From: Eubacterium sp.
GTDB taxonomy: Bacteria; Bacillota; Clostridia; Lachnospirales; Lachnospiraceae
DNA length: 64,000 nt
Direction: 5' to 3'
Assembly (NCBI GenBank): GCA_017433825.1
Contig: JAFRGL010000016.1
Span: 115,697 to 179,696, forward strand
Of the stretch, positions 1 to 64,000 are shown piece by piece. Under the pieces are notes generated by a model. The model was not told the origin of the DNA and made no database searches. It was given only the letters and a program-made list of their open reading frames with translations. The translations under genes and the position numbers were made by a program. Each line of letters begins with the position of its first letter. Within the stretch, counting starts at the first letter, position 1.

Positions 1-266
1 TCAAATACTGCAAGAAGACCTATCCGGAAGTACACATCAGCGGCGCTATCTCCAACATCTCCTTCAACCTGCCCTACAGAAAGATCCTCAACGTTGCATT
101 CGTTGTTACCTGTATGGCATTCGGCATGGACTCCGGCGTTCTGGATCCCTTAAGCAGAGACCTGTTAGGCGCTATCTACGCTGCAGAGTGCATGAGCGGC
201 GAAGACTACTACTGCATGGAATACATCAGTGCATTCCGTGAAGGCCTGTTCGGACCGAAGCAGTAA
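1..266 (+). CDS. Methyltetrahydrofolate:corrinoid methyltransferase, C-terminal end (partial)
   Basis: Only the last 87 codons are inside the window; the reading frame begins at base 3 and ends at a TAA at 264-266. The peptide contains GAISNISFNLPYRK followed by an FGMDSGVLDPLSRDL stretch and a C-terminal helix with EYISAFREG. This matches the C-terminal part of pterin-binding TIM-barrel methyltransferases of the AcsE/MtgA type (dihydropteroate synthase-like fold), which move methyl groups between a corrinoid protein and tetrahydrofolate. The next gene is a corrinoid-protein reactivator, which fits this assignment. Whether the enzyme serves the Wood-Ljungdahl pathway or catabolic demethylation cannot be decided without the upstream genes. 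Confidence 0.8.
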   Translation, partial: KYCKKTYPEVHISGAISNISFNLPYRKILNVAFVVTCMAFGMDSGVLDPLSRDLLGAIYAAECMSGEDYYCMEYISAFREGLFGPKQ

Positions 267-289
267 TTATTTGAAAATATTATTACCAG

Positions 290-317
290 AGGAACCGGTT
301 ATGCCGGTTCCTTTTTT
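290..317 (+). terminator. Intrinsic terminator after the methyltransferase
   Basis: A 9-bp perfect stem (AGGAACCGG at 290-298, CCGGTTCCT at 304-312) with a 5-base loop is followed directly by a run of T. It ends the upstream corrinoid methyltransferase transcript, so the reactivator gene at 429 probably has its own promoter. Confidence 0.9.
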
Positions 318-378
318 ATTTTCCGTCATTTTAACCTGTTTACGATAATAATTATTTTTATTTCCGGACAAATCATGT

Positions 379-384
379 TATAAT
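379..384 (+). promoter_or_regulatory. Probable -10 box for the corrinoid reactivator gene
   Basis: A perfect TATAAT lies 45 bases before the ATG at 429, downstream of a terminator. No good -35 hexamer is present 16-18 bases upstream (the sequence there is T-rich), so the promoter may be weak or activator-dependent. Confidence 0.4.
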
Positions 385-428
385 CTTTTCAGAAACATTT
401 AATTATCAACAATACCGGAGAAGAATAA

Positions 429-1985
429 ATGAGCGCTTTTAAACTGAACGTTGTAAGGGACAATGTAATTAAAGAAATAACCGCTTCTGCGGATGAAAGC
501 ATCCTGCATGCCTTAAGGGAAGCGGGTTACACCGAACCCGATGCCCCCTGCGGCGGCAAAGGACTTTGTAAAAAATGCAATGTCAGGGTCACCGGCAAGG
601 TTAAATCCGTTGAAACCGGCGAAACAAAAGACGTTATAGAGGAAGAACTGCTCTCCTGCCGTTATGAACCCGCTTCGGACCTTACGGTAATCCTCGCGGC
701 CAGCACCCAGATGAACGTCGCTGTCCACGGTGCCGAAGATCTGGATGCCGGCGGAAGCGGCCTGGGATTCGCTGTCGATATCGGCACCACTACCGTCGCC
801 TCCTTCCTTTATGATCTGGAAACCGGAAAATCCCTGGGCAAGCTGGGCGACCGTAATGCCCAGAGAAGCTATGGCGCAGACGTAATCAGCCGTATCAACG
901 CCTGCAGCGAAGGCAAACTGCCCGTCCTGGCCAAGGCTATCCGTACCCAGCTGACCGGCATGGCAGGGAAGCTTTGTGATTCCGCCTACCGCTCCACCAG
1001 GGAAATCACCCAGATAACGGTAGCGGGAAACACCACTATCCAGCATCTTTTCGCGGAGCTTTCGCCCGTCAATATCGGTGTTGCCCCCTTCACACCGGAA
1101 AGCCTCTTCGGCGACCACCGTCCTTCTTCTGAATGCCTGCCGGATCTGGATGCCGATGCCGACGTATACATGACACCGGCAGTTGCAGGCTACGTGGGCG
1201 GCGACATCACCGCCGGAATGTATGCCTCAGGCTGTGACAAGGCGGAAGGGCTGTGGCTGTACATCGACATCGGAACAAACGGCGAGATGGCCCTGGGCAA
1301 TAAAAACGGCTATGTCAGCTGCGCGACAGCTGCCGGACCGGCCTTTGAAGGCGCGGAAATCGCCTGCGGTATGGACGGTTCCCCCGGCGCGATAGACAAG
1401 GTCAAGGTTGCGGACGGTGATGTGGCGGTCCATGTCATCGGTGATATCCAGGCGAAAGGCGTCTGCGGAAGCGGACTTATCGATGCCATTGCCTGCATGC
1501 TGCAGCTCGGCGTTATCGCCGAAACCGGCAGGATGCTGAACGCTGACGAACTCCCCGAAAAGCTGGCAAAGCGTATTTTCAAAACCGAAGACGGCTTCAA
1601 CGCCTTTATGCTTAAAGACGGTATCTATATTGCTGCACAGGATGTACGTGAAGTCCAGCTGGCCAAGGCAGCTATCCGGGCCGGCGCTGAAACCCTTCTG
1701 GAGACCCAGGGAAAGACAGCTTCCGATATAACGGCGCTGGTTATCGCCGGCGGCTTCGGCAGTTATATGGACAAACTGAGCGCCCTGGCCATCGGCCTTC
1801 TGCCTGAAGTAAACCCGGATATCATCCGTCATGTCGGCAATGCTGCCGGTGCAGGTGCTGTCATTGCCCTGACGGAAGACGGCAGGAAAGCGATGGAGGA
1901 ATTTACAAAGGAAGTCGGTTACCTGGAGCTCTCCTCTTCTTCCGAATTCATGGAAAACTACGTCGAATACATGGGATTCGAATAA
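429..1985 (+). CDS. Corrinoid-protein reductive activator (RACo/RamA-like, 2Fe-2S plus ASKHA ATPase, DUF4445)
   Basis: The 518-residue protein starts with a plant-type [2Fe-2S] ferredoxin domain: Cys41, Cys47, Cys50 (CGGKGLCKKC) and Cys77. It is followed by an acetate/sugar kinase-Hsc70-actin type ATPase domain with AVDIGTTTVA near residue 115, YIDIGTNGEMAL near 280 and an AGGFGSYMD motif near 435. Proteins of this build reduce inactive Co(II) corrinoid to Co(I), using ATP, so that methyl transfer can restart. It follows the partial methyltetrahydrofolate methyltransferase, a typical pairing. The ATG at 429 follows GGAGAAGAATAA, a good ribosome site. It is somewhat shorter than carbon monoxide dehydrogenase-associated RACo proteins. 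Substrate corrinoid protein unknown. Confidence 0.85.
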   Translation: MSAFKLNVVRDNVIKEITASADESILHALREAGYTEPDAPCGGKGLCKKCNVRVTGKVKSVETGETKDVIEEELLSCRYEPASDLTVILAASTQMNVAVHGAEDLDAGGSGLGFAVDIGTTTVASFLYDLETGKSLGKLGDRNAQRSYGADVISRINACSEGKLPVLAKAIRTQLTGMAGKLCDSAYRSTREITQITVAGNTTIQHLFAELSPVNIGVAPFTPESLFGDHRPSSECLPDLDADADVYMTPAVAGYVGGDITAGMYASGCDKAEGLWLYIDIGTNGEMALGNKNGYVSCATAAGPAFEGAEIACGMDGSPGAIDKVKVADGDVAVHVIGDIQAKGVCGSGLIDAIACMLQLGVIAETGRMLNADELPEKLAKRIFKTEDGFNAFMLKDGIYIAAQDVREVQLAKAAIRAGAETLLETQGKTASDITALVIAGGFGSYMDKLSALAIGLLPEVNPDIIRHVGNAAGAGAVIALTEDGRKAMEEFTKEVGYLELSSSSEFMENYVEYMGFE

Positions 1986-2077
1986 AGTACCGGTATGAAC
2001 AAAAATCTTTCTTATAATCCTGCGAAATTTTGTACATTCGTTCAGGTCCTGAAAAGGCTTTTAAAGCCTTTGGATAC

Positions 2078-2109
2078 TTGCATTTTCCGATAATTGATGC
2101 TATTATAAT
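2078..2109 (+). promoter_or_regulatory. Sigma-A type promoter in the intergenic region before the LysR gene
   Basis: TTGCAT (2078-2083), a 17-base spacer, then TATTAT (2101-2106) with an overlapping TATAAT (2104-2109). It lies more than 260 bases upstream of the LysR start and a terminator hairpin intervenes at 2191-2226, so it would drive a short transcript of about 110 bases rather than the LysR gene. TTGCAT is also the -35 box of the rimP and secG promoters in this window. Confidence 0.55.
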
Positions 2110-2113
2110 GTCA

Positions 2114-2226
2114 TAAGAAAAGGTTATGAGTCCATAAGCATTTATGTTTTGGATGCATGCAGGATTTGTTCTATTTGTACACAGCAGGAAAACGGCGGCT
2201 GCCCTTTAAAGGCGGCCGTTCGTTTT
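2114..2226 (+). ncRNA. Candidate small RNA with its own promoter and terminator
   Basis: This 391-base gap between the reactivator (ends 1985) and the LysR gene (starts 2377) holds a promoter at 2078-2109 and, at 2191-2226, a GC-rich hairpin (AACGGC with GCCGTT, plus an inner GCC/GGC pair) followed by CGTTTTAT. The segment between them has no ribosome binding site with a useful open frame. A further hairpin (AAAGGCTTT with AAAGCCTTT at 2053-2071) lies just upstream and could end read-through from the reactivator. The combination suggests a small RNA of about 110 bases. I do not recognise its family; the 5' end is estimated from the -10 box. Confidence 0.4.
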
Positions 2227-2282
2227 ATCCGCATTTGTCATACCTGCCCGAAAGATCGGCTGTGGATTCTTTCCTTTTTTAT

Positions 2283-2323
2283 ATAATCAAAACATTGATT
2301 ATAGTATAATTATATGTTATCAT
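2283..2323 (+). promoter_or_regulatory. LysR gene promoter with overlapping inverted repeat
   Basis: A perfect 7-bp inverted repeat (ATAATCA at 2283-2289, TGATTAT at 2296-2302, 6-base spacer) overlaps a TTGATT -35 box (2295-2300), which is 17 bases from TATCAT (2318-2323). This arrangement is what an autoregulating LysR protein would bind (T-N11-A type site). A related half site, TGATTATGA, recurs at 2344-2352. Confidence 0.5.
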
Positions 2324-2376
2324 TTTTACAATTAGGCTATGATTTGATTATGAACAAAAGATAAGGACAGAATACC

Positions 2377-3258
2377 ATGACCATTATCCAGTTACGTTAT
2401 TTCAATGCAGTATGCCAGTACCTTAATATAACCCGGGCCGCAGAAGCGCTGCAGGTTTCCCAGCCCGCGGTTTCCAACGCCATCCGCGACCTGGAAGAAG
2501 AGCTTTCCGTGAAGCTTTTCTACCGTGTCAAAAAGAAAATGGCTATAACTAAGGAAGGCGAGTTTTTCCTGGACAAATCCATGCAGATTGTATCGGCAGT
2601 GGATAACCTGTCCGCGTCGATGAAGGAAATGGCGGAAAACAGTTCCCTTATACGGATAGGCATCTCTCCTATCTTCAACACGCTGTACTTCCCGCAGATA
2701 ATCTCCTCCTTCCGTTCCCAGTATCCTTCCATCAAACTGTCCATTGAGGAATGCGGTTCCCTGGACTGCAGGGCGAAGGTGCTCAACAATGAACTTGATC
2801 TGGCGATTGCCGTAACGAACGATATTACGTCCCCCAGGCTTAACACCCGGGATATCATCAGCACCCGGCTTGTATACGTGGTTTCAAAAAAGCATCCGCT
2901 GGCCGGGCACACGGTGATTAACGTGGAGGATATCGGTGATTCCCCGATGATTCTCTCCGGCAGCGGTTCATATTCGAACGCGCTTATCAACAACCTCTTC
3001 AAGAGCCGCGGAATGCAGCCCAATGTGATTCTGTATTCCGATCAGGTAACCAGCGTTTTAAGGATGCTGCAGGGCGGGATAGCCGGCGCAGTCACCTACA
3101 TGGGCTTCTCTGCCCTGGACGACGACCTTGTGGAGATTCCCTTTGCCCAGGTAGCCCCCTACATCCGTGTGGGCCTGGTGGAAAAACAGGATGAATTCAT
3201 GTACAGCGATATGACGGAATTCATTGATTTCATCAAATTCAATTACGATAAAAAATAA
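2377..3258 (+). CDS. LysR-family transcriptional regulator
   Basis: The 293-residue protein has the standard LysR build. An N-terminal winged helix-turn-helix (residues 1-60, with YFNAVCQYLNITRAAEAL and the recognition segment SQPAVSNAIRDLE) is followed by a periplasmic-binding-like effector domain (about 90-290). Length is normal for the family. The ATG at 2377 follows AAGGACAGAATACC. It reads in the same direction as the corrinoid genes and may regulate them, but that is inference; no target operator was found upstream of 429. The effector is unknown. Confidence 0.9.
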   Translation: MTIIQLRYFNAVCQYLNITRAAEALQVSQPAVSNAIRDLEEELSVKLFYRVKKKMAITKEGEFFLDKSMQIVSAVDNLSASMKEMAENSSLIRIGISPIFNTLYFPQIISSFRSQYPSIKLSIEECGSLDCRAKVLNNELDLAIAVTNDITSPRLNTRDIISTRLVYVVSKKHPLAGHTVINVEDIGDSPMILSGSGSYSNALINNLFKSRGMQPNVILYSDQVTSVLRMLQGGIAGAVTYMGFSALDDDLVEIPFAQVAPYIRVGLVEKQDEFMYSDMTEFIDFIKFNYDKK

Positions 3259-3322
3259 TAGTGCGTTGTTCTTATTTCTGTGATACAATACACACTAATT
3301 ACATCGAAATAAGGAGAAAACG

Positions 3323-5059
3323 ATGTCCGATGAAAGCTTAAAGGCCATGGAGGCCGAAGCGGAAGAAAATACCAACTTTATCTACAATTTTATCAAAGAG
3401 GATATTGCGGCCGGGGGCCAGTACGAAGGCATGGCTGTACATACCCGTTTTCCGCCCGAACCCAACGGCTACCTGCACATCGGCCACTGCAAGGCATTGT
3501 GCATAGATTTCGGTATGGCGGAGAAATTTAACGGCCTGTGCAACCTCAGGATGGATGATACCAACCCCGCCAAGGAAGATACGGAATACGTGGACGCCAT
3601 CAAACAGGATATCCACTGGCTCGGATTTGACTGGGGCGACCGTTTTTACTATGGATCCGACTATTTCCCGCAGGACTACGAATACGCTGTAGAACTGATT
3701 AAAAAGGGCCTTGCCTACGTCTGTGAGCTTTCCCCGGAGGAATTCAAGGCGAACCGCGGCGATACGTCCACGCCGGCTGTTTCCCCCTACAGGGACAGGC
3801 CCATTGAGGAGAATCTTGCGCTTTTCGAGAAAATGAAAAACGGGGAAATCCCCGAGGGAAAGATGACCCTGCGGGCAAAGATCGACCTGGCCAGCGGCAA
3901 TTTCAACATGCGCGACCCGGTTATTTACCGCATCCGGTTCATTAATCATCACCGTCAGGGTACAAAGTGGTGCATTTTCCCGATGTACGACTTCGCCCAT
4001 CCCATCCAGGACGCACTGGAAGGCATCACCCACTCCCTCTGCTCCCTGGAATACGAAGACCACCGTCCGCTTTACGACTGGGTGGTAAGCAACGTGTCCA
4101 TCCCCTACCACAAACCCCGCCAGATCGAGTTTGCCCGTCTCGGCATCGACCATACGGTGATGAGCAAGCGCAAACTGCGCAGACTGGTGGAGGAAGGCTA
4201 TGTATCCGGCTGGGATGATCCCCGGATGCCTACGCTCTGCGGCCTGAGAAGACGCGGCTATACCCCGGCTTCCATCCGGAATTTCTGCGAAACCATCGGC
4301 GTGGGCAAAAGCTCAAACATCATCGAATACGCGGAGCTGGAGCGTTGCCTGAGGGACGACCTCAACAAAACCGCCGAACGTACCATGGCGGTCCTGCATC
4401 CCGTAAAACTTACTGTGACCAACTATCCCGAAGGTCAGGTGGAGGAATTCGAAGTGGAGAACAATCCGCTGGATCCGGCTGCCGGTACGCACACCATTAC
4501 CTTCAGCCGCAATCTGTGGATTGAAGCGGATGATTTCCTGGAAACGCCCATTCCGAAATACAAGAGGCTGTATCCCGGCAATGAAGTCCGGCTGAAAGGC
4601 ACTTACCTTGTAACCTGCACCGGCTGCGTGAAGGATGAAGAGGGAAATGTGACGGAAGTTCTCTGCGAATATGACCCGGAATCCAGAGGCGGCAATCCGG
4701 CTGACGGCCGTAAAGTGAAAGGTGCCACCATCCACTGGGTGGATGACGCCGGCTGCACGGAGGCTGAGGTCCGTCTGTATGACAACCTGTTTTCGGACGC
4801 ACAGCCCGACGGCCCGGACAAGAATTTCCTGGACTGCCTGAACCCTGACAGCCTGACAGTGCTTACAGGCTGCAAGGTGGAAAAAGGCATGGCTGACATT
4901 GCCCGAGCCTACGACGAAACGGAGAACAAAACGGGCGTCAACGCACCCGCTTTCCAGTTCATGCGGGTCGGCTTCTTCTGTCTGGACAACAAGGACAGTA
5001 CGCCGGAACACCTGGTATTCAACCGTACGGTATCCCTGAAAGACGGATTTAAAAAATAA
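3323..5059 (+). CDS. glnS: Glutaminyl-tRNA synthetase
   Basis: The 578-residue protein is a class I aminoacyl-tRNA synthetase that charges tRNA-Gln with glutamine. The HIGH signature is at residues 52-55 (PPEPNGYLHIGH), the KMSKS-like loop is VMSKRK near residue 280, and the C-terminal half carries the beta-barrel anticodon-binding domains typical of GlnRS. Its presence means the organism can charge Gln directly rather than only through GatCAB transamidation. The ATG follows AAGGAGAAAACG, an ideal ribosome site. A TACAAT -10 box lies near 3283, with no clear -35. It stands alone, with a terminator directly after it. No T-box leader fits in the 64-base upstream gap. Confidence 0.97.
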   Translation: MSDESLKAMEAEAEENTNFIYNFIKEDIAAGGQYEGMAVHTRFPPEPNGYLHIGHCKALCIDFGMAEKFNGLCNLRMDDTNPAKEDTEYVDAIKQDIHWLGFDWGDRFYYGSDYFPQDYEYAVELIKKGLAYVCELSPEEFKANRGDTSTPAVSPYRDRPIEENLALFEKMKNGEIPEGKMTLRAKIDLASGNFNMRDPVIYRIRFINHHRQGTKWCIFPMYDFAHPIQDALEGITHSLCSLEYEDHRPLYDWVVSNVSIPYHKPRQIEFARLGIDHTVMSKRKLRRLVEEGYVSGWDDPRMPTLCGLRRRGYTPASIRNFCETIGVGKSSNIIEYAELERCLRDDLNKTAERTMAVLHPVKLTVTNYPEGQVEEFEVENNPLDPAAGTHTITFSRNLWIEADDFLETPIPKYKRLYPGNEVRLKGTYLVTCTGCVKDEEGNVTEVLCEYDPESRGGNPADGRKVKGATIHWVDDAGCTEAEVRLYDNLFSDAQPDGPDKNFLDCLNPDSLTVLTGCKVEKGMADIARAYDETENKTGVNAPAFQFMRVGFFCLDNKDSTPEHLVFNRTVSLKDGFKK

Positions 5060-5083
5060 AACATATCAAAGCTTAAAAATAAG

Positions 5084-5127
5084 AACGGCCCCGGCAGAAG
5101 GAAAACTTCCGCCGGGGCCGTTGTTTT
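5084..5127. terminator. Bidirectional terminator between glnS and the DUF2284 gene
   Basis: A 12-bp stem (AACGGCCCCGGC at 5084-5095, GCCGGGGCCGTT at 5111-5122) with an inner GAAG/CTTC pair has T-rich tails on both strands. It separates the convergent glnS (+) and DUF2284 (-) genes. Confidence 0.92.
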
Positions 5128-5160
5128 TCATTTATGCTGTTCAGAAAAGTATACCGTTCA

Positions 5161-5697
5161 TCAGATGAGCACACAGCAGGTGTAGGTCAGTGTACCGGGA
5201 CCGTAATAATACTTCACGCCCGAAGCGCCGCATACCTGGCTGACGTTCAGCCCGCAGGCTTCCATGGAAGGCTGTGCCTTGTCCGGGAAACGGCAGGGTG
5301 CATCCGGATAGGTGCATTCCGCGCAGTTCTCACAGGACTCTCCCGCGCCCATAAGCATGCATCTGGTTTCGGAAGCATGCAGCCTGTCTGCCAGAGCGTT
5401 AAAACGTTCCTTCTGTGTCTGTGCGCCTTCCGCCATTGCCTCAAAATCAAAGCTGTCCTCCAGCTCAACAGTGGTCTGTACAAGCAGGCCCGTGCTGAAC
5501 TTTTTCACCTTCTCGGCCATATCTTCCAGTGTGCCGCAGCCGGGCGGGCATGTCCAGCTTCTGCCGTAGTGTGCGCATTTGTTGGCTGCGCACATATCCC
5601 GGACTTCCGGCTGGAATACGAGCGCATTCATATTCACTTCGCCGAAATGCTCAAATCCGATCTCTTCCGCTGCTTTTTTCAGGTCCTCAATGTTCAT
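5161..5697 (-). CDS. DUF2284 cysteine-rich protein, probable metal-binding
   Basis: The 178-residue protein has many cysteines in pairs. N-terminal: CAANKCAHYGRSWTCPPGCG (residues about 34-53). C-terminal: CENCAECTYPDAPC (about 122-135), then a final CC. This is the pattern of DUF2284 proteins (predicted metal or Fe-S binding), whose biochemical role is not established. The ATG at 5697 follows AAGGAGTACAAAG. It lies 24 bases after the small acetyltransferase gene on the same strand and is probably co-transcribed with it. No signal peptide, so cytoplasmic. Confidence 0.8.
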   Translation of the reverse strand: MNIEDLKKAAEEIGFEHFGEVNMNALVFQPEVRDMCAANKCAHYGRSWTCPPGCGTLEDMAEKVKKFSTGLLVQTTVELEDSFDFEAMAEGAQTQKERFNALADRLHASETRCMLMGAGESCENCAECTYPDAPCRFPDKAQPSMEACGLNVSQVCGASGVKYYYGPGTLTYTCCVLI

Positions 5698-5721
5698 CTT
5701 TGTACTCCTTAAATGTATTGC

Positions 5722-5979
5722 TTAATCAACAGGGTGCTTTTCCAGCCATTTCACGGCATACGAACAGGTTGCCGTCACTTTGCCGCCCTTTTCTTTTATG
5801 GCATCAACAGCCATCTGTGTCAGCTTGCCGGCTATACCCTGACCGCCCATGGAAGGATGCACAAAGGTATGATCGATGCAGAACACGCCGCTCTCCTTCT
5901 CCGGGAAGGTAATCTCCGCCAGCAGGCTGCCGGAATCGTCCGTGCTGTAGATTCTGTTCTCTTCTTTTATGAATTCCAT
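5722..5979 (-). CDS. Small GNAT-like N-acetyltransferase (YidJ/GCN5-related short family)
   Basis: The 85-residue protein contains the short GCN5-related acetyltransferase core: HTFVHPSMGGQGIAGKL at residues 37-53, the acetyl-CoA pyrophosphate loop, followed by helix TQMAVDAIKEKGGKV and a C-terminal CSYAVKWLEKHP. Such minimal proteins are assumed to use acetyl-CoA; substrates are unknown. AAGGAGAAGAAAT precedes the ATG. Probable two-gene unit with the DUF2284 protein. Confidence 0.8.
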   Translation of the reverse strand: MEFIKEENRIYSTDDSGSLLAEITFPEKESGVFCIDHTFVHPSMGGQGIAGKLTQMAVDAIKEKGGKVTATCSYAVKWLEKHPVD

Positions 5980-6028
5980 ATTTCTTCTCCTTTTTGCCGA
6001 ACCGTCTTAAGGGAACGAAAAGCAGGCA

Positions 6029-6691
6029 TTACACCCTTGCCCTTCGAAGCTTTGCCTTGACGATTTCGCAGACAACAAGCACTACGAGTGAAACGATTAG
6101 GATTTTCAGCCAGGTTTCATTTGAAAACACAAATCTCTCACGCATATTCTTGTCTGCTTCGCCTGCCATGCCTTCATCACAGCGGAACTTCCACCTCAGG
6201 CCGGAAAGTCCGGTTTCGAGGATTTCCTCAGAAACATCCGGAATATTGATTGTCATGATGAGAACCGTTTCACATCCCGAATAAATCATTCCCAGCTTAA
6301 TCTCATCGATAACTTTTCCGCTCTTTACCAGAGGCGTCGCAAACATACTGGTCGGCTTTTCCTGCTTGAAGCTGAGCGACATATCGCTCATAAGCAGTCT
6401 GGCCGAATCGTTTTCGCAGTATACCGTAATAAACAGATTCGCCTTAAGGTTCCTGCTTTCATCGTTCTTCAGCAGTATCCTGGCGGTCAGGTCTTTTCCC
6501 GGTACAGCCTGGGAATAGTCAAACAGCTCCGTCATGGGCTCGCCGGTTTCCGCGTTGTAAAAATAATCGTCTGAAGCGCCTTCGAAAATACACTGACCGG
6601 TTTCACTCTCCGCATAAACCGAAGACAGATTTCCTGCTGCCGCGGCAAATACTGCCACCAGCAAAATGAAAGTTTTAACAAGCTTTTTCAT
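6029..6691 (-). CDS. Exported protein with signal peptide and C-terminal membrane anchor, function unknown
   Basis: I chose the ATG at 6691 (MKKLVKTFILLVAVFAAAAG) over the one six codons upstream because only the inner one has an AAAGG ribosome site at a workable distance. A signal peptide ends near Ala-Glu in SVYAES. The ectodomain of about 170 residues is followed by a hydrophobic helix (LKILIVSLVVLVVCEIVKA) and a basic tail (KLRRARV), so it should be anchored in the membrane with most of the chain outside. The ectodomain may be a beta-rich domain, but no family is recognised. Separate transcription unit or first gene of the unit with the acetyltransferase (49-base gap). Confidence 0.65.
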   Translation of the reverse strand: MKKLVKTFILLVAVFAAAAGNLSSVYAESETGQCIFEGASDDYFYNAETGEPMTELFDYSQAVPGKDLTARILLKNDESRNLKANLFITVYCENDSARLLMSDMSLSFKQEKPTSMFATPLVKSGKVIDEIKLGMIYSGCETVLIMTINIPDVSEEILETGLSGLRWKFRCDEGMAGEADKNMRERFVFSNETWLKILIVSLVVLVVCEIVKAKLRRARV

Positions 6692-6758
6692 AACTTTATC
6701 GCCTTTCATTATCGTACCAGGATATTATACTTCCAAATCCGGTTTTCTTCAACTGTAA

Positions 6759-7088
6759 TTATTCTTCTTTTTCACGTCCGGCCGTTTCTTCCCTGAGGGG
6801 ACGCAGCCACCTTTCGTTTTCAGCAATCAGGTTATAGATTCCGTCCTCCGACAGAACGCCGCGCTTCAGATCCTGCGGAAACTGACCGGCTTCGTCTGCC
6901 TCAAAATCCTGCTTCCAAAGCGGTCCCGTATAATAGTTTTCCAGTTCTGCCATTTCCGGCTGCAGGTCTGCCCAGGTATTGAATGCTTTGCCAAGTTCAG
7001 CAAGCGCATCCTGCACCTGCTGATAGATGCTTTCGTAATACTGAATTCTCTCCACAGGGCTGTCACCCGGTTTCCGTTTTAAACTCAT
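6759..7088 (-). CDS. DUF4298 protein
   Basis: The 109-residue soluble protein contains the ERIQYYESIYQQVQDAL start and a central LENYYTGPLWKQDFEAD segment characteristic of DUF4298, a small helical family common in Firmicutes and without an assigned function. The ATG has GGAGACAG directly upstream. It lies just downstream of tRNA-Glu and its terminator. Confidence 0.75.
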   Translation of the reverse strand: MSLKRKPGDSPVERIQYYESIYQQVQDALAELGKAFNTWADLQPEMAELENYYTGPLWKQDFEADEAGQFPQDLKRGVLSEDGIYNLIAENERWLRPLREETAGREKEE

Positions 7089-7130
7089 CTCTGTCTCCTT
7101 ATCTGATCATTTCTGCAATAATCTCCAGTT

Positions 7131-7160
7131 AAAAATAAAAGGACCGGAATACTCCGATCC
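7131..7160 (-). terminator. Terminator of tRNA-Glu
   Basis: Reading the minus strand, GGATCGGA and TCCGGTCC form an 8-bp stem (one G-T pair) with a short loop, followed by TTTTATTTTT. It lies 5 bases past the tRNA 3' end. Confidence 0.9.
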
Positions 7161-7165
7161 TTGCG

Positions 7166-7237
7166 CAGTAGATAGGGGAATCGAACCCCTGTTTCCGCCG
7201 TGAGAGGGCGGCGTCTTGACCGCTTGACCAATCTACC
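7166..7237 (-). tRNA. tRNA-Glu (anticodon CTC)
   Basis: The minus strand folds into a complete cloverleaf: acceptor GGTAGAT with ATCTACT, anticodon stem CCGCC/GGCGG around the loop CTCTCAC (anticodon CTC), and T-arm AGGGG-TTCGATT-CCCCT. The discriminator is G; CCA is not encoded. CTC decodes GAG. Confidence 0.95.
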
Positions 7238-7248
7238 GAACAAAAAGC

Positions 7249-7277
7249 ATTTTACTATCTGCCGGCTCTTTTGTCAA
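7249..7277 (-). promoter_or_regulatory. tRNA-Glu promoter
   Basis: TTGACA, exactly 17 bases, then TAAAAT, ending 11 bases before the tRNA 5' end. It is located between truA and the tRNA gene. Confidence 0.85.
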
Positions 7278-7286
7278 GCAGATTTG

Positions 7287-8066
7287 CTAAATATTTTCCT
7301 TCTGTAAGCCGGCATCGCTGTCCAGCGCGGGGTATTCGATATTTACCAGCGTCAGTCCGTGGGCCGGGGCGGTAGGCCCGGCTTCTTTCCTGCTTCGGCT
7401 TTCCAGTATTTCCGCCACATGTTCCGGCGGATACTCTCCTTTTCCCACCTCAATCAGTGTTCCGGCAATGATGCGGACCATATTGTACAGGAAACCGTTC
7501 CCGGTGACGGAAAGCGTTATCATGCCGTCCCTTTCCCCGTCAATAGTCAGTCTGTAAATCGTCCTTACCGTGGTTTTCGAGGAATAGCCTGCCGCGGCAA
7601 AGGCCGCGAAATCATGCTCTCCGGTCAGATACAGCCCCGCAGCGCGCATTCTGTCCACATCCAGCCTGCCGTGCAGATGAAGGCTGTAAAGCCTTGTCAG
7701 GGGATTCTCGAAGGCAGAATGCCAGATTCTGTATTCGTAGGTCTTGATTGTCTCGGTAAACCGCGGATGAAAGGAAAGCGGCACTTCCCTCGAGCCGGTA
7801 ATCCGTATATCCGGAGGCAGGGAAACGTTCAAGCCGTAGGCGTATTTCTCACCGGGAATCAGGGTTTCCGTATCAAAGGCGGCGGCATTGCCCAGGGCAT
7901 GTACGCCGGCGTCTGTCCGGGAAGCAGACATGATATGGATATCCTCTTTCAGCCACTCGCTTAAAGTCTCCTCCAGCACCTGCTGGACGGTAATGCCGTT
8001 CTTCTGGAACTGGAAGCCGCAGTAACTGGTGCCGTCATAGGCCACCTTCAGCAGTATTCTTCTCAT
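7287..8066 (-). CDS. truA: tRNA pseudouridine(38-40) synthase TruA
   Basis: The 259-residue protein carries the catalytic aspartate in SRTDAGVHALG (Asp52) and the family start VAYDGTSYCGFQFQ. TruA converts U38-U40 of the anticodon arm to pseudouridine. The ATG lies 3 bases after the ecfT stop and the ribosome site (GGTGAG) is inside the ecfT end, so it is translationally linked to the ECF transporter genes, the usual order in Firmicutes. Confidence 0.95.
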   Translation of the reverse strand: MRRILLKVAYDGTSYCGFQFQKNGITVQQVLEETLSEWLKEDIHIMSASRTDAGVHALGNAAAFDTETLIPGEKYAYGLNVSLPPDIRITGSREVPLSFHPRFTETIKTYEYRIWHSAFENPLTRLYSLHLHGRLDVDRMRAAGLYLTGEHDFAAFAAAGYSSKTTVRTIYRLTIDGERDGMITLSVTGNGFLYNMVRIIAGTLIEVGKGEYPPEHVAEILESRSRKEAGPTAPAHGLTLVNIEYPALDSDAGLQKENI

Positions 8067-8069
8067 AAC

Positions 8070-8873
8070 TCACCAGTGAATCAGGATACGGAAAACAATT
8101 ACGACAGCCAGGTAGCACAGCATTATCAGATACATGATGCCGTCTCTTCGCGCATACTTCAGGGGCTTCATCTGGGTACGGCCGTCACCGCCGTGGTAGC
8201 ACCTGGCTTCCATGGCCATGGCCAGGTCCGTTGCCCGCCGGAAAGCGGTGACAAAAAGCGGTACCAGAATCGGGATCATGGCCCGGATTCTGTTCATGAA
8301 GCCCTTCCCCTCGAAATTCGCCCCCCTGGCCATCTGGGCTTTCTTAATCTTCTCGGTTTCCTCCGACAGGATGGGAATGAACCTCAGGGAAATGGACATC
8401 ATCATGGCTATGGAATGCACCGGCACCTTAATCCTGTTCAGAGGCCGGAACAGTCTTTCCATGGCATCTGTCAGCTGGTTCGGCGTTGTGGTCAGCGACA
8501 TCTGCGAGATGCCCAGCACCAGGAGAATCAGGCGCACAGCCATCAGGAAAGCCATGGTAAGGCCTTCCGAGGTAATCTTCAGCAGCTTCCACTGCCAGAT
8601 AATCGTACCGTCCGTCATGAATACATTCAATACAACGGTGATTACCAGAATGAAGGTAAGGGCTTTCAGTCCCTTGAACATATATTTCAGGGGTATCCTT
8701 GAAATCCCTATCAGGGTGAAGAGATAGGCTGCGCATACGATGTAGCCGTAATTTCTCACCATGAAAATGGAAACGACATAAACCAGCATGCCGATAAACT
8801 TCACCCGCGGGTCCAGCCGGTGAATAACGGAATTGGTCGGATAATACTGGCCTATGGTAATATCACCAAACAT
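8070..8873 (-). CDS. ecfT: Energy-coupling factor transporter transmembrane protein EcfT
   Basis: The 267-residue protein is an integral membrane protein with about five hydrophobic helices. It carries two coupling-helix Ala-Arg-Gly type motifs, AQMARGANFEGKG near 183 and the related MAMEARCYHGGDGR near 225. EcfT connects the two ATPases to interchangeable substrate-binding S components. No S component lies here, so this is a group II (shared) ECF module for vitamins such as riboflavin, folate or thiamine. It lies 24 bases downstream of ecfA2. Confidence 0.93.
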   Translation of the reverse strand: MFGDITIGQYYPTNSVIHRLDPRVKFIGMLVYVVSIFMVRNYGYIVCAAYLFTLIGISRIPLKYMFKGLKALTFILVITVVLNVFMTDGTIIWQWKLLKITSEGLTMAFLMAVRLILLVLGISQMSLTTTPNQLTDAMERLFRPLNRIKVPVHSIAMMMSISLRFIPILSEETEKIKKAQMARGANFEGKGFMNRIRAMIPILVPLFVTAFRRATDLAMAMEARCYHGGDGRTQMKPLKYARRDGIMYLIMLCYLAVVIVFRILIHW

Positions 8874-8897
8874 TGCAGTTCTCCATGGAGTTTCTTT

Positions 8898-9767
8898 TTA
8901 CGCTTCTGTGCCGGAAATGTGCTTTCCGAACACAGAAAGGATGGAGGCTTTCGCTTCCGGAAGGGTGCTGGCAGATTCGTCAACGTCAAACCCCTTCGCT
9001 TTCAGGTCATGCATCAGGTAGGTTACCTGCGGGGCGGAAAGGCCCATCTGTTCAAGTTCCCGGTAATTTTTGAAAACTTCCCGGGGCGTACCGTCATAGG
9101 CAAGGCAGCCGTCATTCATGACGATGAGACGGTCCACGTATTTCGCCACGTCTTCCATGCTGTGGGAAACCAGCACGACGGTAATGCCTCTTTCCCGGTG
9201 CAGGCCGGCTATCAGTTCAAGGATCTCGTCCCGGCCGGCAGGGTCCAGCCCCGCCGTAGGCTCATCCATGATGAGCACGTCCGGATTCATGGCCAGTACG
9301 CCGGCAATGGCTACGCGTCGCTTCTCTCCTCCCGAAAGCTCAAAGGGGGATTTCTTATAATATTTCTCACCGATACCCACGGAGGCAAGGGCAGCTTTCG
9401 CCATTTCCTCGCATTCCTCTGAAGTATGGCCCTGGTTTTTCGGTCCGAAACACACATCCGTGATCACATCGCTTTCAAACAGCTGGTGCTCGGGATACTG
9501 GAAAACCAGGCCGACGTGGAACCGGAGGTTCCTGCGGTTGTAGCCATCCTTCCAGATGTCCTCGTCATTGAAATATATCTTTCCCGACGTGGGCTGCATC
9601 AGTGCATTCAGATGCTGGATAAGGGTGGATTTCCCGCTGCCGGTATGGCCGATAAGCCCTACGAATTCCCCGTCATTAATGGTAAGGCAGATATCCTTAA
9701 TGGCATGCTTTTCATAGACCGATCCGGGGCTGTAGGTAAAATACACGTTTTCTAACCTAATTGACAT
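8898..9767 (-). CDS. ecfA2: Energy-coupling factor transporter ATPase EcfA2
   Basis: The 289-residue ABC ATPase has Walker A GHTGSGKST (residues 40-48), the signature LSGGEKRRVAIAGVLAM, Walker B LIMDEPTAGLDP, and the H-loop LVSHSM. The N-terminal RLENVYFTYSPGSVYEKHAI is typical of EcfA2. It pairs with EcfA1 to drive ECF vitamin uptake. The start overlaps the ecfA1 end by 16 bases, with GGAGG inside ecfA1. Confidence 0.94.
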   Translation of the reverse strand: MSIRLENVYFTYSPGSVYEKHAIKDICLTINDGEFVGLIGHTGSGKSTLIQHLNALMQPTSGKIYFNDEDIWKDGYNRRNLRFHVGLVFQYPEHQLFESDVITDVCFGPKNQGHTSEECEEMAKAALASVGIGEKYYKKSPFELSGGEKRRVAIAGVLAMNPDVLIMDEPTAGLDPAGRDEILELIAGLHRERGITVVLVSHSMEDVAKYVDRLIVMNDGCLAYDGTPREVFKNYRELEQMGLSAPQVTYLMHDLKAKGFDVDESASTLPEAKASILSVFGKHISGTEA

Positions 9768-10606
9768 AGCGCCTCCACCATCTCTTCCCTGCTGAGTATA
9801 ACTTCGGGCAGGGGAAGCCCCGCTTGCCTGAGCTCATAGCCCAGAAGCGTCATCTGGGGTACGTCCAAGCCCAGTGCCTGGAATTCCTCCACCTTTGCGA
9901 AAAGCGTACGCGGTGTTCCTGCCATCACAACGGTGCCCTTGTTCATGACGTACAGCCGGTCGCTGTCAATTACTTCTTCCATGTAATGGGTGATAAGGAT
10001 AACCGTAATCCCCAGTTCACGGTTCAGCTGGTGTACAGCTTCCAGCACCTCCCTGCGGCCCACAGGGTCCAGCATGGCCGTAGGTTCGTCCATAATGATG
10101 CATTTGGGCTGCATGGCCATAACGCCTGCGATGGCCACTCTCTGCTTCTGGCCGCCGGACAGACGGTTCGGGGAGTAATCCCGGTAGGCTGTCATGCCCG
10201 TTTTCTCCAGGGCATAATTGACACGCTCCCAGATCTGCTGCGTGGGAACACCCATGTTTTCGGGGCCGAAAGCCACGTCTTCGTCCACTACGGAAGCGAT
10301 AATCTGGTTGTCCGGATTCTGAAAGACCATGCCGGCCCTCTGCCGGATATCCCACAGCCTGCTGTCGTCCGCGGTGTTTATGTCGTCAATCCAGACTGTT
10401 CCTTCCGTAGGCAGAAGGAGGGCATTCAGATGCTTGGCCAGCGTGGATTTTCCGCTGCCGTTATGTCCGAGGATGGAGACAAACTCCCCTTCCTTAATCT
10501 CGAGACTGATATCTGTAAGCGCCCGTATGGGGGTGCCGACTTCGGAATCCTCGTCTTCGTAGACAATATAGTCATGACTTAAGCTGTCGGTTTTAACCAT
10601 CGGCAT
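9752..10606 (-). CDS. ecfA1: Energy-coupling factor transporter ATPase EcfA1
   Basis: The 284-residue ABC ATPase has Walker A GHNGSGKST (47-55), the Q-loop AGMVFQNPDNQI, the signature [17 protein letters not shown] and Walker B IIMDEPTAMLDP. It forms the asymmetric ATPase pair with EcfA2. Its start overlaps the engB end by 14 bases, which links it to the upstream protease/GTPase genes. It has an acidic insert (YEDEDSEVG) after the first strand. Confidence 0.94.
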   Translation of the reverse strand: MPMVKTDSLSHDYIVYEDEDSEVGTPIRALTDISLEIKEGEFVSILGHNGSGKSTLAKHLNALLLPTEGTVWIDDINTADDSRLWDIRQRAGMVFQNPDNQIIASVVDEDVAFGPENMGVPTQQIWERVNYALEKTGMTAYRDYSPNRLSGGQKQRVAIAGVMAMQPKCIIMDEPTAMLDPVGRREVLEAVHQLNRELGITVILITHYMEEVIDSDRLYVMNKGTVVMAGTPRTLFAKVEEFQALGLDVPQMTLLGYELRQAGLPLPEVILSREEMVEALCQLG

Positions 10607-11210
10607 TTCCGTCGTCTCCTTCCTTTTCGGAGGTCAGTTCCTCCAGGGCCGCCAGAAGCTCCTCCCTTCCGTCCCTGGTCTGGGCGGAAAAGGGAATCAG
10701 TACGTCCCCGCTTCCCATCCCCAGTGTTCTGCGAATAAGGGCAAGCTGTTTTGCAAGCTGGCTTCTTTTGATTTTATCCTGTTTGGTTGCCACCACAAGG
10801 GGCGTAAAGCCGTTTTCCTTTATCCAGCTGTACATGGCCGTGTCATTCGCCGTCGGCTCATGACGGATATCCACCAGGAGGAAAATACCTTTCAGATTCT
10901 TTGACGTCTTCAGGTAATTCTCAATCATTTTCGCCCATTTGGCCCGGGTTTCCCGGGTAGTTCTGGCATAACCGTAGCCCGGCAGATCGACCAGGTAGAT
11001 TTCCTCATTGATATGATAAAAATTTATGGTCTGGGTTTTGCCGGGCTCTGAACTGGTTCTTGCCAGATTCTTCCGGTTTAACAGGCAGTTGATGAGGGAG
11101 GATTTCCCCACATTCGACCTGCCGGCAAAGGCAGCCTCAGGCTGCCCTGTATCCGGCAGTTTGCTTGTTATGCCGACAACTGTCTTAAGGACAGCGCTTT
11201 TAATTTTCAT
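10593..11210 (-). CDS. engB: Ribosome biogenesis GTP-binding protein EngB (YsxC/YihA)
   Basis: The 205-residue TRAFAC GTPase has G1 GRSNVGKSS (30-38), G3 DLPGYGYA and G4 TKQDK. EngB assists late assembly of the large ribosomal subunit. lon-engB order is conserved in Firmicutes, and here the gap to lon is 50 bases. The ribosome site (AGGAA, 12 bases off) is weak, so translation may be modest. Confidence 0.94.
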   Translation of the reverse strand: MKIKSAVLKTVVGITSKLPDTGQPEAAFAGRSNVGKSSLINCLLNRKNLARTSSEPGKTQTINFYHINEEIYLVDLPGYGYARTTRETRAKWAKMIENYLKTSKNLKGIFLLVDIRHEPTANDTAMYSWIKENGFTPLVVATKQDKIKRSQLAKQLALIRRTLGMGSGDVLIPFSAQTRDGREELLAALEELTSEKEGDDGNADG

Positions 11211-11260
11211 AAATGCAATCAGTTCCTGTTTATATGGTTTTCCGGTTTACCGTATTGTAT

Positions 11261-13588
11261 TTATCTGCGGACAAGGGCCTCGGAAAGCACTTTTTCCATG
11301 GTATCCACATATACAATGTTCATGCCGCCGGTAATTTCTTCGGACATTTCTTCCACATCCGGCCGGTTCTTTACGGGTACCAGAACCTTCGTTACGCCGG
11401 ATTTCTTCGCAGCCAGCAGTTTCTCTTTCAGGCCGCCGATAGGCAGTACCCGGCCGCGCAGGGTGATCTCGCCTGTCATGGCAAGGTGCGCATGCACCGG
11501 GATCTTCGCGATGGCGGAAAGCATGGCTGTAGCCATGGTTATGCCTGCAGAGGGGCCGTCCTTGGGCACGGCGCCTTCCGGAATGTGGATATGGATGTCA
11601 TTCTCCGTGAAGAATTTCGGATCAATGCCGTATTCATCCGCAATCGACCGTAGATAGCTGATGCCGGTTACTGCGGATTCCTTCATCACATCGCCCAGGT
11701 GGCCGGTGAGCTTGAAATCGCCTTTTCCGGGCATGATATTGACTTCTATCTCCAGGATTTCGCCGCCCACGCTGGTCCAGGCAAGGCCGGTAACGATACC
11801 AATCTGGGGCTCGCTGTCCACCTTGGATACGGTTCTTTTTGCCCGGCCGAGGAACTCTTCCAGATTCCGTACGGTAACGGATACCTTCTTAAAGCCGTCC
11901 TTCTTAATCTTCAGCGCAGTTTTGCGGCAGATAGTGCCGAACTGGCGTTCCAGCTGACGGACGCCGGCTTCCCGGGTATAGCCCGCGATAATCTTTTCAA
12001 TGGCTTTGTCGGAAATGACCAGTTCCTTTTTCTCGATGCCGTTGGCAAGCATCTGCTTCGGAATCAGGTGCTCCTTCGCAATGTGAATCTTCTCGTCTTC
12101 CGTATAGCTGCTGACCTCGATAACCTCCATCCTGTCCAGCAGCGGCTGGGGAATGGTGGAAGCGTCATTGGCCGTAGTGATAAACAGCACCTCGGAAAGA
12201 TCGATGGGGATTTCGATATAATGGTCGGAGAACCGGACATTCTGCTCCGGGTCCAGCACTTCCAGAAGCGCTGAGGAGGTATCACCCCTGTAATCCTTGC
12301 CGACCTTGTCAATCTCATCCAGCAGCATCAGGGGGTTCTTCACGCCTGCCAGGCGCATGCATTCCGCAATTCTTCCGGGCATGGCCCCGATGTAGGTTCT
12401 CCTGTGTCCGCGGATTTCCGCTTCATCATGCACGCCGCCCAGGCTTAAACGGATATATTTCTTGTCCAGCGCGCGGGCAACAGATTTGGCGATGGATGTT
12501 TTGCCGGTGCCGGGAGGGCCTACCAGGCACAGAATCGGGCTTTCGCCTTTCTTTGTCAGGGCACGCACCGCAAGGAATTCCATAATACGGTTTTTGATCT
12601 TTTCCAGGCCGTAATGGTCTTCCCTTAAGATTTTTTCCGCCCGCACCAGGTCTTCATTGTCCTTGGACATATGATCCCAGGGCATGGAAAGCAGGGTTTC
12701 GATATAATTTCGGATGACGCTGCCCTCTGTGGGATTGTTCAGTCCTACGCTGTTCAGGCGGTTGATTTCCTTTAAAATGCGCTCTTTAACTTCATCGGAA
12801 GCCTCCAGGGCCAGGCATTTTTCACGGTAATCCTCTATTTCGTTGCCGGAACTGCCTTCACCCAGCTCGTCCCGCATCATGCGGATCTGCTCGCGGAGCA
12901 CATATTCCTTCTGGTTCTTGTCCAGTTTGTCACGGATTTTCTTGCGCAGCTCGCCTTTTATCTTGTAAATCTCCACCTGGTTTTCCAGCAGGGTCAGGAT
13001 ATAGTCGTACTGCAGCTTCAGATCGATACACTCCAGGAACTGCCGCGACTGTTCCAGCGTCATGGGCGTCTGGATGGCAATCTGGGTCACCAGCTTCTCC
13101 AGATCATCGATCTGGATGACGGTGGACATCAGGTTCTGGCTGACGTTCTGACCGATCTTGCAATACGTAATGTAGGTGGATTTCAGGGTGCGCAGCATGG
13201 CCTCCCGCTCCGCCTCGCTTTCAAATTTAAAAGGTTCCACAGGATAAGTGGATACTTCACCCTTGAAATAATCCGTATCATCAAAGCTGAAAAGCTCTGC
13301 GCGCTCCAGGCCCTCCACCTGCAGCCTTGTCAGGCCGTTGGCTACCTTGATCACGGATTTGATATCCGCGATGGTGCCGATGTGGTCCAGATCCCCGGCC
13401 TTGACGGAATGATCGGGCGTCATTTCCTTCGCTGTTACCAGGAAAGCCTTATGATCGTCCTTCATGGCATTTTCGACTGCTTTGGTTCTTTTCTCGCCGG
13501 CAATATCGAAATACAGAATCATGCCGGGAAGCAGCGTCTTGCCGACTACCGGAACCACCGGTATAGTTCTTTTGGTTATTTCACTCAT
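11261..13588 (-). CDS. lon: ATP-dependent protease Lon
   Basis: The 775-residue protein has the full Lon order: an N-terminal LON substrate domain (1-200), a coiled linker, an AAA+ module with Walker A GPPGTGKTSIAKS near 355 and Walker B MLLDEIDKVG, and a C-terminal protease domain with catalytic Ser680 (PKDGPSAGITM) and Lys721 (GGLKEKLLAAKK). It degrades misfolded and regulatory proteins in the cytoplasm. It is encoded with the other general proteases ClpXP and the trigger factor chaperone, forming a protein quality-control cluster. Confidence 0.97.
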   Translation of the reverse strand: MSEITKRTIPVVPVVGKTLLPGMILYFDIAGEKRTKAVENAMKDDHKAFLVTAKEMTPDHSVKAGDLDHIGTIADIKSVIKVANGLTRLQVEGLERAELFSFDDTDYFKGEVSTYPVEPFKFESEAEREAMLRTLKSTYITYCKIGQNVSQNLMSTVIQIDDLEKLVTQIAIQTPMTLEQSRQFLECIDLKLQYDYILTLLENQVEIYKIKGELRKKIRDKLDKNQKEYVLREQIRMMRDELGEGSSGNEIEDYREKCLALEASDEVKERILKEINRLNSVGLNNPTEGSVIRNYIETLLSMPWDHMSKDNEDLVRAEKILREDHYGLEKIKNRIMEFLAVRALTKKGESPILCLVGPPGTGKTSIAKSVARALDKKYIRLSLGGVHDEAEIRGHRRTYIGAMPGRIAECMRLAGVKNPLMLLDEIDKVGKDYRGDTSSALLEVLDPEQNVRFSDHYIEIPIDLSEVLFITTANDASTIPQPLLDRMEVIEVSSYTEDEKIHIAKEHLIPKQMLANGIEKKELVISDKAIEKIIAGYTREAGVRQLERQFGTICRKTALKIKKDGFKKVSVTVRNLEEFLGRAKRTVSKVDSEPQIGIVTGLAWTSVGGEILEIEVNIMPGKGDFKLTGHLGDVMKESAVTGISYLRSIADEYGIDPKFFTENDIHIHIPEGAVPKDGPSAGITMATAMLSAIAKIPVHAHLAMTGEITLRGRVLPIGGLKEKLLAAKKSGVTKVLVPVKNRPDVEEMSEEITGGMNIVYVDTMEKVLSEALVRR

Positions 13589-13627
13589 TTCTTACCTCAA
13601 ATATACGGTTATGTACGCCTTGCCTAA

Positions 13628-14920
13628 TCAGGCGTCCACGACTTCCATGGGGACTTCCGGTTCCGGCTTCTCTTCCGGCAGGAATACAACCTCCGGATCG
13701 TAAACCAGCTTCGGCGCTTCCGTTCCTTCCACGGCCGCCTTCGTCACGATGCACTTGTTGACGCCTTCCCTGTCCGGAGCTTCATACATGGTGTCCATCA
13801 TGGTCTTTTCCATAATGGCCCTTAAGCCTCTTGCGCCGGTGCCCTTACTGGAAGCAATGGAGGCCATGGCCAGAAGGGCGTCCTCTTCGAATTCCAGTTT
13901 AATATTGTCCATCTCAAACAGCTTCTGATACTGCTTGATAATGCTGTTTTTCGGCTCTTTCAGGATTTTGACAAGGGCTTCCTCATCCAGCGCGTCCAGG
14001 GCAACCACTACGGGGATTCTGCCCACCAGCTCCGGAATCAGGCCGTATTTCACGAAATCCTCGGGCTGTGCCTGACGAAGCACTTCGCCGACTTCGCGTC
14101 TCTCGGTTTCGCCCAGGGAAGCACCGAAGCCGATGCCTTTGTTGTCCTGACGGGTTTTCACGGTCTTCTCCAGGCCAACGAAAGCGCCGCCGCAGATGAA
14201 AAGGATGTTGGTGGTGTCAATATGCAGGAACTCCTGCTGGGGATGCTTCCTGCCGCCCTGGGGCGGAACGTTGGCCACGGTACCTTCGATAATCTTCAGG
14301 AGGGCCTGCTGCACGCCTTCACCGGAAACGTCCCTGGTAATGGAGGAATTCTCGGATTTGCGGGTAATCTTGTCAATCTCATCCACATAGATAATGCCTT
14401 TTTCCGCCCTGGCAATATCATAATCCGCAGTCTGGATAAGGCGGAGAAGGATATTTTCCACGTCCTCGCCCACGTAGCCTGCCTCGGTAAGGGAGGTGGC
14501 GTCGGCAATGGCGAAGGGAACGTTTAAAACCCTGGCCAGGGTCTGGCACAGCAGGGTCTTGCCGGAACCGGTGGGCCCCAGCATCAGGATATTGCTCTTC
14601 TGCATTTCCACGTCGTTGGACTTGTTGGAAAGCACTCTTTTATAATGATTGTAAACGGCCACGGAAAGCACCTTTTTCGCTTCCATCTGTCCGATTACAT
14701 ACTGATCCAGGTATTCTTTAATCTCCTTCGGCTTCATCAGATTGACATCCGAGGTGTATTTTTCGCCGAAGGGCATCTCTTCCGCCAGGATTTCGTTGCA
14801 CAGTTCGACACAGTCATTGCAGATGTAGGTTTCGCCGGGTCCGGCGATCATTTTCTTCACCTGTTTTGCGGTCTTACCGCAGAACGAACATCTTGGTACG
14901 GGACGGTTGTTGTCGCTCAT
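13628..14920 (-). CDS. clpX: ATP-dependent Clp protease ATP-binding subunit ClpX
   Basis: The 430-residue protein begins with the C4 zinc-binding domain ([13 protein letters not shown] and CNDCVELC, residues 10-41), followed by an AAA+ unfoldase domain with Walker A GPTGSGKT near 117 and Walker [11 protein letters not shown]. The IGFGASLG loop region corresponds to the ClpP-docking IGF loop. ClpX recognises and unfolds substrates for ClpP. It is separated from clpP by 109 bases that contain a strong terminator-like hairpin, so expression may be uncoupled. Confidence 0.97.
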
Positions 14921-14964
14921 TTATACTCCTTCTTTACGCATCTGCCGGAGATCCGGCTTCTTTA

Positions 14965-15015
14965 AGACAAAAGGACGCCTCAAATACCAGTATGAACCGC
15001 ATTTGAAGCATCCTT
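14965..15015 (-). terminator. Strong intrinsic terminator or attenuator between clpP and clpX
   Basis: On the minus strand a 15-bp stem (5' arm 15015-15001, 3' arm 14985-14971, G-T pairs only as exceptions) is followed by TTTTGTCTT. A second small hairpin (GCCGGA/TCCGGC, 14943-14956) lies between it and the clpX ribosome site. It should cut transcription from clpP into clpX. Confidence 0.85.
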
Positions 15016-15029
15016 CATCCTTCATAATC

Positions 15030-15611
15030 TTATCTGCTGGTAATTACCGAATCGATAAGCCCGTAGGCGCAGGCCTCTTCGGAGGTCATGTAATTGTCTC
15101 TTTCGGTATCCAGTTCAATCCGCTCCAGCGGCTGACCGGTATTGTCGGCAAGAATCTGGTTGAGCTTTTTCTTGATCTTCAGGATCTGCTCCGCCACAAT
15201 ACTGATCTCCGTAGCCTGTCCGCGGGCACCGCCTGATGGCTGGTGAATCATGATTTCCGCATTCGGCAGGGCCATTCTCTTGCCCTTGGTGCCGCCTGCC
15301 AGAAGGAATGCACCCATGCTGGCCGCCATACCGATGCAGATGGTGGAAACGTCACACTTGATATACTGCATGGTATCGTAGATGGCCAGTCCGGCAGTCA
15401 CGGAACCGCCGGGGCTGTTGATATAAAGACAGATATCCTTGTTCGGATCCTCGGATTCCAGGAAAAGGAGCTGGGCAACCACGAGGCTTGCGGTTACGTC
15501 ATTTACTTCCTCCCCCAGGAAAATGATTCTGTCCTTCAAGAGACGGGAATAAATATCGTAGCTTCTCTCGCCTCTGCTGGTCTGTTCTATTACATATGGT
15601 ACCAGGCTCAT
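15030..15611 (-). CDS. clpP: ATP-dependent Clp protease proteolytic subunit ClpP
   Basis: The 193-residue serine protease carries the catalytic residues Ser98 ([11 protein letters not shown]) and His123 (MIHQPSGG), with the aspartate near 172 ([10 protein letters not shown]). It assembles into tetradecamers and works with ClpX. Order tig-clpP-clpX is standard; the gap to tig is 40 bases. Full-length, no sign of a propeptide beyond a few residues. Confidence 0.97.
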
Positions 15612-15651
15612 AAAAACCCTCCTTTCAGATTGTTACGGGTTTTAAGGTTCC

Positions 15652-17103
15652 TTATTCCTCTTCGGCTGCGGGCTCTTCCGCTTCCTCTGCAGGAGCTTCT
15701 TCGGCTGCTTCTTCAGTACCGGCTTCCGCTTCCTGTTTCTTTCTTCTTTCTTCGTTCTTTCTGGCCCATTCTTCTTCACGGGCCTTCGCTTCCGCTTCTG
15801 CCTCGGCTGTGGCAGCTTCGGTCTGTACGGAATTGTCGTACATCAGCTCCAGCACAATGTCATACTTGATGCCGTCGCGGATCTGGTCGAGATACTTCTT
15901 GTCGAACACGTCCAGCATCTCGGCACGCTCCATGCCGTACATCTCGCAAAGCTCGTCGATCTTCTTGTCATACATCTCATCGGTCACTTCGAAGCCTTCG
16001 GCATCGGCGATGGCATCCATGGTGAAGCGCTGACGGAGCTGCTCGGTGGCGGTGGGTTTCAGGCTCTCAATGAACTCATCCTCGGTCTGCTGGACGATCT
16101 GCAGATACTGGGCGAGGGAGAATCCCTGCTGCTGGAAGTTCTGTTCGTAATTCTCCATCAGTTCCCTGCACTGGTCCTTGATCAGGATGTCGGGAAGGTC
16201 CATCTCGGCATTCTTCGCAGCCTTTGCAATGGAAGCGTTCTCAATCTTCTGTCTTGCATCGACCTGCTTCTGCACGCCGCGCTCTTTCCTGATGTCTTCC
16301 TTGTACTCTTCCAGTGTATCAAAAGAAGAAACCTCGGAAGCGAACTCATCGTCGAGCTCAGGCAGTTCCTTCGCGGTAATCTTCTTGATGGTTACATGGA
16401 AAACGGCGGGCTTTCCGGCTACATCGGCTGAATGATAGTCTCCGGGGAAGGTAACGTCCAGATCCAGCTCTTCGCCGGTGCTGTGGCCCACAATGCCTTC
16501 CTCAAATCCGGGAATAAAGTTGCCGGATCCCAGTACCAGGGTCTGGTCGGTAGCGGTGCCGCCCTTGAAGGGTTCGCCGTCGATGGTGCCGGAATAGTCG
16601 ATAATCACGGTATCCTTCATCTCTGCGGGTCTGTCTTCCACGGTGATGACGCGGGCATTGGCCTCCTGCTGGCGTTTCAGTTCCTGCTCAACTTCCTCAT
16701 CGGAAACCTCGGTGCTTACGATCGGCACTTCAATGCCTTTGTACTGTCCCAGGGTAACCTCGGGCCTTGTCGCTACTTCCGTTTCAAAAATAAAGGGCTG
16801 TCCCTTTTCAATCTGGGTAATGGTGATATCGCCGTTGCACAGAATTTCAAAATCAGCTTCTTCTTTTGCCTTGGGCAGCTGCGCATTCACCAGGTTCTGG
16901 GCTGCTTCATCGTAGAAAATCGCCGCGCCGAAGGTCTTTTCCACGACTACGCGCGGAACCTTGCCCTTACGGAAACCGGGGATGCTGAACTCCTTCTTAT
17001 GTCTGATATAGGCGGCCTGCAGTTCCTTCTCCAGCTCCTCAGCCGGAACCTCTACGGTAAGTTTTGCAGTGTTGTGTTCTAACTTCTCCACCTGTACGCT
17101 CAT
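15652..17103 (-). CDS. tig: Trigger factor (ribosome-associated chaperone and peptidyl-prolyl isomerase)
   Basis: The 483-residue protein has the N-terminal ribosome-binding domain with the signature FRKGKVPRVVVEK (residues 44-56), an FKBP-type isomerase domain (about 155-240), and the C-terminal substrate-cradling arms. A low-complexity acidic/Ala-rich tail (EEAAEEAPAEEAEEPAAEEE) extends the C-terminus beyond the usual length of about 430. It binds nascent chains at the exit tunnel. AAGGAGGAAGAAACAA precedes the ATG, one of the strongest ribosome sites in the window. Confidence 0.97.
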   Translation of the reverse strand: MSVQVEKLEHNTAKLTVEVPAEELEKELQAAYIRHKKEFSIPGFRKGKVPRVVVEKTFGAAIFYDEAAQNLVNAQLPKAKEEADFEILCNGDITITQIEKGQPFIFETEVATRPEVTLGQYKGIEVPIVSTEVSDEEVEQELKRQQEANARVITVEDRPAEMKDTVIIDYSGTIDGEPFKGGTATDQTLVLGSGNFIPGFEEGIVGHSTGEELDLDVTFPGDYHSADVAGKPAVFHVTIKKITAKELPELDDEFASEVSSFDTLEEYKEDIRKERGVQKQVDARQKIENASIAKAAKNAEMDLPDILIKDQCRELMENYEQNFQQQGFSLAQYLQIVQQTEDEFIESLKPTATEQLRQRFTMDAIADAEGFEVTDEMYDKKIDELCEMYGMERAEMLDVFDKKYLDQIRDGIKYDIVLELMYDNSVQTEAATAEAEAEAKAREEEWARKNEERRKKQEAEAGTEEAAEEAPAEEAEEPAAEEE

Positions 17104-17166
17104 TTGTTTCTTCCTCCTTCTATGTGAATACGCGAAGCGTTTTCATTCCCTCGCAATCGATTCAAC

Positions 17167-17195
17167 ATTATAACATAGCAGACCCTTTTAATCAA
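17167..17195 (-). promoter_or_regulatory. Promoter of the tig-clpP cluster
   Basis: TTGATT (minus strand, 17195-17190), 17 bases, TATAAT (17172-17167). It starts a leader of about 55 bases before tig. No CtsR or CIRCE operator is recognisable. Confidence 0.8.
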
Positions 17196-17238
17196 GAATT
17201 TTTATTGTTTTGTATCACCCATTTCCCGCAATCGGTTA

Positions 17239-17268
17239 TTGACATTTTTTGCTTTAGAGGATTAAAAT
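17239..17268 (+). promoter_or_regulatory. mgtE promoter
   Basis: TTGACA (17239-17244), 18 bases, TAAAAT (17263-17268). The resulting leader of about 120 bases contains a CCGGTA/TACCGG hairpin (17283-17297) and GC-rich stretches. It is too short and lacks the conserved boxes for a recognisable M-box magnesium riboswitch. Confidence 0.65.
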
Positions 17269-17396
17269 ATTATAGACTTTTTCCGGTATTTTACCGGATA
17301 ATCTTAAGGCCGGAAGGCAGGTGAGCAGCGTGGACGCAGGCGGCAGTTATCACTCGTGCCCCTATCATAATTACAACAGGAAGAGAGGTACCCGAC

Positions 17397-18734
17397 ATGA
17401 ACGATCAGGTATTTATGGATCTCTTGCAGGCACGGGAATACAAGGCTGTGAGGAGTATCCTGAATGTAATGAACCCGGTCGATATCGCTGCTCTGATGGA
17501 GGATCTGGAAGAGCGTGATCTGGCCATGGCTTTCCGTCTTATCCCGAAAGACAAAGCCGCAGAAGTATTCTCCTACATGGAATCGGACCAGCAGACAACT
17601 CTGGTAAACCTGTTTACGGAAAAAGAGCTGAAAGACGTGCTGGACGAGATGTTCCTGGACGATACGGTAGATATGCTGGAAGACCTTCCCGCAAATCTGG
17701 TTAACCGTATCCTCATGAATGTAAGCCCCAGCAAAAGGGCGCAGATTAATACGCTGCTGAACTATCCGGAGGATTCCGCCGGCAGCGTGATGACAACAGA
17801 ATATGTATCTTTGAAAAGGACCAATACCGTGGCAGAGGCCCTGGACCTTATCAAGCGTATCGGCATCCGCAAGGAGACGATTTACACCTGCTATATCCTG
17901 GACAACCGGAAGCTGGTCGGTATTGTCACGGCGAAAGACCTTCTGACCGCGGACAGGGATACCGTGATGGAAGACATCATGGACCAGGAAAGCGAGATCG
18001 TATCCGTCTCCACAAGGACGGATAAGGAAGACGCCGCACACCTGATTTCCGAATACGACCTTCTGGCCATCCCCGTACTGGACGACGAGGGACTGATGGT
18101 CGGTATCGTCACGGTTGACGACGCCATGGACGTTATGCAGGATGAGGTCACGGAGGACCTGTCCATCATGAGCGCCATGACGCCCTCGGACAAGACCTAT
18201 TTCGACACTTCCGTCCTGCAGCACGTGAAGAACCGTATTCCCTGGCTGCTTATCCTGATGCTTTCCGCCACCTTCACCGGCATGATTCTGACCCACTATG
18301 AGGAAGCCTTCCAGGCCATCCCCATCCTGGTCGCCTTCATTCCCATGCTGATGGACACCGGCGGCAACTGCGGCAACCAGGCATCCACGCTTATCGTGCG
18401 CGGCCTGGCGCTGGAGCAGATTGAAGTTAAAGACTACTACCGGGTCGCATTCAAGGAATTCAGGGTTTCCCTGATAATCGGCATTGTCCTGGCCGCCGTC
18501 AACGGCGTCCGCGTGCTGATCATGTACCGGCAGCCCGTCATAGCCCTGGTCACCGGCCTGGCTTTGATAGCAGCCATCATCATCGCAAAGCTCATCGGCT
18601 GTTCCATGCCTATCCTGGCTACAAAGCTGAAGCTTGACCCGGCGCTGATGGCATCACCGCTTATCACGACCATTGTGGACTGCTGCACCATCATCATTTA
18701 TTTCCGCATAGCCACGCTGGTCTTCCATATGTAG
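17397..18734 (+). CDS. mgtE: Magnesium transporter MgtE
   Basis: The 445-residue protein has the MgtE order: an N-terminal superhelical domain (1-125), tandem CBS domains (about 135-255) that sense cytoplasmic magnesium, a plug helix, and five C-terminal membrane helices. The pore signature is IPMLMDTGGNCGNQASTLIVRG near residue 315-336, including the conserved TGGNxGxQ. It is a magnesium channel of the inner membrane. GGAAGAGAGG lies before the ATG. It stands alone between two divergent/convergent clusters. Confidence 0.96.
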   Translation: MNDQVFMDLLQAREYKAVRSILNVMNPVDIAALMEDLEERDLAMAFRLIPKDKAAEVFSYMESDQQTTLVNLFTEKELKDVLDEMFLDDTVDMLEDLPANLVNRILMNVSPSKRAQINTLLNYPEDSAGSVMTTEYVSLKRTNTVAEALDLIKRIGIRKETIYTCYILDNRKLVGIVTAKDLLTADRDTVMEDIMDQESEIVSVSTRTDKEDAAHLISEYDLLAIPVLDDEGLMVGIVTVDDAMDVMQDEVTEDLSIMSAMTPSDKTYFDTSVLQHVKNRIPWLLILMLSATFTGMILTHYEEAFQAIPILVAFIPMLMDTGGNCGNQASTLIVRGLALEQIEVKDYYRVAFKEFRVSLIIGIVLAAVNGVRVLIMYRQPVIALVTGLALIAAIIIAKLIGCSMPILATKLKLDPALMASPLITTIVDCCTIIIYFRIATLVFHM

Positions 18735-18814
18735 GCTTTCCGGTACCATACAGTGTATATTTTCCGAATAATTATCAGCGCATCTGCCTTGCGGTTCCGC
18801 CGGCACTGCGCAAA

Positions 18815-18851
18815 TAAAAACGAGGCCATTATCAAAATGGCCTCGTTTTTA
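18815..18851. terminator. Bidirectional terminator between mgtE and ribF
   Basis: A perfect 10-bp stem (CGAGGCCATT / AATGGCCTCG) with a 5-base loop is flanked by A-runs on one side and T-runs on the other, so it works for both convergent genes. The ribF stop follows it directly. Confidence 0.95.
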
Positions 18852-19772
18852 TTATTCCACCGGCTCCTTCAGCCGATCCCCGGTATCCGACCTGAGCTGT
18901 CCTTTCAGCTCTTCCAGCGAGGAAAATTTCATCTCCGGCCGTGTATGCTCCAGAAGATACACCTTCGCAAAATGACCGTACACATTTTCGTCGAAATCGA
19001 AAATATAGGTTTCCACACCCATATAGGAACCGTCGACCGTGGGCTTGGTGCCGATATTGGTGATCGATTCGTACCGGCCGCCGTCTATCTCGGTAATGCT
19101 TTTATAGACGCCTTTGGGAGGAAGCAGCTTCTCGTCCGGCGGAATCTGGTTAATGGTGGGAAATCCCAGTTTCCTGCCCAGGGCCGCGCCGTGCAGCACC
19201 GGTCCGGTCACAAAGAAATCGTAGGTCAGCAGCCGGTTTACGGTCTGCATTTCCCCGGCTTCCAGCTTCTCCCTGATATAGGTGCTGCTGATTTCATGTC
19301 CTTCAAAAGATTCCTTTTCCAGAATAAAGGTTTCAAAACCCAGCTCTTTTCCCATTTCCTGCAGCATGCGTCCGTTTCCCCTCCGGTCCTTTCCGAACCG
19401 GAAATCGGTTCCCGCAGCCACGGCTTTCGCCTTCATCGCACCGACAATGATATCGCGGACGAAGTCCTCCGCTTCCATATTGCGCATGGCGTCGTTGAAC
19501 CTGCATTCCACCAGAATGTCGGTTCCCATTTCCTCCAGCATGTTTTTGCGCTCTTCATTGGTCAGGAGGGTACGGTATTTCTTATGGCTGATCCTGGCCT
19601 GGGGGGAAATATTGAAGGTGAATACCGCCTTCTCCAGCCCTCTTTCCCTTGCAAGATCGTCCAGCAGGGCCAGAAGCTTTCTGTGGCCTTTGTGAATGCC
19701 GTCGAATTTGCCCAGGGTCAGGGCTGTGGGTTTTGTCTGATTGATTGCAGTTACATCATTTATATATCGCAA
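18852..19772 (-). CDS. ribF: Bifunctional riboflavin kinase / FAD synthetase
   Basis: The 306-residue protein has an N-terminal nucleotidyltransferase domain (LTLGKFDGIHKGHRKLL, residues 19-35, with the HxGH-like motif) making FAD from FMN, and a C-terminal kinase domain (about 180-300; LGFPTINQIPPD) making FMN from riboflavin. The start is TTG at 19772, preceded by GAGGATTAAAAA. It lies 3 bases after truB and is the last gene of the nusA-infB cluster, the usual Firmicutes position. Confidence 0.95.
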   Translation of the reverse strand: MRYINDVTAINQTKPTALTLGKFDGIHKGHRKLLALLDDLARERGLEKAVFTFNISPQARISHKKYRTLLTNEERKNMLEEMGTDILVECRFNDAMRNMEAEDFVRDIIVGAMKAKAVAAGTDFRFGKDRRGNGRMLQEMGKELGFETFILEKESFEGHEISSTYIREKLEAGEMQTVNRLLTYDFFVTGPVLHGAALGRKLGFPTINQIPPDEKLLPPKGVYKSITEIDGGRYESITNIGTKPTVDGSYMGVETYIFDFDENVYGHFAKVYLLEHTRPEMKFSSLEELKGQLRSDTGDRLKEPVE

Positions 19773-19775
19773 TTT

Positions 19776-20678
19776 TTAATCCTCAAGCAGCATTTTATCC
19801 GGAACGAACGCGTCTTCTTCCGCGTGCTTCCGGTACAGGCCGATAAGCCGGCCTTCGGAATTATATACAAGAATGCGTTCTTTTCCCGCAAGGGCGTTTT
19901 CCTCGGCAAACCAGGTACGCTGCAGTATATTGCCGTTTAGCGCTGCGGCATCGTATTCTTTCCCCGTATGCGCACGGGGAAGTTCGGGAAACATGTCCGG
20001 CACGGTAAGCACTGCTTCGGAAATCCGTCCCCTGTCGGCAAACAGCTGGATTTCGGACAGCCGCATGGCGTCCTCCAGTTCAAAACGGCCTACCCGGGTG
20101 CGCAGCAGGCTTTTTAAGGTGCCGCCGCAGCCCAGCTTTTCACCGATGTCATGGCAAAGGGAACGGATGTAGGTTCCTTTGGAGCAGGTAACGTGCAATG
20201 TAACCTCCGGCAGGTCGTATTTGACGATGCTGATATCGTAGAACCGCACCGGGGCGGGTTTTCTTTCCACCTCCCTGCCCTCTCTTGCCAGTTCATACAG
20301 TCTTTTGCCGTCTACCTTCCTCGCGGAATACATGGGCGGGACCTGCAGCACTTCCCCGATAAAGGAAGAAACTGCCGCATTGATCTCGCTGAAGTTAAAG
20401 GCAGCTGCCTTTTCGTACAGTATCCGGCCTTCCATGTCCCAGGTATCCGTCTCCACGCCAAGTATCATGACGGCCCGGTATGTTTTCGTGCCGGTGCTGA
20501 TTTCGTCCGCCAGTCTGGTCGCCCGTCCCAGGCAGACAGGCAGCACGCCTTCCGCCGCAGGATCCAGGGTACCGGTATGGCCGATTCTCTTCTGCTTCAG
20601 GATGCCCCGAAGCTTCGCCACCACGTCATGGCTGGTATAGCCTTTTTCCTTATAAACGTTGATAAATCCGTTCATCAT
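19776..20678 (-). CDS. truB: tRNA pseudouridine(55) synthase TruB
   Basis: The 300-residue protein contains the catalytic motif RIGHTGTLDPAAEGVLPVCLG (catalytic Asp39) and the KxGTYIRSLCHDIG motif near 166. It makes pseudouridine 55 in the T-loop of tRNAs. It starts with two ATGs and overlaps the nrnA end by 4 bases, so the two are translationally coupled. Confidence 0.95.
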   Translation of the reverse strand: MMNGFINVYKEKGYTSHDVVAKLRGILKQKRIGHTGTLDPAAEGVLPVCLGRATRLADEISTGTKTYRAVMILGVETDTWDMEGRILYEKAAAFNFSEINAAVSSFIGEVLQVPPMYSARKVDGKRLYELAREGREVERKPAPVRFYDISIVKYDLPEVTLHVTCSKGTYIRSLCHDIGEKLGCGGTLKSLLRTRVGRFELEDAMRLSEIQLFADRGRISEAVLTVPDMFPELPRAHTGKEYDAAALNGNILQRTWFAEENALAGKERILVYNSEGRLIGLYRKHAEEDAFVPDKMLLED

Positions 20679-21634
20679 ATATTTCCCTCAAGCTGTATGG
20701 AAATCCGGTTGACCAGGGTATCGATGATTTCTTCCGCCGTTCCTTTCATATTGCAGCCGGCAGCCCTTACGTGCCCGCCGCCGCCGAATTCTGCGCAGAT
20801 TGCGCTTACGTCCACGATATCCTGGGACCTCAGGGAAATCTTGAACTCATTGCTTCCCAGCTGGTACAGGAAAATGGCGGCTTCCACGCCGCGGGTGCTG
20901 CGCAGTTCGGAAACAATGCCCTCCGTATCGCCGGAACCGATGGCGTAGGTCTTTTTGTCCGCCAGGGTTACAACGCCGGAAATCACCCGGCCGTCAAGAT
21001 GAAGTCCCGCGCTTTCCATAACCTTGCCCAGGATTCTTCTCTGGGCGTAGGTCTTTTCGAAAAATGTCTTGTCGATGATGTGGTTGAAATCCACGCCCAT
21101 ATCCATAAGCTTCCCCGCCACCTCCATGGTGTAGCCGGAGGTGTTGGAATACTGGAAAACGCCCGTATCGTGCACAATGCCCGTATACAGGGCCTCCGCA
21201 CAGGAGACAGAAATCTTCTCGGGGTCCATGAAGCCGTAGATAACCTCACAAGCGGAGCTGGCCTTAGGATAATTGTAAAACCAGGTATAGCCGCCTTTAT
21301 TGGTCAGGTGATGGTCCAGACACAGTGTCTTTTCCGCATGCGAAAGAAGCCCCGCGCCGCAGCCGATACGGTCCTTCGCGCTGATATCGCACAGAATCAG
21401 CAGATCGCAGGCCGCATCCTTCGGGTCTTCCGTAAGGACTTCATCCGCATATTTCAGATAGCCGAAAATATCCTTCACTTTCTGCAGGTACACGTCCACC
21501 TTCAGTTCCGGATAATTCTCCGTCAGATAGATTTTCGTGCCCAGGCAGGCGCCTACGCAGTCGCCGTCTGGATTGACATGTCCGACCACGGCAACGGTTT
21601 TCACGCCCTCCAGGAAATCTTCAAGCCTGGCCAT
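20675..21634 (-). CDS. nrnA: DHH/DHHA1 phosphoesterase, NrnA-like oligoribonuclease / pAp phosphatase
   Basis: The 319-residue protein has motif I GHVNPDGDCVGA (18-29), the DHH motif LDHHLTN near 106 and the DHHA1 glycine-rich motif FGGGGHVRAAGC near 288. NrnA degrades nano-RNAs and 3'-phosphoadenosine 5'-phosphate. It sits between rbfA and truB, a position conserved in Clostridia, and overlaps rbfA by 14 bases. c-di-NMP processing is an alternative activity in related proteins. Confidence 0.9.
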   Translation of the reverse strand: MARLEDFLEGVKTVAVVGHVNPDGDCVGACLGTKIYLTENYPELKVDVYLQKVKDIFGYLKYADEVLTEDPKDAACDLLILCDISAKDRIGCGAGLLSHAEKTLCLDHHLTNKGGYTWFYNYPKASSACEVIYGFMDPEKISVSCAEALYTGIVHDTGVFQYSNTSGYTMEVAGKLMDMGVDFNHIIDKTFFEKTYAQRRILGKVMESAGLHLDGRVISGVVTLADKKTYAIGSGDTEGIVSELRSTRGVEAAIFLYQLGSNEFKISLRSQDIVDVSAICAEFGGGGHVRAAGCNMKGTAEEIIDTLVNRISIQLEGNI

Positions 21635-22031
21635 CGTTTTCTTCCTCTTCTTTCGGTCTTAATGCCGCGGCAGCCTCGTCTTCGCTGATGACATGATCGA
21701 TCATTTCCGACATTTTCACGCCGTAGCCGATGGAATCATCCGCCAGGAAAGTGAGAACCGGGGTGTTCCGCAGGTTCAGATTGCGGGCGAGGCGGCTTCT
21801 GATGAAGCCTTCCGCCCTTTTTAAGGCATCAACCGTACCGGAAAGCTCTTCCCTGCTTCCCAGTACGCTGATGTAAACTTTGCAGGTTTTCAAATCGGTG
21901 GCGCAGTCCACACCCGTCACCGAGGTCATAAGCCCCACCCGGGGGTCCTTCACTTCGTTCCGGATGATATTGGACAGTTCTTTCTGCACTTCCCCGTTCA
22001 GACGGGTATGCTTGATACTGTGTTTCTTCAA
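21621..22031 (-). CDS. rbfA: 30S ribosome-binding factor RbfA
   Basis: The 136-residue protein is a KH-like 30S maturation factor ([19 protein letters not shown]... and KVYISVLG motifs). The start is TTG at 22031, whose last two bases plus the next A form the infB TGA stop, and the ribosome site GAGGTGG is the end of infB. The C-terminus is acidic ([15 protein letters not shown]). Confidence 0.94.
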
Positions 22032-25000
22032 CGCTCCACCTCAACCATAATATAGGCTTCCACCTGATCCAGCTCCGCAATGTCATTGAAGCCGTCAAAC
22101 ACCAGACCGCATTCAAAGCCGGAACGCACTTCCTTGACGTCGTCCTTAAACCGCTTTAAGGATGCCAGGTTTCCTTCGAATACCTGGTCTTTGCCCCTGG
22201 TAATACGAACCTTGCAGTTCCGCTGAATCGTGCCGTCCAGCACGTAGCTGCCGGCGATATTGCCGACGCCGGAAGCCTTGAAGATCTGGCGGATTTCCGC
22301 ATGTCCGATGATTTTCTCCTCGTAAACGGGATCCAGCATACCCTTCATGGCGTGCTCGACGTCATTGATAGCATCGTAAATAACCCTGTACAGACGGATA
22401 TCCACGTTTTCCTGCTCCGCGGTATTCTTCGCCACAGGTTCGGGCTTCACATTGAAGCCGATAATAATCGCATTGCCGGCGGCTGCCAGGGACACGTCGG
22501 ATTCGTTGATGGCGCCTGCACCGGAATGGATAACCTTGACCGCCACTTCCTCGTTGGAAAGCTTCATGAGAGACTGGGTAACCGCTTCCACGGAGCCCTG
22601 CACGTCCGCCTTGACGATAAGGTTCAGTTCCTTTAAGTTGCCCTCCTGGATGCGGCTGAACAGATCGTCCAGGGACATTCTGGTCTTGGTATCCTCCAGG
22701 AGCTTGTTCCTGTTTTCGGATTCGAAGGTAGCCGCAAAGGCTTTCGCTTCCTTGTCGGAATCCAGGGCTACCAGGATTTCGCCCGCGTGGGGCACATCGG
22801 ACAGGCCCAGGATTTCCACGGGCATGGAGGGACCTGCGCTGGTCACCTTCCTGCCGTTCTCGTTCATCATTGCGCGGACCTTGCCGGAGCAGGCGCCTGC
22901 GGCAATGTAATCGCCCACATGCAGGGTACCCTTCTGGATAAGCACGTTGGCCACCGGGCCTTTGCCCTTGTCCAGTCTGGCTTCCAGAACCAGGCCCCTG
23001 GCCTTCCGGTTCGGGTTGGATTTCAGCTCCAGGACCTCGGAGGTCAGAAGGATCATTTCCAGCAGGTTGTCCAGGCCTTCCCGGGTTTTTGCGGAAACGG
23101 GCACCATAACGGTGGAGCCGCCCCAGTCTTCAGGAGTCAGCTCATGCTGGGCCAGTTCCTGCTTCACACGGTCAATGTTCGCGCCGGGCTTATCGATCTT
23201 GTTGATGGCAACCATGATTTCCACGCCCGCTGCCTTTGCATGGTTGATGGCTTCCACGGTCTGCGGCATAACGCCGTCGTCCGCAGCCACTACCAGGACA
23301 GCGATATCAGTGGAATTGGCGCCGCGCATACGCATGGCGGTAAATGCTTCGTGGCCGGGCGTATCCAGGAAGGTGATCTTCTGTCCGTTGATCTCAACCA
23401 TATAAGCGCCGATATGTTGGGTAATGCCGCCGGCTTCCCTGTCGGTAACGTGGGAATCACGGATGGCATCCAGAAGGGAGGTTTTACCATGGTCAACGTG
23501 GCCCATAACACAGACAACGGGCGGACGGTTCACCATGACTTCTTCGCTCTCTTCGTCTTCCTTCAAAAGCTCGGCGATAACGTCTTCCTTCTCTTCCGGC
23601 ATGGCGATAATGTCGTAGCTTAAGGCAATTTCGGAAGCCCTGTCATAATCCAGTTCCGTGTTCATGGTGGCAATGGTGCCTTCCAGGAACAGTTTTTTGA
23701 TGAGGGCTGCAGGCTGCATCTTCATGGCTTCGGCCAGTTCACGCACGGTGAGCTTCTCGGGAATCTGGATTTCCTTGATGGTCTCTTCCTTCTTCTCAGG
23801 GGCTTTGTGGGTATGCTTCTGCAGTGCTTTCGGAATCTGGGACTGGGTATTCTTCCTGCCGGTGCCGGACTTGCCGTTCTTCCGGTCTTCCGTATATTTG
23901 TTCTCCCTTAAGGAGTCTTTGCTCTTATCCTTGTCCTTGTGGCTGGTATCCCTGCCCGGTTTCTTCAGGCCGAGATCGGATGCCGGTGCGGAAGGCTTCC
24001 GGTCCTTGTCGGTCCTGGGTCTGGCGGCATTGCCGGGTCTGGTATCTTCGTCCTTGGAAGGGAAGCCGGGTTTCCTGGTACGGTCGCCGTAACCCGTTCC
24101 GGTCCTTCCTGTACGGTCGCCGGATGCAGGACGTCCGGATGCGTTCCGGTCGGTAAAGCTCCTTCCGGTACGTTCTCCCCTTGCGCCATCCGGTCTGTCG
24201 CCGTAGGTCCTGGGTGTTCTGGCGGTGCCTGTGCCGGTTCTGTCGCCGGTTCTCGCCGGACGGTCTCCGGAAGGCCTTGACTGGGACGTCCTGGTTCCCG
24301 CAGGTCTGTCCCCTGCAGGTCTCCTGCCCGTATCATCCCTTCTGTCGGATGCGCTTCTGTCGGAAGGCTGCCGTCTGGGCGGTCTGCCTTCTGTTCCGGT
24401 TTCGGAAGTTCTGCCTGCTGTACGCCTGGTCTGCTGTCCGGCAGGCCTGTCGGTACCGCGGGACGCAGCATCCCTGGCCGGCTTATCCGCAGGCTTTCCT
24501 TCCGGAGTCCTTCTGGTGCGGCTTTCCGCAGGCTTTTCTTCCGTCTTCGCCGCAGCCGGTTTTTCCGCCGCTGCCTTTTCTGCAGCTGCTTTTTCTGCTG
24601 CCGCTTTTTCTGCTGCCGCTTTTTCCGCCGCTGCTTTTTCTGCTGCCGCCTTTTCCGCCGCTGCTTTTTCCGCCGCCGCTTTTTCTTCAGCAGCTGCTTT
24701 TTCCGCCGCTGCTTTTTCTGCTGCCGCTGCTTCCGCCGCTGCCTTTTCGGCTGCTGCTTTTTCCGCTGCCGCTTTTTCGGCCGCTGCTTTTTCCGCCGCT
24801 GCTGCCGCTGCGGCTGCAGCTTTCTCTTCCTCCGCCTTCTTGTCAGGCGCAGGCTTCTTTACCGGTTTTGCGGCAGGCTTCGGCTTCGCAGCCGCCTTTC
24901 TGGCCTTGTCAGCCTGCATGCTCTGGCCGGTTTTCGTATAGTTTTTGGCCTCCTGGCTGGTAGCATTCTGAGGCCTGAAAATCTGAATAAATTTCTTCTT

Positions 25001-25066
25001 TTTCGGTGCCGCTTTCGCGGTTCCTTCCGTGTTTTCTTTTAAATTTTCTTTCTTTTCCTCTGCCAT
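22028..25066 (-). CDS. infB: Translation initiation factor IF-2 with long Ala-Glu-Lys repeat tract
   Basis: The 1012-residue protein is longer than most IF-2 proteins because of its N-terminal half. After a basic start there is a low-complexity tract of about 100 residues made of AAAEK units (encoded around 24555-24835), then an Arg/Gly/Asp-rich disordered part (to about residue 410). The conserved core follows: IF2-N, G1 GHVDHGKTS near 520, G3 DTPGHEAF, G4 NKID, and domains II-IV. It delivers fMet-tRNA to the 30S subunit. The repeat DNA has many alternating synonymous codons and stays in frame. Confidence 0.97.
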
Positions 25067-25092
25067 TTTTACCTTGCCTATCAGTATTTTTA

Positions 25093-25404
25093 TCAGTCCG
25101 TCTGTATTCTCTTCAATATTGCCTTCGCAAAGCCCTCATCGGAAACCGCAGCGCTGGTGCGCATTTCCTGTCCGATGCATTTCCCCAGCTCTTCCTTCGT
25201 GCAGTCCAGCACCCGGACGGGGACTTCATAATACCGGCACATATCCGTGAACTTCTTCTTCGTATTATCCGAAGCATCGGATGCCAGCAGCACCAGATAA
25301 GCTTTCCCGGACTTTACCAGGCTTTCGGAGGAGAATTCCCCGCTTTTCACAAAGCCCGCTTTACGGGCAAGCCCCAGAAGGGAAAGCACTTTACTGCCGC
25401 TCAT
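25093..25404 (-). CDS. L7Ae-family ribosomal protein YlxQ
   Basis: The 103-residue protein has the L7Ae/L30e fold signature ([36 protein letters not shown]). YlxQ binds K-turn or related RNA and always travels with ylxR between nusA and infB in Firmicutes. The ATG has GGAGGAAT before it, inside the ylxR end (14-base overlap). Confidence 0.9.
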
Positions 25405-25678
25405 ATTCCTCCATCCGGGCTTCCAAAGCCTCGTAGACGCTGTCCTCTATCATTGTTTTCAAAGAAGCAGCCAGCCGTTTGGTTTTGCGGGCCTTCGCCA
25501 GGCATTCCGCCTTCCGGCAAAGATAAGCGCCCCTGCCGTTGGCCTTGCCCGTGCTGTCAAGGATTACCGCGCCTTCCGGCGTCCTGACGACGCGAATCAG
25601 TTCTTTTTTGTCAAAAATCTGTCCGCATCCGCAGCAGGTTCTATTCGTCGTCTTCTTCGCTGTCTTCATATTCTTCAT
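25391..25678 (-). CDS. YlxR (DUF448) RNA-binding protein
   Basis: I place the start at the ATG at 25678 (MKNMKTAKKTTNRTCCGCGQ), which has GAGGATGAG upstream inside nusA; longer frames read the acidic nusA tail in another phase and should be discarded. The resulting 95 residues contain the family motif GRGAYLCRKAEC and a Cys pair CCGC. YlxR is a small nucleic acid-binding protein linked to transcription/RNase P regulation in some Firmicutes. The gene overlaps the end of nusA by 38 bases. Confidence 0.88.
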   Translation of the reverse strand: MKNMKTAKKTTNRTCCGCGQIFDKKELIRVVRTPEGAVILDSTGKANGRGAYLCRKAECLAKARKTKRLAASLKTMIEDSVYEALEARMEEYERQ

Positions 25679-26768
25679 CGTACTCCTCATCCTCGTACTC
25701 TTCGTCGTCGTAATACTCGTCGAAGATACCGGATTCCTGGGCCTGGGTTTCCGACTTGATGTCAATCTTGAAGCCTGTCAGCTTGGCTGCCAGCCTTACA
25801 TTCTGCCCTTCCTTGCCGATGGCCAGGGAAAGCTGGAAATCCGGCACAATAACGATGGCAATGCGGTCTTCCGGGTCTGCCAGCACGGTGATAACCTTGG
25901 CAGGACTCAAAGCATTCTCGATAAGGATGGCCGGGTTTTCGTCCCAGTTGATGATATCCACCTTCTCGCCGCCCAGTTCGTCCACCACCGCATTGACACG
26001 GATGCCGTTCAGGCCTACGCAGGCGCCTACCGGATCCACATCCGGGTCATTGCTGGCAACCGCGATCTTGGTCCGGGAACCGGCTTCACGCGCAATGGAT
26101 TTTATTTCAATCGTGCCGTCGGCAATCTCGGATACCTCTCCTTCGAAAAGTCTGCGGATAAGCTCCGGATGGCTTCTGGAAACCAGTATTCTCGGTCCCT
26201 TGGGGGTATCCTTAACCTCCAGAACATATACCCGTACACGGTCCCTGGGTCTTAAAACCTCGCCGGGAACCATCTCGGATTCAGTCAGGAGGGCGTCCAC
26301 CTTGCCCAGGTTAATGGACAGGTTCTTGCCCATGACACGCTGCACAACGCCGGTCACCACATCGTGCTCCCGCTCGAAATACCGGTTGTAAAGGGCTCTT
26401 CTTTCCTCCTCGCGGATCTTCTGCAGAATCACGTTTTTGGCATTCTGGGTGGCAATCCGGCCGAATTCCTTCGACTGGATCGGTATGCGTACAATATCGT
26501 CAATTTCGTACTTTTCGTCTATTTTCTTCGCATCAAGCAGGGAAATCTGCATCACCGGGTCCGTAACTTCTTCCGACACCGTCTTCTCGGCGTAAACGGA
26601 ATAGTCGCAGGTCTCCGGGTCAATGGTTACCACCACATTGTCCGATTTGCCGAAATGGTTCTTGCAGGCCTGCAGAAGTGACTGTTCGATGCCCTCCAGA
26701 AGCGCCTGCTTGCTGATGCCTTTCTCCTTCTCAAGAAGCTCAATCGCCTCTTTTAACTCTACGCTCAT
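25641..26768 (-). CDS. nusA: Transcription termination/antitermination protein NusA
   Basis: The 375-residue protein has an N-terminal RNA polymerase-binding domain (1-125), S1 domain (about 130-200, VTGVVQRVMGKNLSINLG), and two KH domains (ISIAREAGSRTKIAV-like and NVRLAAKLTGFKIDI). A strongly acidic tail follows (YYDDEEYEDEEYDEEYEDSE). It modulates pausing, termination and rRNA antitermination. Standard position after rimP (21-base gap). Confidence 0.96.
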   Translation of the reverse strand: MSVELKEAIELLEKEKGISKQALLEGIEQSLLQACKNHFGKSDNVVVTIDPETCDYSVYAEKTVSEEVTDPVMQISLLDAKKIDEKYEIDDIVRIPIQSKEFGRIATQNAKNVILQKIREEERRALYNRYFEREHDVVTGVVQRVMGKNLSINLGKVDALLTESEMVPGEVLRPRDRVRVYVLEVKDTPKGPRILVSRSHPELIRRLFEGEVSEIADGTIEIKSIAREAGSRTKIAVASNDPDVDPVGACVGLNGIRVNAVVDELGGEKVDIINWDENPAILIENALSPAKVITVLADPEDRIAIVIVPDFQLSLAIGKEGQNVRLAAKLTGFKIDIKSETQAQESGIFDEYYDDEEYEDEEYDEEYEDSEEDDE

Positions 26769-26789
26769 TTCTTTTTAAGGTTCCTCCTT

Positions 26790-27257
26790 TTACCACTCTA
26801 TGTATAACCGAATCTGAGAAATGTTTTTCCTGTCGAACGTCAGGTTTTCCTCATCCTCGACTGTTATCGTAAGTTCCTTGTCGTCAAATTCCTTTAAAGA
26901 ACCGACGAACTCCCTGTAACCGTCCACCGGCTTGTACGTGTGCAGTTCCACGTCCGTTCCGATATACTCCTGCAGGTGTCTGTCCTTCTTCAGGACGCGG
27001 TCAATGCCGGGAGAACTGACTTCCATAATATACGCGTCCGGAATAAAATCCTCTTTATCCAGCGCATCCGAAAAGGCCCGGCTCACCTTTTCACAGTCAT
27101 TGATGTCCACGCCGCCTTCCTTGTCAATGTAGGCGCGCAGGATCATGTTGCTGCCTTCCCTGACGTATTCCATATCCCACAGCGTCAGTCCTTCCGCTTC
27201 CAGGATAGGCAGGATCAGGGATTCGGCCTTCGTTTCGTAAGTTTCTTTTCTGCTCAA
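26790..27257 (-). CDS. rimP: Ribosome maturation factor RimP
   Basis: I place the start at a TTG at 27257: GGAGG lies exactly 5 bases upstream, whereas a longer frame (to 27386) would read through the leader hairpin and promoter. This gives about 155 residues, the usual RimP length: N-terminal domain with GLTLWDMEYVREGSNMILRAYI and DCEKVSRAFSDALD, then C-terminal SH3-like domain with SSPGIDRVLKKDRH. RimP is needed for 30S assembly. First gene of the rimP-ribF operon. Confidence 0.92.
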   Translation of the reverse strand: MSRKETYETKAESLILPILEAEGLTLWDMEYVREGSNMILRAYIDKEGGVDINDCEKVSRAFSDALDKEDFIPDAYIMEVSSPGIDRVLKKDRHLQEYIGTDVELHTYKPVDGYREFVGSLKEFDDKELTITVEDEENLTFDRKNISQIRLYIEW

Positions 27258-27291
27258 AAGCCCCTCCGGAAAAATCCTGTTTTTCACTAAG

Positions 27292-27317
27292 AAAGAGTGG
27301 GCTTTTGCCCACTCTTT
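27292..27317 (-). promoter_or_regulatory. Leader hairpin upstream of rimP
   Basis: A perfect 11-bp stem AAAGAGTGGGC/GCCCACTCTTT with a 4-base loop lies between the promoter (27342-27370) and the rimP start. It is followed by TTTCTTAG rather than a pure T-run, so it could be a partial attenuator, an antitermination target or an RNA-stability element. Confidence 0.6.
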
Positions 27318-27341
27318 ACTACAGTTACATATTACACCGTT

Positions 27342-27370
27342 ACTATAGCACCTGCATTTCAAAAATGCAA
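27342..27370 (-). promoter_or_regulatory. Promoter of the rimP-nusA-infB operon
   Basis: TTGCAT (27370-27365), 17 bases, TATAGT (27347-27342) on the minus strand. It sits directly behind rplA and overlaps a small terminator-like hairpin (AAGTG...CACTT, near 27366-27388) that probably ends the rplA transcript. Confidence 0.75.
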
Positions 27371-27386
27371 GTGCCAAAGGGCACAC

Positions 27387-28079
27387 TTAAACAAGCTTTA
27401 AGGTGTTAACCTTAACGCCGGGGCCCATGGAAGATGCAAGAGACACGTTCTTGAGGTAAGTACCCTTTAAAGCGGCGGGTCTTGCACGGTTGATAGCTGT
27501 CATCAGCGTATCGAAGTTGTCCTTGAGCTGCTCGTTGGTGAAGCTGCACTTTCCGAGCGGAACATGGATGATGTTGGTCTTGTCAAGACGATACTCTACC
27601 TTACCGGCTTTGATATCGGCAATGGCCTTGGCCACGTCCATGGTAACGGTACCGGACTTGGGGTTCGGCATAAGGCCTTTCGGTCCGAGGATACGGCCCA
27701 GACGGCCTACGATACCCATCATGTCGGGTGTGGCAACAACTACGTCGAAATCCAGCCAGCCTTCCTTCTGGATTCTGGGAACAAGCTCTTCGCCGCCTAC
27801 GAAATCAGCGCCGGCAGCCTGTGCCTCGTCCAGCTTCGCGCCCTTGGCAAATACAAGAACACGAACGGTCTTGCCGGTACCGTGGGGCAGTACAACAGCG
27901 CCACGAACCTGCTGATCAGCATGACGTCCGTCACAGCCTGTACGAATGTGGGCTTCAACGGTCTCGTCAAATTTTACGGAAGAAATCTGCTTTACTAATG
28001 CGATCGCCTCTTCGGGATCATAGAGTTTTGTACGGTCTACTGCCTTGGCAGCTTCCTGATATCTTTTTCCTCTTTTCAT
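27387..28079 (-). CDS. rplA: 50S ribosomal protein L1
   Basis: The 230-residue protein has the full L1 sequence (start [25 protein letters not shown]; the region [24 protein letters not shown] is the L1 signature, residues 121-144). L1 binds the L1 stalk of 23S rRNA and often represses its own mRNA. The ATG has GGAGG upstream; 15-base gap to rplK. The next gene downstream is rimP, not rplJ. Confidence 0.97.
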
Positions 28080-28094
28080 CTGGCAGCCTCCTTA

Positions 28095-28520
28095 TCAGTC
28101 TTCAACAACGATGCCCATACTGCGTGCAGTACCGGCGATCATGCTCATGGCGGCTTCCACGGAAGCAGCATTCAAATCGGGCATCTTGGTCTCGGCGATT
28201 TCACGGACCTTGTCTTTGGAAATCGTAGCGACCTTGGTCTTGTTGGGAACGCCGGAACCTGACTTCAGGTTGCAGGCTTTCTTCAAAAGAACTGCTGCAG
28301 GCGGCGTCTTCGTGATGAAGGTAAAGCTTCTGTCAGCATAAACTGTGATAACGACGGGGATAATGGTATCGCCCATCTCTGCGGTCCTGGCGTTGAACTC
28401 CTTGGTGAACTGCACAATGTTAACACCGTGCTGACCAAGGGCGGGACCTACCGGCGGTGCAGGCGTAGCCTTGCCTGCCGGAATCTGTAACTTGATATAA
28501 CCGGTTACTTTCTTTGCCAT
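28095..28520 (-). CDS. rplK: 50S ribosomal protein L11
   Basis: Start chosen at the ATG at 28520 ([20 protein letters not shown]), giving 141 residues, exactly the normal L11 length; the 17 codons upstream are leader sequence. GGAGGTGCC lies before it. L11 carries the [20 protein letters not shown] signature and the C-terminal rRNA-binding domain, and forms the GTPase-associated centre. Confidence 0.97.
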
Positions 28521-28599
28521 ATCGGCACCTCCATATATAAAGTGGTAGTTGCGGGAAACTCCCTCCCACATGCCGGAAACTCCGGCTCAAAGCAGGCAC

Positions 28600-29124
28600 T
28601 CAGCCTACTTTTTTAACGTCTTTAAAGCTGATCTCCACAGGGGTCTCCCTGCCGAAGAGCTCAACCTGAATGGTTACGGTCTGCTTGGCCTGATTTACCT
28701 GGGATACGGTTCCGGCCGTATCTTCCCAGGCGCCGGCAGTTACCACAACCTGATCGCCTATCTCAAGGTCAATCTTAACCTTTTCCACCGGCGCTGTGCC
28801 GGTAAGGTTCTGAATCTCACGCTCTGTAAGCGGAACCGGCTTGGATCCCGGACCTACAAAGCCCGTCACGCCTCTTGTATTGCGGACCACATACCAGGTT
28901 TCATCCGTCATGACCATATGTACAATGACGTAGCCGGGAAACAGCTTTCGGGAAACCTGCTTTTTCGCGCCGTTCCTCATCTCGGTAACGTCCTCCATGG
29001 GAACCATAACGTCCAGGATCAGGTCTTCCAGATGCCTGTTCTCTATCGTCTTTTCAATATTGGCTTTGACCTTGTTCTCATAGCCTGAATAAGTATGGAC
29101 TACATACCATTTCGCTTCTGCCAT
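28600..29124 (-). CDS. nusG: Transcription termination/antitermination factor NusG
   Basis: The 174-residue protein has the NGN domain (AKWYVVHTYSGYENKVKANI) and the C-terminal KOW domain (GDQVVVTAGAWEDTAGTV). It couples RNA polymerase to Rho or the ribosome. secE-nusG-rplK-rplA order is conserved; 13-base gap to secE. Confidence 0.97.
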   Translation of the reverse strand: MAEAKWYVVHTYSGYENKVKANIEKTIENRHLEDLILDVMVPMEDVTEMRNGAKKQVSRKLFPGYVIVHMVMTDETWYVVRNTRGVTGFVGPGSKPVPLTEREIQNLTGTAPVEKVKIDLEIGDQVVVTAGAWEDTAGTVSQVNQAKQTVTIQVELFGRETPVEISFKDVKKVG

Positions 29125-29137
29125 TTAAACACCTGTC

Positions 29138-29365
29138 CTATTGTATGATCTTCTCAATCAGTACCAGCGCGCCGTTGTCCACAAGCGTAATGATGATGCA
29201 GAGAATGATGCTGATAACGATAACCGCGATGGTCTGCTTTACCAGCGTCTTGCGGTCCGTCCAGGCGATCTTCTTGAACTCGGACTTCACCCTCTTAAAG
29301 AAGCTGTCCTTCTTCTCCGCATTCTTATCCGGCTTTTTTGCTGTTTTTACTGCATTATCTGCCAT
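29138..29365 (-). CDS. secE: Preprotein translocase subunit SecE
   Basis: The 75-residue protein has a basic amphipathic helix (FFKRVKSEFKKIAWTDRKTL) and a single C-terminal transmembrane helix (TIAVIVISIILCIIITLVDN), the minimal SecE form of Firmicutes. It is an essential part of SecYEG in the membrane. Confidence 0.95.
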   Translation of the reverse strand: MADNAVKTAKKPDKNAEKKDSFFKRVKSEFKKIAWTDRKTLVKQTIAVIVISIILCIIITLVDNGALVLIEKIIQ

Positions 29366-29382
29366 CTTGCTTCCTCGAATGA

Positions 29383-29532
29383 TTACTTCGTTTCTTTATG
29401 CATCGTGTGCTTTCTGCAGAATCTGCAGTATTTGCTGGTTTCCATTCTGTCAGGATGATTCTTTTTTTCCTTGGTCATGTTGTAATTGCGCTGCTGGCAC
29501 TCTGTACAGGCCAATGTAATCTTAACACGCAT
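29383..29532 (-). CDS. rpmG: 50S ribosomal protein L33
   Basis: A 49-residue protein starting [20 protein letters not shown] and containing the four zinc-binding cysteines (CTEC and CRFC) plus the C-terminal HTMHKETK. It is the zinc-containing (C+) form of L33. GGAGGTGAAGAAC precedes the ATG. First gene of the rpmG-secE-nusG-rplK-rplA operon, 17 bases before secE. Confidence 0.96.
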
Positions 29533-29567
29533 GTTCTTCACCTCCGTATGGCTTTATCGAAACTTCT

Positions 29568-29600
29568 CAGGCTTTTTTTTGCGCACAAAAAAAAGACCTG
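29568..29600 (-). promoter_or_regulatory. A/T-rich leader hairpin upstream of rpmG
   Basis: On the minus strand CAGG, then C plus eight T, a loop GTGCGC, then eight A plus G and CCTG form a stem of 13 pairs with one bulged T. It starts about 12 bases into the transcript made from the promoter at 29619-29647 and lies about 35 bases before the L33 start. The eight T before the loop also look like a terminator tail for a larger upstream stem (see findings). Confidence 0.6.
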
Positions 29601-29618
29601 TCTCACGTCGTACGACTT

Positions 29619-29647
29619 AATATAACATGAGGCAGATCTTTAGTCAA
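29619..29647 (-). promoter_or_regulatory. Promoter of the rpmG-secE-nusG-rplKA operon
   Basis: TTGACT (29647-29642), 17 bases, TATATT (29624-29619) on the minus strand. It is embedded in an imperfect inverted repeat (AAAGATCTGCCTCA with TGAGACAGGTCTTT, 29591-29640) that resembles a terminator for the upstream TPR-protein gene. Confidence 0.8.
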
Positions 29648-29693
29648 GCAGAAAATTTATCTTATTTTTACTTATTTATAAGCGGTTTCCGGC

Positions 29694-30488
29694 TTACAGG
29701 TATTTGCTGACGTTTTCGATGTTTTTGCAGATGACCCGGTAGGCGTCATTCTCACCGTAATAATGCAGCGTCACCTCTTTGGCCTTCTCGTAGTACTCCA
29801 GGGCCTTTTTGTAATTGTCCTGGGAGAATTCCAGGTTGCCGGCGGTCAGAAGCGCCGTGCCGTAATGCCCCTCGTGCCTGTCCAGGTTATTCTCGTAATA
29901 GGCAAGCGCTTCGCCCATCTTCTTCCTGGCCTCGTCAATGCGGCCTAAAGCTGCCAGGGAATTCACCTTGTCAAAACGCACCGTGGCCAGCTCGTTGCCC
30001 TTGCCCGGCAGCTTTTCCAGGATGGCTTCCGCCTTGTCAAGGTATCCCAGCGTTTCCTCATGCTGGCCTTTTTCCTGGAAGATCTGGCTGATGTTGGTAT
30101 ACAGGCCCGCCAGGTAATCACCGGGAATGTTGGGATTCCTGCCGTAAATCTCCGCCGCTTCCGCATAGAATTCCGCAGCCTTTTCGGATTCGCCCGCCGC
30201 GCGCAGGGCCGTTGCGCCGTTTAACAGCGTGGTGCCGTGCTGCAGCGTCCCCTCCCAGTGGTTCTCGATTATCAGGGAAAGGCCTTCTATGGTATACTGA
30301 TACGCTTCCTTCGCCCGGGAAGTCACCCTGTAAAGGCCGATGATTTCATTGATAAGGGAAAGGGAAATATCCGGCCGGTTTTCCTTTTTGGACTGTTCCA
30401 GGTAAATATGCAGCTTCCTGTCCGCTTCCTCGGGGCGGCCTTCGCCGAAATAACCGTCAATTTCCTTTAAAATCGCGTTGATATCCAT
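29694..30488 (-). CDS. Tetratricopeptide repeat protein
   Basis: The 264-residue soluble protein is built of helical TPR-like repeats across its whole length (for example GESEKAAEFYAEAAEIYGRN, GQHEETLGYLDKAEAILEKL, DNYKKALEYYEKAKEVTLHY). TPR proteins are protein-protein interaction scaffolds. No catalytic domain or signal peptide. It lies 68 bases downstream of mtnA on the same strand; whether it works with MtnA is unknown. Confidence 0.85.
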   Translation of the reverse strand: MDINAILKEIDGYFGEGRPEEADRKLHIYLEQSKKENRPDISLSLINEIIGLYRVTSRAKEAYQYTIEGLSLIIENHWEGTLQHGTTLLNGATALRAAGESEKAAEFYAEAAEIYGRNPNIPGDYLAGLYTNISQIFQEKGQHEETLGYLDKAEAILEKLPGKGNELATVRFDKVNSLAALGRIDEARKKMGEALAYYENNLDRHEGHYGTALLTAGNLEFSQDNYKKALEYYEKAKEVTLHYYGENDAYRVICKNIENVSKYL

Positions 30489-30556
30489 GGATTTTCTCCT
30501 TAATAATAATGCTCACACAGACACGGCATCAAATCAGCCTTTGGGCTGCGGCTGCA

Positions 30557-31636
30557 TCAGAAAATGGGATTTTCGGCTTTCTTCCGGAAAATGTCCTCAA
30601 ACGCTTCCTTGTAGGGTGCACGGGCAATGCCGTATTCGGTGACAATGCCGGTGATAAGGTCGGCATCCGTCACGTCGAAGGCGGGATTGAACACCTTGAT
30701 GCCTTCCGGCGCCATACGTTTCTCGTACCACATCTCCGTCACTTCTTCCGGTTTTCTCTGCTCGATGCGGATATCCTTTCCGGTGGGCGTATTCATGTCG
30801 ATGGTGGAGGTAGGCGCGCAGATATAGAAGGGCACGCCGTAGCGTTTGGCTGCCAGCGCAACCATGGAGGTGCCGATCTTGTTGGCGGCGTCACCGTTGG
30901 CGGCAACGCGGTCGCAGCCCACGAACACGGCCTGCACCCAGCCGTTCCTCATGGCGGTGGCGGACATGTTGTCGCACAGGAGGGTTACGTCCATGCCGGC
31001 TTCATGCAGCTCGAAGCAGGTCAGTCTGGCGCCCTGCAGCAGCGGCCTGGTTTCATCAGAGAAGATTTTGAAGTTGTATCCTCTCTCATGGCCCAGGTAC
31101 ATGGGTGCGGTGGCGGTGCCGTATTTAACCGCGCACAGCCTGCCGGCGTTGCAGTGGGTCAGAAGGCCGTCGCCGGGTTTCACCAGGGTAAGGCCGTATT
31201 CGCCGATGGATTTGCAGACAGCGATGTCTTCCAGGCGGATTTTGATCGCTTCCTGATGGAGGGCCTCCACGATTTCCGGCACCGGGGCGCCTTTCATGGA
31301 AAGCACCACCTGTTCCTGGCGTTTCAGGGCCCAGGAAAGGTTTACGGCAGTGGGCCTGGAGGAATCCAGATAGTCTTTCGCTTTTTCGAATTCCGCCAGG
31401 AATTCATCATAATCGTCGGTCTTAATCTCCCTTGCAGCCAGGTAAATGCCGATGCCTGCGGCCACGCCGATAGCCGGCGCACCTCTCACCTGCAGAAGGT
31501 AAATGGCGTCCCAGATTTCTTTCTGGGTGGTCAGGTAGAGCATTTTCATCTCGCCGGGCAGAAGTGTCTGGTCAATGATGGCCAGGGCATTTTTCTCCTC
31601 ATCCAGAGCTACGGTGTCAAAATCGTTAAATCCCAT
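30557..31636 (-). CDS. mtnA: S-methyl-5-thioribose-1-phosphate isomerase
   Basis: The 359-residue protein is an eIF2B-like sugar-phosphate isomerase. It has the RGAPAIGVAAGIG motif (51-63), HCNAGRLC with the catalytic cysteine near 162, and GCDRVAANGDAANKIGT with the catalytic aspartate near 240. MtnA converts methylthioribose-1-phosphate to methylthioribulose-1-phosphate in methionine salvage. The other mtn genes are not in this window, so the operon context does not confirm methionine salvage; related isomerases use 5-deoxyribose-1-phosphate. Confidence 0.9.
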   Translation of the reverse strand: MGFNDFDTVALDEEKNALAIIDQTLLPGEMKMLYLTTQKEIWDAIYLLQVRGAPAIGVAAGIGIYLAAREIKTDDYDEFLAEFEKAKDYLDSSRPTAVNLSWALKRQEQVVLSMKGAPVPEIVEALHQEAIKIRLEDIAVCKSIGEYGLTLVKPGDGLLTHCNAGRLCAVKYGTATAPMYLGHERGYNFKIFSDETRPLLQGARLTCFELHEAGMDVTLLCDNMSATAMRNGWVQAVFVGCDRVAANGDAANKIGTSMVALAAKRYGVPFYICAPTSTIDMNTPTGKDIRIEQRKPEEVTEMWYEKRMAPEGIKVFNPAFDVTDADLITGIVTEYGIARAPYKEAFEDIFRKKAENPIF

Positions 31637-31653
31637 AATTATTCTCCTGTGTT

Positions 31654-32277
31654 TTAAATATGATCTTCAATCGCTGCGGCGAAGTCCGCGCCGCAGATAA
31701 AACGTCCCGGGTTTTTGGCGAAAATCGCGGCAACCGTAAGGATTTCCTCATAACCCGCATCTTTTTTCGCCGGGTCTTCGATATCCCGCACGCTCCTGGC
31801 CTTGTCGTCCATGGACAGAAGCCTTCCCCTGCACTCGATGGCAAAGCAGGCCGCCGCGGAATTGATGGTGTATTTGAGGAATTTTGCCTTAAAATCCGGA
31901 ATCACGTTCATCTTCGTGAAATAATTCTCGTATACTTCGTCATACCGGGTCGCGAACATATCCACAATATCCACGATGGTATCCAGCGACCAGGCCAGGA
32001 ATTCGGTCCTGCCGGGGCCTTCCCGCATGGTGACAGCCGCATTGCACCTGGCAAAGAAAATATCGCAGATGAGGGTGCCCATGTCGTAGGAAATGGGCGA
32101 ATATCCCTGGGTCCTGATGAATTCGTCGTCGAAGGTATCTGTTTTGCCCAGGAAATCCTCGATCAGATAGGGATATCCTATGTAGGATTTGGTCAGATAA
32201 TTGGTAAAATCATCCGCCAGCGTATCCACCATGAAATGATTGTACAAAGCGTCCATCAAGGTGAAATCTTCATCCAT
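31654..32277 (-). CDS. Protein of unknown function
   Basis: The 207-residue soluble protein is acidic and probably all-helical, with paired aromatic residues (YLTKSYIGYPYLIEDFLG near 27-44) and a central region GRTEFLAWSLDTIVDIVDMF. I do not recognise the family. It starts 24 bases after the RNase P RNA 3' end, with AGGAGGAAGATGCA as ribosome site, and is followed by mtnA after 17 bases. No separate promoter was found, so it may be read through from rnpB. Confidence 0.7.
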   Translation of the reverse strand: MDEDFTLMDALYNHFMVDTLADDFTNYLTKSYIGYPYLIEDFLGKTDTFDDEFIRTQGYSPISYDMGTLICDIFFARCNAAVTMREGPGRTEFLAWSLDTIVDIVDMFATRYDEVYENYFTKMNVIPDFKAKFLKYTINSAAACFAIECRGRLLSMDDKARSVRDIEDPAKKDAGYEEILTVAAIFAKNPGRFICGADFAAAIEDHI

Positions 32278-32300
32278 TGCATCTTCCTCCTAAAAAATAA

Positions 32301-32641
32301 CAGGCAGGGCGGTAAGCCGGGTTCTGTCGTGTGTAATCATCTGTCTAGGACTGCGGTTGCCCGCAGCCTCAAGCGGCCTACCCGGAGACGCGGCGGGCCG
32401 CCGCATGGTCCCCTGTTTGGCCTTGCTTCGGATGGAGTTTACATATGCCCGCTGCCGTTACCGGAGCGGCGGTAGTCTCTTACACTGCCTTTTCACCCTT
32501 ACCCGCAGAATGCGGGCGGTTGTTTTCTGCTGCACTTGTCCTGGGGTTACCCCCGCCGGACGTTATCCGGCATCCTGCCCTGTGAAGCCCGGACTTTCCT
32601 CACCCGGAATTGCTTCCGGCCGCGATTACATGCCCTGCCTG
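32301..32641 (-). ncRNA. rnpB: RNase P RNA (class A)
   Basis: About 341 bases. The ends CAGGCAGGGC and GCCCTGCCTG form helix P1. The universally conserved parts are present in order on the minus strand: GAGGAAAGTCCGGGCTTCAC, the AGGATGCCGG stretch, GTGCAGCAGAAA, and near the 3' end AGATGATTAC followed by ACAGAACCCGGCTTA. It is the catalytic subunit that trims tRNA 5' ends. A perfect promoter precedes it and TTATTTTTTA follows it. Confidence 0.97.
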
Positions 32642-32649
32642 TGTATTGT

Positions 32650-32678
32650 ATTGTACTGATTTTAAAGATTAATGTCAA
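32650..32678 (-). promoter_or_regulatory. rnpB promoter
   Basis: TTGACA (32678-32673), 17 bases, TACAAT (32655-32650) on the minus strand, 8 bases before the estimated RNA 5' end. The -35 box overlaps the stop codon of the upstream fusion gene. Confidence 0.9.
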
Positions 32679-34000
32679 ATGCCGCCGGAGGCATTTTTCA
32701 TGCGTTTCAGGCAGCTGTAGACAAAAGGAACCGGAAGGCCCACCACGTTTGTATAGTCGCCTTTTATCCCGGTTACATGGCGGGAAAACAGTCCCTGTAT
32801 ACCGTAGGATCCGGCCTTGTCAAAGGGTTCCCCGCTGGCAATATAAGCCTCAATCTCCTCTTCTGTCAGTTCCGCCACCGTTACGTCCGTTTCTGCATGG
32901 AAGGTTTCGCAGGCACAGGTCTTTCCTTTTTCCTTACGGATTACCGTAACGCCGGTGTAGACCTGGTGCGTCTGTCCGGAAAGCATGGAAAGCATCCGGG
33001 CCGCGTCTTCTGCGTCTTTCGGTTTTCCGAGGATTTCCCCTTCGAAAGCCACCACCGTATCCGCGCCGAGGATAATGCCGTCTTCCGTTTTTTCCGCCAC
33101 ATCGGCGCACTTCAGATAAGAAAGCTTTTCCACCATTTCGGCCGGCGGACAGCCTGGAATATGCTCATCCGCGGAGGAAACCACAACCTCAATGTGAAAG
33201 CCCGCGGTTTCCAGAAGCTGCTTCCGTCTTGGAGAGGCGGACGCCAGGATAATCTTTTCTTTTTCCATTAAATCCAACGCTTCCATCAGCAATTTCTCCC
33301 TTTCCGCAAGTTCTTCTTTCCGGATGCCGGCCTTTTCCTTACTGTTGCCAGCAAGCATCTCCAGAAGTTCCCGTGTCTGAGCCAGCTGCCGCGCAAGGAC
33401 TTCTTTTAAAACCGGGTCTTTCCTGCGGATTGCCGCAGGCCCGAAAGCCAGTTCCGCATCCGTATACTGCACAGGCGTATCGCAATTGCCGTCGGCCCTC
33501 TCTGCAGCCAGGACGGAATATACCTTGCCTTCGTCTTCCACGTAGGCTTCATCGTACAGAAGGAAGCCTTCTCCTGCCAGAAATGTACGGACAAGCTCCG
33601 GCTCGGACTGGGGCGAAAGCACCAGCACCGTATTTCTTTTCAGTTTGGGCATTCCCGCCTCCAGCATGGAAAGCATCAGCCGTCCGCCCAGGCCGGCGAT
33701 GACGATGACGTCCGCTTCCTGCGGCAAAAGGGCTTCAAAGCCGTCGGAAAGCCGTATTTCCACACCTTCCGAGGCGGCAAACCGGGCGGTATTTTCCTGC
33801 GCCGCGGCCAGGGGCCCGGCATTTACGTCCATGGCAATGCATTTATCCGCCTTCCCGGTAAGGAAGGCGGTAATCGCGGTATAGCCGTGGTCGCAGCCTA
33901 TATCCGCCAGGACTTTGCAGGGCGGTATCATTTCCGATACCAGCTTTAAGCGGGCAGAAAGCCTGGGAAGGCTTTTTTCGTTTCCCGTACGTTTGTTCAT
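32675..34000 (-). CDS. Fusion of tRNA (adenine22-N1)-methyltransferase TrmK with Maf nucleotide pyrophosphatase
   Basis: The 441-residue protein has two complete enzymes. Residues 1-220 are TrmK-like: SAM motif VLADIGCDHGYT (30-41) and AGLGG (102-106); TrmK methylates A22 of tRNA. Residues 248-437 are Maf-like: KIILASASPRRKQLL with SASPRR at 254-259, GADTVV with the catalytic aspartate at 312-317, and GSYGIQG near 400; Maf proteins hydrolyse dTTP/UTP or modified nucleotides. A charged linker (AGIRKEELAEREKLLMEALD) joins them. No frameshift is visible. In most Firmicutes trmK follows rpoD as a separate gene, as here (1-base overlap with rpoD), while maf lies elsewhere. Confidence 0.9.
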   Translation of the reverse strand: MNKRTGNEKSLPRLSARLKLVSEMIPPCKVLADIGCDHGYTAITAFLTGKADKCIAMDVNAGPLAAAQENTARFAASEGVEIRLSDGFEALLPQEADVIVIAGLGGRLMLSMLEAGMPKLKRNTVLVLSPQSEPELVRTFLAGEGFLLYDEAYVEDEGKVYSVLAAERADGNCDTPVQYTDAELAFGPAAIRRKDPVLKEVLARQLAQTRELLEMLAGNSKEKAGIRKEELAEREKLLMEALDLMEKEKIILASASPRRKQLLETAGFHIEVVVSSADEHIPGCPPAEMVEKLSYLKCADVAEKTEDGIILGADTVVAFEGEILGKPKDAEDAARMLSMLSGQTHQVYTGVTVIRKEKGKTCACETFHAETDVTVAELTEEEIEAYIASGEPFDKAGSYGIQGLFSRHVTGIKGDYTNVVGLPVPFVYSCLKRMKNASGGI

Positions 34001-35130
34001 TATTCCAGATAATCGCGAAGCTTCCTGCTTCTGGAAGGATGGCGCAGCTTCCTTAAGGCCTTGGCCTCAATCTGACGGATACGTTCCCTGGTTACGGAGA
34101 ACTCACGGCCTACCTCTTCCAGAGTGCGGGCCCTGCCGTCGTCCAGGCCGAAGCGCAGGCGCAGCACCTTCTGCTCCCTGGGGGTTAAGGTATCCAGCAC
34201 CTCTTCCAGCTGTTCACGCAGCATGGTAAATGCCGCCGCTTCCGCGGGCACCGGCACATTTTCGTCCTGGATGAAGTCGCCTAAGTGGCTGTCTTCCTCT
34301 TCGCCGATGGGTGTTTCCAGGGATACCGGCTCCTGGGAAATCTTCAGGATTTCCCGCACGCGGTCCACGCTCAGATCCATCTTGTCGGCGATTTCTTCCG
34401 GGGTGGGCTCGCGGCCGTAATCCTGCAGCAGCTGCCTGGAAACCCGGATAAGCTTATTGATGGTTTCAACCATATGCACGGGGATACGGATGGTCCTGGC
34501 CTGGTCGGCGATGGCCCTGGTAATGGCCTGCCTGATCCACCAGGTGGCGTAGGTGGAGAACTTGTAGCCCTTGCGGTAGTCAAACTTCTCCACGGCCTTG
34601 ATAAGTCCTAAGTTGCCTTCCTGGATCAGGTCCAGGAAAAGCATGCCGCGGCCTACATATCTCTTCGCGATGGAAACCACCAGACGGAGGTTGGCTTCCG
34701 CCAGACGTTTTTTCGCTTCCTCGTCGCCCTCTTCCATCTTGCGGGCCAGCTCGATCTCCTCTTCAGCAGTCAGAAGCGGGACCTTGCCGATTTCCTTCAG
34801 GTACATACGCACCGGATCTTCCACAGACACGCCTTCAGGGACGGAGAGGTCGATATTTTCCACTTCCACGTCATCCTTGTCGTCCAGGGGGATGTCGTCA
34901 TCCTTGATGAGCAGGATGCTGTCCAGGGAAGCGTCGTCGACACCCAGCTGCAGTACGTCGATGCCCTGGCTTTCCAGGTACTGACGGACGTGCTCAATCC
35001 GCTCGTCGTCAATGGGCATATCCTTGAAAGCATCCGTAATCTCCGTATACTCCACCAGGTTTTTCTTCTTTCTGCCCAGCTCCACCAGGCCTTTCAGCTT
35101 CTCCATAAATTTTTCTTTTTCGTTTTCCAT
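34000..35130 (-). CDS. rpoD: RNA polymerase primary sigma factor
   Basis: The 376-residue sigma-70 has regions 1.2-4.2: region 2 with [32 protein letters not shown], region 3 and region 4.2 with the helix-turn-helix [24 protein letters not shown]. An acidic segment precedes region 1.2. It recognises TTGACA/TATAAT promoters, which agrees with those found in this window. dnaG-rpoD order (16-base gap) is the macromolecular synthesis operon. Confidence 0.97.
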
Positions 35131-35146
35131 CTTTAAGCCTCCTTGC

Positions 35147-36934
35147 TCAAATTGATGATGATCGCAGTGCCAGTTGTTCTGTTTTCTTTTTCTCTTCCAG
35201 TATTTTCTGCAGCCCGGTCAGGTCACCGACCGCCAGTGCTGCCTTTTTCGCATCCAGTGAAGCGTTCCTCACCACCGCAGTGAGCCGCTCCGCTTCCGTT
35301 TTCAGTTTGTCCGGTTCGGAAGGCACGCCCGTGCCGTCGATAATGCCGGAAATAATCTCCCGGTCTTCCGCATCCTCGCAGCCGTTTAACAGCATCAGAG
35401 GCGCCAGTCTTCCGCCTTTGGCCGCAACAAATATCTTCTCCGCCAGCGACCTTAAAAGCGGCTCCTGGAAATCCTCCGGGGAAATAAACCCGCCAAGGTC
35501 TGCCAGCAAATCCGGTTTTGCGCAGAAAATGGAAAGCAGCAGCTTTTCCGCCTTAAATGTAGGCGCTTTTTCTTTCTTTTCCGCGCCTTTTCGCTGTTCG
35601 GGAGGTGTCTGAAGCACAGCTTCGCGCGGTTCCGCGCCGATGGCCTTCAGGGAAAGCCTCCCCACTTCCCGCTTCAGGGCTTCCGGGTCAATGGAATAGG
35701 TTCTGGCCACGCTTTCCAGGTAACTGTTCCGCTCGATTTCATCCGGAAATGCAAGAAGCATCTTCGCGGTTTCCTTATGGAAGGCGGACCTGCCCGCGGG
35801 ATCTGCGGTATTGTAGCTGTCTTTCATCATGCGGACCTCGAACATGAAGCCGTTCTCCGCATTGTCCAGGCGCTTCTGCAGTTCCTCCGCCCCGGCTTTC
35901 TGTATCAGCTCGTCCGGGTCCTTGTAGGGAAGCAGGTTTACAACCCGGCCGGTGATGCCGGCGCTTCTTAAGATTCCCAGCGCCCGGATGGCAGCCTTCT
36001 TTCCCGCATTGTCGCTGTCATACAAAAGCAGCACCTCTTCGGTATAACGGTGCAGCAGGTTGGCCTGGGCCGAGGTCAGGGCGGTTCCCAGCGAAGCCAC
36101 CGCATTGGTAAACCCTGCCTGGTGCATGGAAATCACGTCCATATAGCCTTCGCACAGTATGATATTCTTCTTCCTGGCCGCCTTTGCGGCATACAGCCCG
36201 TAGAGGTTCCGGCTTTTGTCGAACAGCTTCGTATCCGGGGAATTCATGTATTTGGGCTGGGCGTCCCCCATAACCCGGCCGCCGAAACCGATGACCCTTT
36301 TGTTCACGTCCATGATCGGATACATCACCCGGTTCCAGAATTTATCCTTCAGCTGGCCGGTTTTCGCGTCCACGGTAAAAAGCCCGGAGTCCTTCAGCTG
36401 GGCGTCCGTGGCGCCGGTCTCCTTCAGATGCCGGTACAGGCCGCTTTTGCCTCTGTCCGAAAAGCCCAGGCCGAAATTTTTGATCGTTTCGGCTGTCAGT
36501 CCCCTGCCTGTGAGATAATCCATGGCCGCCTTCCCGGAGGGTGTCCGCAGCCGCCAGTAGAAATATTTCGCCGCTTCCTTCTGGATGTTCAGCAGGGCGG
36601 CTTTCTCATCGGCAGCTTTCTTCTGCTCTTCGCTTTCTTCCTGGACGGGAAGCGAAAGGCCTGCCCGGGCCGCCAGCTGCTGCACGGCTTCGGTGAAGCT
36701 GTTATTTTCATATTCCATGATGAAGCCGAACACGTCGCCGGACACGCCGCAGCCGAAGCAGTGGTACATCTGCCTGGAAGGGCTTACGGAAAATGACGGC
36801 GTCTTTTCATTGTGAAAAGGACACAGCCCGGTATAGCCGGAACCGCGCCGGGTCAGCCGCACGTATTCCCCCACCACATCCACGATGCTGTTCCGCGAAC
36901 GGACTTCTTCTATAAAATCATCTGAATACCGCAT
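35147..36934 (-). CDS. dnaG: DNA primase
   Basis: The 595-residue protein has the N-terminal zinc-binding domain ([11 protein letters not shown] and CFGCGVSGD, residues 39-65), the TOPRIM catalytic core ([16 protein letters not shown] near 260 and [12 protein letters not shown] near 307), and a C-terminal helicase-binding domain. It makes RNA primers at the replication fork. It starts 1 base after dgt. Confidence 0.96.
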
Positions 36935-36935
36935 A

Positions 36936-37940
36936 TCAATAAATGCCCCTCGCCATGGGGATGAACTGTTCTTCGAAGCAGCGCACCGCGAAACGGTCGG
37001 TCATGCCGGAAATATAGTCGCACACGACCCGGTCTTTTGCTTCTCCGCCCTCCAGCATCTTTATGCAGTCCGCGGACATTTTCTCCGGACCGGCATAATA
37101 GAAATCATAAAGCTCCCTTAAGATTCTGCAGGCCTTGTCATTTTCTTCTCTGAAGGGGCCGCCGTAATACACGCGTTCGAACATCATTGCCCGCAGCCGG
37201 TACAGGGCCTCCGCGTAATCCTCCGACTGCACTATCTCCGGCTTGTCCATGCTTTTGTAGATAATATCCTTGATCAGCGCGTCCAGCCGCTCCGTGCAGG
37301 TCTGTCCCAGCAGCGCGCGGATATCCGCCGGCACGTCCTCTTCGGTAATAATGCCTCCCGCCTTGGCGTCGTCCATATCGTGGTGAATGTAAGCCAGCTT
37401 GTCTGACAGGCGCACCACCTGGGCCTCCAGGGTTTTCGGTTTGCAGCGGGTCCGGTGGTTTTGCATGCCTTCCCGCACTTCCTTTGTCAGGTTCAGGCCT
37501 TTTCCGTCCTTCTCCAGCACCTCCACCAGCCGCACGGACTGCTCGTTGTGGGCAAAGCCGCAGGCGGCCTTTTCATTTAAGATACCTTCCCCTTCATGAC
37601 CGAAAGGCGTATGCCCCAGGTCATGGCCCAGGGCGATGGCTTCCACCAGGTCACAGTTCAGATTCAATGCCTTGGCAATGGTCCTGGCTATCTGGGATAC
37701 CTCTATGGTGTGGGTAAGCCTCGTCCGGTAATGATCATCCTGGAAGGTCAGGAAGACCTGGGTTTTGTCCTTCAGTCTTCTGAACGCCCGGCTGTGGATA
37801 ATCCTGTCCCGGTCGCGCTGAAAAGAAGTACGGATTTCACATTCCTCCTCTTCCCGGTCCCGGACGGCGTCCGCTGCCTTTGCCGCGAAAGGGCTTAATT
37901 CCTTATATTCTCTTTCTTCGTTTATTTCTCTGATGGTCAT
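36936..37940 (-). CDS. dgt: Deoxyguanosinetriphosphate triphosphohydrolase-like HD protein
   Basis: Start chosen at the ATG at 37940 (MTIREINEEREYKELSPFAA), which has AGGAG 8 bases upstream; the longer frame adds eleven codons without a ribosome site. The 334-residue protein carries the HD signature: LTHTIEVSQIARTIA, HDLGHTPFGHEGE (conserved HD pair) and a distal DKLAYIHHDMDDA. dgt upstream of dnaG-rpoD is a conserved Clostridia order. It cleaves dNTPs to nucleoside and triphosphate. Confidence 0.92.
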   Translation of the reverse strand: MTIREINEEREYKELSPFAAKAADAVRDREEEECEIRTSFQRDRDRIIHSRAFRRLKDKTQVFLTFQDDHYRTRLTHTIEVSQIARTIAKALNLNCDLVEAIALGHDLGHTPFGHEGEGILNEKAACGFAHNEQSVRLVEVLEKDGKGLNLTKEVREGMQNHRTRCKPKTLEAQVVRLSDKLAYIHHDMDDAKAGGIITEEDVPADIRALLGQTCTERLDALIKDIIYKSMDKPEIVQSEDYAEALYRLRAMMFERVYYGGPFREENDKACRILRELYDFYYAGPEKMSADCIKMLEGGEAKDRVVCDYISGMTDRFAVRCFEEQFIPMARGIY

Positions 37941-37972
37941 TGCAATAACTCCTGTATTTACTATATACAGCA

Positions 37973-38007
37973 AAACCTGCCGGTTTCCTTTTTTAACCGG
38001 CAGGTTT
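37973..38007 (-). terminator. Terminator between the orphan membrane protein and dgt
   Basis: A 13-bp stem (AAACCTGCCGGTT with AACCGGCAGGTTT), loop of 9 bases, with the tail TTTTGCTG on the minus strand. It ends the transcript of the gene at 38033 and precedes dgt. Confidence 0.85.
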
Positions 38008-38032
38008 CTGCAAAAATATTTTCAGTTTAAAT

Positions 38033-38593
38033 TCAATGGATTTCCTGGAGGATAAAGAGCCGCTGCGCGTCTGTGTCCTGCAGAATATACAGGCACGATC
38101 CGTCGGAAGCCTGTATGCTCAGCCAGCCATCGATATCTTCCAGATCAGGAAGGTATTCGTCTTCTATCTCATAATATACCATGTCCCAGGCCGGTTCAAA
38201 GCCCTCCGTTATCCAGACCCTCCAGGGATCAAGAAGTCCGATAATCCGGTTAATCCCGACTGCTTCTGTCTGTGTAACCTTCGTGCCGCGGGTAACCTGC
38301 ATATCCTTTCCGTTTTTCTGATAATAATCCTCTTTTACCGCATCTTCCAGACTGGTTCTCCCGCCGTCGCGGATTACGGTGAAAGACTCGCCTTCCCCGT
38401 GATATACATTGTCCTTGTCATATTCCAACCGTGAAAATGCAGCCGGCACACGGAAAATACCCCAGTTTGAGGAAAGCACAGACGAAAGAGAAATCGTCTG
38501 CCTGTTGAAAAACAGAAGAAGGAAGGCGCACACGCACACCGGCAGGACGATAAAAAGCACTTTACGTTTATTATTCATTTGAGTTATTTGCAT
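38033..38593 (-). CDS. Membrane-anchored protein of unknown function
   Basis: Up to 186 residues; the start may be the second ATG (38578, MNNKRKVLFIVLPVCVCAFL), as neither has a good ribosome site. One N-terminal transmembrane helix (residues about 12-30) is followed by a soluble extracellular domain of about 150 residues rich in acidic and aromatic residues (YYEIEDEYLPDLEDIDGWLS). I do not recognise the family. It lies downstream of the hicA-hicB-tetR unit after a 174-base AT-rich gap, so it could be under separate control. Confidence 0.6.
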   Translation of the reverse strand: MQITQMNNKRKVLFIVLPVCVCAFLLLFFNRQTISLSSVLSSNWGIFRVPAAFSRLEYDKDNVYHGEGESFTVIRDGGRTSLEDAVKEDYYQKNGKDMQVTRGTKVTQTEAVGINRIIGLLDPWRVWITEGFEPAWDMVYYEIEDEYLPDLEDIDGWLSIQASDGSCLYILQDTDAQRLFILQEIH

Positions 38594-38767
38594 TTTATTT
38601 GTCGTATAACACTACACATCGGAATGTTTACATTTACGATTATCGTTAAACGCAGAAACCATCTCTATTATTTAGTATAGAACAGGCTCTAATTCAATGA
38701 AATATACAATATTGTACTCTTGTCTTAACAAATCAGCAGAAATGTAAATCTGTCGTTTTTCCATCCG

Positions 38768-39358
38768 CTATTCTTTCAGCTTCAAGCGAAGCAATACCTC
38801 CTCCGGCACATCCCCCTGATACAACTGGTGAAACAGATACAGCTGTTCAGTCAGTGCTTCTGTATCTATCGGAGAATTGCTTATAATCCTGTCTATCATG
38901 ACTCCCATCATTCCGTACGAAAAGACAGAAATCAGCAGCTGCATATCCGCAAACCTCAACCGGTCTTCATGCTCACTTGTATTCGAAAGGATTGAACTAA
39001 GTGTTTCTTCAATACGTTTCGCGATATAACGCCAATAATCCCTGCTTTTTGCTGATTTATCCAGTCGCTTAACCAGCTTTCGATTATCCACAATCATATC
39101 CAGGAAAATACGAATCGCGGATTTCAAATCATCCGCCTTTATGCAGGCCTGACACGTTCTTTCAAGAATTCCCGAGATCAGATACTCAACCACATCCGGG
39201 ATATCTTTAAAATGATAGTAGAAAGTCGGCCGGGATATTCCGCAGGTATCAATCAGCATCTTAACCGTAATCTTATCCGCAGGCTGACTCTGCATGAGCT
39301 GTATAAATGCATCAGCTATCACTCTTTTCTTATCCGGATTATTCACAAGCTTCCTCAT
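38768..39358 (-). CDS. TetR/AcrR-family transcriptional regulator (DhaS-like)
   Basis: Start placed at the ATG at 39358 (MRKLVNNPDKKRVIADAFIQ) because AGGAG lies 6 bases before it; the overlapping ATG two codons upstream would leave no spacing. The 196-residue protein has the N-terminal helix-turn-helix (ADKITVKMLIDTCGISRPTFYYHFKD, residues about 27-52) and an all-helical ligand domain typical of the DhaS/YbiH-like branch. It immediately follows hicB, whose stop overlaps the upstream ATG, so it is translationally coupled to the hicAB toxin-antitoxin genes. Confidence 0.88.
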   Translation of the reverse strand: MRKLVNNPDKKRVIADAFIQLMQSQPADKITVKMLIDTCGISRPTFYYHFKDIPDVVEYLISGILERTCQACIKADDLKSAIRIFLDMIVDNRKLVKRLDKSAKSRDYWRYIAKRIEETLSSILSNTSEHEDRLRFADMQLLISVFSYGMMGVMIDRIISNSPIDTEALTEQLYLFHQLYQGDVPEEVLLRLKLKE

Positions 39359-39360
39359 CG

Positions 39361-39744
39361 TCATCTCCTGTTACTATCATGGCCTTGTTCAACTGTCTGC
39401 TGCTCTGTGCTGATCTTCAGCTTCTCTTCAACCGCCTCCTCTATAAAACGGTTCAGACTTAATTCATGTGTAATTGCATACAGTGCAGCTTTTCTATGTA
39501 ATTCAGCCGGTATTCTTACATTGAAGCTTCCTTTGTAAGCAATCTCCGGCGCTCTCCCCTCTTTGTCACACAGGTTCAGATATTCATCTATTGCTTCATG
39601 GAAATCATTGATTAACTCCAAAGCGTTTGTTCCCTCGTAAGATATTAATGCACGAACACCCTGCACCTTTCCAAAAAACACGCCGTCTTCTTCCGAGAAC
39701 TCGACACTTCCCACGTATCCTTTGTATTTTATGATATTTTTCAA
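39361..39744 (-). CDS. hicB: Type II antitoxin, HicB family
   Basis: The 127-residue protein has the partially degraded RNase H-like HicB domain (YKGYVGSVEFSEEDGVFFGKV) and a C-terminal ribbon-helix-helix (NVRIPAELHRKAALYAITHEL-type), which binds DNA. It neutralises HicA and represses the operon. Start is TTG at 39744 with GGAGG 7 bases upstream, overlapping the hicA stop by 4 bases (TTGA). Confidence 0.9.
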   Translation of the reverse strand: MKNIIKYKGYVGSVEFSEEDGVFFGKVQGVRALISYEGTNALELINDFHEAIDEYLNLCDKEGRAPEIAYKGSFNVRIPAELHRKAALYAITHELSLNRFIEEAVEEKLKISTEQQTVEQGHDSNRR

Positions 39745-39998
39745 AGAAATCCCTCCCTCGTTAAAACATCGATAACCTGCTTCATCTGATAATTCAGCAG
39801 TTCTTTTCTTCCATGCGGTTTATGCATACTAATAATTGACGCACGTTCCTTATGCGTAAACATAACTCTCGAACCGCTGGTTCTTCCTTTATTGGTTAAT
39901 GTATAACCATAGAAGCTCAGCAAAGCTGAAAGTTCATTAAAAGTAAAATCTTTTGCTCCTGAAAGCAGTTTTTTTATAAGCTTTTCTTTTTGGCTCAT
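39741..39998 (-). CDS. hicA: Type II toxin, HicA family mRNA interferase
   Basis: The 85-residue protein has the dsRBD-like HicA fold with the catalytic histidine in SMHKPHGRKEL (His59/His62), the usual site of ribosome-independent mRNA cleavage. A GAGGAAG ribosome site precedes the ATG. It is the first gene of hicA-hicB-tetR. The AT-rich island, distinct from the surrounding core genes, suggests horizontal acquisition. Confidence 0.9.
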   Translation of the reverse strand: MSQKEKLIKKLLSGAKDFTFNELSALLSFYGYTLTNKGRTSGSRVMFTHKERASIISMHKPHGRKELLNYQMKQVIDVLTREGFL

Positions 39999-40012
39999 TT
40001 ATCTTCCTCAAT

Positions 40013-40055
40013 AAAATATCATGTAAAATCACATCTTGCAACTATATTTAGTTGC
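40013..40055 (-). promoter_or_regulatory. hicA promoter with overlapping inverted repeat
   Basis: Minus-strand TTGCAA (40041-40036), 17 bases, TATTTT (40018-40013). A 7-bp inverted repeat (GCAACTA/TAGTTGC, 40038-40055) overlaps the -35 box, a likely operator for HicB or TetR. The predicted start site leaves only a very short leader, so the -10 call is tentative. Confidence 0.45.
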
Positions 40056-40330
40056 TTTTGCTCTACATAGACTATTATGTTATTCTTTCTATTACGGGGA
40101 AGGCTGGTGAATTACCACAGATAGTTTTCTTAAAAACAAGAAAATCCCGAAGAATATATTAAAAAATATAACATATTCTTCGGGAATAAACAAGAAAACA
40201 TTGTTCTATTGTTGCGCTCTTGGCGTTCTTATGAATTATATTATCTATCTTTCACAATCCACTTTTTTTGGTATTAACAATTATAATAGAAGCCACACGG
40301 TTCGAACAAGTATTTTTTACGATTTGTCTC
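40056..40330. other. AT-rich gap between hicA and mscL with a hairpin
   Basis: No gene is visible here. A long inverted repeat (TCCCGAAGAATAT with ATATTCTTCGGGA, about 40144-40184) has a T-rich tail on the minus strand (TTTTCTTGTTTTT) and is flanked by two copies of ACAAGAAAA. It resembles a terminator without a recognisable gene upstream on that strand. Confidence 0.5.
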
Positions 40331-40359
40331 TTGCCTGTTTTTCACAACATTGTTATAAT
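40331..40359 (+). promoter_or_regulatory. mscL promoter
   Basis: TTGCCT (40331-40336), 17 bases, TATAAT (40354-40359). A perfect 9-bp hairpin (CGGACAGAC, loop TTTC, GTCTGTCCG, 40371-40392) begins about 5 bases into the transcript, and AAAAGGAG precedes the ATG. Confidence 0.8.
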
Positions 40360-40427
40360 TTGCATGAAAACGGACAGACTTTCGTCTGTCCGGAAATCGG
40401 TTATTTTTCAAAAGGAGCCTGTAGAAA

Positions 40428-40859
40428 ATGAAAAAATTCGGCGAAGAATTCAAGAAATTTATAACCCGCGGCAACGTCATGGACCTGGCCGTAGGCATGA
40501 TCATCGGCGCGGCCTTCACGGCCATCGTTACCTCTCTGGTAAATGATATTATCATGCCCCTTATCTCCATCGCCACCGGCGGTGTAAGCTTTGAAAACTG
40601 GAACATTACGGTAGGCACTGCTTCCGTAAATATCGGCAATTTCGTCGCAGCCATTCTGAACTTCATCATCATTGCACTGGTGATTTTCGCCATTGTTTCC
40701 TCCATCAACAAGTACCACGAGAGGAAGAAGAAAGAAGAAGAAGCAGCCCCGCCCACCACGAAGGTCTGCCCTTACTGCAAATCTGAAATCCCGCTTGATG
40801 CTACCCGCTGCCCGCACTGCACGTCCGAACAGCTCGCAGAAGAGAAAACTGAAGAATAA
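40428..40859 (+). CDS. mscL: Large-conductance mechanosensitive channel MscL with C-terminal zinc ribbon
   Basis: The 143-residue protein has the N-terminal amphipathic helix (KFGEEFKKFITRGNVMDLAVG), two transmembrane helices with the pore-lining AVGMIIGAAFTAIVTSLVND, and a cytoplasmic helix. A C-terminal extension contains a zinc ribbon (Cys114, Cys117, Cys128, Cys131: CPYC and CPHC). The pentamer opens under hypo-osmotic stress. The zinc ribbon variant is found in several Firmicutes; its role is not established. Confidence 0.95.
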   Translation: MKKFGEEFKKFITRGNVMDLAVGMIIGAAFTAIVTSLVNDIIMPLISIATGGVSFENWNITVGTASVNIGNFVAAILNFIIIALVIFAIVSSINKYHERKKKEEEAAPPTTKVCPYCKSEIPLDATRCPHCTSEQLAEEKTEE

Positions 40860-40864
40860 ATTTC

Positions 40865-40887
40865 TGCCCTCTCCTTAGGAGAGGGCA
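40865..40887. terminator. Convergent terminator after mscL and the hydrolase
   Basis: A perfect 10-bp stem (TGCCCTCTCC/GGAGAGGGCA) with a TTA loop. The loop is the stop codon of the minus-strand hydrolase, so the end of that gene lies inside the hairpin. T-rich tails are modest. Confidence 0.75.
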
Positions 40888-42239
40888 TTTATGAATTCGC
40901 TGAAATCTTTTATCAGTTCTTCCGGAAAGTCCGCTTTTCTGTACAGCTGGGCTGTATCCGCCGCATTGATCCGGTAGCCGAAATGGCTGAAATCATCGTA
41001 AATCCGGATGGTGACATTTTCCGCATCCGACAGCTCTGCCTGCCACTGCCCAATATCCGTGTCAAATATCTGCAGGTCCGACCGGCTGTTGACAATCAGC
41101 ACCGGAACGCCGGCATCTTTCAGCATTTCCGTCACGTTAATCCTGTTATAATCTGCCCAGTAATAATCCGCCGCGCCGTAGTAATTCAGGCCTTTTGCGG
41201 TATCCTCAACCGCTTCTTTCGCGGCCAGGGCGTATGACTCGTAAGTATCTTTCTTTCCCGGGTCGGCCGCGATCATCTGATCCGCAGCGATATCGGCCAG
41301 ATGCCGGGGCGAGCTGTTGAAAAGGATAAGGCCCTTCGCGTCAACGTCATCCGCCAGAACCGCCGCAATCTGTCCGCCGAGGCTGTGCCCCAGGAGGAAT
41401 ACTCCTTCCGTCTGTTCCTGCGCAGCCAGATACGCGGCCGCAGCTTTGCAGTCGTCGAAATACTCCTCGTCCAGTCCGTATTTCGCGGTAAATTCACGGG
41501 GATAACGGAGCGTCCGTTTCTCGAACCTGAGGGAATTCACGCCCTCTTCCGCCAGGCCCAGCGCAATATCCCTAAAAGGCGTAAGGAGGCCGATGGTTTC
41601 ATTGTAATCGTTCGGCCCGGAACCGGATATCAGCAGTACGGCCGGGGCTTTATCCGCCTGGCAGTAAGTGTAGACCGCGTTCAGTTCGTAATCCCCGCTT
41701 TTCAGGAGGAAATATCTCTCGGTGACGCCGTTTTCATACGGTTTCTCAAAGGTGTCCGTAAAGCGCAGGTCATAATTGATTCCGGCAAGCTGCGTATTCT
41801 TAAATGTCAGGGTGAAATCGGCCTTTGCATGCTCCAGCTGCACATGGCAGATATAAATGTCATAACCGGCGCTTGCCGTCCTGGCCCCGTCGGAATACGC
41901 CGTGATACTGCCGAAGGTCTCCGTCATCCCGTCAAATATCTGCGTAAAAGCATCTTCGTCAATCACGGCCCTAAGCTCTGCCGATGCATAACCGTACATC
42001 TTGGAAACACGCCCGTCTTCCCAGGCTTCCAGCATGGCTCTGTACAGCTCCTCATTGCCGGCCGGAACGCCTTCAGCCGCACCTTCCGAAGCGCTTTCAG
42101 ATGTGCTTTCAGACGAAATCCCGGCAGTATCCGCTGCTGCGCTTCCGGATGCGGTATTCGCATCCTGCCTTTCCGAATTTGCTGCGCAGGAGGCAAAGAT
42201 AAATGCCGCCGCGATGACCGTTAACAACAGTTTTTTCAT
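40875..42239 (-). CDS. Lipoprotein with alpha/beta-hydrolase domain
   Basis: The 454-residue protein has a lipoprotein signal (MKKLLLTVIAAAFIFASCAA, lipobox FASC), a Ser/Ala/Glu-rich linker, an N-terminal domain of about 110 residues resembling DUF3887 (YRAMLEAWEDGRVSKMYGYASAEL), and a C-terminal alpha/beta-hydrolase with oxyanion loop LLISGSGPND, nucleophile elbow GHSLGG and a terminal His in FSHFGY. It should be a surface-anchored esterase or peptidase; the substrate is unknown. It follows the pckA terminator and ends in the mscL convergent terminator. Confidence 0.85.
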   Translation of the reverse strand: MKKLLLTVIAAAFIFASCAANSERQDANTASGSAAADTAGISSESTSESASEGAAEGVPAGNEELYRAMLEAWEDGRVSKMYGYASAELRAVIDEDAFTQIFDGMTETFGSITAYSDGARTASAGYDIYICHVQLEHAKADFTLTFKNTQLAGINYDLRFTDTFEKPYENGVTERYFLLKSGDYELNAVYTYCQADKAPAVLLISGSGPNDYNETIGLLTPFRDIALGLAEEGVNSLRFEKRTLRYPREFTAKYGLDEEYFDDCKAAAAYLAAQEQTEGVFLLGHSLGGQIAAVLADDVDAKGLILFNSSPRHLADIAADQMIAADPGKKDTYESYALAAKEAVEDTAKGLNYYGAADYYWADYNRINVTEMLKDAGVPVLIVNSRSDLQIFDTDIGQWQAELSDAENVTIRIYDDFSHFGYRINAADTAQLYRKADFPEELIKDFSEFINALS

Positions 42240-42270
42240 AAAATCTCCCGCTTTCTTATATTTCTGGCCG

Positions 42271-42306
42271 AAACAGACAAGCCGCCCTTTTCCGGCGGCT
42301 TGTCTG
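42271..42306 (-). terminator. Terminator of pckA
   Basis: A 13-bp stem (CAGACAAGCCGCC with GGCGGCTTGTCTG) around a 7-base loop, followed on the minus strand by TTTCGGCC; only a short T-run is present. Confidence 0.75.
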
Positions 42307-42313
42307 TATTGCC

Positions 42314-43912
42314 TTATTCTCCCTTCGGGCCGGCGTTTTTGATATTTTCCGGCATGTTCGGGTATTTGCTGTTGAAATTATCGTAGAACATTTTCGCCAG
42401 CTTCTTCGCGCTGATGTCGTAGGCGTCCTTGTCCTCCCAGGTGTCCCTGGGGTTCATGATTTCCGACGGAACGTTCGGACAGCTCTGCGGCACGTCCAGG
42501 TTGAAGATATCGTCGTGCTTGTATTCCACATTTTCCAGATCGCCGTTCAGCGCAGCGGTAACCATGGCCCTGGTATATTTCAGTTTCATCCTGGCGCCGA
42601 GCTTGCCTTCGCCGGAGGCGGGGCCGCCGCTCCAGCCGGTATTTACCAGGTAAACCTTTGTGCCGTATTTCTCGATCTTGTCGCCCAGCATATTCGCGTA
42701 TACGGAGGGATCCATGGGCATGAAGGGCTCGCCGAACAGCGTGGAGAAGGTGGGCACGGGCTCAATGATGCCTCTCTCGGTGCCGGCCAGCTTGGAAGTA
42801 AAACCGGTAACGAAATGATACATGGCTGCGTTCTCATCCAGCTTGGAAATCGGGGGCAGTACGCCGAAAGCATCCGCCGTCAGGAAGATAACCACCTTCG
42901 GGATGCCGCCTACGCCCGGGATCTGGCTGTTGGAGATATAATCCACCGGATAGCCCACGCGGGTATTCTCGGTAATGCTGCCGTCGAAGAAATCAAACTT
43001 CCTGGTTTCCTCGTCCATGATGACATTTTCCACCAGGGAACCGAAACGGATGGCATTGTAAATCTCAGGCTCGCCTTCCGGATCCAGGTTGATGCACTTG
43101 GCGTAGCAGCCGCCTTCGAAATTGAAGATGCCGTGATCGGACCAGCCATGCTCGTCGTCGCCGATAAGCTTTCTGGCGGGGTCGGCGGAAAGCGTGGTCT
43201 TGCCGGTGCCGGAAAGGCCGAAGAATACGGCGGTCTCTCCCGTATCCGGGTCCATGTTCGCGGAGCAGTGCATGGGCAGCACGCCCTGTTTGACCATGAT
43301 ATAGTTCATAACGGAGAAGATGCTCTTCTTGATCTCGCCCGCGTACTGGCTGCCCGCGATAACCACAAGGTTTCTCTCGTAGTCAATCAGGATAGCCGCT
43401 TCGGAATGCACATGGTCGATCTCCGGCACGCACTTGAAGCCCGGGGCCACCAGGATATTGAAATCCGGCTCGCCGTAGTTTTCCAGTTCTTCCTTTGTGG
43501 GCCTGATCAGCAGCTGGTTGATAAACATGGCCTGGCTGGCCAGCTCGCAGACCACACGGAATTTCGTGGTGCAGGCGGTGTCCGCGCCGGCAAAGCCGTC
43601 AAACAGGAAAATCTCCCTGTGCTGGAAATAAGCCGTCATCTTGGCATAGATATTGTCAAAATCAGCCTTGGAAATGGGCCGGTTTACCTTTCCCCAGGAA
43701 ATGGTGTCGTGCACGGCCGGCGTATCCACAATGAATTTGTCGTCCGGGGAACGGCCGGTGTAAGCTCCGGTATATACCACCAGCGCGCCTTTGTCGGAGA
43801 GCTTTCCTTCCCCTCTTCGAAGCGCGGCTTCCGTCAGCCTTGCCGGTGACAGGTTGCGGTAAACATTCTCGGGGTTGATGATGCCCAGTTTTTCCAGGTT
43901 ATAGGTTTCCAT
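42314..43912 (-). CDS. pckA: Phosphoenolpyruvate carboxykinase (ATP)
   Basis: The 532-residue protein carries the ATP-PEPCK motifs: kinase-1a GLSGTGKTTLS near 236, the metal-binding HxxS/T region (PMHCSAN), and NTGWSGGP near 428. It interconverts oxaloacetate and phosphoenolpyruvate; in fermenting Clostridia it often works in the carboxylating direction toward succinate. GGAGGCAGAC lies before the ATG. It follows smpB after 17 bases, an unusual pairing. Confidence 0.96.
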   Translation of the reverse strand: METYNLEKLGIINPENVYRNLSPARLTEAALRRGEGKLSDKGALVVYTGAYTGRSPDDKFIVDTPAVHDTISWGKVNRPISKADFDNIYAKMTAYFQHREIFLFDGFAGADTACTTKFRVVCELASQAMFINQLLIRPTKEELENYGEPDFNILVAPGFKCVPEIDHVHSEAAILIDYERNLVVIAGSQYAGEIKKSIFSVMNYIMVKQGVLPMHCSANMDPDTGETAVFFGLSGTGKTTLSADPARKLIGDDEHGWSDHGIFNFEGGCYAKCINLDPEGEPEIYNAIRFGSLVENVIMDEETRKFDFFDGSITENTRVGYPVDYISNSQIPGVGGIPKVVIFLTADAFGVLPPISKLDENAAMYHFVTGFTSKLAGTERGIIEPVPTFSTLFGEPFMPMDPSVYANMLGDKIEKYGTKVYLVNTGWSGGPASGEGKLGARMKLKYTRAMVTAALNGDLENVEYKHDDIFNLDVPQSCPNVPSEIMNPRDTWEDKDAYDISAKKLAKMFYDNFNSKYPNMPENIKNAGPKGE

Positions 43913-43929
43913 GTCTGCCTCCTAAAACT

Positions 43930-44397
43930 TTAATCTATGCTTTTTTTGAAATCTCTTTCGGCCTCACGGGCCATATCCTTTTTCGCGATGGCTTCCCTCT
44001 TGTCATACAGCTTCTTGCCCCGGGCCAGGCCGATTTCCACCTTCACCAGGGAATTCCTGAAATACACCCTCAAAGGCACGATGGTATAGCCCTTCTGGGC
44101 CGCTTTCGCCAGAAGCTTCCTGATCTCTGTCTTATGCAGCAGAAGCCGCCGCGTACGCAGGGGATCCTTGTTGAAAATATTGCCCTTTTCATAGGGGCTT
44201 ATATGCATACCGTAAATAAAAACCTCGCCTTTGTCAATACGTATAAAGGATTCTTTTACCGAACATTTGCCCATCCGGAGAGACTTTACTTCAGTGCCCA
44301 CCAGCTCAATGCCGGCTTCATAGGTGTCTTCGATAAAATAGTCATGGTATGCTTTTTTATTGTTGGCAATAAGCTTGGTGTCCTTCTCTTTTGCCAC
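43930..44397 (-). CDS. smpB: SsrA-binding protein SmpB
   Basis: The 155-residue protein has the oligonucleotide-binding core ([32 protein letters not shown], residues 8-41) and the C-terminal basic tail ([21 protein letters not shown]). It delivers tmRNA to stalled ribosomes. The start is GTG at 44397 with AAGGAG ten bases upstream. No tmRNA gene was recognised near it. Confidence 0.95.
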
Positions 44398-44421
44398 CTT
44401 GAAATATCTCCTTAATTCAGT

Positions 44422-44449
44422 AAAAAAGCGCAGACGGTAACGCCTGCGC
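44422..44449 (-). terminator. Terminator of secG
   Basis: Minus-strand stem GCGCAGGCG/CGTCTGCGC (one G-T pair) with loop TTAC, followed by TTTTTTA. It ends 38 bases after the secG stop. Confidence 0.9.
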
Positions 44450-44486
44450 AGTCATTTAAAACATAATCAGCCGCATGCTCGCGTTC

Positions 44487-44735
44487 TCAGGCAGTAGGAA
44501 TGTTGAGAAGCACCGCAAGCACAAAGAAAATAACAGCAAAAATACGGGTAAATTTCTTCAGGTTGCCTTCCGCGGAACGGCCCTTGTTCCTGCTCCAGAA
44601 GGTATCGGACATGTTGCCGCCTGCCAGAGAGCCGAGGCCTGCTTCCTTACCCTGCTGCATCAATACGACGATGATAAGCAATACGCAGTCGAGTGCAAAA
44701 ATAACTGTTAAAACCGTATGCAAAACTGCCGGCAT
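44487..44735 (-). CDS. secG: Preprotein translocase subunit SecG
   Basis: The 82-residue protein has two transmembrane helices (VLTVIFALDCVLLIIVVLMQ and FAVIFFVLAVLLNIP) joined by the conserved loop QQGKEAGLGSLAGGNMSDTFWSR in two parts around residues 27-49. It aids SecYEG export. GGAGGTGAACT precedes the ATG. Confidence 0.93.
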   Translation of the reverse strand: MPAVLHTVLTVIFALDCVLLIIVVLMQQGKEAGLGSLAGGNMSDTFWSRNKGRSAEGNLKKFTRIFAVIFFVLAVLLNIPTA

Positions 44736-44765
44736 AGTTCACCTCCAAAAATTACGTCAACGCAT

Positions 44766-44794
44766 ATATTAGCATACAGCACCCGGGAATGCAA
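44766..44794 (-). promoter_or_regulatory. secG promoter
   Basis: TTGCAT (44794-44789), 17 bases, TAATAT (44771-44766), minus strand, 31 bases before secG. Confidence 0.75.
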
Positions 44795-44824
44795 GCACTT
44801 CTTTTAATAAATAAGAAGCTGTTT

Positions 44825-46363
44825 TCACCTTACCAGCAGGGATCTGCCGGTCATGGCCGCAGGTTTTTCGATGCCCATGATGTCCAGCATGGTGGGCACC
44901 ACGTCGCACAGCCTCCCGCCTTCGGAAAGCACGGCGCCTTCCGGACCGTTTACAAGGATAAAGGGAACGGGGTTCGTGGTATGGGCGGTGAAGGGCTCGC
45001 CCGTCTCTTCGTCCACCATCAGTTCCGCGTTTCCGTGGTCGGCAAAGATGAAAAGCACGCCGTTATTTCTGATCACAGCTTCCGCCGCACGGCCCACGCA
45101 GGCATCCACGGCTTCGATGGCCGCTATTGCCGCTTTTTCCACGCCGGTATGGCCCACCATGTCCGGATTGGCGAAATTGATGATAATCACGTCATAATCG
45201 CCGGAATCAATGGCAGCAACCAGCCTGTCACAGACCTCATAGGCACTCATCTCCGGCTTCAAATCGTAGGTGGCCACCTTCGGGGAAGGAATAAGGAAGC
45301 GGTCTTCGCCCGGGTTGGGCTCTTCCACCCCGCCGTTGAAGAAGAAGGTAACGTGGGCGTATTTTTCCGTTTCCGCAATTCTGGCCTGGGTAAGGCCCAG
45401 ACGGCTGATGTATTCTCCGAAGGTATCGTTGATTTCCTCCTTCGGGAAGGCGATAATCTTGCCGGGAATTGTCTCGTCATAGTCGGTAAAGCAGACGTAG
45501 GTCAGGTCTTTCAGCTGTTCCCTTTCAAACCCCGCAAATTCCGGATCCAGGAAAGCCCTGGTGATTTCCCTGGCGCGGTCCGGCCGGAAATTAAAGAAGA
45601 TGACGGAATCCTTATCCTGCACGCGGCAGACCGGCTTCCCGTCTTTTTTCATAACCGTGGGCAGCATGAACTCGTCGGTAATACCCGCTTCATAGGAAGC
45701 TTCCACCGCTTTTACCGGGTCTTCGCCGCCGTCTTCGCCCTCCGCCTTCGTCAGGGCGTCATAGGCTTTCTTCTCCCGCTCCCAGCGGTTGTCCCGGTCC
45801 ATGGCGTAATACCTGCCGGAAATCACGCCGATTTGCCCGATGCCGATCTCTTCCATCCTCTTAACCAGTTCGTCCACATAACCGCTTCCGGAAGCCGGCG
45901 GTGTATCCCTGCCGTCCAGGAAGCAGTGCACGTAAACCTTCTGCAGTCCTTCGCGCTTCGCCAGTTCCAGCAATGCATACAGGTGGGTGTTGTGGCTGTG
46001 CACCCCGCCGTCGGACAGAAGGCCCATGATGTGCAGGGAGGAGCCGTTCTTCCTGCAGTTTTCCGCCGCGGCCAGAAGCACCTTGTTTTCAAAGAACACG
46101 CCGTCTTCGATGGCTTTGGTAATCCGGGTGAGATCCTGGTAAACCACCCGGCCGGCGCCGATATTCAGGTGCCCGACCTCCGAGTTGCCCATCTGGCCGT
46201 CGGGAAGGCCCACGGCAAGCCCTGAGGCATAGCCTTTAACAAAAGGACAGTCTTTCATCAGCCTGTCCAGATTGGGCGTCTCCGCCAGTTTTATTGCATT
46301 GTGTGCGGTTTCTTCCCTGAGGCCGAAACCGTCCATGATTAAAAGCACATGTGTTTTCTTCAT
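44825..46363 (-). CDS. gpmI: 2,3-bisphosphoglycerate-independent phosphoglycerate mutase
   Basis: The 512-residue metalloenzyme of the alkaline phosphatase superfamily has the catalytic serine in GQMGNSEVGHLNIG (Ser61), the HCFLDGRDTPP motif near 125 and metal ligands DMVGHTG and FADHGNAE. It interconverts 3- and 2-phosphoglycerate in glycolysis, with manganese. It is placed 23 bases after an amino acid transporter ATPase, so it may be expressed with it, which is unusual for this gene. Confidence 0.96.
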   Translation of the reverse strand: MKKTHVLLIMDGFGLREETAHNAIKLAETPNLDRLMKDCPFVKGYASGLAVGLPDGQMGNSEVGHLNIGAGRVVYQDLTRITKAIEDGVFFENKVLLAAAENCRKNGSSLHIMGLLSDGGVHSHNTHLYALLELAKREGLQKVYVHCFLDGRDTPPASGSGYVDELVKRMEEIGIGQIGVISGRYYAMDRDNRWEREKKAYDALTKAEGEDGGEDPVKAVEASYEAGITDEFMLPTVMKKDGKPVCRVQDKDSVIFFNFRPDRAREITRAFLDPEFAGFEREQLKDLTYVCFTDYDETIPGKIIAFPKEEINDTFGEYISRLGLTQARIAETEKYAHVTFFFNGGVEEPNPGEDRFLIPSPKVATYDLKPEMSAYEVCDRLVAAIDSGDYDVIIINFANPDMVGHTGVEKAAIAAIEAVDACVGRAAEAVIRNNGVLFIFADHGNAELMVDEETGEPFTAHTTNPVPFILVNGPEGAVLSEGGRLCDVVPTMLDIMGIEKPAAMTGRSLLVR

Positions 46364-46386
46364 AAATCAGTCAGGGATTCCTTTCG

Positions 46387-47148
46387 TCAGATAAGAACCT
46401 TGGACAAAAAGTCCTGAAGCCTCGCGTTTTTCGGATTCGCGAAAAACTGGCCCGGTTCATTTTCCTCCATTATAATCCCTTCGTCAATAAAAATCACCCT
46501 TGTTCCGACTTCTTTTGCAAATCCCATCTCGTGGGTGACCACCACCATGGTCATACCGCTTTGGGCAAGCTCCTTCATGATGGCCAGCACCTCGCCCACC
46601 ATTTCCGGATCCAGTGCGGAGGTTGGCTCATCAAAAAGCATCACGTCCGGGTCCATGGCCAAGGCGCGGGCAATGGCAACCCTCTGCTTCTGTCCGCCGG
46701 AAAGGCTGTCCGGGTAAGCATCCGCCTTGTCGGACAGGCCGACACGCTCCAGCAGGTCCATTGCCTTCCTGTCTGCTTCCGCCGGGCTTGACTTTTTCAG
46801 CTTCACCGGTGCCAGGGTAATGTTCTGCTTTACGGTTTTATGGGGAAACAGGTTGAACTGCTGGAACACCATGCCCATCTTCTGCCGGTGTACGTTGATG
46901 TCCACGTTTTCCGCCGTGATATCCACGCCTTCGAAATAAATCGCCCCGCCGGTGGGCTTTTCCAGCAGGTTCAAAGACCGCAGGAAAGTGGATTTTCCGG
47001 AACCGGAAGGCCCGATAACCACCACGACCTCGCCTTTTTTTATCTGAGTCGTAATTCCGTTTAAGACCACATTGTCGCCGAAGCTTTTCTTCAGGGACTG
47101 CACGTCAATCAGCACGTCCCCTTTTTCGTATTTATGTTCTGCGTTCAT
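46387..47148 (-). CDS. Polar amino acid ABC transporter ATP-binding protein
   Basis: The 253-residue ABC ATPase has Walker [10 protein letters not shown] (53-61), signature [17 protein letters not shown], Walker [17 protein letters not shown] and H-loop VVTHEMGFA; the [11 protein letters not shown] stretch is typical of GlnQ/HisP-type transporters. An N-terminal extension of about 20 residues precedes the first strand. It overlaps the permease gene by 17 bases. Confidence 0.92.
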
Positions 47149-47860
47149 TGATTCTCATCCTCTTCTCAACAACGGACAGGATTTTCACCATAATCATGAC
47201 AATGCCCAGGTATATCAGCGCGATGGCGATGAAGGGCACCAGCGCCTGGTAGTTTTTCGCCTGGATGATCATCGCGCCTTTCGTCAGGTCCTTCAGGCCG
47301 ATAACCGTTACGATAGAGGTCTCCTTCAGGAGGGTTATCATCTCGTTGCCCAGGGCGGGAAGCACGTTTTTGAAGGCCTGGGGTATTACAATGGAGAACA
47401 GGCTTGCCGCATAAGGAAGGCCTAAGGAACGGCCGGCTTCCATCAGGCCTTTATCTATGGACATGATGCCGGATCGGAAGATTTCCGCCACGTAAGCGCC
47501 GGAATTGATGCCGAAGGTGAGCACCGCGCAGCGGATAAGGTTGCCGTTGGTGCTTCTGGCGCCTGCCCAGATGACAAACCACATGATCAGGAGCTGCACC
47601 ATGGTAGGCGTGCCCCTGATGACGGTCAGATAGATTTTACATATAATATTGAAGAAACCCAGCAGATGGTTTTTCTTTCCGTCGCTGCGCAGGTCATACC
47701 CCGACCGGACGATGGCCACAGCCAGGCCGATGACAATGCCCATCACCAGCGCCAGCACTGTCACCAGCAGGGTAATGCCGATGCCCCGTACAAAATACAT
47801 GTAGTTGCCGTCCTGTACAAAGGTCTGGTACAGCTGGAGTTTTAATTCTTCCCACCACAT
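47132..47860 (-). CDS. Polar amino acid ABC transporter permease
   Basis: The 242-residue membrane protein has the HisM/GlnP-type permease motif with RGTPTMVQL near 95 and the EAA loop [23 protein letters not shown] near 140. Five to six transmembrane helices. With the ATPase and the binding protein it forms an importer for a polar amino acid; the specificity is unknown. It is preceded by a hairpin that may reduce read-through from the binding protein gene. Confidence 0.92.
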
Positions 47861-47881
47861 AACGTTGTCTCGCTTTCGGAT

Positions 47882-47937
47882 AATAAAAGAACTGCCGCGG
47901 AAAAATAACAGGAATCATATTCCGCGGCAGATTTTTT
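47882..47937 (-). terminator. Intergenic hairpin between binding protein and permease genes
   Basis: CTGCCGCGGA (47892-47901) pairs with TCCGCGGCAG (47921-47930); T-rich tails occur on both strands. Partial termination here would give more binding protein than transporter, a common design in such operons. Confidence 0.8.
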
Positions 47938-47962
47938 CATCGTTTATTCAGGTCTTAAGACC

Positions 47963-48775
47963 TTATGATGCAGTAATATACTTGTCCAGAATGCTCTGTA
48001 CGGTGCCGTCATTGATCATTTCGACCAGTACTTTATTGATGGCTTCCATCAGTGCGGGATTGTCCTTGCTCACCGCGATGGCGTAATTCTCCTCCGTATA
48101 CGCGGTATCCAGGATCTTCAGGCCCGGGTTCTTTTCAACAAAGGAAATGGCAGGCTGCTTGTCGATAACGACACAGTCGATTTTACCGTCCTTCAGAGCC
48201 TGTACGGCCGTAGCGCCGTTATTGTAGGGAATAACATTTTCCTCACCGAAGTCATCACAGCAGTAGATATAGCCCGTGGTGGCTTCCTGGCAGCCGATCA
48301 GCTTGCCGGCCAGGTCTTCCACGGAAGCAATTTCGGAATCCTCCGGCACGATGATAACCTGAACGCCGACGGCGTAGCTTTCGGTAAAGTTTACGTTCTC
48401 CAGACGCTCTTCCGTAACGGTCATGCCTGCCGCGCCGACGTCAATCTTGCCGGACTGTACAGACGTAACGATGGCGGCGAAATCCATATCCACGATTTCC
48501 AGGGTAAGGCCCAGCTTTCCGGCAATGGCTTCCATGATTTCCGCGTCAATGCCCACAATCTTTTCGCCTTCATAGTATTCATACGGCGGGAACTGGGCAT
48601 TGGTGCCCATATACAGCTTGCCGGGCTCGATGGTCTGGAATTCCGCTTCAGCCGAAGATGCAGCGGAAGCCTGTCCGCCCCCCTCATCGGTTGAGGACGA
48701 TCCCGAACCGCCGCAGGCAGCAAGGGAAAGTGAAAATGCCGCAGCCAATATAATTGCAAAAATCTTCTTTTTCAT
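47963..48775 (-). CDS. Polar amino acid ABC transporter substrate-binding lipoprotein
   Basis: The 270-residue protein has a lipoprotein signal (lipobox SLAACGG), a Ser/Gly/Glu-rich linker, and a type II periplasmic-binding domain (family 3): FPPYEYYEGEKIVGIDAEIMEAIAGKLGL and DFAAIVTSVQSGKIDVGAAGMTVTEER. It captures an amino acid outside the cell and passes it to the permease. AGGAGGTTTTGAAAA precedes the ATG. First gene of the transporter operon. Confidence 0.93.
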   Translation of the reverse strand: MKKKIFAIILAAAFSLSLAACGGSGSSSTDEGGGQASAASSAEAEFQTIEPGKLYMGTNAQFPPYEYYEGEKIVGIDAEIMEAIAGKLGLTLEIVDMDFAAIVTSVQSGKIDVGAAGMTVTEERLENVNFTESYAVGVQVIIVPEDSEIASVEDLAGKLIGCQEATTGYIYCCDDFGEENVIPYNNGATAVQALKDGKIDCVVIDKQPAISFVEKNPGLKILDTAYTEENYAIAVSKDNPALMEAINKVLVEMINDGTVQSILDKYITAS

Positions 48776-48804
48776 TTTTCAAAACCTCCTGAACGCATTG
48801 CTTC

Positions 48805-48850
48805 TGCATTAATATGCACGTATATTAATGCATTATTCGACATTTGTCAA
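48805..48850 (-). promoter_or_regulatory. Amino acid transporter promoter with perfect operator-like palindrome
   Basis: Minus-strand TTGACA (48850-48845), 17 bases, TAATAT (48827-48822). A perfect inverted repeat with 11-bp arms (TGCATTAATAT/ATATTAATGCA, 48805-48832, 6-base spacer) covers the -10 box and start site, a repressor position. The TGCAT half sites recall amino acid-responsive operators such as ArgR boxes, but this is not decisive. Confidence 0.7.
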
Positions 48851-48892
48851 CATTAAATGCAAATTTATTCATTCGATTTTGATTTTTATTCT

Positions 48893-49423
48893 TTAATATT
48901 CAGTGATTTCCCTTCCGTATTCCTTCACGTCATTCATAGCCCGGCGGAAATCCGCGGAATCCTGTATTTCATAGTAATGATTCTTCACTGCCAGGTTCCT
49001 GAGATTAAAGGCAATGGTAACCGTATTGCCGTTTGCCAGCACAAAGGTCAGAGCGTAATCTGCATCGGTGGCGACTTCAAACGTCTCATCCACGACGACA
49101 ATCTCCTGCAGGCCGGCGATGAGGTCGTCGAAAACCTCCGGATAATCAATGGAGAACCTCTGCGTGCCGGCTTCTTCCGCCTCGAAATACTCCACATGGT
49201 CGATGGCGCCGGCATCATAGGCTTCCTTCAGGGCTTTCCACTGCCCGGGCATGCAGTCAGTCAGTTTGGTATTCGGTGAAAAATTAAAGTCTGACGGTAT
49301 GGGTGCCGGCGTTGCGCTGACAGTGCTTGTGCTGTCTGCACTGTTTCCGCCGGATGAGTTTCCGGAGCACGCGGCAAAAAGCATCGCCGCAGCAAGAACT
49401 ATGCATAATACTGTTTTTTTCAT
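48893..49423 (-). CDS. Lipoprotein of unknown function
   Basis: Start placed at the ATG at 49423 (MKKTVLCIVLAAAMLFAACS), preceded by AAAGGAG 7 bases away; the longer frame reads through a terminator hairpin. The 176-residue protein has a lipobox (FAAC), a Ser/Thr-rich linker, and a domain of about 120 residues with alternating beta strands (YALTFVLANGNTVTIAFN) that I cannot assign. Two tandem copies of a 13-base segment including the ribosome site precede the start. Confidence 0.75.
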   Translation of the reverse strand: MKKTVLCIVLAAAMLFAACSGNSSGGNSADSTSTVSATPAPIPSDFNFSPNTKLTDCMPGQWKALKEAYDAGAIDHVEYFEAEEAGTQRFSIDYPEVFDDLIAGLQEIVVVDETFEVATDADYALTFVLANGNTVTIAFNLRNLAVKNHYYEIQDSADFRRAMNDVKEYGREITEY

Positions 49424-49483
49424 ACTTAAACTCCTTTGCGGCCGTCCTTTGCGGCCGGATACGGTAAATTTCCCGTAAAACAA

Positions 49484-49514
49484 GAAAAAGCAGCGTGGAT
49501 ATCCAGCTGCTTTT
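49484..49514 (-). terminator. Terminator-like hairpin upstream of the lipoprotein gene
   Basis: Minus-strand AAAAGCAGC pairs with GCTGCTTTT, with TGGAT/ATCCA inside, followed by TTTTTCTTGTTTT. It lies about 180 bases after the PucR-type gene and 60 before the lipoprotein start, so it may end the regulator transcript or attenuate the lipoprotein. Confidence 0.75.
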
Positions 49515-49696
49515 CCCGGGGTTTCCCCAGAGACATTTTTGCAATACTCTAAAAAGAACATTTAGGAGAAGAATTATCTTTATCTTTGATGGTTTTAATC
49601 TATCATATGAAAAGTCAACCGGCACTATATTATTTGCACAAAATATGAACTCAAAAATGTTCAATGTTGCATAAAAATATTCGATTTGAGAAGCAT

Positions 49697-51205
49697 TTAT
49701 TGCTCTTTCAGGTCAATAAAGAAGGACGAGAAAAGCATGTCCAGCCTGTTTTCCGAGGAAGAAATATCATACCCGAGGATATCTTCTATCTTCCGGATAC
49801 GGTAAAGCAGGGAATTCCGGTGGATGGACAGGGCCTCCGCGGTTTTATTGATGCTGCAGTTGTTGTGCAGATAGTACACAAGGCTTTTCAGATAATCCGT
49901 ATCATTCTTTTCATCGTACTGCTGAATCTGAAGCAGCGAGGAATGAATCATGGTTTCCTGCGGGAAATCTTCAAAAGCGATTGCCCGGCAGTGGTCAATT
50001 ACGAAATCCGCATAGAAATAGTACCCCCTGCTGCCGTCCCTGGCGGCCACATCAATCACGAACTTCAGCTGTTTCCAGATCTGGCTGACCCGGGACAGGT
50101 CCGTAAACGCCACCGACCGGATGCACAGCGCGTCATTGGTGGCCAGCAGGGTTTTCAGGTTCTCATTGCCCGAAAGATTTCCCCTGGCGCCCGGATACAG
50201 CACCGCTATGGAAGCGTGAATCAGGGCACAGCTGGCGGAAGGAAGCATATCCTTGATCTGTTTGATGATGTCAAAGTGGTAAATTGTGCGGAAAGCCAGA
50301 AGATCCCTGAATTCTATGCACAAAAGCGTCCAGGCATCCGATTCTTTTGTCACCAGGTCATTCTCAAACTTCAAATCCACCGGCCGGTCCGTTATCAGTT
50401 TCTCCAGAGTGTCCGAAACATAGGGCTTGTAGGGCGTAAAGCTGACCTGGCCGTGGAGGATGCCTTTTTCCAGGTAGTTCACGAAATAATCCATCATCAT
50501 CACATCTGCCTTATCCCAGGGAGCGTCGCTTTCCTTGTAATACAGCACATAGATGTTGTTGGTATGCCCGGTCTGCACCCGGTAGCCCATGCAGCGGTCG
50601 TTCGTCACCGGATTTATGATGTCCACCACCCCGGCCTCGTCGATTTCCTTGATGGAAGGCCGGCTTTTCGTCACGAAATTCAGGTAGGAATAGCTGTAGC
50701 CCTTCTCCAGATAATAGGTGATGGAGTCCTCGCCGGAAGCCGAAATGGCCAGGGGCTGGTGATTGACGTCCATGACCATCATGGAAATTCCGGTCATTTC
50801 AAAACAGGTATCACAGACTTCCTTGATGGATTTCTCATTTCTGGAGTAGCTGAACAGCTTCTGCTCCCACTCGTAGAATTTCAGGAACACGTCGCAGAGC
50901 TTATTGATGTAATAGGTGCCGTCGGCGGACTCGGCGTTCACTACGATATAGTTGCAGTCTTTCAGGAAAAGCGGGCGGTTCTTCAATGCACCGACGATGA
51001 TAAAGTTCAGGTTGTTGATCGGATTCCTGATAAAGAAACGCCTCTGCATTTCCTCCGTCCTGCACAGAAATACGACGGATTCGTCCATAACGTCCATATC
51101 GCTTTCCAGAAACTTGAAAGCCCGCAGGTTGGAGGGGTATTTCAGGTGGGATTCCAGGATATCGCCGGCCAGTTTTTTCTCTATATCTTCCATATGTACA
51201 AACAT
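49697..51205 (-). CDS. PucR/CdaR-type helix-turn-helix regulator (second of two)
   Basis: The 502-residue protein has the C-terminal PucR helix-turn-helix (NNCSINKTAEALSIHRNSLL and YRIRKIEDILGYDI, about residues 445-480). The N-terminal half is a variable sensory region without a recognised domain. It lies 11 bases after a related gene and shares its general build (N-terminal strand-rich part, then a GGDEF-like middle region, then HTH), so the pair may have come from duplication. The target genes and ligand are unknown. Confidence 0.85.
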   Translation of the reverse strand: MFVHMEDIEKKLAGDILESHLKYPSNLRAFKFLESDMDVMDESVVFLCRTEEMQRRFFIRNPINNLNFIIVGALKNRPLFLKDCNYIVVNAESADGTYYINKLCDVFLKFYEWEQKLFSYSRNEKSIKEVCDTCFEMTGISMMVMDVNHQPLAISASGEDSITYYLEKGYSYSYLNFVTKSRPSIKEIDEAGVVDIINPVTNDRCMGYRVQTGHTNNIYVLYYKESDAPWDKADVMMMDYFVNYLEKGILHGQVSFTPYKPYVSDTLEKLITDRPVDLKFENDLVTKESDAWTLLCIEFRDLLAFRTIYHFDIIKQIKDMLPSASCALIHASIAVLYPGARGNLSGNENLKTLLATNDALCIRSVAFTDLSRVSQIWKQLKFVIDVAARDGSRGYYFYADFVIDHCRAIAFEDFPQETMIHSSLLQIQQYDEKNDTDYLKSLVYYLHNNCSINKTAEALSIHRNSLLYRIRKIEDILGYDISSSENRLDMLFSSFFIDLKEQ

Positions 51206-51216
51206 AAGCCGCCTCC

Positions 51217-52761
51217 TTACAGACTGTTTTCACTGTCGTTTACAAAAAACGAAGTGAACAGAATCAGTTCCCTTTTCTCGCTCTCCGTGATGTCGAAGCC
51301 CACCAGTTCTTCTATCTTCTGGATGCGGTAGCGCATGGAATTGCGGTGAATGAAGAGCTTTGCCGCCGTATCCGTAATACTGCAGTTGTTCTGCAGGAAA
51401 GTCACCAGCGTTTTCACATATTCCGTCTGGTTTTCCCTGTCAAAATCCTTCAGGGTCAGGAACACCTGGTTGTACAGGGTCTCAATGGGAAAGCGTTTCT
51501 CCACCGCGGCGCTGCAGCTTTTAATAATATAATTGTCGTATCTTCGAAGGAAGGTGTTCCCCGGCACCGGATCCGGACAGGTAAGCATGAACAGCACCTG
51601 GTTCCAGACACCGGAAATGTCATTGATGTTGCTGAAGGCATTGCTGGCAGCACAGTTCATCTTATAGTCCTTAATCAGGCTTTTCAGCGCGCTTTCCGTC
51701 ACATCCAGCTTGTCCTTCGGTATCAGTATGCCCAGATAAGGCTGGATGTAGAAGCACTTGCACACCTGGATTTCCCGTTCAATGCTGCGGATGAATTCCG
51801 CCAAGCGTACATTGTACCGTCCTTCCGAGGAGGGAAAATCTATGCCGATGAGGATATAGCCGGAATAATCGCTGAAACCGAAGTATTCCATCACCCTGTC
51901 TATCAGGTTCTCCTCCAGGCTCGCCCCGCTGATAAGGTCGGAAATAAACTGCCCGAATAGACTGATGCGTGTCAGGTTTTCCAAAGGCACGGACATGGCC
52001 TTCTGTTTGAACATATCCGTCAGAAGCCCGAATAGCTCCAGCGTATAATTCTCGAAAGGCTCGCTGTCTTCCTTGTGCAGGCCCAGGTAGAATGCAGGCC
52101 GGCCGTGGGAACGGATGGTGGATACCCGCAGGCGGTTTCCGGAAATATTGCTGATAACCTCGGTTACGTCATTTCTGTCCAGTTCCTCCAGAGAGGGATT
52201 GCAGTCCTGAATCACGCTGACAAAGCGGTAGCCGTAGCCGTTTTCCATGATTTTTAAGAGGGCATCCTCCGATGCCTCCCCCTTCACCAGGGCCTGGACA
52301 GCATGGTTGATGTCCAGCATGCACATCGGAATCTTAATTTTCTCATAGGCTGTATCCAGCATTTCCTGCAGGCTTGAGAATGCGGAAATGCTCATAAACA
52401 GCAGACGGTTCTCCCACGCGTAATACGTGGCGAACACCGTCTCCAGAAGGTTTATAAACCGGTTCAACGGCACCAGGGGGGTAACCACCAGGTAATTTAC
52501 GGCATTATAACTTTCGTCCAGATCATTCGGGTCGGTGCCGTAAAAGATCAGCGTGCATCCGGCAGGCTTTTCGCCTTCACCGAAAAAACGCTGGAACTGA
52601 GGCAGCCTGCCCAGATACAGATAATCCTTCTGCAGTTCCGCCGTTGCGGGGTCCAGCATCTTCATCCCCACGACTTTGGGGACTTTATCCGGGTCAGCCA
52701 GATGTACCGAAATGATAGTTTCATCAAGTTCATGTACAAGAAGGGATAAACTGAACTTCAT
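51217..52761 (-). CDS. PucR/CdaR-type helix-turn-helix regulator (first of two)
   Basis: Start placed at the ATG at 52761 (MKFSLSLLVHELDETIISVH), preceded by CAGGAG. The 514-residue protein ends with the same HTH class (NNCSITDTAAKLFIHRNSMR, YRIQKIEELVGFDI). The N-terminal ~140 residues have no recognised domain; a central region shares the pattern of the neighbouring regulator. The pair is followed by no obvious target on the same strand except the lipoprotein and amino acid transporter. Confidence 0.85.
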   Translation of the reverse strand: MKFSLSLLVHELDETIISVHLADPDKVPKVVGMKMLDPATAELQKDYLYLGRLPQFQRFFGEGEKPAGCTLIFYGTDPNDLDESYNAVNYLVVTPLVPLNRFINLLETVFATYYAWENRLLFMSISAFSSLQEMLDTAYEKIKIPMCMLDINHAVQALVKGEASEDALLKIMENGYGYRFVSVIQDCNPSLEELDRNDVTEVISNISGNRLRVSTIRSHGRPAFYLGLHKEDSEPFENYTLELFGLLTDMFKQKAMSVPLENLTRISLFGQFISDLISGASLEENLIDRVMEYFGFSDYSGYILIGIDFPSSEGRYNVRLAEFIRSIEREIQVCKCFYIQPYLGILIPKDKLDVTESALKSLIKDYKMNCAASNAFSNINDISGVWNQVLFMLTCPDPVPGNTFLRRYDNYIIKSCSAAVEKRFPIETLYNQVFLTLKDFDRENQTEYVKTLVTFLQNNCSITDTAAKLFIHRNSMRYRIQKIEELVGFDITESEKRELILFTSFFVNDSENSL

Positions 52762-52791
52762 AATGATATACTCCTGAATAATTATGCTTAA

Positions 52792-52819
52792 ATAATAATA
52801 CGACTGCACAATTTATCAA
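52792..52819 (-). promoter_or_regulatory. Promoter of the tandem PucR-type regulator genes
   Basis: TTGATA (52819-52814), 16 bases, TATTAT (52797-52792) on the minus strand, 31 bases before the start. Confidence 0.6.
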
Positions 52820-52850
52820 GTGTCCTTCAGCATTTTTGTATGTTTGCACA

Positions 52851-52897
52851 AAAAAGAGCCGCAAATCAGGGCATTTCGCCCTGACCTGCGGTTCTTC
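52851..52897. terminator. Terminator at the end of the ilvD operon
   Basis: An outer stem AAGAGCCGCA/TGCGGTTCTT (52854-52896) and an inner stem TCAGGG/CCCTGA form a strong hairpin. On the minus strand it is followed by a TTTTT run (the A-run at 52851-52855), marking the end of the nine-gene unit. Confidence 0.92.
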
Positions 52898-52914
52898 TTT
52901 ATGTATCTGTCAGT

Positions 52915-54573
52915 TTATTTCAGTACAGCACCTTCATCCGCGCCTGCTACCAGTTTCGCGTATCTGGAAAGCCAGCCGGTCTTCACGTTGGGTTCAGGCA
53001 TAACCTGTTCGGCGCGTCTCGCCGCGAATTCCTCATCGGAAACGCGGGCATGGATGGAATAGTTGTACATATCGATATCAATGATATCACCGTCACGGAT
53101 AAGGCCGATTTCACCGCCCATGGCAGCTTCCGGGGAAACATGGCCGATGGCTGCGCCTGCAGAGGCGCCGGAGAAACGTCCGTCGGTAATCAGGGCAACC
53201 GTGCTGTCCAGGCCCATGCCCACAAGGGCGGAGGTGGGAACCAGCATCTCCCTCATGCCGGGACCTCCCTTGGGTCCTTCATAAAGGATTACGACTACAT
53301 CGCCGGGTTTGATTTCGCCGCCGTAGATGGCTGCCACCGCGGCCTCTTCACCGTGGAACACCCTGGCCTTGCAGGTATGCTTCAGCATTTCGGGCAGAAC
53401 CGCGCTTCTTTTCACCACGCAGCCCTTCTTGGCGATATTTCCGAAAAGGAAAGCCAGACCGCCGGTTTTGCTGTAGGGATTATCGATGGGCCTGATAATC
53501 TCAGGATCCAGATTGAACGCGTTTTTCACATTCTCGCCGGTGGTTTTGCCGGTAACGGTGGGCGTATCCGGATTGATAAGGCCCGCGTCCAGAAGCTCCT
53601 TCATGACTGCCGCCACGCCGCCGGCGCGGTTCAGCTGTTCCATGAAGGTATGTCCCGCAGGAGCCAGATGGCAGAGATTCGGGGTTCTCTCGCTGATCTC
53701 ATTGAAGAAATGCAGGTCCAGCTTAATGCCCGCTTCATGGGCGATGGCGGGAAGATGCAGGGCGGAATTGGTGGAACAGCCCAGCGCCATATCCACAGTG
53801 ATGGCATTTTTCAGTGAATCCAGGGTAATGATGTCCTTCGGTTTGAGATCCTTTGCCACCATCTCCATAACCTGCATGCCGGCTTTCTTGGCCAGCTGGA
53901 TCCTGGCTGAGTACGGCGCGGGGATGCAGCCGTTGCCGGGCAGGGCGATGCCTACGGCTTCACACAGGCAGTTCATGGAATTGGCGGTATACATGCCGGA
54001 GCAGGAACCGCAGGAGGGACAGCAGGCCTCTTCTATCTCGGTCAGCTGCTGTTCGGTAATCTTACCGCCCTTGAAAGCGCCTACCGCCACGAACATATCG
54101 GACAGGCAGGTATGATCGCCGTTCACATGGCCGGCAAGCATCGGTCCGCCGGAAATGACGACGGAGGGCACGTTAACCCTTAAGGCGCCCATGACCATGC
54201 CGGGCACGATTTTATCGCAGTTGGGAATCAGCACCAGGCCGTCGAAGCAGTGGCCGTTCGCCAGGGTTTCCACGGAATCGGCGATAAGCTCACGGGAAGG
54301 AAGGGAATAACGCATTCCCTCATGGCCCATGACGATGCCGTCGCAGACGCCGATGGCTGGTACCACAACAGGGGTGCCGCCGGCAGCGTATACGCCTGCC
54401 TTTACCGCCTCGGCGATTTTATCCAGATGCGTATGGCCGGGAATAATCTCGGAATAAGCGGAAATTACACCGATGAGGGGCTTTTTGATCTCTTCCTCGG
54501 TAAATCCCGCGGCGTAAAACAGAGACCTGTGAGGCGCTCTGTCTGGTCCTTTTGTCACATTGTCACTTTTCAT
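52915..54573 (-). CDS. ilvD: Dihydroxy-acid dehydratase
   Basis: The 552-residue protein has the Fe-S dehydratase cysteines: Cys123 region ([11 protein letters not shown]), [19 protein letters not shown] near 190 and the [20 protein letters not shown] signature near 80. It performs the third common step of isoleucine/valine synthesis, and the cluster is oxygen-sensitive. It overlaps the chorismate mutase gene by 4 bases (ATGA) and has the strong GGAAACATC context. It is separate from other ilv genes. Confidence 0.96.
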
Positions 54574-54857
54574 GATGTTTCCTCCAATGCATGTATTGTT
54601 CTCTCCTGCAGGGAGCGGCTTACGGCCATGATGCCGTTGAACAGTTCCTTTATTTCGTATGTATAGGCTTTGTTCTTCAGAAAACCTGCCGCCGTTTCCA
54701 GCCTTTCCTTCTCCCGCACAGGGTCAAAGACCGGTTTTCCTTCCGTCTTCTTGACCAGGGCGATTTCCTTCGAAAGCCCAAGACGGGTTTCCAGTAATAA
54801 TACCAGATCTTCGTCCACCCTGTCTATATCTTTTCTGATTTCTTCGATACTTCTCAT
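54570..54857 (-). CDS. Chorismate mutase (AroQ class)
   Basis: Start placed at the ATG at 54857 ([20 protein letters not shown]), which has GGAGG 7 bases upstream inside the DUF815 gene; the longer frame is not supported. The 95-residue all-helical protein has the AroQ pattern: [20 protein letters not shown] with Arg and Lys ligands and [13 protein letters not shown]. It converts chorismate to prephenate. Overlaps both neighbours by 4 bases. Confidence 0.92.
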
Positions 54858-56167
54858 TCCAGTCCCTCCTGACTGCCCAGGTAGGTAATAAACTGCTCTG
54901 CCGTACGGCCGGATATACCGCCGTGGGAAAGCTCCCATTTGTTGGCTTCCGCCTTCAGGGTTTCCCGGCTTATCTGAATGCCGGCCTTCTCGGCCAGGGC
55001 ATATACAATGTCGTAGAATTCTTTCGGCGCGGGCTTCGGATAATAAATGGTCACGCCGAAACGGTTGGCCAGGGAAAGCTTCTCTTCCATAGTGTCGGAC
55101 TTGTGCATGCCGTTGTCATTGACCACGTCATCCCTGTCGGACCAGGTCTCGCGGATCAGGTGCCTTCTGTTGGAAGTCGCGTAAATCAGCACGTTTTCCG
55201 GCTTGGTTTCCACACCGCCTTCGATGACGGCCTTCAGGTACTTGTACTCCGTTTCGAATTCCTCGAAGGAAAGGTCGTCCATGTAAATGACGAACCGGTA
55301 ATTCCGGTTTTTGATGGCGGCGATAACCGCGGCCAGGTCGGCGAACTGATGCCGGGTAATCTCGATCATACGCAGGCCCTGCGGGTAGAATTCATTGACA
55401 ATGGCCTTCACGGAGGTGGATTTGCCGGTGCCCGCATCGCCGAACAGAAGCACGTTGTTGGCCTTCTTCCCGCGGACAAAAGCGGATGTATTGTCCACCA
55501 GCTTCTTCTTCTGGGCCTCGTAGCCCACCAGGTCGGACAGCATGACAGTATCCATATTGCTGATGGCGTTGAACACCAGGTCTCCATGCTTGTCATGGCT
55601 GATGCGGAAAGCGCGGTTCAGGCCGAACAGGCCCACGCCGTAGTCTTTGTAAAAGCCTGTCACCAGGTCGAAGAATTCGTATTCGTCCTTCGCTTCGTCC
55701 AGCTGCTTTGAAAGCTCCTGCACCCGGAGGCTTACGGTTTTGTTGTACATCAGCTCCGGCTTTTCGATGGCGGTATAATGACAGATTCTTGAGAAACAGT
55801 CCACGCCCAGGTACTCTTCCAGCCAGTCAAAGGAATAATGGAACAGCTCCCGGAAAGCCCGGAAATCATTCAGTGCGAATTCATTGACGCTGCCGTGTCC
55901 CGCGCCTATTTTCTCGCAGGTTAAGGTGAAAGGATTCTCGTCGGTAATCAGCATGAAGGTCAGTACGCACTGCCAGAGGTTCCGGTCAAAGCCGAAGTCC
56001 GTGGAAACACGCAGGATTCTTTTCACCTGGCGGAAACTTTCCGCCACCAGCTCGTCTTTCGGTGCCGTATTTTCCTTCGCGGCTTTGACGATGCCGCCCA
56101 CCTTCATGAGGATGGAATCTTCCGGCAGGTCGCCGTAGATAAGCAGTCTCGAAATAATGTGGTTCAT
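54854..56167 (-). CDS. AAA+ ATPase, DUF815 family
   Basis: Start placed at the ATG at 56167 (MNHIISRLLIYGDLPEDSIL), 7 bases after the pyrI stop; the longer frame uses GTG and would overlap pyrI. The 437-residue protein has an N-terminal helical region, Walker A FGDAGTGKSTSVKAIVNEF (around residue 240), Walker B RFVIYMDDLSFEEFE and an arginine finger region (ATSNRRHLIRETWSDR). DUF815 is a poorly characterised family common in Lachnospiraceae. Located between pyrI and chorismate mutase. Confidence 0.88.
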   Translation of the reverse strand: MNHIISRLLIYGDLPEDSILMKVGGIVKAAKENTAPKDELVAESFRQVKRILRVSTDFGFDRNLWQCVLTFMLITDENPFTLTCEKIGAGHGSVNEFALNDFRAFRELFHYSFDWLEEYLGVDCFSRICHYTAIEKPELMYNKTVSLRVQELSKQLDEAKDEYEFFDLVTGFYKDYGVGLFGLNRAFRISHDKHGDLVFNAISNMDTVMLSDLVGYEAQKKKLVDNTSAFVRGKKANNVLLFGDAGTGKSTSVKAIVNEFYPQGLRMIEITRHQFADLAAVIAAIKNRNYRFVIYMDDLSFEEFETEYKYLKAVIEGGVETKPENVLIYATSNRRHLIRETWSDRDDVVNDNGMHKSDTMEEKLSLANRFGVTIYYPKPAPKEFYDIVYALAEKAGIQISRETLKAEANKWELSHGGISGRTAEQFITYLGSQEGLE

Positions 56168-56174
56168 ATAATGC

Positions 56175-56609
56175 TCAGTCCTTTTGTCCGTGATATTTCT
56201 CTTCACAGTATGCGCAGCGGTAGATTTCCTTTTCTTCGTCGGTCAGTACGAATACCTGGTCCAGGCCTCTTTCCACGGAGGTGATGCACCGGGGATTCTT
56301 GCACTGAATGACGTTGACGATTCTCTTCGGCAGGCGAAGACGTTTTTTCTCCACAATTTCGCCGTTTTCAATGACGTTTACGGTGATGTTGTGGTCGATA
56401 AAGCCCAGGATATCCATATTCATCTGGTCCACCGGGCATTCCACCTTGATGATGTCTTTCTTGCCCAGCTTGTTGCTTCTGGCGTTTTTAATAATCGCCA
56501 CACAGCAGTCCAGCTTGTCCAGCTTCAGGTCGTGGTAAATGGTCATGGCCTTTCCGGCCTGGATGTGATCCAGCACAAAGCCTTCTTCTATCTTGCCTAC
56601 ATTTAACAT
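56175..56609 (-). CDS. pyrI: Aspartate carbamoyltransferase regulatory subunit
   Basis: The 144-residue protein has the allosteric domain ([20 protein letters not shown]) and a zinc domain with Cys103, Cys108, Cys132 and Cys135 (CKNPRC and CAYC). It binds ATP/CTP/UTP and PyrB. It overlaps pyrB by 7 bases. Its presence shows an allosterically regulated enzyme. Confidence 0.95.
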
Positions 56610-57523
56610 ACTTTCACCTCCAGCAATGTGAGAATCAGCGCCATCCGCATGTACACGCCGTTTTTCGCCTGTCTGAAATACGCGGCGCGGGGATCGCTGT
56701 CCACTTCCACCGCGATTTCATTTACCCTGGGAAGGGGATGCAGGATGTACATGTCCGGACGGGCAGCTTCGAGCTTTTCATTGTTCAGTACGTAGAAATC
56801 CTTCATCCGGATGTATTCCTCTTCATTGAAGAAACGCTCCCTCTGCACCCTGGTCATGTAAAGAATGTCCAGGTCGGGAATCGCTTCCTCCAGACGGATG
56901 ACTTCCTTGTATTCAATGTTGTTGGCCATCAGCACGTCATCCCGGATATAGGAAGGAAGCCGCAGCTCCTCCGGTGAAATCAGGATAAAACGGATTCCCT
57001 CGTACCGCACCAGGGCGTTGATAAGGGAATGCACGGTCCGGCCGAATTTCAAATCGCCGCAAAGGCCGATGGTAAGGTTTCCGAGCCTGCCCTTGAGCTT
57101 GCGGATGGTCAGCAGATCCGCCAAAGTCTGGGTGGGATGCTGGTGGCCGCCGTCGCCGGCATTGATGACCGGAATCTCCGAATACATCGCCGCCACCATT
57201 GGCGCGCCTTCCTTGGGGTGCCGCATGGCACAGATATCCGCATAGCCGGAAATAACCCGGATGGTGTCGGCCACGGTCTCCCCTTTTGCAGCGGAGCTGG
57301 AATCGGCCGAAGAAAATCCCAGGACACTTCCTCCTAAGGAAAGCATGGCGGATTCAAAGCTTAACCGGGTCCTGGTACTGGGCTCGTAAAAGCAGGTGGC
57401 TAGCTTCCTGCCGTCGCAGGCATGGGCGTATTTCTCCGGATGGGCCTCGATATCACAGGCCAGGTCCATCATTTGATCCAGTTCCTCCACGGACAGGTCC
57501 AGCGGATTCATCAGATGTCGCAT
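56603..57523 (-). CDS. pyrB: Aspartate carbamoyltransferase catalytic subunit
   Basis: The 306-residue protein has the carbamoyl-phosphate loop [16 protein letters not shown] (45-60) and the [12 protein letters not shown] motif near 130. It makes carbamoyl-aspartate, the first committed step of pyrimidine synthesis. No PyrR attenuator is visible upstream; only 15 bases separate it from tadA, so it is probably read from the long operon. The GGAGG lies 8 bases before the ATG. Confidence 0.96.
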
Positions 57524-57538
57524 TTGTCATTTCCTCCT

Positions 57539-58042
57539 TCAGTCTGCAGCTGATATGGTTCCGGCAGCATCCTTTTTCTGCTGCCGCAGTTTCTTAAAAA
57601 AATCGGTCAGAAGCCCGGCGCATTCTTCGTGACAGACGTCCTTTGTCAATGCCGGATGGTGATTGAAGCCCTCCACTTCAAAGAGGTTCATTACCGATCC
57701 CGCGCATCCGGCCTTGGGATTCATCGTGCCGATAACCGCCCGGTCCAGCCTTGCCTGGATGATGGCCCCGGCGCACATCTGGCAGGGTTCCAGGGTGATA
57801 TATATCGTACAGCCCTCCAGCCGCCAGTCGCCCACTGCCTTCGAAGCCTTCCGGATGGCATTAAGCTCCGCGTGGGACAGGGTATTGTGGTCCGTATTGC
57901 GCCGGTTGTAGCCCCTGGCAATGACTTTGCCGTCCCGCACAATGACGCAGCCGATGGGCACTTCGTCCAGCGCCTCCGCTTTCTTCGCCTGCGCAATGGC
58001 CTGCCGCATGAATTTCTCGTCTTCTGTCAGTTTCTTTCTCAT
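57539..58042 (-). CDS. tadA: tRNA adenosine(34) deaminase TadA
   Basis: The 167-residue deaminase has zinc ligands His57-Ala-Glu59 (SHAELNAI) and Cys87/Cys90 (PCQMCAGAI), with the core FMRQAIAQAKKAEALDEVPIGCVIV. It converts A34 to inosine in tRNA-Arg(ACG). Overlaps the GTPase-NYN fusion by 4 bases, making the two translationally coupled. Residues 150-167 form a short extra tail (LRQQKKDAAGTISAAD). Confidence 0.94.
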   Translation of the reverse strand: MRKKLTEDEKFMRQAIAQAKKAEALDEVPIGCVIVRDGKVIARGYNRRNTDHNTLSHAELNAIRKASKAVGDWRLEGCTIYITLEPCQMCAGAIIQARLDRAVIGTMNPKAGCAGSVMNLFEVEGFNHHPALTKDVCHEECAGLLTDFFKKLRQQKKDAAGTISAAD

Positions 58043-60711
58043 GATTCTTCCAGTTTCTCCAGAGATTTTCGCACTTCTTCGGTAAGATCGTCAAGCAGAT
58101 ATTTCTTCCCGGCTTCCGGATTATCCCTCATTTGCTTCCGGTTTTCCGCTTCGGCGGCCTTTACTTCCTCCAGAAGCCCTGCTGCCGACATCCGCACTGC
58201 GCCGCCGCCCAGGATAATCACCTGCTCCAGGGCATCGGAAGTCGCCACCGTCACATCATGGTTCCTGCCCAGCTCATGGACGGTTTTCTCGATATAGGCG
58301 TCCGCGGTTTCCGCTTCCCTGGTATAAACAACGTAAATATTATGATATTTCTGAATGCTGCCCTTGCCGCCGGCCACCTTATAGGCATCAAACACCAGTA
58401 TAAGCTCGCCGTCGAAGGCCGCCTGGTATCCGCTCATCACATCCATGAGCCGGTCCCTGGCGGAATCAATGTTGGCGGCAGCCAGTTTTTTCAGTTCATC
58501 CCAGGCGAAGATAATGTTGTAGCCGTCCACCAGCAGGTATTTCTTTTTGGGCCGGTCCGTTTTCTTCGGTTTCGGCGGCTCATAATCGTTATCCACGCGG
58601 ATAATCCTTTTGCCGCTGCTTCTCTTCCAGCCCGGCCGTTTGTTCTGCAGGCCTTTGTTTCCGAAGGTTTTCGCGAATATTTCATCCAGCTCCTCGCCGG
58701 TTACCTCGCTTATTCTTCCTGCCGATGCCCGGGCCTGTTCGTAAACCTCCTCGTCTGTCTGCTCCTCCGCGGTAAGAGGGCTTTCCACGTGCATCATTTC
58801 CTTCACCTGGTACCAGGGAACCACAAAGCCCGCGCCGTGGGAGCAGAAAACAGAGGAAGAAGGATTGGCCAGGTCAGCGTCCGGGTCGTAATTTCTCTCT
58901 GCCAGCACCTCTTCCGTATTGTGGCAGGGGGCATAGCCGCCGAAGGTGCAGGAAATACTGCCTCTTCCGGCTGTATAGGCGGAGAGCTCCTCCTGGTAAT
59001 TGTCCAGGGTAAGCGCAGGGCCCGTTCCGGTAAGCTCAGCCGTACCATTGTGAATCTCCTGGGACTTCACCGAGGCGGAGAGCTTGTTCATGTCATAGAC
59101 AGCCCTGCCGATATGCTCCTCCGGAACGCTTAAGGTAAAATCATACACCGGCTCCAGAAGGACGCTGACAGCCTCCATCAGGCCCTGACGCACCGCCCGG
59201 TAGGTTGCCTGGCGGAAATCGCCGCCCTCCGTATGCTTGATATGGGCTCTGCCGGTAAGCACAGAGAAACGCACGTCCGTCAGCTCCGAACCGGTAAGCA
59301 CGCCCTTGTAAGTTTTCTCTGCCAGATGCGTCATGATAAGCCGCTGCCAGTTTAAAGCCAGCACGTCTGTGCTGCAAAGGCTTGCAATCTCGATTCCGCT
59401 GCCCGCCGGCAGGGGCTCGATAAGGATATGCGCTTCCGCATAATGCCTTAAGGGCTCGAAATGCCCAACACCTTCCACGGGATAGCAAATGGTTTCCTTA
59501 TAAACAATAGCCGGCGGCCCGAAGGAAATGTCCACACCGAAGCGTTCCTGCATCTGGCGGGTGATGACCTCCATCTGCACCTTGCCCATGACTTTGAGGG
59601 AAATCGACTGCTTTTCCGAATCAAAGGAAAGCCCCAGCCCCGGATCCTCTTCCTTGAGGATCTTCATAAAGCCGTAAACCTTCGTAACATCCGCATCTTC
59701 CGGAAGGAGCACCCGGTAGTTCAGCACCGGTTCCAGAACCCTGTCCTTTACCGGCTCTTCCGCGCCTAATACCATGCCGGCTTCCGTGCCCGTTAGGCCG
59801 GTCACCGCGCAGATATCCCCGGCAAAAGCCTCGTTTACCGCTGTAAAGCCCGCACCGGAATAGATTCGGATCTGGTCGGTTTTGCAGGAAACGGTTTCTT
59901 CATCCTCCGGTATATCCAGAACCTGCCTGCCCTTTAAGGACCCGCCGGTTATCTTCATCCAGGTTAATCTGGCGCCTTTCTGGTCCCGGGAAATCTTGTA
60001 AATCCTCGCGCCGAATTTCTCCGGATACCGCTTCACAGGAAGGAAACGGACGAAAGCAGAAAGCAGATCTTCTATTCCGGTATTTTTCAGTGCAGAGCCG
60101 AAAAACACCGGGAACAGCCGTCTTTCACCGATAAGGCCCGCTATCTCCTCTTCTGTAACTTTTCCTCCGGCCAGCACCTTGTCCAGAAGCTTTTCATCGC
60201 AAAGCGCGCAGGCCTCCTGGAATTCTTCGCTGTCAAAGCCTGACGTAAAATCCACGCAGGATCGGTCCAGTTTCTCCTGGATCCTGCCGTACAGCGCCTG
60301 TTTTTCAGCGCCGGGACGGTCCATCTTGTTGACAAAAATTAAGGTGGGGATGCCGTACCGTTCCAGCAACTTCCACAAAAGCTCTGTCTGGCCGGTGATG
60401 CCGTCCGCCGCGCTTACAATCAGCACTGCCGCGTCCATCACCCAGAGGGCCCTTTCCATTTCCGTGGAAAAATCCCCGTGCCCGGGTGTATCCAGCAGGG
60501 TAAATGACCGGTTATTATAGGAAAAGCCCGCCAGTTTGGAGAAAATGGTAATACCTCTTTGCTTTTCCATTTCCTCGGTATCCAGGAAGGCATTTTTGTG
60601 ATCCACTCTTCCCTGATGCCGGATGGCGCCGCTTTCAAACAGCAGCGCCTCCGTCAGGGTGGTCTTGCCCGCGTCCACGTGGGCCACAAGACCGATGGTA
60701 ATATTATTCAT
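58039..60711 (-). CDS. TetM/TetO-like ribosomal GTPase fused to a YacP/Rae1-type NYN nuclease
   Basis: The 890-residue protein has an EF-G/TetM-type N-terminal part: G1 HVDAGKTTL (11-19), G3 DTPGHGD (74-80), NKMD (128-131), domains II-V with the TetM-like TGRAHIKHTEGGDFRQATYRAV in two segments near 500. The C-terminal ~165 residues (724-890) match the NYN/PIN-like YacP (Rae1) family: YLLVDGYNIIF (Asp729), ETADAYIE (Asp804), ATSDALEQ (Asp826). Rae1 cleaves mRNA in the ribosomal A site in Bacillus; the GTPases bind the same site. A charged linker with KPKKTDRPKKK joins the two. Three bases after GGGtGRT; overlaps tadA. Confidence 0.9.
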   Translation of the reverse strand: MNNITIGLVAHVDAGKTTLTEALLFESGAIRHQGRVDHKNAFLDTEEMEKQRGITIFSKLAGFSYNNRSFTLLDTPGHGDFSTEMERALWVMDAAVLIVSAADGITGQTELLWKLLERYGIPTLIFVNKMDRPGAEKQALYGRIQEKLDRSCVDFTSGFDSEEFQEACALCDEKLLDKVLAGGKVTEEEIAGLIGERRLFPVFFGSALKNTGIEDLLSAFVRFLPVKRYPEKFGARIYKISRDQKGARLTWMKITGGSLKGRQVLDIPEDEETVSCKTDQIRIYSGAGFTAVNEAFAGDICAVTGLTGTEAGMVLGAEEPVKDRVLEPVLNYRVLLPEDADVTKVYGFMKILKEEDPGLGLSFDSEKQSISLKVMGKVQMEVITRQMQERFGVDISFGPPAIVYKETICYPVEGVGHFEPLRHYAEAHILIEPLPAGSGIEIASLCSTDVLALNWQRLIMTHLAEKTYKGVLTGSELTDVRFSVLTGRAHIKHTEGGDFRQATYRAVRQGLMEAVSVLLEPVYDFTLSVPEEHIGRAVYDMNKLSASVKSQEIHNGTAELTGTGPALTLDNYQEELSAYTAGRGSISCTFGGYAPCHNTEEVLAERNYDPDADLANPSSSVFCSHGAGFVVPWYQVKEMMHVESPLTAEEQTDEEVYEQARASAGRISEVTGEELDEIFAKTFGNKGLQNKRPGWKRSSGKRIIRVDNDYEPPKPKKTDRPKKKYLLVDGYNIIFAWDELKKLAAANIDSARDRLMDVMSGYQAAFDGELILVFDAYKVAGGKGSIQKYHNIYVVYTREAETADAYIEKTVHELGRNHDVTVATSDALEQVIILGGGAVRMSAAGLLEEVKAAEAENRKQMRDNPEAGKKYLLDDLTEEVRKSLEKLEES

Positions 60712-60714
60712 TTC

Positions 60715-61734
60715 TTAAAACTTTCCGGCCTTTGCAGCCTCCTCGACCGCCACGGATACGGCCACTGTCATGCCTACCATGGGGTTGTTGCCCGCACCGA
60801 TAAGGCCCATCATTTCCACGTGGGCGGGTACGGAAGAAGATCCGGCGAACTGCGCGTCGGAATGCATCCGGCCCAGTGTATCGGTCATGCCGTAGGATGC
60901 CGGGCCTGCAGCCATGTTATCAGGATGCAGGGTACGGCCCGTGCCGCCGCCTGAGGCAACGGAGAAGTATTTCTTACCGGCCAGAACTCTTTCCTTCTTG
61001 TAAGTGCCTGCCACCGGGTGCTGGAAACGGGTGGGATTGGTGGAGTTGCCGGTGATGGACACGTCCACGTTCTCCTTCCACATGATGGCAACGCCTTCCT
61101 GCACGTCATTGGCACCGTAGCAGTTGACCTTCGCCCGGGGGCTGTCCGGGTTCTTCGAATAGCATTTGCGGAAAACCTCTTTCAGCTCTCCGGTGAAATA
61201 ATCATACTCCGTCTCCACATAGGTAAAACCGTTAATCCGGGAAATAATCTGGGCAGCGTCCTTGCCCAGGCCGTTTAAGATAACCCGCAAGGGTTTTTTA
61301 CGTACCCGGTTGGCCTTTTCGGCAATACCGATGGCGCCTTCAGCCGCCGCAAAGGATTCGTGGCCCGCAAGGAATGCGAAGCACTCCGTATCTTCCTCCA
61401 GCAGCATCTTGCCCAGGTTGCCGTGGCCCAGGCCGACTTTCCGTCTGTCGGCTACCGAACCGGGAATGCAGAATGCCTGCAGGCCTTCGCCAATGGCCGC
61501 AGCCGCGTCCGCCGCCCTGCGGCAGTTCTTCTTAATGGCGATGGCAGCACCTACGGTATAAGCCCATTTCGCGTTCTCGAAACAGATGGGCTGGATGTTC
61601 TCCACCATATGGTATACGTCAAGGCCGGCCGCCTTCGTAACCTCGGCGGCGCCTTCTATGGAATCAATGCCGTATTCGGCCAGCACGGCCAGAATCTGCT
61701 TTTCTCTTCTTTCGTAGGATTCAAATAATGCCAT
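60715..61734 (-). CDS. GGGtGRT protein
   Basis: The 339-residue protein contains the family signature SVASGGGTGRTLHPDNMAAG (around residue 245-264). These proteins are of unknown biochemical function and are almost always paired with a NifU-like scaffold protein, which is the case here (next gene, 11-base gap). The protein is soluble, with conserved Cys residues and a C-terminal AGNNPMVGMTVAVSVAVEEA. Probably involved in Fe-S or metal handling, by association. Confidence 0.9.
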   Translation of the reverse strand: MALFESYERREKQILAVLAEYGIDSIEGAAEVTKAAGLDVYHMVENIQPICFENAKWAYTVGAAIAIKKNCRRAADAAAAIGEGLQAFCIPGSVADRRKVGLGHGNLGKMLLEEDTECFAFLAGHESFAAAEGAIGIAEKANRVRKKPLRVILNGLGKDAAQIISRINGFTYVETEYDYFTGELKEVFRKCYSKNPDSPRAKVNCYGANDVQEGVAIMWKENVDVSITGNSTNPTRFQHPVAGTYKKERVLAGKKYFSVASGGGTGRTLHPDNMAAGPASYGMTDTLGRMHSDAQFAGSSSVPAHVEMMGLIGAGNNPMVGMTVAVSVAVEEAAKAGKF

Positions 61735-61745
61735 GACCGACCTCC

Positions 61746-62438
61746 TTATTCCTTTCTGGGATCAACAAGCCGCACCGCGTCTTCCACCCTGCCGTACTGG
61801 CCTCTCGCCTTGTCCAGGGCAGTCTGCGCGTCGTCGCCGTTCTTGATAAAATCCATCATTTTCCCGAAATTGATATATTTGTAACCGATGATTTCATTGT
61901 CCTCGTCCAGGGCAATGTCCGTTACGTAGCCTTCGGTCATTTCCAGATACCTGGGGCCCTTTGCCAGGGTGCCGTACATGGTTCCCACCTGGGACCTTAA
62001 GCCCTTGCCCAGGTCTTCCAGGCCGGCGCCGACGGGCAGACCTTCCTCGGAAAACGCGCTCTGGGAGCGGCCGTAGACAATCTGCAGGAACAATTCCCGC
62101 ATGGCGGTATTGATGGCATCGCAGACCAGGTCGGTATTTAAGGCTTCCATAACGGTAAGTCCGGGCAGGATTTCGGACGCCATGGCAGCCGAATGCGTCA
62201 TGCCGGAGCAGCCAATCGTCTCCACCAGCGCTTCCTGGATTATGCCGTCCTTCACGTTAATGGTCAGCTTGCAGGTGCCCTGCTGCGGCGCACACCAGCC
62301 TATGCCGTGGGTCAGGCCGGAAATATCCTTGACTTCCTTCACCTGCACCCATTTTGCCTGTTCCGGTACGGGGGCCGCACCGTGGTGAACGCCTTGATGC
62401 ACCGGGCACATCAGTTCCACTTCCTTTGAATAAATCAT
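61746..62438 (-). CDS. NifU-like iron-sulfur cluster assembly scaffold protein
   Basis: The 230-residue protein has a NifU/IscU-like core with three conserved cysteines (MCPVHQG at 10, GWCAPQQGTC near 48-55 and IGCSGMTHSA near 76). It lacks the C-terminal Nfu domain. This variant is linked to GGGtGRT proteins in anaerobes and may be a special-purpose scaffold. The ATG follows AAGGAGAACCGAA. First gene of the nine-gene unit ending at ilvD. A TATAAT at 62484-62489 is the probable -10 box; the -35 is weak. Confidence 0.88.
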   Translation of the reverse strand: MIYSKEVELMCPVHQGVHHGAAPVPEQAKWVQVKEVKDISGLTHGIGWCAPQQGTCKLTINVKDGIIQEALVETIGCSGMTHSAAMASEILPGLTVMEALNTDLVCDAINTAMRELFLQIVYGRSQSAFSEEGLPVGAGLEDLGKGLRSQVGTMYGTLAKGPRYLEMTEGYVTDIALDEDNEIIGYKYINFGKMMDFIKNGDDAQTALDKARGQYGRVEDAVRLVDPRKE

Positions 62439-62563
62439 TTCGGTTCTCCTTATGCTTTAGGATGTTTTGAGCATCAATCTTAAATTATAGTATCTCATAT
62501 CCTTCCGGATTAGTAAAGCATTTCGTCGTCTTATCGCCGGGCTTTGCGCAAAGCCTGCGCCGT

Positions 62564-63376
62564 TCAGAGTATGATTTCCATGCCGGAATACATCTGTTCC
62601 ACGGAAAGGTCCGGATTGTCCTGCAGCAGCGATACGGCCTTTTCACCTGTGCAGTGGCCGGTAATAATCCGCTCAATGCCCAGCTTCGCAAACCGTTCCG
62701 CCAGTGCCTTCACTTCATCATCCGGTGTCTGGAACAGGTGCATGCCGCCCAGGTACGCGTAAACCTTCCTGCAGGGAAGGGTTTCCGTCACTTCATACAC
62801 GATGTTTTCCACGCCGCCGTGGGAACAGCTGTTGAAAATGACAAGTCCTTTTTCCGTATCGAACACCAGGCTCTGCTCATGGGCGAAGCCGTCGGGAACA
62901 AGCTCCGTGCCGGATTTAATGTAAAGGCCGCCCTTCTTTCCGATTTCTTCCAGGTTTTCCGTCTTGTGCGGAATCAGGAACACGCCCGGAAACAATTCGT
63001 AGTCCCCGGAAACATAGGCAATCCGCTCCTTGTATTTCTCGAGGAAATCCTTCGCAATGCCGATATAGCGTTCGCCCCTGTCGTCTATGCCGTAGCAGTT
63101 TTCCTTTGAGCCGGCCCGGATATACAGAAGCGCGTTCCGGTTCACCTCCAGAAAAGCCGCCAGGCCGTCTGCGTGGTCATAGTGGGCGTGGGAAAGCACC
63201 GCGAAATCCGCCTCTGCCAGGTTGATACCGCATTTTTCCGCATTTTCCGTAATTTTCCCGGTTGCGCCGCCGTCCAGCAGGATCTGCCTGCCCTCATATT
63301 CGATATAAAAAGAAAGGCCCCATTCACCGGCGCATTCGCCGTGGGCGATATTGTCAATCAAAACCGTAACTTTCAT
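62564..63376 (-). CDS. Metallo-beta-lactamase fold hydrolase
   Basis: The 270-residue protein has the HxHxDH metal motif LSHAHYDHADG (His63, His65, Asp67, His68), a GECAGEWGLSFYIEYEG N-terminus, and further His at FNSCSHGG and the end (ITGHCTGE). This is the 7,8-dihydropterin-6-methyl-4-(beta-D-ribofuranosyl)-aminobenzene 5'-phosphate synthase-like/MBL-fold group; the true substrate is unknown. A 16-base perfect palindrome (GGCTTTGCGCAAAGCC, 62540-62555) follows the stop codon and may act as its terminator. Confidence 0.85.
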   Translation of the reverse strand: MKVTVLIDNIAHGECAGEWGLSFYIEYEGRQILLDGGATGKITENAEKCGINLAEADFAVLSHAHYDHADGLAAFLEVNRNALLYIRAGSKENCYGIDDRGERYIGIAKDFLEKYKERIAYVSGDYELFPGVFLIPHKTENLEEIGKKGGLYIKSGTELVPDGFAHEQSLVFDTEKGLVIFNSCSHGGVENIVYEVTETLPCRKVYAYLGGMHLFQTPDDEVKALAERFAKLGIERIITGHCTGEKAVSLLQDNPDLSVEQMYSGMEIIL

Positions 63377-63419
63377 TTTGAAAATGCGCTCCTTTTTTCA
63401 TTTAGAAATCATTGGTTTT

Positions 63420-63448
63420 ATTATATCTTTGTATCCTGACCAAATCAA
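63420..63448 (-). promoter_or_regulatory. Promoter of the metallo-beta-lactamase fold gene
   Basis: TTGATT (63448-63443), 17 bases, TATAAT (63425-63420) on the minus strand, 44 bases before the start. Confidence 0.8.
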
Positions 63449-63602
63449 GACAAATACAGTGAATGCACCGCGGAGTATCATCTTTCATTAACCGGTAACA
63501 CACAATCTTCGTGTTCTGAATCATATAGATGTAGAATCTTCTGTTTTCTGCAGAATCAACCGGCTGAACCGGCCGTAGGTCGTTTCGCAGGAAGAAATAT
63601 AC

Positions 63603-64000
63603 CGAATATTCGAAGCCCGATTTCGGGTACCGCTCGAAGAGGGCCAGTTCTGTTGATCACAACTGTCCCTCTCTCGCTCGGAAACCTGGCATGGTAAGCG
63701 CAGTTTCCGCCCCTCATCGGTCTTCTCATCTTCGGTATTTCTTCACTGCTCACTCCAATACGGCCTCGTTCAGCTCAGTTGATTTCCTGCCGCAAACCTC
63801 CAGCTTTGGGGCCCGGTCCGGGAACTGCAAAGTATCCGTACCGGCAGAAGGATTAGGCCGGGATTGGAGTGAAGCCCATGAAAAATACAGCTGCCGGAAA
63901 CGGCTGATGAGGGGCAAAAAGTTGCTTCCGAGCAATTCTTTTTGAGGCCTGCTGAGGCGAGTTGTCATCAGAGAACTCGTCGAATCAGGCCGGTACCCGA
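63603..64000 (+). ncRNA. Candidate large structured RNA, truncated by the window end
   Basis: No credible gene; the short frames on both strands have no ribosome sites or conserved motif. Six perfectly nested complementary pairs: 63623-63632/63991-64000, 63709-63718/63906-63915, 63750-63759/63863-63872, 63761-63766/63855-63860, 63787-63792/63842-63847, 63804-63808/63828-63832. Local hairpins: 63639-63649/63661-63671, 63680-63685/63703-63708, 63893-63904 with a GAAA tetraloop, 63947-63951/63986-63990, 63956-63963/63974-63981. A G-T pair in the last and the GAAA loop favour the plus strand. Family not recognised. Confidence 0.5.

Follow-up and report, generated by a model that had tools for sequence, protein, structure and literature searches.

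Long DNA palindromes that often occur as inverted pairs form a multi-copy family in genomes of Lachnospiraceae

The Correia/NEMIS, RUP and ERIC elements are bacterial MITEs. The parvovirus-type terminal hairpins, which have a long stem with small tip hairpins and occur in inverted pairs, resemble the element described here in outline alone. EFAR is likewise a bacterial MITE, and published REPs are 20-40 bp long and end on one side in GTAG or CGTC (PMC3733652). In the same text, REPs are found mainly in Proteobacteria, downstream of genes and frequently as inverted dimers, and the stems of GTAG REPs often contain G-T pairs (PMC3733652). A second source describes strand-specific binding of TnpA-REP to folded single-stranded REPs, mediated by the GTAG motif, with a bulge also involved in E. 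coli (PMC8266576). Arm-to-arm templating, or template switching, has been described for RNA hairpins (PMC8794818).

Here, we describe a family of long DNA palindromes with a unit of about 230 nt, which is present in multiple copies in several genomes and often forms an inverted pair around a linker. Like REP, BIME and REPIN elements, the palindromes occur in many copies between genes, downstream of them and often as inverted pairs; such pairs were found in G000, G103 and G178. Asymmetric motifs at the hairpin foot (here in genome G032) and conserved unpaired bases in the stem are also shared with REPs. The element works like a REP in its placement, its pairing and its conserved unpaired bases. 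Unlike REPs, the units are about 230 nt or longer and carry tip hairpins, and their stems are variable in G032; neither GTAG nor CGTC was found in the published place. Because the size and the tag both depart from the REP definition, we do not file the element as a REP. The ends of the G032 copies (CCA before one arm and GTCC after the other) stand in the opposite order to the CGTC...CCA of REPs, on the assumption that the REP tag is given with its 5' end leading.

The family was recognized from one copy at the right edge of the window, the 64,000-nt stretch of DNA analyzed here, which lies on contig C16 of a 2.6-Mb genome (G000, hereafter the own genome). The first-pass annotation had placed a large structured RNA at 63603-64000, with nested long-range pairs and a GAAA hairpin, and both are indeed present in the letters: the outermost pair joins TCGGGTACCG (63623-63632) to CGGTACCCGA (63991-64000), and GCCGGAAACGGC forms the hairpin with the GAAA loop. 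That pair was said to reach the window edge, and it does; position 64000 is also the last base of contig C16, and the window copy is therefore incomplete. The interval holds the structure as described, while its limits needed revision, since the element begins at about 63540 and continues beyond 64000. The parts of the window copy are listed in Table 1. Its left unit was recovered by the covariance model (R1 match G000:C16:179253-179479, minus strand, 211 bits), of which it was itself one of the 16 source sequences (aligned as WL in alignment A3). BLAST aligns its right unit, at 94% identity, with positions 2-160 of the corresponding right unit (226 nt) in a full copy, L010. By eye, similar GC-rich linkers are found in the copies of a congener. 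The short frames on both strands (ORFs of 65-84 aa) were again judged spurious by eye. The G-U pair that had been taken as evidence for the plus strand does not carry this weight, because the complement is nearly as stable (-171.3 versus -173.1 kcal/mol).

Table 1. Parts of the element copy at the right edge of the window (window positions)
Feature	Position	Strand	Evidence
Left unit, imperfect palindrome in inverted orientation	63541..63790	-	Covariance-model match 63557-63783
Linker GC hairpin GCTTTGGGGCCCGG...CAAAGT joining the two units	63803..63833	.	Sequence; separate hairpin in the fold of a full copy
Right unit of the same family, clipped by the contig end	63840..64000	+	BLAST
Long-range nested pairs, left unit pairing with right unit (alternative fold)	63623..64000	.	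MFE, 57 inter-unit pairs

We then calculated fold energies for the window stretch and for full copies. The 398-nt stretch folds at -173.1 kcal/mol, whereas 100 dinucleotide-shuffled versions gave -131.2 ± 5.8 (z = -7.2) and not one of them was as low. The energy as such is not unique in the window, where 4 of 320 sampled 398-nt stretches reach -166.8 to -170.0. The full copy L010 spans about 540 nt, from about CGGCATAATC to TTCTGCCGG, and consists of two imperfect palindromes of about 230 nt that flank a GC hairpin in inverted orientation, the left unit being a diverged reverse complement of the right one. It folds at -252.7 kcal/mol (-181.0 when shuffled) as two separate units, and a global fold between the units loses by 11 kcal/mol (-241.6). 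For window positions 63603-64000 the global inter-unit fold is ahead by 38 kcal/mol, and for the fuller stretch 63536-64000 by only 9 kcal/mol; the nested fold is thus favored in the window because the right-hand unit is truncated. On these predicted folds, the nested pairs of the first-pass annotation arise where the two units of an inverted pair base-pair with each other. The unit itself consists of a long stem with some conserved, non-complementary internal loops (GAG/GAA and UUGGAGYAA/GAARCGACC) and of tip hairpins, and an inner hairpin is bordered by an A-run and a T-run. The unpaired motifs AGCTGATGA and CACAGCGAA and an ATCA hairpin loop are conspicuous by eye across units; since the mean identity over all unpaired columns of a 28-unit alignment is 0.47, this conservation is limited to particular motifs. 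Solitary right-type units also exist (L018, L020, L024, L025 and others), and two copies (L012 and L027) lack internal modules.

BLAST analysis of the element against its own genome gave 23 places, corresponding to 20 loci with 71-100% identity (one place matched only non-element DNA, and two were second pieces of copies already counted). Twelve of these loci are internal to contigs. The remaining eight reach a contig end, as expected because repeats break assembly, and some of them may be halves of a single copy. Over 61 genomes, BLAST matches were confined to the own genome and one congener, whose copies were placed by an exact pattern in the MAG RUG14126 ('uncultured Lachnospiraceae'), a genome that we take from its isolate name to be of rumen origin. 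The covariance model built from 16 units, with at most 15 candidates scored per genome, detected the unit in six of 150 Lachnospiraceae genomes (G000, G032, G103, G178, G063 and, weakly, G127), with inverted pairs of the same polarity in G000, G103 (five) and G178 (one). A second, class-wide model, insensitive with its six candidates scored per genome, matched G000 alone among 341 genomes. Single blastn queries for plasmid and for phage carriage gave no match, one exact pattern gave none in viral contigs, and a largely open-access literature search found no description of this palindrome family.

At the congener site that corresponds to L018, both flanking genes are present and the element is absent. 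The L017 site is not a clean empty site, because just the upstream gene matches and is then followed by a terminator-like hairpin. Of the identities that had been suggested for the structure, a mobile intron or element RNA was right in direction as regards a mobile element, since the copies are numerous, lie at unrelated loci and are missing from one orthologous congener site; a group II intron or HEARO-type RNA was rejected for want of an Rfam match. Nor is it a known RNA class: Rfam 15 returned nothing in the window stretch at E≤5 or at the gathering level, and for seven complete-unit loci only one chance-level match (mir-994, 28 of 93 bits). The hammerhead ribozyme has a CUGANGA...GAAA core, a three-way junction and an NUH cleavage site. 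This candidate was also rejected, as CUGAUGAG...CGAAA makes better sense as a 3x3 loop enclosed by CUGAU/AUCAG, which varies to CCGAU/AUCGG, and the core letters vary among copies with partial compensation and again lack an Rfam match.

In its own genome, the element is located at the 3' ends of genes. Among the 12 copies with both flanks on the contig, eight are flanked by two convergent genes, each with a Pfam match (L010, L018, L019, L020, L022, L024, L026 and L027), and one by codirectional genes (L013), and a flank was assigned on one side only in L017, L023 and L025; a rough ORF call for the window gave convergent neighbors in 5 of 58 cases. At least one neighboring ORF ends within 61 nt of the element in all 12 copies. 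In the other genera, 21 of 30 scanned neighboring ORFs match Pfam, with varied chromosomal functions. Upstream of the L023 element, inspection by eye showed direct repeats that carry GGGGGAGAA-like motifs (about 440-840). The gene nearest to the window element encodes a metallo-beta-lactamase-fold protein (62567-63376, minus strand), the start of which faces the element. A gene start as the known neighbor of the window copy differs from the gene-end siting, and counts against the explanation that we prefer below.

The frequency of convergent genes and the nearby ORF ends speak for a cis-acting bidirectional terminator or 3'-end stabilizer that is retained by the host between convergent genes, as do the A-run and T-run around the inner hairpin and the terminator-like hairpin that the congener has after the L017 upstream gene in the element's stead. 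A terminator leaves the dispersal, the inverted pairing and the long perfect arms unexplained, however, and the congener L018 site shows by eye no hairpin in place of the element, while the L027 copy itself comes after a terminator-like hairpin. We regard such a function as an unlikely account of the family, and it may instead be a secondary role of the element.

To characterize the pairing across genomes, 28 units from six genomes in five genera were aligned. Two-sided changes occurred at 43 of 46 pairs; paired cells amounted to 88.4% (61.8% when shuffled, 40-48% when slid), and the covariation score was 0.646 (0.189 and 0.12-0.16, respectively). The conserved structure in homologues that the first-pass annotation had looked to is therefore strongly supported by two-sided changes in five genera. 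Such very strong covariation, together with the conserved internal loops, favors a structured non-coding RNA, trans-acting or ribozyme-like, that is expressed from many loci. As a control we used 25 RNase P RNAs from the same bacterial family (26 before removal of a truncated G027 locus). One of the 25 is a class A RNase P RNA within the window itself (32297-32641, minus strand, 325 bits).

A functional RNA is expected to show G·U far above A·C on one strand. In the 28 units, the ratio of G·U to A·C cells was 45:34 of 1260 (complement, 47:33), so that across genera A·C is nearly as common as G·U, whereas the RNase P control gave 245:12 of 2247; its complement still gave 199:43, and the choice of structure thus accounts for part of the G·U excess. 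The alignments from the own genome do favor G·U (A1, 32:5; A3, 44:11; complements, 33:9 and 47:17), and an initial tally of mismatches in 38 units came to 43 G·U and 26 A·C, with 18:3 in the 11 right-type own-genome units among them. The unit's own strand gives the deeper fold in 19 of 28 units. A G·U share based on MFE folds did not discriminate (3.0% in the 28 units, 5 of 107 in RNase P). Among changed pairs, wobbles were less frequent in the units (6.5%) than in RNase P (25.4%), and one-sided mismatches more frequent (22% versus 7%); the two-sided share (53% versus 56%) was not above the control. The units therefore differ from RNase P by scarce wobbles and not by a surplus of two-sided changes.

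The excess of G·U in the own genome, the deeper fold of the own strand, a two-sided share no higher than in RNase P and the preference of the fuller window copy for the global fold by only 9 kcal/mol are all on the side of an RNA. Against it stand the near-equality of A·C and G·U across genera, the opposite strands of the two units in the long form, the absence of an Rfam match, and arms in G032 that run far outside the core and differ from copy to copy. The proposal of a new structured RNA is left unsupported by the lack of an RNA-like strand preference across genera and by the opposite orientation of the units, and we consider an RNA product an improbable explanation.

The arms were most informative in G032, in which 12 of 14 matches were compared at their ends (the partial copy L201 and one other were omitted). 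The outer arms of the 12 copies extend far past the core, over 50-87 nt with at least 93% matching positions, and are perfect in three copies (52/52, 54/54 and 74/74). For the 45-nt stretch of one arm that flanks the core, the mean identity between seven copies was nevertheless 51% (maximum 64%), compared with 47% for shuffled sequences; the same comparison for five G178 copies gave 53% versus 50%. Asymmetric end motifs (CCA/arm...arm/GTCC) were found in 11 of the 12 copies, L200 being the exception, and in one of the 11 the motif is reversed relative to the core; they are absent from five G178 and two G063 copies.

We also counted two-sided and one-sided differences between paired copies; the one-sided figures also contain loop positions, and the 6-37 positions per pair without symmetry in either copy were set aside. 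The ratio was 48:8 for L119/L104 of G032, 25:13 for L110/L127, 18:19 for L116/L120, 8:8 for L106/L112 and 0:8 for L114a/L122, and an unbiased count for L115/L130 gave 19:10 (the two-copy RNAalifold count of 19:0 is biased by the choice of pairs); two own-genome pairs gave 2:8 and 2:9. In the G032 copy L130 (= L199), the outer loop, normally non-complementary, has been overwritten: the right half is a copy of the left across it, and the halves match. The stem of this copy is a perfect palindrome as far as the tip hairpins, with the usual loop asymmetry overwritten. We read these patterns as probable arm-to-arm templating in G032. The signal is strong there, while pairs from G000 and G103 show it weakly or not at all, possibly because the copies in the latter two are older and decaying. 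As in template-switched hairpins (PMC8794818), reverse-complement copying of an arm would yield two-sided changes without wobble intermediates; unlike those hairpins, the present case lies inside a dispersed repeat family and is clear in one genome only.

The variable arms also bear on whether the family could be a classical MITE, whose terminal inverted repeats would be the binding sites of a DDE transposase that moves it by cut-and-paste. Like bacterial MITEs, the element is short, non-coding, dispersed and adjacent to genes; its inverted termini (CGGCAGAA/TTCTGCCG) and the internal-deletion derivatives L012 and L027 fit this description. Unlike MITEs, it has a much more elaborate structure and arms without fixed sequence in G032, and because the arm sequence varies between copies, little fixed end sequence is available within the arms for binding. 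In addition, no target-site duplication was noticed by inspection, with a single clean empty site for comparison. We find a classical MITE very doubtful.

We propose, with moderate confidence, that the element is a REP/MITE-like non-autonomous mobile hairpin with arm-to-arm templating, which spreads as folded single-stranded DNA. In this scheme, an HUH/Y1-type enzyme acting in trans, for which RAYT is the leading candidate, would recognize the hairpin foot and the conserved loops, and one arm would at times be copied onto the other by template switching or fold-back synthesis. The stem sequence would then be free to vary while the arms change in step, because an arm is sometimes copied onto its partner. 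The build-up between convergent genes would reflect tolerance, perhaps with use as a bidirectional terminator. The absence of the unit from eight RAYT loci, a genome with RAYT-size genes and no element, and templating that is clear in G032 only are points against the mobile hairpin. So are the other repeats that flank RAYT genes, the weaker RAYT association once a fragmentary match is set aside, the target-site duplication that was not noticed, the two-sided share no higher than in RNase P, the G·U lean of the own-genome alignments, the deeper fold of the unit's own strand, and an end motif missing from the G178 and G063 copies. A stronger form, in which an undescribed class of bacterial mobile element copies as a folded single-stranded hairpin and with every move resynthesizes an arm on the template of its partner, is rather unlikely; if true, the stems would be hypervariable yet perfectly paired, with the enzyme-binding loops and end motifs fixed.

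If replication of a hairpin is the correct explanation, the Lachnospiraceae would gain a REP-like element of large size and elaborate structure, along with a fast-turnover system for testing how REP-like palindromes spread. The family also supplies a naturally occurring example of two-sided 'covariation', commonly regarded as proving a functional RNA, for which mutual templating of DNA arms is the better explanation; this is relevant for RNA searches that rely on covariation.

Finally, we analyzed RAYT as the candidate mover. RAYT-size Y1-type transposases are encoded in G000, G001, G032, G063 and G103, and G010 has two RAYT-size genes with no element match; five tested proteins scored 48-74 bits against NCBIfam REP_Tyr_transpos, under the 80-bit cut-off. 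As in the REP/RAYT system, element and enzyme tend to co-occur: a RAYT match was found in five of six element-positive genomes and 35 of 144 element-negative ones (Fisher p = 0.005, on the assumption that the unit and RAYT searches used the same draw of 150 genomes). The G178 match is a fragment with a stop, and p = 0.044 without it; three of the five positives supplied rows to the query profile, and the G000 protein is near-identical to another row. Around RAYT genes, the unit was found at E≤1 in none of eight loci, which speaks against RAYT genes as direct carriers; the link is therefore one of correlation, on which RAYT is the leading candidate. Unlike in the REP/RAYT system, the flanks of the RAYT genes here contain other repeats. 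By eye, the unit ends CGGTTCTTCTGCCGG resemble these RAYT-flanking repeats ACGGTTCTTTTGTCAC. The G103 copy L103 is nested within inverted GGGACGGTTCTTTTTGACACA repeats, which are like repeats beside the RAYT genes of G103 and G001. Two species share a RAYT-like gene region with 99.8% identity over 816 nt (L058, 2554-3369; L059, 1891-2705), which lies directly downstream of a sequence that resembles a tRNA by eye; this identity may reflect either recent transfer or mis-binning.
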